Notes under the pieces: model-generated
What the model saw: only the letters and a program-made list of their open reading frames with translations
What the model was told of the DNA's origin: nothing
The model's database searches: none
Origin: Candidatus Poseidoniales archaeon
Lineage (GTDB): Archaea; Thermoplasmatota; Poseidoniia; Poseidoniales; Poseidoniaceae
DNA length: 34,492 nt
Assembly (NCBI GenBank): GCA_028283345.1
Contig: JAPOGE010000014.1
Coordinates: forward strand, 1-34,492
Direction: 5' to 3'
Shown: positions 1 to 34,492 of the stretch, piece by piece
How positions within the stretch are numbered: the stretch's first letter is position 1
Layout: each line of letters starts with the position of its first letter
Position numbers and translations under genes: made by a program

Positions 1-255
1 CTTCAGCGCCCCTTCCTTGCCGATCATATTTCCCAGCGGCTCGCCGATCCACAGCATCGGTGCATCGTCACGCTCGCCCTCGCCGATGGCGACCCGGCCG
101 TCGAAGGCAACGTCGTCAAAGGTCGAGCGCATCGCCTCTACCGCAGCACCATCGGCGGCTTTGCCGTCACCTTTTCCTCGCCACGCATCACTGGCGATGG
201 CGGCTCGCTCACAGGCGAGCCGGAAGGAATCGCACAGGTCAGCCACCCTTGCCAT
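1..255 (-). CDS. glpX: Class II fructose-1,6-bisphosphatase (GlpX), N-terminal part, cut by window edge
   Basis: Hydrolyses fructose-1,6-bisphosphate to fructose-6-phosphate in gluconeogenesis. Only the first 85 codons are present; the frame stays open to the left edge. The start ATG is at 255-253. The visible protein begins MARVADLCDSF and carries the GlpX signatures: an ADGAAVEAMR segment (after an acidic/Gly stretch) and the metal/phosphate site IGEGERDDAPMLWIGE around residues 55-70, which align with the opening of E. coli GlpX as I remember it (IGEGEIDEAPMLYIGE). It lies 59 bp downstream of moaC on the same strand and could be read through from the mo operon or have its own promoter. No recognisable TATA box was seen. 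The family call is strong; the rest of the protein cannot be judged. Confidence 0.88.
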   Translation of the reverse strand, partial: MARVADLCDSFRLACERAAIASDAWRGKGDGKAADGAAVEAMRSTFDDVAFDGRVAIGEGERDDAPMLWIGEPLGNMIGKEGALK

Positions 256-314
256 GACCGGTTGGTGAAGGCTTACATCATCAAGATTACCGAGCCTCTC
301 TCGGAAAGCACTTC

Positions 315-767
315 TCAAGATGATTTGTGTTTTTCTAGCACGACGATATCGGTCATCCGGACATTGGGATATTGCCCAGACTCATCCTTTTCAAGCGGTT
401 TTACCATGTCCCACGCGCACAGCAATCCGGCACTGACACCGACCAGGGCCTCCATCTCCACCCCGGTGCGATAGTGAGCGCTGACCTCGACCGTACAGCG
501 CAGGGCATTTCCTTCCCAAGTCCACTTCACCTTGCAACCCTCGATGGGTATCGGGTGGCAGTGAGGGAGGATGGTAGGGGTGAGCTTCACCGCTTGGATT
601 GCCGCTATTGTCGAGGCCTCCTGAACATCACCCTTGGCGACTTCTCCGGATTGAATGGCGCTGACACTTGCTTGGCTCAGGTGTAGTAGACCGGTGGCGA
701 TGGCACGCCGCTCGACGAGTGGTTTTTCGCCGATATCGACAATGGATTCACGCTCTTCATAGCTCAT
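315..767 (-). CDS. moaC: Cyclic pyranopterin monophosphate synthase MoaC
   Basis: Converts 3',8-cyclo-GTP to cyclic pyranopterin monophosphate in molybdopterin cofactor synthesis. The 150-aa product has the MoaC core: KGDVQEASTIAAIQAVK, the LPHCHPIPIEG loop, the YRTGVEMEALVGVSAGLL segment and a KPLEKDESGQYP C-terminal motif. The tail is short, of the archaeal kind, without the KSGGKSG end of the E. coli enzyme. The open frame continues upstream to 851, but that extension lies inside moaE and reads as low-complexity Arg-rich sequence, so the ATG at 767 (MSYEERESIVDIGEKP) is the likely start. It begins 4 nt after the moaE stop, so the two genes are surely co-transcribed, moaE first. Confidence 0.93.
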   Translation of the reverse strand: MSYEERESIVDIGEKPLVERRAIATGLLHLSQASVSAIQSGEVAKGDVQEASTIAAIQAVKLTPTILPHCHPIPIEGCKVKWTWEGNALRCTVEVSAHYRTGVEMEALVGVSAGLLCAWDMVKPLEKDESGQYPNVRMTDIVVLEKHKSS

Positions 768-771
768 TTTC

Positions 772-1197
772 TCAACCCAACCCCGACTTCCAGGTCTCGC
801 CGCTGGCCTTGACCTCCTTCTTCCACAGCGGGGCGCTGGCCTTGAGTTCATCTATCAACCAACTACAGGCCGCAAAGCCTTCTCTGCGGTGCGGGCTGGC
901 GACATGGATGGCGACAATATTCTCACCGGCAAGTACCTGCCCGGTGCGGTGTGCCATCGCCACCCCATGTACGCCGAATTCGGCGATGGCGGACTCGGCG
1001 AGGCGGCGCAAGGTCGCGGTCAATTCTTCCTGCCAAGCATCGAATACCAAGGCGATTACCGCCTCGCCATCGTCGTTGTCTCTGGTGATTCCGACAAAGG
1101 AGACTATACTGCCACAACCCTCAGTATCGAGACGCTGGAGCAGGGCCTGCGCATCCAGCGCCTCGGGCGCGGCCTCGATGATGACATTTCCTGCCAT
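772..1197 (-). CDS. moaE: Molybdopterin synthase catalytic subunit MoaE
   Basis: Large subunit of molybdopterin synthase, which inserts two sulfurs into cyclic pyranopterin monophosphate using thiocarboxylated MoaD. The 141-aa product shows the family order: GSIVSFVGITRDND near the N-terminus, a middle stretch FDAWQEELTATLRRLAE, AHRTGQVLAGENIVAIHVASPHR (His/Arg active-site strand), an ACSWLIDELK helix, and the invariant APLWKKE motif near the C-terminus with the catalytic Lys. Length is typical. The start ATG at 1197 is 46 bp from the divergently transcribed oxidoreductase gene. moaC follows after 4 nt. No MoaD gene is in the window. Confidence 0.94.
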   Translation of the reverse strand: MAGNVIIEAAPEALDAQALLQRLDTEGCGSIVSFVGITRDNDDGEAVIALVFDAWQEELTATLRRLAESAIAEFGVHGVAMAHRTGQVLAGENIVAIHVASPHRREGFAACSWLIDELKASAPLWKKEVKASGETWKSGLG

Positions 1198-1243
1198 GCC
1201 GATGCGTTGTCTTCTCCCTTCAAGCCACTTTCCTCGACAACGA

Positions 1244-2551
1244 ATGCTTCAAACCGGCCAGGCCCTAGCCGAAGCGATGACCCTAGCCAGCGACGAGGCC
1301 ATCCATATCATGGGTGCCGGTTTGTCCGGGCTGGCGGCGGCAACGATTCTTGCCCAGGCGGGGCGGGAGGTTCACGTCCACGACGCCCGCGATGATTCCG
1401 GTGCCAGATTCGATGGCGACTTCCAGGGAATTGAGAACTGGTCATCTGATACCGATTTCCTCGACCAGATGCGCGGCTGGGGGCTTGACCCGGCCGAGTT
1501 CAAATTGACCGAGTTCCACGAGATTGATGTCATCTGCCCCGAGGATAAGATTCGCAAGGCTTGGAGCCCAAAAGTTGCTTTCCGGGTGATTGAGAGAGGT
1601 ACCGCCGAGCACTCAATCGACCAGGGTATGAAGCGGCAGGCGCTGGCGGCGGGTGCCAACCTGCACTACAAGTCGCGGGTGAAATCGGATGATTGCCACA
1701 TCATCGCCACTGGGCCAAAAGGAACTTCAGCGGTCGCCTACGGCGAGATCTTCCATACCACTTATCCCAACCATGTGGCCTTTCATTTCAACGATAAGTT
1801 GGCACCGGGAGCCTATGCCTATCTCATCGTCGTCGATGGCATCGGACTGATCTGCACCTGTTTGTGGCGTAAGCAGAAGAAGAGCGACCGTTTCCTAAAC
1901 GAGACCATCGCGTGGTACGATAAGCATTATCCTGACCTCGACCGTAAGCCATTCAAACGGGTCGGAGGCAAGGGCGACTTCACCATCAACAACAGATATT
2001 TTGTCGACGGGCGCTATTACATCGGCGAATCGGGTGGATTGCAGGACTTCATGTGGGGTTTCGGGATGCGCTATGCGATTACCTCAGGGGTTTTTGCCGC
2101 CCACGACATTCTCGGTAAAGGAGATTATGAGAAGGCTGTGCGCAAGCACCTGCTACCGCTGGTCAAGACTTCGGCCGCCAATCGTTTCCTGATGAATCGG
2201 GTCGGTGACAGGGCCTTCAGTAAAATCGTCAAGATGTGGATGAAAGACCAGAAGAAAAAGGGTGATGGATTACCATTCATTGCGTGGATGTTTCGCCCCG
2301 ACCTGCTGAGGAGAATCACCTGGGGGTTATTCGGCAAGGCGATGCTGAAGAAGGAAATCACCGCTGATGGGCGAAAAATTTGGCGGTTGCCCTTCCGCCG
2401 GGCACTGAAAAGAGACCAATGGGTGCAAGGGGTCGAGGCCGATGCAGTCGCGGCACAGTGGGATGAAATCCGAAGATTCGGGGGGAACATCTCCTTCACC
2501 AACGATTCGGATAACGCTTCGATTCCAACCTATTCTGATGATGAAGAGTGA
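1244..2551 (+). CDS. FAD-dependent oxidoreductase, geranylgeranyl-reductase-like
   Basis: About 435 aa. The N-terminus has a dinucleotide-binding fold: IHIMGAGLSGLAAATILAQAG followed by an acidic strand end (VHVHDAR) that would bind the FAD ribose. A second FAD motif lies near the middle-to-late part: GESGGLQDFMWGFGMRYAITSG, the counterpart of the GDAAG..P..GEGI motif of geranylgeranyl reductases and related flavoprotein monooxygenases. In archaea such enzymes saturate isoprenoid lipid chains, but the substrate here is unknown and no YxWxFPK motif was seen. The open frame runs back to 668, across the divergent moaE gene; the start is either ATG 1244 or ATG 1277, and the latter sits closer to the first beta strand. 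The C-terminus is acidic (NDSDNASIPTYSDDEE). Confidence 0.7.
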   Translation: MLQTGQALAEAMTLASDEAIHIMGAGLSGLAAATILAQAGREVHVHDARDDSGARFDGDFQGIENWSSDTDFLDQMRGWGLDPAEFKLTEFHEIDVICPEDKIRKAWSPKVAFRVIERGTAEHSIDQGMKRQALAAGANLHYKSRVKSDDCHIIATGPKGTSAVAYGEIFHTTYPNHVAFHFNDKLAPGAYAYLIVVDGIGLICTCLWRKQKKSDRFLNETIAWYDKHYPDLDRKPFKRVGGKGDFTINNRYFVDGRYYIGESGGLQDFMWGFGMRYAITSGVFAAHDILGKGDYEKAVRKHLLPLVKTSAANRFLMNRVGDRAFSKIVKMWMKDQKKKGDGLPFIAWMFRPDLLRRITWGLFGKAMLKKEITADGRKIWRLPFRRALKRDQWVQGVEADAVAAQWDEIRRFGGNISFTNDSDNASIPTYSDDEE

Positions 2552-2590
2552 ATAAAAGTAAAGAATTGTGAAAAATTCTCCCGGGATTGA

Positions 2591-2631
2591 CGCCGATTCA
2601 TTGATGAGCGAAACACATGTCGCCGATTCAT
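2591..2631. repeat. 11-bp direct repeat upstream of enoyl-CoA hydratase gene
   Basis: CGCCGATTCAT occurs at 2591-2601 and again at 2621-2631, exactly 30 bp apart (about three helical turns), the second copy overlapping the ATG at 2630. The even spacing on one DNA face would suit a dimeric regulator or operator, but it could also be a local duplication. If it is an operator, the true start of the downstream gene may be the ATG at 2663. Confidence 0.4.
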
Positions 2632-3493
2632 GTCTGATATGTATGGACTCACTCTAGCCCCGATGGCCAACCACCTGGTAAACTACGGCGTGACCGATAA
2701 TGGCATCGCCGTCATCGAACTCGCCTCTAATTCCGATGGTAACCCTCTAGAGGGTGACAGCATGGGGCCTAACTGCTATACTCACGGCATGATGTGCGAC
2801 ATTGATGATGCAATCATCAAGGCGCGTTTCGACGACGATGTGACGGTGATGATACTGACCGGAAACGGCGAGAAATTCTTCTCCGCCGGCGCCAGCATCA
2901 GTATGCTCAACAGCGTCACCCCCGGCTTCAAGTACAATTTCTGCCTACACGCAAACGAGACTCTGAGCCGTCTTGAACAGACCCCGAAGTTGGTCATCGC
3001 CGCACTGAACGGTCATGCCGTCGGCGGTGGGCTGGAAATCGCCATGGCTGCCGACATCCGGATAGCGCGCAAGAACGCCGGGAAAATGGGCCTGCCCGAG
3101 ATCAACCTGGGGGTCCTTGCCGGAACCGGTGGTACCGCCCGCTTGACCCGCCTAATCGGTAAGGCCAAGGCGCTGGAATACATGGTCACCGGAGAATTGT
3201 TCTCATTTGAGGATGGCTTGGAGATGAACCTCATCAATCACATCTGGGAAGGAGATGCAACTTCCTTCCGTCAAGATATTCTCGACTGGGCGAGCCAGTT
3301 CACCCTTCCCAACAAGGCCAGCATGGCGGTTGGTAATATCAAGCGCTCTTGCCAGACCGGTCCGGAGATTCCCTTCGAGTACCACTTGGCGCTCGAGCGT
3401 GAATTGCAGTCGGCTCTGTTCGGAAGTGCCGATGCCAAGGAAGGAATCGCCGCCTACGTCGAAAAGCGAGTAGCCAATTTCCAAGGCCGCTGA
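2630..3493 (+). CDS. Enoyl-CoA hydratase/isomerase family protein (crotonase)
   Basis: A 287-aa crotonase. The oxyanion-hole segment FFSAGASI lies near residues 83-90 and VGGGLEIAMAADIRIA near 131-146. Both general acid/base glutamates of true hydratases are present: E136 in GGGLE and E157 in LPEINLG (equivalent to Glu144 and Glu164 of rat mitochondrial enoyl-CoA hydratase). This predicts syn hydration of a trans-2-enoyl-CoA. The N-terminal 45 residues before the first core helix are longer than usual (start MSDMYGLTLAPMANHL), so ATG 2663 (MANHLVNYG) is an alternative start. It lies upstream of a BoxB-like epoxidase gene, separated by two unknown genes, which hints at a role in aromatic-CoA or fatty acid breakdown. 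The substrate is not readable from the sequence. Confidence 0.88.
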   Translation: MSDMYGLTLAPMANHLVNYGVTDNGIAVIELASNSDGNPLEGDSMGPNCYTHGMMCDIDDAIIKARFDDDVTVMILTGNGEKFFSAGASISMLNSVTPGFKYNFCLHANETLSRLEQTPKLVIAALNGHAVGGGLEIAMAADIRIARKNAGKMGLPEINLGVLAGTGGTARLTRLIGKAKALEYMVTGELFSFEDGLEMNLINHIWEGDATSFRQDILDWASQFTLPNKASMAVGNIKRSCQTGPEIPFEYHLALERELQSALFGSADAKEGIAAYVEKRVANFQGR

Positions 3494-3557
3494 TTCATCA
3501 TCAACGTCGCCTGAAATAGGTCGATACGGCGTCGATAGCACTATCTGTTAGTGGGTA

Positions 3558-5981
3558 ATGAGAGTAGTCGTGTACTGCCCGTTCTGCACTTTACTAGTCG
3601 ATGATGACTCTATTCATTGTTCGGAATGCGGTAGTGACCTTGCGGGAGTACTATCTCTGATAGGGGTTAGTGCGGAAACTCCAAAAGTCGACGAGCCGCA
3701 GATGAATGTCTCATTATCTGATACTGCGGTGGCCGGTGATGTCAACATCGTCCAGCGACTGCAGGCTGATACCGAGGAGATAGTCGACAAATTGGTCGAC
3801 CAACTCGATCGCTTCGATATCAACAAACCTGGTCTATCGGTACCCGAAGATGGTTTCTCCAGACTCGATGTCGAAGCTGCCATCCCATTGGTGCGCGAGA
3901 ATATGGATATTCTCAAAGGCATGACCTCCCCGCATTTACTACAGTTTGGGAAATTGCTGGATTCGATGGGCTGGCCACAGATTGCCAAGCGAGTCGGTCA
4001 ACTCTTGCTGGAGCGAGAAGATGTTGCGGCTGAGCCTCTCTGGCTAGCCCGCAGTCATTTGATAATGGCGAGATCATCTGGTGAGACATTCGATCCGGCA
4101 GCAGCCATATTGCACGCCGATAAGGCGATGGAAACGGCTGCTTCTGCCGACTTGAAAGACATCGAAGCCTATGCCCTCTACCTGTCGATAGACAAGCGCA
4201 AAGACCTCGCTCTCGATACCAGCGCCTTGGGTGAGAGGGCTGAGGTTGTCCTGGAATCAGCAGGCTCTGACCCCGGCCCGGCAGGGGCATGGTGTCATCT
4301 GGCACTGAGTAGGCACTTGGATGCGGTCAACCCCTTGACTGCCGAGCATCATGAAGCGATGGGCTTCCAGCACTCCAGTAATCACAGCGACCTCGAGGCG
4401 ATGGTCGCGACCCTTCTGGCCACCGCCGAGAATCAGGTTTGGACAATCAAAGAGAGCTTCTGGGTCAAAGTGAAAGAAGATTGTGAACTCAATGGGCTGG
4501 CCTCATACTCGATGTTGGTAGAATTGGCCAACTTCGTCAGGTCAGGCTCTGAGCAACAACTGTTGGCGGGAATCAGGACTCTCACCCGTCATGCCAAGGG
4601 GCGGGGAATGTTGGAGTTGCAGACTCTTTCCTCACTGCTCACTTGTATCACCGATACCAATGATATGCTGGCTACCACACAGCATGGCTCTCCGGAGCGT
4701 GAAAGCCGGATAAAACAGATTCTTGGTGAAGAGAAGGCCCAGGAATCCCTCGATGAGATTCTCACCAGGTCGTATCAGGGATTCGACGATTCTCTGCTCT
4801 ACCAGTACATCCTGATTTCACTGACCGGCACCCAACTTCCTCGCTCTGCAATCGGTTATCTTGAGATGGAACGCGCCTATCCCAACGACTCGGTCAAGGC
4901 GATGATGATGCTCTACAGGGGACTGACTCGGGCTGGAAATGATGCCCAAACGGTGGTTAGCGAAGTTGTTGGATTCCTCGACCAGACAAAATTGAACGGC
5001 AATGATACCGCGTGGCGACTGGTCGCAGATGTGGCACAATATCTCGCGGTTCGATTCGATGCTACTAATCGCCCCGAGGTCAGGGGTCGAGGCGGCGGAG
5101 AATTCCGAGAAGATACCGGCAGTGGAGATTGGATAATCGGTCAGGACCAGACTATCTCTTCCCGTATACCGAAGGTCGGAATAACAATATCCTTTTTCTC
5201 GGTCGTTTTCGCTGAAGCGCTGGTTGGATTTTTCTCTGTCCACCCGTTTTATCATTTCGATGGAGATTTGTTTGTTATTACTCTAGTGGCCAGCATATGT
5301 ATCTGGACTGTTCTGTTGCTGATAACCGGGACTCCTAGAAGAAAGAGAATTCCTAAGAGTGAAACCGTTTCTGGGAGCAAGCATTTATCTTTATTCCCCG
5401 CTTTCTTGGCGGTCGGATTTACACATCTATTGATTTTGTTGATTTTCTGGTTGAAAATGGGTAACCTTGCAGAAATGAGTGATACGCACTATAGACTCAT
5501 GTTTTGTGCTGCGGGATTGATATTCTGTTGTTTCTTTTTTTATTCTGCCAACAATACCTCAAACATCAATAGTGATAGTGGATATTTGTTTCCTCGAACT
5601 GACTTTATCCTATTTTCTATGATATATTGGATTTTCATGTACTCCATTCTCTTTTTCATGTTAAAAACGGTATTCACGAACGACGATGATGGACATTTGA
5701 TTGAAGCACTGATTTGGGAAATGGTGAATTGGATGATAATCACCTCCATCTGTATTCCTTTATTGTACGCTGGTTTCACTAAGAATCCCAAGAAGATATC
5801 CGGTATGGGAGTCATGGGATTGGTTGCTTCGGCACTGATGTTTCTTCCCCTAACAGAACTTCGATACGAAGTTGATGACGATTTGATGACGATATTATTG
5901 ATTCCTTGTATCATCATTCTATCGTATCTGGTGTGGATGAGTCCATGGCCGGATGAGAAACCTGAGTGGGGTGAGGTCTGA
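3558..5981 (+). CDS. Unknown 807-aa protein: N-terminal zinc ribbon, helical middle, eight C-terminal TM segments
   Basis: I do not recognise a family. The N-terminus has a CPFC...CSEC pair (Cys8, Cys11, Cys21, Cys24), a compact zinc ribbon. Residues about 30-520 are soluble and mostly helical with many short Ala/Leu helices, possibly TPR-like. From about residue 548 to the end there are eight hydrophobic segments (roughly 550-570, 578-598, 615-637, 648-668, 685-707, 723-745, 752-770, 780-797), so the large N-terminal part is probably cytoplasmic. The TM half (about 5180-5940) is clearly more AT-rich than its surroundings, partly because Phe, Ile and Leu codons are T-rich. The stop overlaps the next start as TGATG, so the two genes are translationally coupled. 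Confidence 0.75.
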   Translation: MRVVVYCPFCTLLVDDDSIHCSECGSDLAGVLSLIGVSAETPKVDEPQMNVSLSDTAVAGDVNIVQRLQADTEEIVDKLVDQLDRFDINKPGLSVPEDGFSRLDVEAAIPLVRENMDILKGMTSPHLLQFGKLLDSMGWPQIAKRVGQLLLEREDVAAEPLWLARSHLIMARSSGETFDPAAAILHADKAMETAASADLKDIEAYALYLSIDKRKDLALDTSALGERAEVVLESAGSDPGPAGAWCHLALSRHLDAVNPLTAEHHEAMGFQHSSNHSDLEAMVATLLATAENQVWTIKESFWVKVKEDCELNGLASYSMLVELANFVRSGSEQQLLAGIRTLTRHAKGRGMLELQTLSSLLTCITDTNDMLATTQHGSPERESRIKQILGEEKAQESLDEILTRSYQGFDDSLLYQYILISLTGTQLPRSAIGYLEMERAYPNDSVKAMMMLYRGLTRAGNDAQTVVSEVVGFLDQTKLNGNDTAWRLVADVAQYLAVRFDATNRPEVRGRGGGEFREDTGSGDWIIGQDQTISSRIPKVGITISFFSVVFAEALVGFFSVHPFYHFDGDLFVITLVASICIWTVLLLITGTPRRKRIPKSETVSGSKHLSLFPAFLAVGFTHLLILLIFWLKMGNLAEMSDTHYRLMFCAAGLIFCCFFFYSANNTSNINSDSGYLFPRTDFILFSMIYWIFMYSILFFMLKTVFTNDDDGHLIEALIWEMVNWMIITSICIPLLYAGFTKNPKKISGMGVMGLVASALMFLPLTELRYEVDDDLMTILLIPCIIILSYLVWMSPWPDEKPEWGEV

Positions 5982-6814
5982 TGGTCTATCAAGTGACGAT
6001 GAAGCACGCCGCCGGCAAGGTCAGCCACGACCATATCCGTAATGTCATCCGTCGTGCACATCCCGCAGGCGAGCCGATACAATTCTCCTATGATGGTGAA
6101 AGAATCCAGTATTCCTGTGGGGATGCCACGGCGATGGTCGAATTCGACTCGGAGGAGATTGTCATCACCCCCGGAACACCCGGGTTGGTGGCAATGTCGC
6201 GAATAGGATATGCATTGGTTATTCCTGGAATCCTCCTCGACCGCATGAACAAGAAGAAAAACGCCAGAGCGATGGGGATTGCATCCATCGCTTGTGTTGC
6301 CGGACTAGATGCTCAGCCTACTGGAGCCAATGAGGGCATGTTCGACCACATCACCGACGAACAATGGGGAACAATTCGCCAATCGATGGGTATAGGGGAT
6401 GATTACAGCATCAATGACCTGCTCTCGGATGAGGCTGTATCTGAAGATGGTGTGGGAGGACCTATGATTGGGTACTTCCAACAGGTTCCGGATGAGTATT
6501 GGTTACCACCCAAGTCGTGGAGCGGCGAGGTCGACGAGTACGATGTCGAATGGCTGAATTACCCACCCCACTCGGTGCAGTTCTTCATCCGCGGCGGCAG
6601 CGATGAGGATTGGGTGATGAGTGGTGCCCACCGACAGGGTATGCCACCACCGGTCGACCCGGCGACATATTCAGAACTCATCACCTCGATTGAGGTCAAC
6701 ACCGAGATTCGCTATCCAGCATGGTTCCTTCCCACCATGGCTGCCATGGGTACTCTGGATGTGATAATGCTAGGCATGATGATAATAATCGCCACAATTC
6801 ACATCAGTTGGTGA
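5981..6814 (+). CDS. Unknown 277-aa protein with a C-terminal TM segment
   Basis: No family recognised. The ATG at 5981 shares its A with the TGA stop of the upstream gene, so this protein is made together with the 807-aa membrane protein and probably works with it. The soluble part starts with a small basic/His-containing region (MKHAAGKVSHDHIRNVIRRAH), then a beta-rich stretch with an ITPGTPGLVAMSRIGYALVIPG hydrophobic patch (about residues 62-85) that may be an embedded or membrane-touching segment. The rest is acidic and Trp/Pro-rich (YWLPPKSWSGEVDEYDVEW). A strong TM helix lies at the end (about 250-275: FLPTMAAMG...IIIATIHI), giving a tail-anchored layout. Confidence 0.72.
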   Translation: MVYQVTMKHAAGKVSHDHIRNVIRRAHPAGEPIQFSYDGERIQYSCGDATAMVEFDSEEIVITPGTPGLVAMSRIGYALVIPGILLDRMNKKKNARAMGIASIACVAGLDAQPTGANEGMFDHITDEQWGTIRQSMGIGDDYSINDLLSDEAVSEDGVGGPMIGYFQQVPDEYWLPPKSWSGEVDEYDVEWLNYPPHSVQFFIRGGSDEDWVMSGAHRQGMPPPVDPATYSELITSIEVNTEIRYPAWFLPTMAAMGTLDVIMLGMMIIIATIHISW

Positions 6815-6902
6815 TTATTGTCGTCCTGAAGTTTCTCTCGAATAATTTGAGACGTGTTATTGCAACGCACAAGTTCATGACCGAGAAGCGTGTCGCAGTT
6901 CC

Positions 6903-8069
6903 ATGAAAGAGTTGCCCGAGACCTTTGACGAGTGGGTCGATAACTTCGGTGAATGGCAGAAAATCGTTGGTTTCGACCCGGCTTGGGCCGGAGATTTTGA
7001 ACTCTCGATTAAATTCGACTGGGAACGAGCCGGGGAGGTGATCGAGTTCGGCGACTATGCCGGCCGGCCGAAGTGGGAGCGCGCCTTACAGGTGCCGCAC
7101 CAGAATATCCGCGATTCCCTGGTCAGCATGATCACCGTTCAAGGTGATACCGAATTCGCCAGCGTCGAGCAGCAGAAGCACCTGTTGGAGACCGCACCGA
7201 CCGATTACGACCGTTACTCAGCCGCCCGCATCATGGTAGAGGAGCAACGCCACGGCTGGCAGATGTGCTATCTGCTGATGACCTATTTCGGTAAGCAGGG
7301 CGCCCGAGAGGCGCAGAAGTTGCTGGAGCGTAATGCCCAGGAAGGTAGCCGCTTACTCGGTGCATTCAATCGACCGATGCCGCATTGGCTCGACTTCTTC
7401 TGCTACACCATGTTCGTCGACCGTGATGGAAAATTCCAACTCGGAATGTTGTCGACCTCGAGTTTCAAACCTCTGGCCGCCAGCATGGGACCGATGCTAA
7501 GGGAGGAGTCGTTCCACCTGGGGACTGGAGCCAGTGGTCTGCGCCGGATCATCAAGGCCGGGGTGATTCCACTCGACATGTTGCAACGTTACATCAACAA
7601 GTGGGTCGCAACCGCCCACGACCTGTTCGGTACCGATAACTCGACTTCTGCAGAGTGGGCCTATGTCTGGGGAATCAAAGGCCGGTGGGATGAGAGAGTC
7701 AAGTTAGAGTCCGGCCAAGAGGTCGTCAAGGAGTGCCTGAACGAAGAATCGCGAGGGCATTATCATGATGAAATCGCCGCCGAAGTGGAGAAGTTATGTG
7801 GCTCTCTTCCTGATGGAGCCGAACCTCTGTACGTTCCAAGCGATAAATTCGGCCGTAGCATCGGTGGCTTTTCCGGCGTCAACCATACCGTCGAAGGTGA
7901 GAAATTCGCTGGCGACGAACAGGATTGGCAGGCCTATTTGCACGACCATATGCCACGAGCCCAGGATGAAGAGGACCTGAAGGAGTTACTGAAACTAGAG
8001 TGGATCGAGTATCGTGAGCCGACCAAGATGATGATAGATTCCGGAATCGGTCAACTTAACAAGGCCTGA
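6903..8069 (+). CDS. boxB: BoxB-like diiron benzoyl-CoA 2,3-epoxidase (oxygenase component)
   Basis: A 388-aa ferritin-like diiron oxygenase closest to BoxB, which turns benzoyl-CoA into 2,3-epoxybenzoyl-CoA with O2 in the aerobic box pathway. Diagnostic stretches are VQGDTEFASVEQQKHL (metal ligand Glu84; BoxB has TQGDTEPASVEQQRHL), VEEQRHGW (E114xxH117), FVDRDGKFQL, REESFHLGTGASG (E202xxH205) and QRYINKW...DLFGTDNS. The C-terminus keeps the FGRSIGGFSGV block. It is shorter than proteobacterial BoxB (about 470 aa), mainly lacking N-terminal residues and some C-terminal loops. PaaA is a less good match. A BoxA-type reductase is not in the window. The start ATG has no clear Shine-Dalgarno and may give a leaderless mRNA. 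The true substrate may be another aryl- or acyl-CoA. Confidence 0.85.
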   Translation: MKELPETFDEWVDNFGEWQKIVGFDPAWAGDFELSIKFDWERAGEVIEFGDYAGRPKWERALQVPHQNIRDSLVSMITVQGDTEFASVEQQKHLLETAPTDYDRYSAARIMVEEQRHGWQMCYLLMTYFGKQGAREAQKLLERNAQEGSRLLGAFNRPMPHWLDFFCYTMFVDRDGKFQLGMLSTSSFKPLAASMGPMLREESFHLGTGASGLRRIIKAGVIPLDMLQRYINKWVATAHDLFGTDNSTSAEWAYVWGIKGRWDERVKLESGQEVVKECLNEESRGHYHDEIAAEVEKLCGSLPDGAEPLYVPSDKFGRSIGGFSGVNHTVEGEKFAGDEQDWQAYLHDHMPRAQDEEDLKELLKLEWIEYREPTKMMIDSGIGQLNKA

Positions 8070-8123
8070 CCATCGTTGTTGTGATGGCTGATTCCCAACC
8101 ACCACCCCATCAGAGGAATACCC

Positions 8124-8669
8124 GTGATACCCGTCGCACTTTTTGGAATCGATGCTGAACAGTGCGAGGAATTCTACGCTGAACTGCCGCAGATTCTACT
8201 TACTGCTGGAGCCGATGATGCTGACTATGAAGCGATGCTGTACAATATTGAAGGAGAACTATGCCTCGAGCATCTGGGAATCATCGATGAATGGGCGGGT
8301 AACTCCCCAGTGGTCTGGCCGGAAGATATTGCTCAGGAGATACTAATCACACTTGAGGTGGTCAAATATCCCAACGTCGCTTTGCTGGAAGGACTACTCA
8401 GATTGGATGAAATCGACGTGCCCCGGATGGCGAGCTGGTTGCACTTCCTTACCAAGGTCTACCCGTTATACGATGAACGGACATGTGCCGGATTGCGAAA
8501 ATTCGGCCTCACCTGTCCTTATGAACCGAACGATATCGCATCGTATGGAGTTTATGTTGCATTGATCGAGGGTTTCAAGGAATTTGCTCCAGCCACTGCA
8601 CTACCTGAATATTCCCTGCCGCGCCAGAGATTGCTCCAACTCGGCCTGGCCGCGTGGGCAAGGAACTGA
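8124..8669 (+). CDS. Unknown 181-aa helical protein
   Basis: No family recognised. The start is a GTG at 8124 with a well-placed ribosome binding site (AGAGGAA, about 6 nt upstream). The protein is acidic and almost wholly helical. A block near residues 105-130 (WLHFLTKVYPLYDERTCAGL) recalls the helix pair of helix-hairpin-helix glycosylase-like proteins that carry a 'hFLxxxYPIYDxRV' motif, but no catalytic Lys/Asp pair can be pointed to, so no function is claimed. It lies 54 bp after the BoxB-like gene and 9 bp before the EamA transporter gene, so it is likely in their operon. Confidence 0.65.
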   Translation: MIPVALFGIDAEQCEEFYAELPQILLTAGADDADYEAMLYNIEGELCLEHLGIIDEWAGNSPVVWPEDIAQEILITLEVVKYPNVALLEGLLRLDEIDVPRMASWLHFLTKVYPLYDERTCAGLRKFGLTCPYEPNDIASYGVYVALIEGFKEFAPATALPEYSLPRQRLLQLGLAAWARN

Positions 8670-8678
8670 GGTTTCCGC

Positions 8679-9620
8679 ATGGGCCGAGAAGAGCCGTTGT
8701 GGGCGACTCATCTGAAACTGCTCATCGTCGCCGCCTCGTGGGGGGCGGCCTGGACGGCTGGTCGATGGCTGGCATTGGATCTGCCACCCATCACCGGCGC
8801 TTGGTTGCGTTATTCCATTGCCGTACCGTTATTCATTGCTTGGCTATTCTTGGCCGAGGGGCGTAACATTCCTACCCGCGGCGAGTGGAAGCGAATCGTG
8901 GTCATCGGCATATTCTCGACCTTTCTCTATCAGGTATTATTCATGTTCGGAATGGGCTATACCGCCGCCGGTGATGCCTCGCTGGTAATCACCTTCAATC
9001 CTCTGTTCACCGCATTGTTGGCTGTTCCTTTCCTCGGTCGACCAATAACAAAACGGCTCGCTGGTGGGCTGGCCCTCGGGATTACCGGGATTGCAATCAT
9101 TTTCAGCCACAGTCCGAATGTCGATATTCCGGTAGACGATAGGATGCTCGGCGACCTGCTCATCGCCTTCGCAGCTCTATCATGGGCATGTGCAACTATT
9201 TTGATTAAACGTGCGATGAGTGAGCCGGCTGGAGATTCAGAGAAACCGATGTCGGCCTTGGCAATAACAGTCTGGGCTTCGGTGACCGGGCTGGCCTTCC
9301 TCACCCCATGGGCTGGTTGGGAAACAATGGAAAATGGAATCCCGAGCATAGGTCTTTGGACATGGATATCGATTCTGTTTCTCGCTATCATCTCGACCGT
9401 CGTCTCCTACGTCTGGTTCGCCGGCGGGGTTGATAAAATCGGCGCTTCACAAGCGGCGCTGTACGTTTTTCTAGTGCCACCGTTCGGTATTCTCGCCGGC
9501 TGGGTTCTACTCGACGAGAAACTCGGATGGACTTTGGTATCGAGTTTCATACTCATCATCAGCGGGGTGATTCTTGCCTCCTCCACGCCGCGTGGCGAGT
9601 TGAGCGAGGTCACACAATAA
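8679..9620 (+). CDS. EamA/DMT-superfamily transporter
   Basis: A 313-aa membrane protein with about ten TM helices arranged as two EamA repeats (roughly residues 10-140 and 160-300). The first helix has the typical WGAAWTAGRW pattern, repeat one ends with FTALLAVPFLGRPITKR and GITGIAIIF, and repeat two ends with LVPPFGILAGWVLLDEKLGW...GVILAS, both EamA hallmarks. Such proteins export or import amino acids, nucleotides or other small metabolites; the substrate cannot be told. The ATG at 8679 is preceded by TGAGGT, which overlaps the upstream stop codon. It lies between the BoxB-like and 3-hydroxyacyl-CoA dehydrogenase genes on the same strand, so uptake or efflux of an aromatic or organic acid is possible but unproven. 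Confidence 0.88.
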   Translation: MGREEPLWATHLKLLIVAASWGAAWTAGRWLALDLPPITGAWLRYSIAVPLFIAWLFLAEGRNIPTRGEWKRIVVIGIFSTFLYQVLFMFGMGYTAAGDASLVITFNPLFTALLAVPFLGRPITKRLAGGLALGITGIAIIFSHSPNVDIPVDDRMLGDLLIAFAALSWACATILIKRAMSEPAGDSEKPMSALAITVWASVTGLAFLTPWAGWETMENGIPSIGLWTWISILFLAIISTVVSYVWFAGGVDKIGASQAALYVFLVPPFGILAGWVLLDEKLGWTLVSSFILIISGVILASSTPRGELSEVTQ

Positions 9621-9648
9621 CCTTCAATCAGCATGGCTTAGGATAACC

Positions 9649-10539
9649 ATGGCGATTAACACGGTGGCGGTCATCGGTGCCGGAACGATGGGTGCCGGAA
9701 TCGCCCAGGTCTGCGCCCAATGCGGTTGGACGACCAAACTTTTCGACGCTTTTCCCGAAGGTTTGTCAGCCGGAATGGAGAAGATCAATGCTTTCTGGGA
9801 GAAGGGAATCGCCACAGGAAAAACCACCGAGGAACAGAAGGCGGAATGGTCAGCCAATCTGGAGGCGATAGCGGATATGGCCACTGCGGTCGCCGATGCT
9901 GACCTGGTCATCGAGGCGGTGCCGGAGATACCCGACCTGAAGCACAGTATTTTCGCCGACCTTGCTCGGCTTGCTCCACCCCACGCGGTGCTCGCCTCCA
10001 ATACCTCGAGCCTGTCAATCGCCGCAATCGCCGCCGCCACCGATTGCGGCGAGAGGGTCATCGGCATGCATTTCTTCAACCCGGTACCACTGATGAAATT
10101 ACTCGAATTGGTATGTCATGATGGCACCGGCAAGGCAACCATCGCCATCGCCAGAGAGGCGGCGGCGGCGATGGGCAAAACCGACATATTGGTCAAGGAT
10201 ATTCCCGGTTTTGCGACCAGTCGTCTGGGTGTGGTACTCGGTAATGAGGCGATTCGCATGCTGGCTGAAGGGGTTGCCAGCGCCGGCGATATCGATACCG
10301 CGATGCAACTGGGTTATCGTCACCCGATGGGGCCGCTGGCACTCTCTGATCTGGTCGGCTTGGATGTACGCCGGGATATCCTACTCAATCTGGCGGATTC
10401 CTTCACCGATGAGTCATACCTCCCCCATCCCCTGTTGGAAGCCTTGGTCAGCGAGGGAAGCCTGGGTAAAAAGAGCGGAAAAGGAATCTACGACTGGTCG
10501 ACTGGAGAGGCTCAAGAGCGTGATGACCTGCCGCTATGA
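9649..10539 (+). CDS. 3-hydroxyacyl-CoA (3-hydroxybutyryl-CoA/3-hydroxyadipyl-CoA) dehydrogenase
   Basis: Oxidises an L-3-hydroxyacyl-CoA to the 3-oxoacyl-CoA with NAD(P)+. The 296-aa product is a single-module enzyme: Rossmann motif IGAGTMGAGIAQ (residues 9-20), SNTSSL (117-122), catalytic His141 in GMHFFNPVPLMKLLE with partner Glu153, then the C-terminal dimerisation domain beginning DIPGFATSR. The Asn normally found in PGFxxNR is Ser191 here, a variant I also recall from other bacterial members. The C-terminus has the usual GKKSGKGIYDW motif. PaaH and Hbd/FadB2-type enzymes are indistinguishable at this level. It ends the plus-strand cluster and converges on the zinc ribbon/PaaG-like/aldehyde dehydrogenase operon. 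Confidence 0.92.
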   Translation: MAINTVAVIGAGTMGAGIAQVCAQCGWTTKLFDAFPEGLSAGMEKINAFWEKGIATGKTTEEQKAEWSANLEAIADMATAVADADLVIEAVPEIPDLKHSIFADLARLAPPHAVLASNTSSLSIAAIAAATDCGERVIGMHFFNPVPLMKLLELVCHDGTGKATIAIAREAAAAMGKTDILVKDIPGFATSRLGVVLGNEAIRMLAEGVASAGDIDTAMQLGYRHPMGPLALSDLVGLDVRRDILLNLADSFTDESYLPHPLLEALVSEGSLGKKSGKGIYDWSTGEAQERDDLPL

Positions 10540-10547
10540 ACCATGAT

Positions 10548-10655
10548 TCAAGGAAATAGGATTTCGCCGCATTCCGGGCATTCCATTCCCGGCAGGAATG
10601 CCCCCAGGGTATAGCCACAGTTCGGACACATCGAAAGCACTTCGTATTCATCCAT
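10548..10655 (-). CDS. Small zinc ribbon protein, 35 aa
   Basis: A short gene read directly from the minus strand: ATG at 10655-10653, TGA at 10550-10548. The product begins MDEYEVLSMCPNCGY and carries two CPxCG knuckles (CPNCG at residues 10-14, CPECG at 27-31) separated by 12 residues, ending ILFP. This is a complete rubredoxin-like/treble-clef zinc ribbon, a type common among archaeal microproteins. It fills most of the gap between the convergent dehydrogenase gene (stop at 10539) and the PaaG-like gene (stop at 10691) and would be the last gene of the aldehyde dehydrogenase-PaaG operon. The intact frame with four spaced cysteines is strong support; the role is unknown. Confidence 0.75.
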   Translation of the reverse strand: MDEYEVLSMCPNCGYTLGAFLPGMECPECGEILFP

Positions 10656-10690
10656 CGCTAACACGCATACGGCAATGGCCTTGAACCTTC

Positions 10691-11479
10691 TCATTTGAAG
10701 TCAGGTTGGCGTTTTTCCAGGAACGAGTTGACTCCCTCTTTGAATCCCTCACTCGCTGATGCCGCCATGATGAGCACCTGCTCATGCCGCAGATGGGTGG
10801 CAAAATCCTGGGTTGATTGTACCTCTATCAAGTGCTTGGTGGCCTCTCTGGTATGGTGCGACCACTTACTCCATTCAGCCGCAACCGCATGCGCCCGGTC
10901 GAGCAACTCCTCGTTTGCAACCACCTCATCGACCGCTCCCTTAGCCAAGGCCTCGGCCGCTTTCCAACGTGAGTTTCCCAAGATGAAGCAGCGGGCGGCC
11001 TGGTCGCCGACCAGCCGTGGCAATAGCCAGGTAGTGCCACCATCTGGAGACAATCCGAGGCTGGCGAATCCCGCCACCAACAGGGCCGATTCACCACATA
11101 CCCGGTAATCACAGGCCAGTGCCAGGCCCAAGCCGCCACCGGCGGCGGCACCATTCAACGCCGCCACACATATCGTCGAGGACTGTCTGATCTTGACCAG
11201 AAGTGGGTGCAGGGTATCGGTCAAGTCCTCCACCAATGCGACGATGCTATCATCGTCAAGGGCGGCGCGGAAGGCTTCAATATCGGCTCCAGCACAGAAC
11301 CACCGGCCACTTCCGGTGATGACCATGGCGCGAATTTCCGGGTCGTCGAGAGCACCGTTGATGACTTCGGCGATAGCCGCCATTCCTTCGCTTGAGAAAC
11401 CCTTGGAGGCTGCTGAGGCACCGAAGGTGATGCGGGAGATTCCATCCCCGAGGTCTGACCTGGTCACGAGATCGGTCAA
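10691..11479 (-). CDS. PaaG-like enoyl-CoA isomerase (crotonase superfamily)
   Basis: A 262-aa crotonase of the isomerase type. It keeps the oxyanion-hole segment FCAGADI (61-67) but lacks both hydratase glutamates: Gly118 replaces the first (GGGLGLA) and Ala139 the second (GFASLGL). It has Asp146 in SPDGGTTWLLPRL, the position of the catalytic Asp of PaaG (IPDCGGTWLLPR), which isomerises ring-1,2-epoxyphenylacetyl-CoA to an oxepin and also shifts double bonds of dehydroadipyl-CoA. The start is a TTG at 11479 with AGGTG about 9 nt upstream, overlapping the aldehyde dehydrogenase stop; the gap between the genes is 8 nt, so they are coupled. Double-bond isomerisation in fatty acid oxidation is an equally valid role. 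Confidence 0.87.
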   Translation of the reverse strand: MTDLVTRSDLGDGISRITFGASAASKGFSSEGMAAIAEVINGALDDPEIRAMVITGSGRWFCAGADIEAFRAALDDDSIVALVEDLTDTLHPLLVKIRQSSTICVAALNGAAAGGGLGLALACDYRVCGESALLVAGFASLGLSPDGGTTWLLPRLVGDQAARCFILGNSRWKAAEALAKGAVDEVVANEELLDRAHAVAAEWSKWSHHTREATKHLIEVQSTQDFATHLRHEQVLIMAASASEGFKEGVNSFLEKRQPDFK

Positions 11480-11487
11480 TTCATCAC

Positions 11488-12933
11488 CTATCCAAGATTG
11501 ACGTTGACATTCTTGACCCGAGTATAAAATCGCATGGCGTCAGCCGATTGCTCGACGCCGATTCCGCTCGCCTTCCAGCCGGTGAAAGCGGTTTGGGGAA
11601 AGGTGATTGGGAACTCATTGATGCTGACCATTCCCGATTGCAGGTCACGAGCCATGCGGTGCGCCAGCCCTAGATTCTGCGTCCACACACCGTTGAGCAG
11701 ACCGAAATCGCAATGGTTGGCCAATTCAAGCGCCTCTTCCTCACTCGAAAAGGTCGTCACCGCCAGCACCGGGCCGAATAACTCCTGCTGAAACAGCAGG
11801 TCGTCCCTACCGACTCCGCATACGATGGTCGGCTCCATGAAGGCGCCATCGGCCAAGTCGCCATCCGGACAGCCACCGCCAAGTACCAATTCTCCACCCT
11901 GTGCCAAGCCTTGCTCGAGCAGGTCGATGACCGATTGGCGATGCGACTTGCTCACCATACTGCCGATTCGCACGCCTTCGGACAAGCCAGCGCCGATCTG
12001 CCACTTGCCGACCTCGGCCTTGATCTTCTCAACCAATTCTTCGGCGACATCCTCGTGAACTATCAAGCGCGATCCAGCCCAGCACATCTGCCCGGCATTC
12101 ATGTAGATCCCAAAGCAGACCGCCTTGGCGCAATAGCGGAGATTCGCATCTGCAAAGACCACGTTTGCCCCTTTGCCTCCCAGTTCAAGGGTCACCGGGA
12201 TGAGGTTCTCGCTAGCCTTCTTCATCACCGCTTTGCCGGTTGAGACCCCACCGGTCAGAACGATTCCGTCGACATCGGGTGAGCCGGCAAGGGCCTCTCC
12301 GACCTCTCCACCCGGGCCGGTGATGACCTGTAGAACCCCACTCGGCAATCCCGCTTCCTCGACCAATTTCGCCCACGCCAGCAGAGACAATGGGGTCAAA
12401 GATGCCGGTTTGGCGATGACGCTACAGCCCGCGGCAAGCGCCGGGGCGATAGAGCGAATGGCTAATTGCAGGGGGAAGTTCCACGGGACGATATGGGCGG
12501 TGACGCCGAGTGGTTGGCGCAATGAGTAATTGAGACGATTGCCTGGTACCGGAATCGTGCTACCTTCGACCTTGTCAGCCCATCCGGAGAAATACTCGAG
12601 CGTCCACGCCGCATAGCGTATTTCGGATAACGCTTCGCGGAAGGTCTTACCATTATTCTGCGATTCCAGTTTGGCCAGATCTTTTGCCGCAGCATAGGTT
12701 GAGTGCGCCATCTTCTGCAGAATCCTGCCCCGCCCGGCCGGGTCGAGCCCAGTCCACTCAGGGCTAGCCATTGCCGCTCGGGATGCGGAGATTGCCCGCT
12801 CCACATCGGTCACCCCGCCACGCGGCACCGTAGCGATTACCGCACCACAGGAAGGGTCGTTGACATCCATTGTCTCGCCGCCATCCGCATTACACCATTC
12901 ACCTGCGATGAGCATCTTCTCTTCACCCGCCAT
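11488..12933 (-). CDS. NAD(P)-dependent aldehyde dehydrogenase
   Basis: A 481-aa ALDH-superfamily enzyme oxidising an aldehyde to its acid. All key residues are visible: Asn152 in VPWNFP, Lys175 in IAKPASLTP (cofactor), Glu250 in TLELGGKG, catalytic Cys284 in NAGQMCWAGSRL, and the FQQELFGPVL motif. Length and order are those of betaine-aldehyde/aryl-aldehyde dehydrogenases. It is the first gene of an operon with the PaaG-like isomerase and the small zinc ribbon. In the aerobic benzoyl-CoA route a semialdehyde-CoA dehydrogenase (BoxD) is required, and this gene is a candidate for that role by context only; the sequence alone does not fix the substrate. Confidence 0.93.
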   Translation of the reverse strand: MAGEEKMLIAGEWCNADGGETMDVNDPSCGAVIATVPRGGVTDVERAISASRAAMASPEWTGLDPAGRGRILQKMAHSTYAAAKDLAKLESQNNGKTFREALSEIRYAAWTLEYFSGWADKVEGSTIPVPGNRLNYSLRQPLGVTAHIVPWNFPLQLAIRSIAPALAAGCSVIAKPASLTPLSLLAWAKLVEEAGLPSGVLQVITGPGGEVGEALAGSPDVDGIVLTGGVSTGKAVMKKASENLIPVTLELGGKGANVVFADANLRYCAKAVCFGIYMNAGQMCWAGSRLIVHEDVAEELVEKIKAEVGKWQIGAGLSEGVRIGSMVSKSHRQSVIDLLEQGLAQGGELVLGGGCPDGDLADGAFMEPTIVCGVGRDDLLFQQELFGPVLAVTTFSSEEEALELANHCDFGLLNGVWTQNLGLAHRMARDLQSGMVSINEFPITFPQTAFTGWKASGIGVEQSADAMRFYTRVKNVNVNLG

Positions 12934-13051
12934 GGCCGAGCGAGGGCCGGGTGCATGAAAGTCCTTCGGCCATCCGCACAGCGACCGGGTAATCGATACG
13001 ATGGAGTATTATTTGCATGCGGAGGTTCTTAGGCCATGTGCCGAACCCAAC

Positions 13052-13732
13052 ATGAGGGGCGAGACTGTGCGTGTAATCAAGGTCAACAAGGCAATGACCG
13101 CCCGGGAACGAGGTGCGAGCGATGAGCCGCCGCGATTACTGCTCATCTGCGGTGCGACCGGGGTCGGGAAATCCACCGTCGCGGTCGAAGCGGCGCAACG
13201 ACTTGGATTCTCCCGGCTGCTATCGAGTGATGCGATTCGTGAAATCATGCGAGCCGGCAAGGATGAGTCTGAAAACCCTGCGCTTTTCCGCTCTTCATTC
13301 AGTCGCGGTGAAGCTGGCGATGCGGTGGTCGACTGGCTCGACACCTGCCTGGCGGTCGAGGATGGAATTTCGGTAACGATTTCACGGGCTCGGCGTGAAG
13401 GCATAGACCTGGTGCTCGAAGGGGTTCATCTGGTGCCTGAGAACCGCTGGTTACGGGAATGGCGTGAAGCCGGGGGCCTGGCCGTGGGTGTGGTGCTTTA
13501 CGTCGACCAAGAGAATGACCACATCGGGATGCTAGAGACGAGAGAGGAGCATTCGTGGCGCCGTGCCGACCGCTACGTCGGGGCGATTCAGCGACTGAGA
13601 GCAATCCAATCAGGGATTCTAGAGCGAACAAAAATCACCAACTGGGTGGAAATTGAGACGACCAGAACCGCCGATGTGGTGGCGCGAATTGAACACCTCT
13701 TTGACTTACAATGGAACGCACGTAATGCCTAG
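13052..13732 (+). CDS. 2-phosphoglycerate kinase-like P-loop kinase
   Basis: About 226 aa from this start. Motifs match archaeal 2-phosphoglycerate kinases, which phosphorylate 2-phosphoglycerate to 2,3-bisphosphoglycerate: the P-loop LICGATGVGKSTVA, then RLLSSDAIREIMR (the 'isTDxIRevmR' block), FRSSFSRGEAGD, and LVLEGVHLVPENRW. The N-terminal ATP-cone domain found in some archaeal members is absent, so only the kinase module is present. The start is uncertain: ATG 13001, ATG 13052 or ATG 13094 are in frame; a TATA-like TATTATTT at 13007-13014 would exclude 13001. It diverges from the aldehyde dehydrogenase gene. Its product in this organism could be a solute precursor or another phosphorylated metabolite. 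Confidence 0.72.
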   Translation: MRGETVRVIKVNKAMTARERGASDEPPRLLLICGATGVGKSTVAVEAAQRLGFSRLLSSDAIREIMRAGKDESENPALFRSSFSRGEAGDAVVDWLDTCLAVEDGISVTISRARREGIDLVLEGVHLVPENRWLREWREAGGLAVGVVLYVDQENDHIGMLETREEHSWRRADRYVGAIQRLRAIQSGILERTKITNWVEIETTRTADVVARIEHLFDLQWNARNA

Positions 13733-13801
13733 CGAAGCCTAAAGCGTAATGCTACAACACTCGGGCTTCGCTCAATCTACTGAACCCGAACTATCAATTC
13801 T

Positions 13802-13837
13802 CCCCCGAAGGCCGAACTTCGTAGCAATGCGTGGTGG
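13802..13837. repeat. Intergenic 36-nt motif, copy A, between convergent gene ends
   Basis: Shares about 30 of 36 positions (one gap) with 25393-25427, including an exact TCGTAGCAAT core, CCCCCGNAGGCC on one side and TGGTGG on the other. Both copies lie between two convergent genes, just downstream of the minus-strand stop codon (8 nt away here). In this copy CCGAAG and CTTCGG at the ends can pair. It may be a 3'-end processing/terminator element or a dispersed repeat. Confidence 0.5.
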
Positions 13838-13845
13838 TCTTCGGT

Positions 13846-14295
13846 TTATGCTGAGAGGTCGATGATCGCAGATAGACGATGCGAAAGCCGTGCATGCCGG
13901 TCAGCGATACCGGCATCGGCGACGATGGTGTAAACATCACCATCCTGGCTGACCACTGGATTGAGCAATTTGACTTCTACACCACGAATCTCACCATGGT
14001 GCAGCATATCGTCGTGAGTCCAATTTATCGCCGTCCATATCGCTTCCTCATCACTCATACCAGCGGTGATAAAGTCGTTGGTGCGGTTTTCCAACAACGG
14101 CTGGAAGGCTTTCTGTAATTCCACGCTCATGTCAATCACCGCATCGGAGGCCGGGTCATATGGTTGGCCCAGACCGGCGACCTTCACTCCGTAAACCGCC
14201 ATCGAGAGTAAAGACATCAACAGTACCACTCCGGCCGCCAACAGCATCTGCCCCATGTCGCCATCATCACCATCATAATGTTGACTTCGCCGCAT
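13846..14295 (-). CDS. Single-TM 'GQ-motif' subunit of type IV pilus-like system
   Basis: About 149 aa from the ATG at 14295, which overlaps the upstream stop as TGATG; the frame upstream of that lies inside the neighbouring gene. Residues 1-15 are short and charged (MRRSQHYDGDDGDMGQ), followed by one hydrophobic helix (about 17-38) and a soluble, presumably outside domain. The MGQMLLAAGVVLLMSL pattern resembles the 'DRGQ' single-pass proteins found beside haloarchaeal pilus genes (from memory, DUF7261-like). It has no lysine/arginine-glycine class III signal site of classic archaellins. As last gene of the ATPase/platform operon it may be a minor pilin or assembly subunit. Confidence 0.68.
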   Translation of the reverse strand: MRRSQHYDGDDGDMGQMLLAAGVVLLMSLLSMAVYGVKVAGLGQPYDPASDAVIDMSVELQKAFQPLLENRTNDFITAGMSDEEAIWTAINWTHDDMLHHGEIRGVEVKLLNPVVSQDGDVYTIVADAGIADRHARLSHRLSAIIDLSA

Positions 14296-14741
14296 CAATT
14301 CCCACCTCCTCGATACCATACATCGAGGCTGATGGTCCATGCCTCCGAATCCACCTGGAGTAAGCGGTGGACGGTGATACTTCTTCCCGACGGTTCAACC
14401 CCATCGCCATGCGGGGCGCTGGGCTCAGAATTTCTCGCCAACCAACATTCGCCATCGATGGTTGGTGAAAGTCCCGACAAGAGTAGGGTGCAAGTACCTT
14501 GGCGGTCGCCTGCGGCGAGTAATTCAACCAAGCGATTATCGGCTGACTCACCGATTGCGGCTTCGCTAAGACCTCTTTGAATCGCATCTTCAGCGGCAAA
14601 TTCCAAGGTCGCATCGCCGGCGATAGAGGCCGAATCCGGAATGTGAATCTGAATGATGAATATCGCTGACATGAAAAAAAGCCAGAATAGAGTAACCATC
14701 TCAAGGATATGCACTTGACCGCAGTCGTCATCATCCATCAT
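14295..14741 (-). CDS. Single-TM pseudopilin-like subunit of type IV pilus-like system
   Basis: A 148-aa protein with an acidic N-terminus (MMDDDDCGQVHILEMV), one TM helix at about residues 12-33 and an outside domain with two cysteines (CTLLL..., GECWLAR) that could form a disulfide. The GQVHILE start resembles haloarchaeal 'RxQAHTLEG' proteins encoded in pilus gene clusters (from memory, DUF7288-like). It starts 10 nt after the platform-protein stop and is coupled to the next subunit through TGATG. Together the two proteins look like minor subunits rather than a major filament protein; a signal-peptidase site was not identified. Confidence 0.68.
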   Translation of the reverse strand: MMDDDDCGQVHILEMVTLFWLFFMSAIFIIQIHIPDSASIAGDATLEFAAEDAIQRGLSEAAIGESADNRLVELLAAGDRQGTCTLLLSGLSPTIDGECWLARNSEPSAPHGDGVEPSGRSITVHRLLQVDSEAWTISLDVWYRGGGN

Positions 14742-14750
14742 CGTTTCAAC

Positions 14751-16328
14751 TCACGGAATATATGCCGGGCCCGGGGTATACGTACCGGTGGCTGGATTGA
14801 GACCGGGCGGTGGTGACAGACCGATTAACTGTGGTTCGTAGACAATGAAATTGAATCCGAGTAAGCCAACTATTATCATCTGTCCAGCAATCTTGAATCC
14901 GGCGGTAACTCTCCCGGTAGCCATCAATCCGGCCATAGTACCATTGCCGAGAGCCTGCATGGTAACACCATAATAGAATACCGTGATGAAGAACAATGCA
15001 TCGATGGAACGAATCTGCATGTTTCCAATCTGGGCGCCTCCCTCATCGTCACCGGAATCACCAGCATTCGAGCCGGCGATGGCGGGAATGAAAATCTTAC
15101 CCATCATGATGATCACCAGCAGGAAAACCATGTATGAAACCCAAATTACTGCAATGTAGGAAGAAATCACCCGGGCCCGCTCGCCTTCCAAGAACTTGAT
15201 TTCCCGACTATCGTTAGCCGCGGTCACCAGAATATCTGAGATCTTGCCGCCGGCTCGATTGGCTTCGGTGATTAATGAAATCGCCCGTTTGACCAACGGC
15301 GTTCCGACCCGCTCAGCAAATTGGTGGATGACAACTTCAAAAGCGATACCCCAAGAAATCTGATTGGCCATCTTCTTGACGTCGTCATTCAGAGCACCGT
15401 ATTCAGAATTCGCCAACGTTTGCACCGCGACAGTCATCGATAATCCGCCCTTCCAGTATTCTGCAAGGTCGCGCAGGAAGTCAGGGAATTTCTCTTCGAC
15501 TTCATTGAGTGCCTTCATCTGCTTTTCCCAAAATACCGAGGCTGGATAAATTATAATGAATATCCCAAATCCGAACCAATTGAGGAAAATTATCGGCCGC
15601 AGTGAAAAACCGAGGGGTTTGATTTCGGGTCCAATCCATAATGACTTGTTATTCATGTTGTCGGGAATCCCATCGTATACGTCAATCGAAATAGAAAAAG
15701 CTACCGAATCCAAGGTCTCACTCTCATCGTTTGAGATGAAAGCGATGGTATAACCTTCCCCGGGCTGGACATCGGGAATCACCAGATCACAACCACCTCC
15801 TTGTGCCTTTGCGGTGTTGGTGGCGTTGGAATAATGCTTCAAACTTTTGTCGTGCCAAGTGAGCAGATAGCCGTCCGGGTCACGTATCTCGACTGTGAAT
15901 GGAACCGGTTTTGTGTCCCTCACCTCACAGGAGACGGTCATCTGTTGCGGCATCAAACTCCGCGGATAAGTTCCCAATGTATCGTCATCAAGGCCTGGTA
16001 CATCAAAATCCTGACCTCTCGCGCCTACTCCACGCCATGGGTCACCCGACTCCCATGTCGTCGGTGAAGGGGTGTCCTGGAGAATATCACAAGATTGGTT
16101 ATCCGAATAGGTGGTCTGGAATCTCGGGTCGAATTTACAATACATGTTGATGAACATCGGTTGCCCGTTCTGGGTCGGAATAAAGTCGGTATTGATGATC
16201 CAAAAACCAAGAGAGGAGATGCCTAAGAGGAGGCTAATGCCAATTATAGTGTACAACTTTGCCATCGTCGTATCATCCTTCGGTAGATCGAGATCAACCT
16301 TGATTTGAGTCTTTTTTTGCCGTGCCAT
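14751..16328 (-). CDS. Type IV pilus/secretion platform protein (TadC/FlaJ-like) with large outside domain
   Basis: About 525 aa. Residues 280-400 form a T2SSF/GspF domain (FPDFLRDLAEYWKGG ... EANRAGGKISDIL), followed by membrane helices at the C-terminus. Unusually, the first TM helix (about 25-46) is followed by a ~190-residue soluble segment (47-240) with four cysteines (64, 80, 134, 180) before the next TM helix (243-263); a beta-sandwich-like DPDGYLLTWHD stretch lies inside. By topology this part faces outwards. The ATG at 16328 has a strong ribosome binding site (GGAGGTG at 16340-16334), so the longer frame from 16373 is not used. It follows the other platform gene by 14 nt. Confidence 0.86.
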   Translation of the reverse strand: MARQKKTQIKVDLDLPKDDTTMAKLYTIIGISLLLGISSLGFWIINTDFIPTQNGQPMFINMYCKFDPRFQTTYSDNQSCDILQDTPSPTTWESGDPWRGVGARGQDFDVPGLDDDTLGTYPRSLMPQQMTVSCEVRDTKPVPFTVEIRDPDGYLLTWHDKSLKHYSNATNTAKAQGGGCDLVIPDVQPGEGYTIAFISNDESETLDSVAFSISIDVYDGIPDNMNNKSLWIGPEIKPLGFSLRPIIFLNWFGFGIFIIIYPASVFWEKQMKALNEVEEKFPDFLRDLAEYWKGGLSMTVAVQTLANSEYGALNDDVKKMANQISWGIAFEVVIHQFAERVGTPLVKRAISLITEANRAGGKISDILVTAANDSREIKFLEGERARVISSYIAVIWVSYMVFLLVIIMMGKIFIPAIAGSNAGDSGDDEGGAQIGNMQIRSIDALFFITVFYYGVTMQALGNGTMAGLMATGRVTAGFKIAGQMIIVGLLGFNFIVYEPQLIGLSPPPGLNPATGTYTPGPAYIP

Positions 16329-16342
16329 CTTTCCACCTCCCG

Positions 16343-17368
16343 CTACATTTTCTGCTCTTGACTCATCATCCATACCATAACCGAATAAGCGATGTGAATC
16401 GCCGGTAAAAAGCCGAGAATAATCATGTACATCTGGCCCTCGGTAATCTGCGAACCGGAACCGGAAACCCAGAACATAATTACCAGCATGACGATTAGGA
16501 ATAGTGGCATTGCAACTGCAACTACGATATATGATTCAGCCAACATCGCCAACATTTCCAAGAACATTTGCAATCGCGTACGGTTTTCACGCATATAATG
16601 CTCCGCCCGGTTGAGGAAATACAATTTGAGGTTTCCACCCGAGGTCAAGGTACCTACCATCCCTTGGAAAAAATCGGTCACCCAAGGTGAAGCGGCTCTA
16701 TCAACACTGAGCTTTATCGCGGTGATCAAATCGAACCCGAGCACTGTGATATCACGATAAATCAATCCGGCGTCATAAGCGATATCGCCATAGATCTCCT
16801 CGCTCATCGCCAACGACCGGAAAATTACCTGCGGGCTGGCATTGGCTGCAGACATCGCCGCGGTGTAGGAAGATGCGTATGGTAAGAACTTCTCAAGTCG
16901 ATCTCCACGTTTCTTTAACTCCCTATCGGCGGTTCCATTGAAGTATTTGAATGAGAACCATGGAATCAGGAGGCCGCCGGTGACGGGAAGAACTATTTTC
17001 AGCGTTGGTGGAAATACCCGCGTATGGTAGTCCGGACAGCCGTGCCCGGGCACATCTTTGTTTTGCGCGACTATATCCTTATTCCAATATTCCCAAATCC
17101 TGCAGGGCTCAAGTGAAAGTGGGTCTTGTAAGGTTTCCCAAAATGCTATGATACCGATTTCTGGAATAAAGAACAATGCTACAAAAGTGATTGAGATGAG
17201 TGAAACGGCGATTGTTGATATGATGTTCACCGCCAGATATACCTCGGGCATGATGCCGATACCCGCCTGGTCGAGTTTCTTGCTCAAAGTCGGATTGCCA
17301 CGCGCCCTCTTCTTCAACGAGCGACCGAGAACTCGATGACAGAATATCTGCCATGTGGTTAAATCCAT
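16343..17368 (-). CDS. Type IV pilus/secretion platform protein (TadB/FlaJ-like)
   Basis: A 341-aa inner platform protein of the GspF/T2SSF family, the partner of the upstream ATPase. TM helices lie near 44-70, 122-143, 283-306 and 316-336; the cytoplasmic T2SSF domain spans roughly 155-260 (RLEKFLPYASSYTAAMSAANASP ... GGNLKLYFLNRAEHYMREN). The loop after the first TM (about 78-115) is short and holds two cysteines. The ATG at 17368 has a clear ribosome binding site (GGAGGTG at 17380-17374). Two platform genes in tandem, rather than one FlaJ, is the layout of Tad-type and some archaeal pili. Confidence 0.88.
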   Translation of the reverse strand: MDLTTWQIFCHRVLGRSLKKRARGNPTLSKKLDQAGIGIMPEVYLAVNIISTIAVSLISITFVALFFIPEIGIIAFWETLQDPLSLEPCRIWEYWNKDIVAQNKDVPGHGCPDYHTRVFPPTLKIVLPVTGGLLIPWFSFKYFNGTADRELKKRGDRLEKFLPYASSYTAAMSAANASPQVIFRSLAMSEEIYGDIAYDAGLIYRDITVLGFDLITAIKLSVDRAASPWVTDFFQGMVGTLTSGGNLKLYFLNRAEHYMRENRTRLQMFLEMLAMLAESYIVVAVAMPLFLIVMLVIMFWVSGSGSQITEGQMYMIILGFLPAIHIAYSVMVWMMSQEQKM

Positions 17369-17389
17369 CGCTTCACCTCCTCTCGGGCC

Positions 17390-18931
17390 TCAACGTAGTC
17401 CATCAACTCTGGCAAGTACTTCCTTTGGGCGAACATAGTATTCAGTAACTACCTGCGATACTTGGTCTGACTTGCGAATATCGTTGAGTACCATCCACTC
17501 CAAAATGCGCTTTCTGGTACGCAATTCACGCCGCATCTCGTCTTGGCTGTAGTTAATCTTCACCATGATCTTCTCAAGTACGTATGACTTCCCACTGAAC
17601 ACATAATCATCTGTTGCCGGGTCCCAACGGAATACTTCATTGGTGATGAGTTCCATCGAGGTCGGGTCGATTCCAACTATTTCGACAATTTGTTTTGTGC
17701 GCCTGACACGGCGACCGTTTATTCGCGTCTGAATCTGAATCGAACAGGCTTCGAGTGCTGGCAGCAGAACCCGAGGTATATCAATCGGCTTATTCTCAAG
17801 CCGGTGCACGAGCGAGGGTACGGAGTCAGCGTGAACAGTTGAATAAGCACAGTGCCCGGTAGCCATCGCCTGGAACAGAACATAGGCCTCAGCACCACGA
17901 ATCTCACCGACGATAATGTACTCGGGTCGCTCACGGAGGGCTGCCTTCAGGAGTTCGAATTCACCTATTTCACCCTCGCTCCCTTCGCCACCGAAACCCT
18001 GTCTGGTAAGACCAGGAATCCAGTTGGGTTGAGGGATGTTAACCTCACGGGTCGATTCAATACTGACAATCTTCATCTGCCAGGGGATGAAAATACACAT
18101 GGCGTTGAGAGTGGTCGTCTTTCCGCTGGCGGTTCCGCCGACGAATAGGATTGAAACTTCATTCTGGAAGGCAATCCATAGATATGCGACCATCAGTGAG
18201 GACATGGTACGGAAAGCGATGATGTCGCACGGGCTGAACGGGTCATCCTTGAAACGACGGATACAGAAGGAAGAACCTCTGGTCGAGACTTCTCGCCCCA
18301 ATTTCATGATGATGCGAGAACCGTCCATCAGGGTCGCGTCGAGAAGTGGCGCGGCGATGGAAATATGCTTACCACAACGTTGCGCCAACTTGATGACATA
18401 TGATTCCAGTTCCTCATCGGTATCCCATTGACATGTCGTCTCCACCGATTCAAACTTGCGATGGTAGGCGAAGATGGGGATGCCGGTACCGTCCAGTGAC
18501 ACGTCCTCGACATTCGGGTCGTTCATCATCACATCCATCCGCCCGTAACCGATCAGGTCGCGACGGAGGTAATAGAAAATCTTGGATTTGGATTTCTTGC
18601 TGACCTTCATTCCATAAGACTTGATGATTTTATCCATCGCGGTGCGAAGGTAGGCGGTTGGGTCGGCATCGATTTCGTTGATCGACGCGGTCAGGCTCTT
18701 GACGAAGATATCAAAAATCTCCTGCCGAATTTCTTCTTCCTTCTTGGTCAGCGGTGGCTCAATAATCTGGTAGATGATGTTCAGTGACCGTAAATCGCGC
18801 ACGATTCGGGCGAAGGCATGCGGCGGCATTACTGGATACTTATCCAACTCTTCATACTCAGCGCGTTGCTGACGCCTTCTTCTACCCTTTCCGGAACCGC
18901 CTTTGGATGACCCGCGTTTTTTCCTCGCCAT
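17390..18931 (-). CDS. Type II/IV secretion (pilus assembly) ATPase, GspE/TadA/FlaI family
   Basis: A 513-aa hexameric motor ATPase that powers pilus assembly or secretion. Motifs in order: basic N-terminus (residues 1-24), N-terminal domain to about 230, SLDGTGIPIFAYHRKF (145-160), Walker A GGTASGKT (265-272), Asp/Glu box with Glu292, Walker B EYIIVGEIRG (337-346), and His box GHCAYSTVHAD (359-369). Length and the FCIRRF linker fit archaeal FlaI/TadA. It is the first gene of a five-gene minus-strand operon. GAGG lies a few nt before the ATG at 18931 and TATA-like AT stretches lie 23-45 nt upstream. Archaellum versus adhesive pilus is unresolved; no archaellin or FlaH is in the window. Confidence 0.93.
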   Translation of the reverse strand: MARKKRGSSKGGSGKGRRRRQQRAEYEELDKYPVMPPHAFARIVRDLRSLNIIYQIIEPPLTKKEEEIRQEIFDIFVKSLTASINEIDADPTAYLRTAMDKIIKSYGMKVSKKSKSKIFYYLRRDLIGYGRMDVMMNDPNVEDVSLDGTGIPIFAYHRKFESVETTCQWDTDEELESYVIKLAQRCGKHISIAAPLLDATLMDGSRIIMKLGREVSTRGSSFCIRRFKDDPFSPCDIIAFRTMSSLMVAYLWIAFQNEVSILFVGGTASGKTTTLNAMCIFIPWQMKIVSIESTREVNIPQPNWIPGLTRQGFGGEGSEGEIGEFELLKAALRERPEYIIVGEIRGAEAYVLFQAMATGHCAYSTVHADSVPSLVHRLENKPIDIPRVLLPALEACSIQIQTRINGRRVRRTKQIVEIVGIDPTSMELITNEVFRWDPATDDYVFSGKSYVLEKIMVKINYSQDEMRRELRTRKRILEWMVLNDIRKSDQVSQVVTEYYVRPKEVLARVDGLR

Positions 18932-18953
18932 TTCATTCCTCTGCCTACGGCAG

Positions 18954-18976
18954 AATATAGGTGCTAATTGCTATAA
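18954..18976 (-). promoter_or_regulatory. Candidate promoter of pilus operon
   Basis: Two TATA-like elements on the minus strand precede the ATPase start at 18931: GGTTATAGC (about 18969-18976) and CTATATT (18954-18960). The farther one would place transcription start near 18948, leaving a short leader that includes the GAGG ribosome binding site; the nearer one would give an almost leaderless mRNA. No BRE was confirmed. Confidence 0.35.
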
Positions 18977-19025
18977 CCTTATGCGAAGCATTGTCGAGTA
19001 ATCGCCAATTACGAGATTATGGTAA

Positions 19026-19577
19026 TCAAGCGGATGACTCGACTAGGAATTGGCGGCATTTTTCCGTAAATGACTCGAGCGATGAGGAATTTTCGACCAC
19101 GAAATCAGCTTGTTTAATCAAGGTCTGTAAACCCCATCGCCGCTCGCGTCGGTCGCGGTCGTCAAAACTCGCTCGATCACCATCTTCACTCCGGCCGCGA
19201 ACGATGATTCTATCGAATCTTGTCGCCGGCGGGGAATTAATCGCAACAATAGAAAAATCAGCACCCCAGTGTTCAAGGAAAATCTCTCGTTCTGCAACCC
19301 CCCGCATCCCTTCGATAATAATCAAATCATGCTGTGCCAATTCAGCATCGATCAGAGGGGCGAGTCGGTCGGCGAGAACCCCGTCGCCAAATTCATCGCG
19401 CAAATCTTGGGCAATCCGACCAAAAATGTGCGGATCCCCGGTCAACTCACGAGCCTCGACCTCGGCGCGAATCATATCACCCATAGAGCGAACCGGCAGC
19501 CCGAGTTCTTTGGCAACCTGACCAAAAACACCCTTACCCGAACCGGGCATGCCACAGATGGCGACAACCTTTGCCAT
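19026..19577 (-). CDS. UPF0200 family P-loop nucleotide kinase
   Basis: A 183-aa P-loop protein of the archaeal UPF0200 (dephospho-CoA-kinase-like, MJ1399-type) group. The P-loop GMPGSGKG follows the first strand, then SMGDMIRAEVEAR, GRIAQDLRDEFGDGVLADRL (a family signature block), IIIEGMRGVAE (Walker B-like) and RFDRIIVRGRSEDG with a lid-type FDDRDRRE. This pattern is widespread in archaea and the substrate has not been fixed to my knowledge. It is 56 bp downstream of the ABC permease gene and may share its transcript; the pilus operon starts 95 bp further on. Confidence 0.88.
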   Translation of the reverse strand: MAKVVAICGMPGSGKGVFGQVAKELGLPVRSMGDMIRAEVEARELTGDPHIFGRIAQDLRDEFGDGVLADRLAPLIDAELAQHDLIIIEGMRGVAEREIFLEHWGADFSIVAINSPPATRFDRIIVRGRSEDGDRASFDDRDRRERRWGLQTLIKQADFVVENSSSLESFTEKCRQFLVESSA

Positions 19578-19633
19578 GTCACTGCCTCGACCCCTCTATT
19601 TTCAAACCTCGCCAGAAAACCGCGAAAATCGGT

Positions 19634-21331
19634 TCAATTTGAGAACTCTGCCGATCCCCATTTCCGATTGAGTAATTTCAGCAATAGACCGCTGGCGACC
19701 AAGAGCATGAATGATATCACCAGAATCCCACCGAAGCCCTGCTTCGCCTTCTCATCATCGAAACCGACGTTCTTGGAATTTATGCCCTCCTCGATCAATG
19801 CCGTGGCCATATTGTCATAGAAGGCGGTATCTCCCTGGGTAAAGGATAACAGGAATAGAAAAAGCAACGGGATGACTGTGCCAATCCAGAAATAGATCAT
19901 TATCGACGCATCGAAAATCGCTTTATTCGGTCGCAGGCCCATCAAGAATGCGGTCAACGAAACGATGTAGACACTATTTGCCAACATCACCACCAGAGCG
20001 ATTGGAAAAACCCCCCATGAATCTAGGCTCCAGGCCATCAATATCAGGAAGATGATACTAATCCAAGTGGTGGTCAGGAAGTAGGTCACCACTTTGGCGC
20101 GAATCAATTCCGGCACGCTCATAGGCAGGGTATTCATGTGCTCAGGTGAATCAATACCGGTCAACCAAGAATAGAAATTAAACCCAAAAAATCCGAGGAA
20201 TGGGGCATATGATAGTAGATTGACTGGTACCGGAGCCTCGGCAAAATCTACCATCCATGCCAACATGAGTAGAACTATCAGTGGAACGGAATATGATACT
20301 ATCATCTTCTTTATCGTCCCACTACGAAGCAAATCAACGACTTCCTTTGTAACCAATAAACGCATTCTGCCATTACCAAGAAAACCTAGGCGGTCATAGA
20401 CCGGACGAAATAATTCCTCGCGCTCGATGACCGCCTGCTCAAAATCTTCTCCAACTGAATTCGCCGCCAATAAGGCCATCCCGAGAGAGACCATCACCCC
20501 TAGAATCAGGTAAAGAATATTATGCGAAGACTGCAGTGCGAGGCCGATTATCAACCACTCCAGTTTCAGGATTCCCAAGGCGAACAAAGTAGCCATTATA
20601 ATCACCACTAAAGGAATGGTTTTACCCCACATCCCCCCCCTCGTCCACAGCGCCGAACCGAGGAAGGACAGAGCCAATCCTTGGGCTAGAGTAATCACCA
20701 TCGCCGCGCTTATCAGCGGCAGGCTACTCCACTCCAGAGGGGTTGGAAGATCGATGAAATCACCGAGAATTATGCCTAGAGCCATGCCACAGACAACCGG
20801 CAATAACACCAGCATCACATAGAAGGTGACCTCTTTGAGGTAATAGGCGAAATAATTCGTCGACTGCTTAAGTGGCTGCAGCGCCGGTGCGGCCAACAGG
20901 TAGTTATTGCCCGAGGAGCGCTGACTGACCAGGACCCGGCCGAGGAAAGCGAACGAACCCATCCCCAGACTGAACATGAACAGCGGAAAATGGAGCGCAA
21001 AACGCATCTCCTGCCAGGTAAAGGCGCGGCGATACTCATCGACCAGTAACGCGTCGCTCTCGACCCCTTGACCGACCAGATAGCGCAGGCCGATTGAGGC
21101 GACCATGGTGACGACCGCGAGGAGAGCGGGAAAAAGGAGAATATGGCGCTTTTTGGCGAAGTCGACATTTTGTCGCCATTCCTCGCGAAACATCATTTTG
21201 TAAGTCGTACCAAATGATTCAACCATGCTCGGGACCGAGTAGAGTCGATGATTACCACCAGTCGATAACCTACTCGAAGATGAACGCGGGATATATTCAT
21301 CCCAATCGATGCTGGAGATGGTACTCTGCAA
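19634..21331 (-). CDS. ABC-2 type transporter permease
   Basis: A 565-aa permease with about twelve hydrophobic segments in two halves (roughly 65-290 and 345-555), separated by a soluble linker with EDFEQAVIEREELFRPVYDRL (about 308-330). It begins 3 nt after the ABC ATPase stop codon. The longest frame starts with TTG at 21331, which has a good ribosome binding site (GGAGG ending 8 nt upstream, within the end of the ATPase gene), so TTG is preferred over the ATG at 21226. A C8 tract lies at 20633-20640 inside the gene. Substrate unknown; such pairs export lipids, drugs or sodium. Confidence 0.87.
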   Translation of the reverse strand: MQSTISSIDWDEYIPRSSSSRLSTGGNHRLYSVPSMVESFGTTYKMMFREEWRQNVDFAKKRHILLFPALLAVVTMVASIGLRYLVGQGVESDALLVDEYRRAFTWQEMRFALHFPLFMFSLGMGSFAFLGRVLVSQRSSGNNYLLAAPALQPLKQSTNYFAYYLKEVTFYVMLVLLPVVCGMALGIILGDFIDLPTPLEWSSLPLISAAMVITLAQGLALSFLGSALWTRGGMWGKTIPLVVIIMATLFALGILKLEWLIIGLALQSSHNILYLILGVMVSLGMALLAANSVGEDFEQAVIEREELFRPVYDRLGFLGNGRMRLLVTKEVVDLLRSGTIKKMIVSYSVPLIVLLMLAWMVDFAEAPVPVNLLSYAPFLGFFGFNFYSWLTGIDSPEHMNTLPMSVPELIRAKVVTYFLTTTWISIIFLILMAWSLDSWGVFPIALVVMLANSVYIVSLTAFLMGLRPNKAIFDASIMIYFWIGTVIPLLFLFLLSFTQGDTAFYDNMATALIEEGINSKNVGFDDEKAKQGFGGILVISFMLLVASGLLLKLLNRKWGSAEFSN

Positions 21332-21334
21332 GGA

Positions 21335-22129
21335 CTATTCCTCCTCGATCAAACCATCGCCAACCCCTTCGGCCTCAGCGATTGTATGTCCGACCAATCG
21401 GATGAAAACATCTTCAAGAGTTTCACTCTCATGTTCCTTCAAATCAGCGATGGTACCAGCCGCCAATACCTTGCCGCGGTCGATTACCGCAATCCTGGTA
21501 CAGAGCCTTTCTGCGACTTCAAGAATGTGACTACAAAGGAAGATTGTTCCCCCTTCAGCGACGTGATTCAACAACAATTCGCGACACTTGCGTTGGTAGA
21601 TCGGGTCGAGGTTGGCAAAAGGCTCGTCGAGGAAATACAATTTCGGCTCGTGGATGAAAGCGCTGGCCAGCATCACTTTCTGGCGCTGACCTTTGGACAG
21701 GTCTCGACACATCGTGTTGCGCTTCTCTTGAAGTCCGAACCAGCTTATCCAATACTCGACTTTTTCGTTGATGTCGGAAATACCGCGCAGGGTGCAGACG
21801 AATTCGAGGAATTCGGCTGGCGTCAGGTATGATGGCGGTGATTCCGATTCAGGAACGATGCCGATGTTCGCCTTCAGGCGTTGCGACTCGGTTTCGGCAT
21901 CGATTCCCAAAACCTCGACCCGGCCGAGTGATGGCTTCAACTGTCCTGTGAGTAATTTGATGAAGGTCGATTTCCCGGCCCCGTTGGGGCCGAAGACTCC
22001 AAAGAATTCACCCGCATATACGCGCACGTTCAACGGGTGTAAAGCGATAAAATCCCCGAACCGTTTGGCCAGATCCTCGGCTATCACCAAAGGCTCTGAA
22101 GGGTGGTTCCTGTTTTCTGTTACAGCCAT
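21335..22129 (-). CDS. ABC transporter ATP-binding protein
   Basis: About 264 aa from the ATG at 22129 (MAVTENRNH). Full nucleotide-binding domain: Walker A FGPNGAGKST (46-55), Q-loop region IGIVPESESPPSYLTP, signature DLSKGQRQK, Walker B LYFLDEPFANLDP and the switch His in LCSHILE. This is the ABC-2 (DrrA/CcmA-like) exporter group. The frame extends upstream to a TTG at 22210, but that part reads poorly and the ATG has a weak GGGTG site before it. It forms an export pair with the following permease gene. Divergent from the second enoyl-CoA hydratase gene (112 bp apart). Confidence 0.93.
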   Translation of the reverse strand: MAVTENRNHPSEPLVIAEDLAKRFGDFIALHPLNVRVYAGEFFGVFGPNGAGKSTFIKLLTGQLKPSLGRVEVLGIDAETESQRLKANIGIVPESESPPSYLTPAEFLEFVCTLRGISDINEKVEYWISWFGLQEKRNTMCRDLSKGQRQKVMLASAFIHEPKLYFLDEPFANLDPIYQRKCRELLLNHVAEGGTIFLCSHILEVAERLCTRIAVIDRGKVLAAGTIADLKEHESETLEDVFIRLVGHTIAEAEGVGDGLIEEE

Positions 22130-22241
22130 ATCCACACCCTGTGCGGGTGGCCGAAGCAAACGGCTCTTATGTAGGTCACGAAGGCCATACACCTGATTTT
22201 GTAGAGCCAATCGTCATTTAGCGAGGCTCCTTCCCCCTACC

Positions 22242-23090
22242 ATGAGCAAGCCCCCACAATCAGATGTTGTATCGTGCGAGGAGATTCCCGTCGATGCCGA
22301 AAATCCCGGCAAGGGCGTGGTGGCCATAGTGACTATCGCTCGCCCAGACAAACTCAATGCACTGAATTCCGAGGTTTCACAGGCCTTGAAAGAGGCTTGT
22401 AGATGGGCGACTGACGATGATGATGTTCGAGTAATAGTATTCGCCGGAGCGCCGCCAAACCCACCCGCAGAGGGTGAGCGGGCGAAGCCGAATGCATTCA
22501 TAGCCGGTGCCGACATCAGTGAATTTGTCGGCATCGATGGCAACACCATTCGCCAACGCTTCAAGAGCAACGCGTGGGAGGCGATTTGGCACCTGGAAAA
22601 ACCGACCATCGCCATGGTCGATGGCTTCGCCCTCGGTGGCGGCTGTGAAGTTGCCATGTCCTGTGATATCAGGATGGGCAGTGAGCGAGCGAAATTCGGC
22701 ACTCCGGAAATAAACCTCGGACTCATCCCTGGCGGCGGCGGGACGCAACGACTGCCGCGCTTGGTCGGCTATGGCAGAGCGATGGAGATGATTCTGGGTG
22801 GCGAGATGGTCGACGCCTCAACCGCATTGGAAATGGGGCTGTTGAACCACCTGTGCGAAGTCGATGAACTCGAACAGAAAACCCTCGAACTTGCCAGGAA
22901 TATCGCGGGTAAATCTCCCCACGCCCTCAAAGTGGCCAAGGCCTGTGTGCGCGCCGCAATAGAAAAACCGATGCGCCAAGGTCTTGAGGAAGAAGCCATC
23001 GCCTTCGCCGGACTATTCGACAGTGAAGACAAGGAAATCGGTGTCAAGGCTTTCCTGGAACGAACCGAAGCCGAATGGGTCGGAAAATAG
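22242..23090 (+). CDS. Enoyl-CoA hydratase (crotonase)
   Basis: A 282-aa hydratase with both catalytic glutamates: Glu136 in LGGGCEVAMSCDIRMG and Glu156 in KFGTPEINLGLIPGGGGTQRLPRL. The oxyanion-hole segment FIAGADIS follows a short insertion of about a dozen residues (PPNPPAEGERAKPN, about 71-84) that is not in most relatives. The C-terminus has the usual helical trimerisation domain ending GVKAFLERTEAEW. It is the best candidate here for a generic 2-enoyl-CoA or 2,3-dehydroadipyl-CoA hydratase (PaaF-like). It stands alone on the plus strand between the ABC exporter and the proline-repeat protein gene. Confidence 0.92.
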   Translation: MSKPPQSDVVSCEEIPVDAENPGKGVVAIVTIARPDKLNALNSEVSQALKEACRWATDDDDVRVIVFAGAPPNPPAEGERAKPNAFIAGADISEFVGIDGNTIRQRFKSNAWEAIWHLEKPTIAMVDGFALGGGCEVAMSCDIRMGSERAKFGTPEINLGLIPGGGGTQRLPRLVGYGRAMEMILGGEMVDASTALEMGLLNHLCEVDELEQKTLELARNIAGKSPHALKVAKACVRAAIEKPMRQGLEEEAIAFAGLFDSEDKEIGVKAFLERTEAEWVGK

Positions 23091-23116
23091 CCTGAATTCA
23101 GGCTCTGGATGATATC

Positions 23117-24187
23117 TCAGTCACCGATCTCGGCCTTGAGGTCAGCCAAGGCAGATTGCGCCGATGATGGCGGCGGCGGAGGTGGAAGTGAGCCCCCATC
23201 TCCAGCCAGATCGGGCAGATCTGGAGGGGGCGGAAGGTCACCAAGGGCCGATAGCCCAGCCGGCGGTGGCAGGTCACCAAGGGCCGATAACCCAGCCGGC
23301 GGTGGCAGGTCACCAAGGGCCGATAACCCAGCCGGCGGTGGCAGGTCACCAAGGGCTGGTAAGCCCGGTGGCGGTGGGAGGTCATCACCGTCATCAACGG
23401 AAGCAAAGCCTGAATCGAGTGGCAAGCGCAATCGTAGAATTCTGGATTCGTCGATACGAACGAAGGTCGAGCCGTAGGGATGACCGGGCTCGACCGACTT
23501 GGGCTCTTCGAGCATCACCAGTCCGTGGTCGGGCTGGCTCAGAACTTTCAGCAGGTCTTCTCCGCCATCCTGCTGTTCCCACATCTTCGCGGTAGAGGCA
23601 CGGATTTCGGCCATCTGCGAGCGACGACGGTCGATGATTCTGGCACGAATCTTGGCATGGCGGGCGCGGCGCTCTTCAACCGTATCCTCGATGTCGGCAT
23701 CCTCAATCGATTGCGCACTGACTTCGACGACAAATTCTTCGGCGACATGGTAGTTCTCGACCTCGACTTCGACCACTGGCAATTCGTCGTCGTCGTCATC
23801 TTCGGCTTCGGCAGCGGCTTCGGCAGCAGTAGTGGTAGTTGCTCTTTCCTTGGCCTTGAGTTTGGCCATTTTCCGCTCTTTCAAGGTTGCCCCATCCAGA
23901 GACTCTTCGGTGACCAACTCAGGAAGGTCGGACCCACCTTCGATGTCCTCTTCAGAGCCTCCTTCAACTGAAACTGATGCCGACGTTGCGACCGCGGTTG
24001 AGCCAGAGCGACGGCGAACTTGCCGACCCTGCTCTTTGCCTGGCATGAATAGCAGCATGATGAATTCGGCGACGAGCAGGCCGACGATTCCCCATTGCGC
24101 CCCCTCGTCTAATTCGCTCGCTTGCATCAAGTAGAAGCCTAGCGTGGCGATGATGGCCAACACCAACATGAAGCGCTTGAAATCCAT
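23117..24187 (-). CDS. Membrane-anchored acidic protein with C-terminal proline-rich tandem repeats
   Basis: A 356-aa protein of unknown function. Two N-terminal TM helices (about 6-22 and 31-48, FMLVLAIIATLGFYL and WGIVGLLVAEFIMLLF) with few residues between them put the rest in the cytoplasm. Then comes a basic stretch, an acidic low-complexity linker (about 75-150, with a run of Asp), a helical region rich in Arg/Glu/Ala (about 165-205), a small folded part (215-265) and a tail of 12-residue repeats of the form GDLPPPAGLSAL (about 268-325), then a Pro run and the end LADLKAEIGD. Proline repeats suggest a multivalent binding tail. Downstream of the XTP pyrophosphatase gene by 34 bp. Confidence 0.8.
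   Translation of the reverse strand: MDFKRFMLVLAIIATLGFYLMQASELDEGAQWGIVGLLVAEFIMLLFMPGKEQGRQVRRRSGSTAVATSASVSVEGGSEEDIEGGSDLPELVTEESLDGATLKERKMAKLKAKERATTTTAAEAAAEAEDDDDDELPVVEVEVENYHVAEEFVVEVSAQSIEDADIEDTVEERRARHAKIRARIIDRRRSQMAEIRASTAKMWEQQDGGEDLLKVLSQPDHGLVMLEEPKSVEPGHPYGSTFVRIDESRILRLRLPLDSGFASVDDGDDLPPPPGLPALGDLPPPAGLSALGDLPPPAGLSALGDLPPPAGLSALGDLPPPPDLPDLAGDGGSLPPPPPPSSAQSALADLKAEIGD
23235..23378 (-). repeat. 36-bp tandem repeat (four units) inside the proline-rich protein gene
   Basis: Units start at 23235, 23271, 23307 and 23343, with a degenerate fifth from 23379. Units two and three are identical, unit one differs by one base and unit four diverges. The 36-bp period is a multiple of three and encodes a 12-residue Pro/Gly/Leu repeat. 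The plus strand is also open across the array. Likely to vary in copy number between strains. Confidence 0.92.
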
Positions 24188-24221
24188 GTCCTACCCTCAT
24201 CGCCCAATCGATACTTTGCTT

Positions 24222-24938
24222 TCATGCTGACGGTGCACCGATAGCCAGAATTAGTGCATCCAAGGCTCGCCGCCGATGGCTGAATTCCTGCTTGACCGCC
24301 AGTTCCACCCCACCGAACGGAATCCCCTCGGTCGATAACACGCCCCTCTCGCCACTGCGAACTGGCTGGCCCCCTTGGTCAAGGTCATCGGGAATGAAAA
24401 TCGGGTCATACCCAAACCCATTGCCTGCGGTGGCAGCGAGGGCGATTCGACCGGGGCATGTACCAACACCGAAAAATGTTTGTTGGCCATCCCATAGTGC
24501 GGCCACAGCCTGAAAATGCGCCCTGCGGCCACCACCATATGCGGCGATTCCTGATGGCTCGTTACTGGCCCCGGCATCGGGTGGACGGTCACCGATACCT
24601 TGCAGTAATCGCAAGATTCCCGAATTGCCGATGGTCGTCAATGCATATGAAGAAAATACTCCGGGAAATCCACCCAAGGAATCGATGAACAGCCCGGAAT
24701 CCTCGACCAAGACCGCCTCATCACCACGACCGAGGGAAGATAGCATCTCCCGTGCCTGACGCAATTTCTCCCCAGCGACCACTTTCAAACTGTCTGTTTG
24801 CGGCTCAAGAATCTCCGGTGCTTGACCTTCAATCAGAAATTGCGAGACCCGAAATCCCAGCGGTCCGAGTATCTGTTGCGCCTCAGCCAACTTGCCGAGA
24901 TTGCCGGTCAGGAACAACAGTGGTTGAACCTCGCCCAT
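24222..24938 (-). CDS. XTP/dITP diphosphatase (Ham1/RdgB family)
   Basis: Removes non-canonical purine nucleotides (XTP, ITP, dITP) by hydrolysis to the monophosphate and pyrophosphate. The 238-aa product has the family motifs in order: FLTGNLGKLAEAQ near the N-terminus, LVEDSGLFIDSLGGFPGVFSS in the middle, NGFGYDPIFIPDD, and KQEFSHRRRAL near the C-terminus. It is longer than the usual ~190 aa owing to an insertion around residues 112-135 (GDRPPDAGASNEPSGIAAYGG) and a stretch near the substrate loop. It is the first gene of a two-gene minus operon and diverges from crcB. Confidence 0.93.
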   Translation of the reverse strand: MGEVQPLLFLTGNLGKLAEAQQILGPLGFRVSQFLIEGQAPEILEPQTDSLKVVAGEKLRQAREMLSSLGRGDEAVLVEDSGLFIDSLGGFPGVFSSYALTTIGNSGILRLLQGIGDRPPDAGASNEPSGIAAYGGGRRAHFQAVAALWDGQQTFFGVGTCPGRIALAATAGNGFGYDPIFIPDDLDQGGQPVRSGERGVLSTEGIPFGGVELAVKQEFSHRRRALDALILAIGAPSA

Positions 24939-24991
24939 CAGCCCCTCTATGGAGGGTCACTGTCTTGAACGAGCCGGCATTGGCCCAACCG

Positions 24992-25369
24992 ATGGAGCCG
25001 AAGACACTGCTGTTGGTCGCCGCCGGGGGAGCTCTCGGTGCAGTACTGCGATATATGGTCGGGAATTGGTTACCCAGTGAGCCATTTCCGTGGACGACCC
25101 TGAGTGTCAATCTGGTCGGCTCGATTCTCTTGGGGGGATTGGCCTGTGCCGCGGTATCACACGAAATGGTCTCAGAGCAGGTGATGTTGTTCTTAGGTAT
25201 CGGCATCCTCGGTGCTTTCACCACCCTTTCGACCTATTCGGTCGACTCGATTCGATTGTACCAGAATGAGGAATGGGCAGCCCTGGCAGGATATGTCTTG
25301 GCCACTTCAATCGGTGGCCCTGTTCTCGCCCTGTTGTCTTGGCTTGGAGTCGATAGACTTCTTTCGTAA
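24992..25369 (+). CDS. crcB: Fluoride channel CrcB/Fluc
   Basis: A 125-aa four-TM fluoride exporter, working as an antiparallel dimer in the membrane. It shows GGALGAVLRYMVGNWLP at the N-terminus, SVNLVGSILLG (the conserved Asn) and GILGAFTTLSTYSVD (the FTTFST phenylalanine/threonine motif). The open frame extends upstream to 24752 across the XTP diphosphatase gene, so the ATG at 24992, in front of EPKTLLLVAAGG, is chosen. Length is typical. No fluoride riboswitch was recognised in the 53-bp divergent gap. Confidence 0.92.
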   Translation: MEPKTLLLVAAGGALGAVLRYMVGNWLPSEPFPWTTLSVNLVGSILLGGLACAAVSHEMVSEQVMLFLGIGILGAFTTLSTYSVDSIRLYQNEEWAALAGYVLATSIGGPVLALLSWLGVDRLLS

Positions 25370-25392
25370 AGGGATTCAACCCAAACAACCCC

Positions 25393-25427
25393 CCCCCGTA
25401 GGCCAATGTCGTAGCAATTCTTGGTGG
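25393..25427. repeat. Intergenic 35-nt motif, copy B, between convergent gene ends
   Basis: Second copy of the motif at 13802-13837: same CCCCCGNAGGCC, exact TCGTAGCAAT and TGGTGG blocks at matching spacing. It lies between the crcB stop (25369) and the bud32 stop (25446), again just downstream of a minus-strand stop codon (18 nt). It is preceded by a run of nine C (25389-25397). Confidence 0.5.
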
Positions 25428-25445
25428 CAATTCGCGGTATTCGGC

Positions 25446-26129
25446 TTAGCCATGATAACGTACTCTGGTCATGATGTCCTTCAGCCGGAGGACCACTTCT
25501 TCGGCGGAGGGTAATGGTCCACCTCCTGCGAAGGGGGGGGGGCCATGTTCGCCATCGACGGAAAGGTAGCCCTTGATTATCCACTCCATAGCTTGGCCAT
25601 GGTCGGGATGACTGGCTCCGAGGATTTCATGCATCACGTGCAGGTCGATGCCGAAATCCTCGACTTCCTCGGTAATTCTTGACAAGCCGAAATCAATCAG
25701 CGAAGCCCCCTGCTGGTGACAATAGAGGATATTATTGGTCGATAGGTCGCCGTGAGTTATCCCTTGTCGATGTAACCGGCGTACGAGTTCCCCGCTCTCT
25801 ACCAGCACCGACTCAGCCGATTGGACGGAGTTGGAATCTCGCAGGTGCTCGATCAGCGGCCGGCCGGGAAGTAACGTCATTATCAATCGGCTGGCAGCGA
25901 TGTCGAAATCCTGAATCAATGGCACCGGCAATCCGGCTCGCGCCAATTTAGTCAATAGTCTGGCCTCGGCCATCATTCTGCGACGGGTCAGGCGAGCATC
26001 CAATTCCGGGTGTCTCCAGCCACGTGGTCGGCGGATTTTGGCGATGGCTGGCTGACCGAGATAGGTACCGAGACCAACCTCGGCCTCAGCGCCAACGTGG
26101 ATTATTCTCTCGCTAACCCAAGCCTGCAT
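25446..26129 (-). CDS. Bud32/PRPK family kinase of the KEOPS complex
   Basis: Stand-alone Bud32 atypical kinase/ATPase of about 227 aa, part of KEOPS, which makes tRNA t6A. Motifs: GAEAEVGLGTYLG at the N-terminus, catalytic Lys31 in AIAKIRRPRGWRHPELD, Glu55 in RRRMMAEARLL, catalytic loop HGDLSTNNIL (126-135) and the metal-binding Asp146 in LIDFGLS. The frame runs upstream to 26300 but would overlap the divergent nadA gene; M at 26129 (MQAWVSERII) directly before the kinase core is preferred, M at 26153 is possible. A G10 run at 25533-25542 (C10 on the coding strand) codes for a Pro triplet near residue 197. Kae1 is not fused and not in the window. Confidence 0.9.
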   Translation of the reverse strand: MQAWVSERIIHVGAEAEVGLGTYLGQPAIAKIRRPRGWRHPELDARLTRRRMMAEARLLTKLARAGLPVPLIQDFDIAASRLIMTLLPGRPLIEHLRDSNSVQSAESVLVESGELVRRLHRQGITHGDLSTNNILYCHQQGASLIDFGLSRITEEVEDFGIDLHVMHEILGASHPDHGQAMEWIIKGYLSVDGEHGPPPFAGGGPLPSAEEVVLRLKDIMTRVRYHG

Positions 26130-26217
26130 CGCACTCCCACCATACGCCCCCATTACAGATGACTTCAAAGCGGTGGTGACGCACGAAATATCGGGCGTGA
26201 GCCTAAGAGGGTGCAAT

Positions 26218-27375
26218 ATGGCGATTTCTCTACCGCTCTGCGAGATTGACCCGCGCGCCCGTGCCGCCGATTTGAGCGATGCGGAAATCACCGAGTGCAT
26301 CGCCGCCGCAAAAAAGACCCTAGGCGATAAATTACTGATTCTAGGGCATCATTATCAACGTGATTCGATAGTCGCCCATGCCGACCTGCTCGGTGATTCC
26401 TTTCTACTCTCCAAGCAGGCGGCCGAATCCTCGGCCGAATTCATCGTCTTCTGTGGCGTTCACTTCATGGCTGAAAGCGCTGATATCCTGACCAGCGATG
26501 AGCAAAAGGTGGTCTTACCCAATATTCGAGCCGGATGTAGTATGGCCGACATGGCAAATGTCCCCGATGTGCAACAATGTTGGGATGAGATGCTGGCAAA
26601 CCTCGATCTGGGTGACCCGGCTGACCGAGAGGTGGCAACAGCTCCAGCAGGGGATGGAGAATCCTTCCTCGTCCCGGTGACCTACATGAATTCCAGTGCC
26701 GAACTGAAGGCCTTCGTCGGCGACCACGGGGGGGTTGTCTGTACCTCCAGCAATGCCGCCGGAGTCCTATCCTGGGCTTTTGAAAGGGCTGGCAAGGATG
26801 GCAAGGTGCTATTCTTCCCCGACCAACATCTCGGGCGAAACACCGGCTTGGCGATGGGGCTGTCGGAGGCGGAAATGGCGGTATGGCAACCTGGTGTCAG
26901 CCCTGATTGGGAGGTCCTGGAGGGTGCAAGAATTGTCTTATGGCACGGCTATTGCAGCGTCCATCGTCGCTTCAGCGTCGAGCAGATCAAGGGGATGAGA
27001 CTAGATTATCCCGAATGCAAGATTGTCGTCCATCCCGAATGCCAGCGCGAGGTGGTCGAGGCCAGCGATGCGGTCGGTTCAACCGAATTCATTCGCAACT
27101 ATGTGGCACAACAAGACGATGGGGTTGTAATCGGCGTCGGTACCGAAATCAACATGGTCAAGCGACTCGATGGGCAATATCCCACCAAGCAGGTCATCTG
27201 CCTCGACCCACTGGTCTGTCCCTGCTCAACAATGTACATGATTCACCCAATCTACCTTCTCGATGTATTGGAACGGATAATCGAGGGTGAAGTCCCCAAC
27301 CATATCAAGGTGCCAACGAAGGTCTCAGAGTCCGCTGATCTGGCACTTCAGCGAATGCTGGATATTCCAAAGTGA
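26218..27375 (+). CDS. nadA: Quinolinate synthase NadA
   Basis: Condenses iminoaspartate and dihydroxyacetone phosphate to quinolinate in NAD biosynthesis, using a [4Fe-4S] cluster. The 385-aa product has LGHHYQRDSIVAHADLLGDS, CGVHFMAESADIL, and the three cluster cysteines: Cys107 in RAGCSMADM, Cys246 in LWHGYCSVHRRF and Cys334/Cys336 in LVCPCSTMYM. The start is ATG 26218 with GAGGGTG a few nt upstream; a longer frame from 26173 exists but lies before that site. It is divergent from bud32. NadB and NadC genes are not in the window. Confidence 0.95.
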   Translation: MAISLPLCEIDPRARAADLSDAEITECIAAAKKTLGDKLLILGHHYQRDSIVAHADLLGDSFLLSKQAAESSAEFIVFCGVHFMAESADILTSDEQKVVLPNIRAGCSMADMANVPDVQQCWDEMLANLDLGDPADREVATAPAGDGESFLVPVTYMNSSAELKAFVGDHGGVVCTSSNAAGVLSWAFERAGKDGKVLFFPDQHLGRNTGLAMGLSEAEMAVWQPGVSPDWEVLEGARIVLWHGYCSVHRRFSVEQIKGMRLDYPECKIVVHPECQREVVEASDAVGSTEFIRNYVAQQDDGVVIGVGTEINMVKRLDGQYPTKQVICLDPLVCPCSTMYMIHPIYLLDVLERIIEGEVPNHIKVPTKVSESADLALQRMLDIPK

Positions 27376-27420
27376 AGTGAATGGCCGCTGCGGATTGAAT
27401 ACAGGCTCAGCCATACGGTT

Positions 27421-29568
27421 TTATTCCTCTTCTACGGTCGGTCTTGAGGTCGACTCAGAGGTGGGGTTCTCTTTCATTTTCTGCCATGCGAATATGGCGG
27501 TCAGGACAGTGGTGCTGATGACCGCCAATTGCAAGGCTCGGGAAGAATATGGTTCGAGTTCGACTTGGCGCGAATGAATGGTAGTCATTGAATTCCCATC
27601 GGCATCGGTGGTTATCCAGATGAAGTGGTTCTCAAGCACACTCGGTTGTCTCTGCTCGAGGTTATCATCGGTCAGATGTTCGGGTTTGACGGCGCCGTTT
27701 TCGACATCGAGATACCATATCTCATGGTCGAGATAATCTGCCTTGGGCTCGCTCGGATTGAGGTTCCATTGGCTTGCCCAGACAACGATGCCATGTCCCA
27801 CAGCAGGATCGTGAGCGGGAAATTTTGCATCGCTTATCAACCAACTTTCGCCACGCTTCATATCGACGATGACCAGCCTATCGACCGCGGTAACATTGAC
27901 AGCCGCCACCAACCAATCATAGTCGAGGTCGAGTTGGACTATCGTCGCATTGGCCTCGTCGACCACCTGCCCCCATGATTCAAGAATAGCGTTTTCCTCC
28001 GCGGTGGCATAGAATGACAGAGGTTGGTTGGAAACACTTACCAAGCCGACCCAACCGAGTCGCACCGTTGCAGGCTGGTCATCATAGACCAGGGCCAAGC
28101 GGTTATCGTGTACCGCCATAGTGGTGATTAAGGCCGTCGGAGTAGGTGGTTCCGGAACCACTACAGCATCACCATCGAGGGTGATGCCGCGAATCTCTCC
28201 ATCTTCTACCACCAGCAATACAATGCCATGACCGGGCCATTCTGCGAGATGGATTTCACTTGGATAGGAGACGTTGAGAATCCACGGATCGGCTTCGCTT
28301 TCGGCTAAATTATACACATGAGCGGTGGTATTATTGGCTATTGCCAGCATATCCCAACCGGTGTCAAATGTAGAATCACGGTCGAGTTCCTGATGCTCCA
28401 ACTCTATTTCCTGACGCGGGTTGGAAAGGTCGATGACCACTACCCTCCACCCCTCGCTACTATTGTCGAGGCTTACCAGCCATCCGTCGGCGGCGGTGGC
28501 TTCGACCGGCGACTCGACCCCGGTTGCCGGCAGGTCACGATGGGTGATATCCCAGACGATGACACCGGCGGTCAAAACAATAACCATGGTTATCGCCAAG
28601 CCGGTTTCGCGGCTGGTCGGCGATTTGAGCGCTGTCCAAGCCCGCTTGGAGCGTGACTTCGCCCAACTCAAAGTTCGCTCTCGGGAAGTCAAGACGGTGA
28701 CTAATCTGGCATTGAAGGTGCGCTCATCGAGCACTTTCCACAACCCTTGGCTACGCTCGGAAACCTGCACTGCCAGTAGAGCAATGAGCATCCCGCCGAT
28801 GATGTCGGAGAACCAGTGTATTCCCAGATAGACCACTGCAAATGCCGTCAAGGCGATGTAAGCGGCGAGAAAATTGGTATAATTGCGCCAACGCTTATCC
28901 TCATCCCATTTGATCAGGCAGAGCCAGACCGCGAAGGGAATGCCGATGTGAAGACTGGGCATGCCATTGGTGAAGGGGTCGATGCGGGTGAACCAGTCAT
29001 TGATTTCCGGGGTCAAATTGTAGGCCAGGGTTTCCATCGCCGGAATATGGTCTCCGGTGACGCGAACATTGAGGAACAGGAAGAAAGGGATCGCCAGAGC
29101 GTATACGAAGAAAATCGTCAAACAGACCCGGTCGGCGATATAGCGGTCATCGAAATAACAGAAATAGAGGACTGACACGTAACATACCAACATGTAACCG
29201 GCGACATAGAAATGGGTCAGCGCCACGGTGAGGATATCGTTGTAGAAGAATTGTTGTAACCACAAAACCATATCACCTTCGATAGCATATAACCACGGGG
29301 TGAACTCGAATTGGGTATTGGCCATTATCAATCGGTCGAGCCGGTCGAGAATGTCCTTCCACATATATATCGAAAATACCAGACCGATATGCGCCCAGTA
29401 GCGGCGAAACATGTCGATGAAGCCGCGTAGATTCACCTTCTGCCACTTCGGTTTGAACACCGGCATCAGCAGAACCCCCAACGCCAGCGCTGAGGCCAAC
29501 CAGGTGATGTATACACTCGCAGCCATCGGCTCCCCCAAACCACCGGCAGTGCCGTGTGTTGAAGTCAT
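27421..29568 (-). CDS. PAP2-superfamily phosphatase/transferase with predicted outside beta-propeller-like domain
   Basis: About 715 aa. Residues 15-270 are a multi-TM PAP2 domain with GMPSLHIGIPFAVW (catalytic His207) and YLGIHWFSDIIGG (His251, Asp255). The N-terminal part (AIEGDMVLWLQQF...HFYVAGYMLVCY) resembles the Aur1/inositol-phosphorylceramide-synthase branch more than simple PAP2 phosphatases. A further TM helix (about 315-335) is followed by a ~350-residue beta-rich domain made of repeated short W/D blades, then a last TM (about 680-700) and an acidic Ser/Thr tail. A lipid headgroup or polyprenyl-phosphate role is likely. Start uncertain: 29568 chosen; ATG 29604 overlaps the upstream gene. 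Confidence 0.83.
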   Translation of the reverse strand: MTSTHGTAGGLGEPMAASVYITWLASALALGVLLMPVFKPKWQKVNLRGFIDMFRRYWAHIGLVFSIYMWKDILDRLDRLIMANTQFEFTPWLYAIEGDMVLWLQQFFYNDILTVALTHFYVAGYMLVCYVSVLYFCYFDDRYIADRVCLTIFFVYALAIPFFLFLNVRVTGDHIPAMETLAYNLTPEINDWFTRIDPFTNGMPSLHIGIPFAVWLCLIKWDEDKRWRNYTNFLAAYIALTAFAVVYLGIHWFSDIIGGMLIALLAVQVSERSQGLWKVLDERTFNARLVTVLTSRERTLSWAKSRSKRAWTALKSPTSRETGLAITMVIVLTAGVIVWDITHRDLPATGVESPVEATAADGWLVSLDNSSEGWRVVVIDLSNPRQEIELEHQELDRDSTFDTGWDMLAIANNTTAHVYNLAESEADPWILNVSYPSEIHLAEWPGHGIVLLVVEDGEIRGITLDGDAVVVPEPPTPTALITTMAVHDNRLALVYDDQPATVRLGWVGLVSVSNQPLSFYATAEENAILESWGQVVDEANATIVQLDLDYDWLVAAVNVTAVDRLVIVDMKRGESWLISDAKFPAHDPAVGHGIVVWASQWNLNPSEPKADYLDHEIWYLDVENGAVKPEHLTDDNLEQRQPSVLENHFIWITTDADGNSMTTIHSRQVELEPYSSRALQLAVISTTVLTAIFAWQKMKENPTSESTSRPTVEEE

Positions 29569-29590
29569 CTTCGCTAAAAATCGGAAAAAA

Positions 29591-29941
29591 TCACCATGCG
29601 CCATGGGTATATGGCTTGCCATCGTCGGGGTCGAGGGCATTGGTAATCGACCACAAACGCTCAAAGCGATATATTCCCGACGAGCAGCCGTTGGTCCACT
29701 CAAAGTGTAGTGCATAACCACCGACCGGTTTCACGGTCGGCATCTCCTGTGGGTAGGCGGCGACCTCACCCTGCAATAATTCAGCTGAATCTGTAGAATC
29801 GCGGCGTGGCCCGCACTTGGCACATGGGCACCAATAGCGCAGGGTGCGGTAATCAACGGAATTCTCGGTGCCATCCGACCAGGTGAGTTCCATCGCTGAA
29901 TCACCACGCTCCAAGCGCCGTAATTCCGGCATCTCACTCAT
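29591..29941 (-). CDS. DUF971 (GBBH-like N-terminal domain) protein
   Basis: A 116-aa single-domain protein. Family features: MELTWSDGTENSVDYRTLR, a Cys cluster YWCPCAKCGPRR (about residues 37-48), VGGYALHFEWTNG and a CSSGIYRFERLW end. DUF971 is the domain found at the C-terminus of plant HCF101 (after an Mrp-type ATPase) and at the N-terminus of gamma-butyrobetaine hydroxylase. Here it is encoded close to an Mrp ATPase gene (one small gene between), so a role in iron-sulfur handling is plausible. It starts 2 nt after the 75-aa gene and its stop is near or overlaps the PAP2 gene start. Confidence 0.85.
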   Translation of the reverse strand: MSEMPELRRLERGDSAMELTWSDGTENSVDYRTLRYWCPCAKCGPRRDSTDSAELLQGEVAAYPQEMPTVKPVGGYALHFEWTNGCSSGIYRFERLWSITNALDPDDGKPYTHGAW

Positions 29942-29943
29942 CG

Positions 29944-30171
29944 TTAGGCCCCCCGGGGATTTTTTCTTGCCAAGAAGAAATACAACACCAGACCGGAGAA
30001 CAGTGCCATTACTCCTTTCAAGAATCCAAGTTCTTCAGCCGGGGGCAGGATTTTGCCTTCCTGCAACCATGAGAGGACAGCAAACATTATGCCAAAACTC
30101 GATAGAACCAGCCAAATCATCAACAGACGTTGTCTATTCTGCTCAACCGCTGAGTCGATATGAGCATTCAT
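29944..30171 (-). CDS. Small two-TM membrane protein, 75 aa
   Basis: No family recognised. After an N-terminal soluble helix (residues 1-14) there are two TM helices (about 16-36 and 49-68) joined by a short acidic loop (LQEGKILPPAEELG), ending in a basic RKNPRGA tail. It is tightly packed between the Mrp ATPase gene (11 nt upstream) and the DUF971 gene (2 nt downstream), which strongly supports translation as part of that operon. It may anchor or support its neighbours at the membrane. Confidence 0.72.
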   Translation of the reverse strand: MNAHIDSAVEQNRQRLLMIWLVLSSFGIMFAVLSWLQEGKILPPAEELGFLKGVMALFSGLVLYFFLARKNPRGA

Positions 30172-30182
30172 AACGCATCATC

Positions 30183-31244
30183 TCAGATGATTTCAAGCCC
30201 GCCCGAGTGTTTGGCCGCGGCGATATTGTCATTAAGTTGCTCGACCACCTTGGCAAAAGCAACCGCCGATTCACCCTGTGGGTCGGAAACGATTCGGTGC
30301 ACCCCATCATCGCCACCTCTAACAACCCCGGGGTCGAACGGCAGACGCCCAAGGAAAGGCACTCCCATATCCTCGGCGGTGGCTTGGCCACCTCCTGCTT
30401 TGAAAATCTCCAGTGTGGTCGACCAGTTGCCCTCGGCATCGGCGACGACATCGACCTTGCCGCCCCCGGGTGCTTCAATCTTCATCTCAGCATTCGGCTC
30501 GGCGGTACCACGAATCGTATAACCGCTCATATTCTCGACCACGCCGAGTACCGGGACTTTCAGGGAAGTGGCAAAGCCGATGGATTTGCGGCTATCGAGA
30601 AGGGCGACATCTTGGGGAGTGGTGACGATGACCATGCCATCGATATCGGGTAGGCTCTGCACCACTGTAAGTGGCTCGTCGCTGGTTCCGGGGGGGAAAT
30701 CGATTACCAGATAATCCAGTTCTCCCCACTCGACATCACCGAGGAATTGCTGAATCGCACCCAATTTGATTGGCCCACGCCAGACCACCGGGGTATCCTC
30801 ATCCTCGAGCAGAAAGGCCATCGAGATGACCTTCACGCCACTGTGCCCAATCGCCGGATAAATCCGCCCTTCCTCGACGTGAAGTCGGTGCCCACCCAAT
30901 CCCAACATCTTGGGTACGTTTGGCCCGGTGATATCGAGATCGAGAAGTCCGACCTGATGGCCCTGGGCGGCTAGCGACAGGGCCAGACCGATAGCTACGG
31001 TCGACTTACCGACTCCGCCTTTCCCGGATAAGACCATGATCTTGTGTTTGATTTTCGCCCCCATCTCCTCCATCGTCATCTTTCGCTTCATCTGTGCGTA
31101 GGCTTTCTCCATCTGCTGCTGTTGTTCGGCCGAGGCAGGCGTACCGGACTCGCCGGCGTCACTCAGGGGTGCATCTGCGGATTTTTCCGGGCCCGTGTTT
31201 CCTTCCTTGGAAGGGTCGTGGTGGCTGATTGGTGAGTCGGACAT
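30183..31244 (-). CDS. Mrp/NBP35-family P-loop ATPase without any cysteine
   Basis: A 353-aa Mrp-type (ApbC/Nbp35) ATPase. The N-terminal ~65 residues are low-complexity and Gln/Glu-rich. The ATPase core is complete: deviant Walker A SGKGGVGKST (73-82), LLDLDITGPNVPKMLG, WRGPIKLGAIQQFL, LDYLVIDFPPGTSDEPLT (Walker B-like) and TTPQDVALLDSRKSI. After VVENMSG (235-241) normal Mrp proteins carry a CxxC motif that bridges an Fe-S cluster in the dimer; here a ~40-residue beta-rich insert replaces it, and the reading then rejoins the family at FKAGGGQATAEDMGVPFLGRLP (281 on). The whole protein has no Cys, so canonical Fe-S cluster carriage is not possible. First gene after the 130-aa membrane protein gene. 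Confidence 0.9.
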   Translation of the reverse strand: MSDSPISHHDPSKEGNTGPEKSADAPLSDAGESGTPASAEQQQQMEKAYAQMKRKMTMEEMGAKIKHKIMVLSGKGGVGKSTVAIGLALSLAAQGHQVGLLDLDITGPNVPKMLGLGGHRLHVEEGRIYPAIGHSGVKVISMAFLLEDEDTPVVWRGPIKLGAIQQFLGDVEWGELDYLVIDFPPGTSDEPLTVVQSLPDIDGMVIVTTPQDVALLDSRKSIGFATSLKVPVLGVVENMSGYTIRGTAEPNAEMKIEAPGGGKVDVVADAEGNWSTTLEIFKAGGGQATAEDMGVPFLGRLPFDPGVVRGGDDGVHRIVSDPQGESAVAFAKVVEQLNDNIAAAKHSGGLEII

Positions 31245-31281
31245 TTACTCCCTCTTGGTAACTCGTGCATCATGTGGGCTT

Positions 31282-31674
31282 TCAACCCTTTTCAGCGAAA
31301 AACAGATTCGCGAGCCACGAATGTCGATTCCACAGAGCGGTGTGCACCGCGAGCGGAATGAGAATGGTTGCTACCAGCCAATTCGCCCAAGCCATTCCGT
31401 TGACCGCCCACCAATAACCAATCGTCAGGGGTAGCGCCAGCACCAGACCATACTTCATCGCCCGCACCCGGTCATCAGGATTGCGTTGACCGCCGATGAG
31501 TACCGCCAGAGGACCAAAGGCGTGGATGATGATGGCTATTTCGATGGCGATGAGACGAAACAGAAAATCCCAGCCCTGCGCCGCGAAGACGATGTGGAGG
31601 ACGAAATCTAGGGCGAAGAAGAACAGCACAACGCCCAGGCCGGTCCAGGGTTGGTCGCGGTTGAATACACCCAC
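31282..31674 (-). CDS. Four-TM membrane protein, 130 aa
   Basis: No family recognised. Four TM helices are visible (about 12-31, 36-60, 74-94, 97-116) with short loops and a conserved-looking NPDDRVRAMKYG cytoplasmic loop. The start is GTG at 31674 (an ATG two nt upstream is in a different frame). It lies 37 bp upstream of the Mrp ATPase gene on the same strand, so it may lead that operon. Upstream of it is the long non-coding region at 31675-32220. Confidence 0.68.
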   Translation of the reverse strand: MGVFNRDQPWTGLGVVLFFFALDFVLHIVFAAQGWDFLFRLIAIEIAIIIHAFGPLAVLIGGQRNPDDRVRAMKYGLVLALPLTIGYWWAVNGMAWANWLVATILIPLAVHTALWNRHSWLANLFFAEKG

Positions 31675-31752
31675 ATCGGGTCACGGTATGGACTGCTATG
31701 TAATGCTTTGAATATCTGCATTCGCCATTAGCGGAAAAAGTAGCGCTGAACC

Positions 31753-31843
31753 TTGTTGCTCTGGTGCCGCCGAGAGCAGTGATAGGGGGTGACTGAACGC
31801 CCCACAGCGGAACTCTCGGCGGCGGAAGGATCCGCTGCAACAA
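31753..31843. ncRNA. Candidate structured RNA (nested hairpins), strand unclear
   Basis: Outer arms TTGTTGC (31753-31759) and GCAACAA (31837-31843) enclose an 11-bp perfect inverted repeat, GCCGCCGAGAG (31766-31776) with CTCTCGGCGGC (31813-31823), whose loop has its own GGGG...CCCC stem around GTGACTGA; a further short stem GCGGA/TCCGC lies at 31822-31835. On the plus strand the 3' side is ACA-rich, and the GA-rich loop is like a K-loop, so an H/ACA-type guide is one option; on the minus strand it would be a leader of the 130-aa protein gene. Structure is clear; identity and transcription are not known. Confidence 0.35.
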
Positions 31844-32179
31844 CAATAAACAACGTGAACCTACTTCAAGGCTAAGATGCGAGGGCGACCAGACAGTACG
31901 TATGTCGCCCGAGAGGAATCACTAGCGCGAAACTCGAGGCCGTGTATTCAGTAGGAAGATGGTGGTCTGGAATTGCGTCACGAGCGATTCCGGTCATGCA
32001 AGTTCGGCTACCTGACAGTAGAATTCAGTACGTATGTCTTCCGACACGAGCCCTTTGCATTGAAACGCGTATATCGGGTCTCGTACCTCAGGAATATTGC
32101 TTCTTACTGTACTTCGCACTTCATCGTCGCTCTGCGACTCAGAAGTTCTTACCCTCCGGCCAAGCAAGTCTGGCGAGTT

Positions 32180-32190
32180 GAAATTAATAC
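32180..32190 (+). promoter_or_regulatory. Candidate TATA box of the phosphatase/arsenate reductase gene
   Basis: AAATTAATAC, an AT-rich stretch centred about 35 nt upstream of the ATG at 32221. Transcription would start near 32212, giving a very short leader. No second element was confirmed. Confidence 0.3.
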
Positions 32191-32220
32191 TTCATAGATG
32201 GTCATCTCCCACAATGTATC

Positions 32221-32592
32221 ATGCGAGTACTATTCGTCTGTATCGGCAACTCTTGTCGCAGCCAGATGGCCGAGGGTTGGGCCCGCCACCTGGGTCTTGA
32301 TTGTGCCAGTGCGGGAACCCATCCGGCCACCGGTGTTGCAGGCAATGCTGTGGTGGTGATGGCCGAGGTCGGAGTCGATATATCACAACAGACACCGAGT
32401 CTTGTCGATGATTTCTCCCCTGGGGATTTCGATTTGATATTCAGCATGGGTTGCGGTGTCTATTGCCCGAATATTCCCCTCGACGGAGATTGGGAATTAG
32501 CCGACCCGGTCGGCCAGTCACTTGCAGTCTATCGGAAAACCCGAGATGAAATCGAAAGGAATGTGCGAAAACTTGCCTCGACTGGCAAGTGA
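32221..32592 (+). CDS. Low-molecular-weight protein-tyrosine-phosphatase / arsenate reductase family
   Basis: A 123-aa enzyme with the CX5R P-loop at the very N-terminus (VCIGNSCRS; Cys7, Arg13) followed by QMAEGWARHL. Two further cysteines, Cys78 and Cys82 in SMGCGVYCPNIP, lie where thioredoxin-coupled arsenate reductases keep their relay cysteines, and Asp95 in LADPVG is the general acid. This favours an ArsC (arsenate reductase) over a pure tyrosine phosphatase, though no ars genes are nearby. The C-terminal helix YRKTRDEIERNVRKL is typical. It converges on alba with its TGA directly against alba's stop codon. Confidence 0.9.
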   Translation: MRVLFVCIGNSCRSQMAEGWARHLGLDCASAGTHPATGVAGNAVVVMAEVGVDISQQTPSLVDDFSPGDFDLIFSMGCGVYCPNIPLDGDWELADPVGQSLAVYRKTRDEIERNVRKLASTGK

Positions 32593-32913
32593 TTATTCCT
32601 CTTCACCTAGCATATCAGCATGGCCTTCCATGATGATTTTTATCACGCTGACATTGCGGGTGCCACCGTCGTCTCTGGGCAATTCCTCGGTCGCCAGTTC
32701 AACATCTGTGACATCTATGTCTTCGGGAAGTTTTCCGGCGATTATCCCGGCACGCCTCCGACACACCTCAGCCACATCGACAGCCATGGTGATATTCCTC
32801 CCTCTGGCGACCAGACGTATCACCCTCTCCCCTTCGGACATGGAGGTCCTGACCGCATTCACATAACTGTGAAGCGGCTTACTGCCGATGAAAATATCTC
32901 TGGGGTCTGGCAT
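32593..32913 (-). CDS. albA: DNA/RNA-binding protein Alba
   Basis: A 106-aa archaeal chromatin protein, DNA/RNA-binding dimer. Features: the IGSKPLHSYVNAV opening (K and the Gly-Lys-Pro loop used in DNA contact), VIRLVARGRNITMAVDVAEVCRRR (the RGR..KAVD family block) and a C-terminal beta hairpin region with TRNVSVIKIIMEG. The C-terminus is a short acidic extension (ADMLGEEE). The stop codon abuts the stop of the convergent phosphatase gene with no gap. It is divergent from the tRNA-Gly gene. Alba is widespread in archaea and may be a key nucleoid protein here. Confidence 0.95.
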   Translation of the reverse strand: MPDPRDIFIGSKPLHSYVNAVRTSMSEGERVIRLVARGRNITMAVDVAEVCRRRAGIIAGKLPEDIDVTDVELATEELPRDDGGTRNVSVIKIIMEGHADMLGEEE

Positions 32914-33002
32914 CCTTCGCCCTCGCGGGGGGGTGTGCTTACCGCCAAATGAAGGTTGGCTAAATCACCCCTCATTGGCTGTGGTTTTGTTGCCGACAAC
33001 GG

Positions 33003-33010
33003 TTTATATG
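33003..33010 (+). promoter_or_regulatory. TATA box of tRNA-Gly
   Basis: TTTATATG centred about 28 nt upstream of the mature 5' end of tRNA-Gly. This is a textbook archaeal TATA position; transcription would start near 33033, just before the tRNA. Confidence 0.8.
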
Positions 33011-33034
33011 CAGAGGCAATCGGCGGTTTCCCAA

Positions 33035-33106
33035 GCGCGTGTAGTGTAGTGGTTATCACCCGGCGTTGCCAACGCCGGAACCCGAGTTCAACTCTCGGCA
33101 CGCGCA
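33035..33106 (+). tRNA. tRNA-Gly (anticodon GCC)
   Basis: 72-nt cloverleaf read by hand: 7-bp acceptor GCGCGTG/CACGCGC, D arm GTG...CAC, anticodon stem CGGCG/CGCCG with loop TTGCCAA giving anticodon GCC, a 4-nt variable loop, T arm CCGAG/CTCGG with loop TTCAACT. The discriminator is A and CCA is not encoded (next bases CTCA). No intron. Codes for glycine GGC/GGT codons. Confidence 0.96.
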
Positions 33107-33392
33107 CTCAAGAATAGCCAAGAAACGCCGTAGGCATCACTCTACCCTGGCACCCTTTGGTGGTGAAAGAAGCACCTCGGGATTCACTACACCATGCCGC
33201 CTTTTTGGCAGCGAATCTAAGCGGTTCGTTCGTATCACAGGGTGCTGAGGCGCTTCTGGGAAAGGTTGAGCACGTGCCGCAATTCGGAACCATGTTGCAT
33301 AATATTGGATCTTGATGCCACTGCTGAAATCATCGCTTCTTTTGGGCTGAGGGGGCTCCCGTTATTCGGGACCTTATTGCTTTCTGATGTAC
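33107..33392. other. Intergenic stretch, nothing recognised
   Basis: 286 nt between tRNA-Gly and the end of the surface-protein gene. A short stem CCCG-TTATT-CGGG lies near 33358-33370, and TGCC...GGCA flanks a T5 run near 33200. No coding frame of quality, repeat or RNA signature was found. Confidence 0.6.
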
Positions 33393-34492
33393 CTAATTGT
33401 TGCCAAAGGCATCGTTTTCATCCCACTTCATACCGCCTTCCTGCTTGGTCCTTGTGATTATTACGGTGACCACGATGATTGCCGCCAGGACGAGGATCCC
33501 GACCAGACCGAAGACCACGGCCGAACTGGAGAAGACCGAGGCCGGATTTTCACCGGGGTCTATTCTCTCATCCTCGATGACCTGAAGGGCCAGACTGTCG
33601 TCCTCGGTCCACGCACCAAATATATCGGTCGCTCGCAGGGTCATGGCAAAGGTTCCCAGCGGCATGCCACTACGGGTTTCAAACACATAGGTCCATACAC
33701 CATCATTGGCGTTCTCGTCGCCATCTTGTCCATCATCATTCATCATCAGCCAAGTGTCTTGCATTCCCGGCGGAGAGAGGTCGCCGAGTTTGATGGCCGT
33801 GGTCGAGATTCCGTCCGGGTCGGAGATGGTGGCGGTAATCTTCACTTCATCGCCGCCTATATTTGGTCGGATCAGCGGAGACTTATCGACTGAAACGAGA
33901 ACGAATAATGGTCCTTCATTCAAGACAAGTAGCGGTGGGATGACATCGTCGGGTCGAGTTTCCTGACCGGTGCTCTTGTGTACATTCAAAGACTGCATCT
34001 CGATTACCGTCGCCATCGCTCCGTCATCATCCAACATCCTGATTCGCAGTTCATGCTCTCCAGGCGACATGGAGTGAGGGATCTCTACCATTCCGCTCCA
34101 ATCGGCGCCGGTCACCGCTTGGCTGAGTTCGACCAATTCGCCACCCTGGTCGCGCAAATCTATTGCCACTCCGGCGACGCCGTTACCGTCGACCACCTCG
34201 GCATTAACGATTATCGCATCACCTCTAACCACTTGAATAGGGGTGAATTCAAACTCGACCAGCCGCGGTGCCTGATTGAAAATCGTGATGTTGACCGCCG
34301 CTGTAACCTCGGCGGCAAAGGCATCGATGACCGTTACATTGACGCTGACCTGGCCATGAAGAATCCCAATGTAAGTGAATTCGCCGGTCCACTCATCATC
34401 GTGAATGGCATTATCTCCCGACAGGCCGACGTCATTGAGAATCAGAGTCCCCTTGCCCAGCGGTCCTAAGTCAGCGGTCACCGAGACGATAT
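33393..34492 (-). CDS. Secreted/cell-surface beta-domain protein with C-terminal membrane anchor, 5' end beyond window
   Basis: C-terminal ~365 residues; the frame stays open to the right edge, so the start is outside (the GTG at 34481 is not the real start). The outside part is made of Ig-like/cadherin-like beta domains about 95-115 residues long with repeats of the type VRGDAIIVNAEVVDGNGVAG and GDEVKITATISDPDGISTTAI, and acidic DGQDGDENANDG loops that may bind calcium. Near the C-terminus is one TM helix (SSSAVVFGLVGILVLAAIIV) followed by a basic stop-transfer and a short acidic tail. Typical of archaeal surface-layer-associated or adhesion proteins; the specific role is unknown. Confidence 0.82.
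   Translation of the reverse strand, partial: IVSVTADLGPLGKGTLILNDVGLSGDNAIHDDEWTGEFTYIGILHGQVSVNVTVIDAFAAEVTAAVNITIFNQAPRLVEFEFTPIQVVRGDAIIVNAEVVDGNGVAGVAIDLRDQGGELVELSQAVTGADWSGMVEIPHSMSPGEHELRIRMLDDDGAMATVIEMQSLNVHKSTGQETRPDDVIPPLLVLNEGPLFVLVSVDKSPLIRPNIGGDEVKITATISDPDGISTTAIKLGDLSPPGMQDTWLMMNDDGQDGDENANDGVWTYVFETRSGMPLGTFAMTLRATDIFGAWTEDDSLALQVIEDERIDPGENPASVFSSSAVVFGLVGILVLAAIIVVTVIITRTKQEGGMKWDENDAFGNN

Follow-up and report, generated by a model that had tools for sequence, protein, structure and literature searches.

What fills a 546-nt, hairpin-rich, non-coding gap in an archaeal genome? The gap (31675-32220) lies in contig JAPOGE010000014.1 of a Candidatus Poseidoniales archaeon, of which we analysed a stretch of 34,492 nt (the window), and a first-pass annotation had proposed that it is a new structured RNA. 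The gap itself is real; it is bordered by two divergent genes, and the chance ORFs within it matched no Pfam family. To its left are a 130-aa gene, whose protein has no Pfam match, and a gene for an Mrp/NUBPL-type ATPase; to its right are an arsC-like (LMW-phosphatase/arsenate-reductase-like) gene and a gene for an Alba protein. Upstream sequences from the family's other genera place the arsC-like and 130-aa genes only ~60-100 nt apart, so a gap of 546 nt is unusual and represents a genus-level expansion. Our main comparison is between the window's own genome (G000) and a sister genome of the same genus (G001; UBA60, Candidatus Poseidoniales per NCBI), which is 68% complete; both are fragmented MAGs. 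The arsC-like gene sits between the Alba and 130-aa genes in most other genera checked and is missing there in UBA60 (L188/L211). We considered the arsC-like gene as an inserted cassette and rejected this, as the gene is ancestral here in other genera and absent at the locus in G001.

The structural features pointed out in the annotation are present. The perfect 11-bp inverted repeat was recovered, the 7-bp outer stem appears in the fold (TTGTTGC at 31753-31759 pairing with GCAACAA at 31837-31843), and the 13-bp direct repeat CAGTACGTATGTC is exact (31894-31906 and 32026-32038), with none expected in shuffled sequences. Other hairpins lie at 31883-31910, 32044-32086 and 32126-32138, in addition to a long imperfect palindrome (Table 1). 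The judgement that the gap is neither RNase P nor SRP RNA also proved correct, since both RNAs are located elsewhere in the same genome, and an Rfam search of the gap gave no match at the gathering score and none up to E=10. Taken as a whole, the gap is no more stably folded than shuffled sequences when read as the plus strand (z -0.40), and modestly more so as the minus strand (z -1.95); the one segment to differ clearly is 31746-31860 (z -3.8 plus, -3.6 minus), which was chosen for the fold test after the fact. Rather than one RNA, the gap is a composite, with a conserved block (block A) on the left and an array of repeats (31879 to ~32180) on the right, and hairpin-forming repeats cover more than half of it. 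The proposal of a new structured RNA thus fails for the whole 546 nt, as the array consists of dispersed repeats, and possibly holds for block A.

Table 1. Features in and around the gap, with positions in the window.
Feature	Position	Strand	Basis or remark
130-aa ORF	31282-31674	minus	its start is the left border of the gap
Promoter-like box TTCAAAG of the 130-aa gene	31706-31712	minus	like tRNA-gene boxes, by eye
Block A, conserved structured block, candidate small RNA gene	31746-31842	minus	identity, fold, consensus
Perfect 11-bp inverted repeat, within block A	31766-31823		arms 31766-31776 and 31813-31823
Promoter-like box CCTTGAAGTAGG (CCTTAAAGTAGG in G001)	31860-31871	minus	alignment and tRNA promoter profile, by eye
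Element X, first copy	31879-31918	plus	repeat matches; arms 31883-31889 and 31904-31910
Payload P, long imperfect palindrome	31911-31993	plus	83% identical to G001 copy L004
Element X, second copy	32006-32038	plus	contains the second 13-bp repeat, 32026-32038
Element Y	32040-32159	plus	short repeat, hairpin 32044-32086, body to 32153, closing repeat CTCCGG
Y inner stem	32126-32138	plus	within the body of the window Y
Usual right flank CCAAGCAAGTCTGGCGAGTTG	32160-32180	plus	recurs after P, Q and Y copies
LMW-phosphatase/arsenate-reductase-like (arsC-like) gene	32221-32592	plus	right border of the gap

Block A, of ~97 bases, is single-copy and lies at the same place in G001. The two versions are 89% identical (94% in the core, 31762-31842), compared with ~40% for the bordering stretches and 88% for the neighbouring coding sequence. 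Beyond the block, the segment 31855-31878 is also nearly identical in G001, its identity being understated in one alignment where the G001 stretch ended early. Block A itself gave the z values quoted above in G000 (-3.8 plus, -3.6 minus) and -1.8 on the plus and -2.5 on the minus strand in G001. The consensus fold favours the minus strand (-35.2 vs -29.2 kcal/mol for the plus strand); all 28 of its 28 minus-strand pairs are kept in both genomes, and where one substitution breaks a plus-strand pair, the minus strand still has a G-U pair. As to compensatory changes, suggested as a check on the RNA, block A shows one two-sided change and several one-sided changes between the two genomes. Judged against the genome's own tRNA promoters, the box at 31860-31871, ~25 nt ahead of the block's edge, fits a start near 31840. 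On this evidence from sequence, block A is plausibly a small minus-strand RNA gene, represented by two sequences, and its RNA is more likely on the minus than on the plus strand. A plus-strand H/ACA RNA was rejected because the lower stem is lost in G001, and a protein because most residues in the open frames are altered by substitutions. A search of relatives with a covariance model gave no accepted match outside G000 and G001; two matches in other genera were rejected, one sitting inside a long ORF (L185) and one being a partial match of 35 nt (L186). The second promoter-like box, at 31706-31712, resembles the boxes of G000 tRNA genes at about -32 to -26, and the segment around it (31696-31715) is 90% identical in G001; it appears to be the 130-aa gene's own box, kept in the sister genome.

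The array on the right has the module order X-P-X-Y, followed by the right flank. Folded alone, payload P gives a z of -1.3 and the window copy of Y is unremarkable, and the arms of the Y hairpin resemble, by eye, the 3' end of tRNA-Glu(TTC). Lying between divergent genes and not behind a gene, this array is an exception among the copies described below. Both the array and the arsC-like gene beside it are missing from this locus in G001. Another family of palindromes, Z (CGAAGGCC...GGCCTTCG), occurs often, and more so in G001 (L010, L104/L137, G001:C113:26581-26626 and many others); one of its copies in G001 occupies the exact point where the window array starts.

How far are these modules dispersed? 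A blastn search with the gap gave 17 matches in G000 (one being the window itself), 6 in G001 and none among 37 other relatives. A short Y pattern matched 24 times in G000, against once for the reversed control, and a composite query of five module types from the window and the sister genome gave 56 matches (32 in G000, 24 in G001) and none in 23 other relatives. These counts derive from searches and are lower bounds. The exact patterns were not found in the GTDB genomes or IMG/VR, collections from which near relatives may be missing, and blastn of the gap against phages and plasmids gave no match. As far as searched, the elements are confined to one genus of Poseidoniales. Repeat copies also lie at or near the starts of G000 contigs C130, C137, C169 and C171, suggesting that the repeats break the assembly and that the true copy number is higher. 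A Y-like copy occupies the orthologous place in both species (L031, L040), implying that some insertions would be older than the species split.

The copies share a layout. Y consists of a short repeat, an arm, a ~24-nt loop, the inverted arm, a body and a short repeat, and short TTCCGG-like repeats flank many of its copies; the unit as a whole reads as an end sequence, a ~24-nt loop, an inverted copy of the end, a body of 70-100 nt and a second copy of the end. The inner stem of Y varies while its pairing is kept (CCAC/GTGG, GGGC/GCCC, GGTGC/GCACC, GGCGAC/GTCGCC), and the arms of X covary likewise (GGGCGAC/GTCGCCC, GGACGAC/GTCGTCC, GGTCGAC/GTCGACC, AGGAGAC/GTCTCCT). For both the Y inner stem and the X arms, 0/5000 shuffles were equally good, a figure that overstates the strength of the covariation because the shuffles ignore kinship among copies; the two-sided changes are clear in themselves. 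When Y copies were aligned with plain MAFFT, RNAalifold returned no structure because the variable arms misalign, and we used paired-arm tests instead.

Copies of X lie mostly in sense orientation behind genes. In nine listed copies the upstream ORF ends with the TGA that lies inside the GTGAGGG of X, and several more are <=4 nt from a stop codon, in a listing that contains a few likely chance matches to the motif. Behind one orthologous gene, whose upstream sequence is 91% identical, G000 and G001 share the same X but differ in what comes next: Y in G000, P in G001. A second locus has X alone, kept in both species.

Several Y copies begin instead at the 3' end of a tRNA gene, with a second copy of the tRNA end beyond them. 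The sites at tRNA genes Lys-CTT, Glu-TTC, Cys and Leu-TAG (the anticodons of the last two being taken from sequence) are filled in G000, whereas those in G001 are empty. The insert at filled sites is ~80-100 bp with no ORF, and the direct repeats measure 38 bp (Lys), 36 bp (Cys) and 59 bp (Leu). Among 60 tRNA genes, 8 have their own 3' end directly repeated downstream (0.17 expected) and 13 have an inverted copy of it nearby (2.8 expected); under the same thresholds, a complete genome of another genus showed no excess (1/30 for each). One difference between the species (L012 vs L015) has the look of a deletion in G001 more than of a clean insertion. At some tRNA-Leu and tRNA-Ser genes (L110, L111, L114), a loop of ~20-24 nt comes after the 3' end, and then the tRNA's own 3' half recurs inverted over 20-23 nt. 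A similar palindrome, without the insert, is present in G001 at Leu-TAG and Ser-CGA, where it may predate insertion.

We lean towards reading the gap as genus-specific, non-autonomous, cassette-like mobile hairpin elements next to a separate conserved block. The units would settle at the 3' ends of genes in sense orientation, X at the stop codons of protein genes and Y at tRNA 3' ends, where an arriving element would bring a matching tRNA 3' end that keeps the gene whole, with the displaced end left downstream. X would be a docking site that receives payloads P, Q or Y, likely through site-specific recombination at the hairpin site, resembling cassette or tRNA attachment-site integration, with an enzyme acting in trans. 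The mobility of the elements, the direction of change and the enzyme are points that we infer from comparing sequences. G000 and G001, both incomplete, each hold one tyrosine recombinase (PF00589); that of G000 is XerA-like and scores 99.8 bits against the 265-bit cut-off of TIGR02249 (integron integrase). No Y1 transposase (PF01797) was found in 13 genomes including these two, nor a reverse transcriptase (PF00078) in G000 and G001; among these three enzyme types, no dedicated enzyme was found in the two genomes. A fuller version, in which an integrase-less cassette system exchanges payloads at hairpin docking sites on tRNA and protein-gene 3' ends, possibly through the host's XerA-like recombinase, seems to us doubtful.

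Could the array instead be made of ordinary miniature transposons, MITE- or REP-like, moved by a DNA transposase with a preference for a CCGG-like target, with gene ends merely tolerated as sites? Small, non-coding, multi-copy and nested elements, many of the Y copies bordered by short TTCCGG-like repeats, would suit this reading. It accounts poorly, however, for the exact placement at stop codons, for the match of the hairpin arms to each host tRNA and for the 36-59 bp repeats at three tRNA loci, and the Y1 transposase was not found in the 13 genomes; we think it unlikely. Integration classically leaves a displaced tRNA 3' end behind, and such ends are present here. The units might then be remnants of larger tRNA-integrating elements whose interiors were lost later, for example of Charybdis-like elements, which have been reported beside Poseidoniales tRNA genes (PMC12324425). 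The same short bodies nevertheless recur at many unrelated loci, and viral, phage and plasmid searches with the queries tried gave no match, which leaves this origin very improbable.

A different possibility is that nothing moves, and that the units are 3'-end modules such as terminators or signals for RNA processing or stability, inherited vertically and shuffled by recombination. The way they sit precisely behind genes and tRNAs in sense orientation, the conservation of X alone behind one gene in both species and the covarying stems are all consistent with such a role. Sites that are filled in only one of the two species, and payloads that differ between them, argue against it, as do the many genes and tRNAs (most of them) that lack the modules and the position of the window array, and we consider it quite improbable. 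The original suggestion that all 546 nt form one new structured RNA draws on several hairpins and the lack of an Rfam match, but the plus-strand fold of the whole gap is no better than that of shuffles, repeats that occur singly elsewhere make up 31879 to ~32180 as a mosaic, and the array is missing at the locus in the sister species; a single RNA is hardly credible.

To our knowledge, little is known of how Poseidoniales genomes change. One study (PMC6461757) ranks the Poseidoniales (Marine Group II) first in abundance among the planktonic archaea of surface ocean waters and describes them as having no cultured members. If the reading of mobile hairpin elements is true, elements that attach to gene ends would give short DNA modules a new route of spread and a new means of altering transcript ends. 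Such elements would restore or supply gene ends, with sister species carrying different payloads, and the filled and empty sites make their mobility testable in metagenomes. This part of the locus is more surprising than the candidate RNA gene, and the case illustrates that a gap rich in hairpins may be made of a mosaic of repeats instead of an RNA.

Several known systems invite comparison. Integron gene cassettes and attC sites have been reported in archaea too (PMC9668308), and the elements resemble them in having hairpin-forming sites right behind stop codons and short units with an exchangeable payload behind a fixed site. Unlike integrons, they come without an integron integrase (the sole recombinase being XerA-like) and without cassette genes, their copies are dispersed rather than gathered in one array, and we noticed by eye no attC consensus or conserved box pair in them. 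With MITE and REP/BIME repeats they share being small, non-coding, palindromic, multi-copy and nested; they differ in that a parent transposon was not found, in arms that match the host gene rather than fixed terminal repeats, and in the long duplications at tRNA loci. Tycheposons and the Charybdis elements (PMC12324425) are integrative elements at tRNA attachment sites. Archaeal elements with tyrosine recombinases likewise integrate at tRNA attachment sites (PMC8371274). As in such elements, the tRNA is left whole with the element next to it and a displaced copy of its 3' end downstream, an arrangement found for Y and its sister units at tRNA genes and not for the window copy. In contrast to them, the units described here are roughly 100 bp long without genes or an integrase of their own, also hold an inverted copy of the tRNA end, and have related units at the ends of protein genes.
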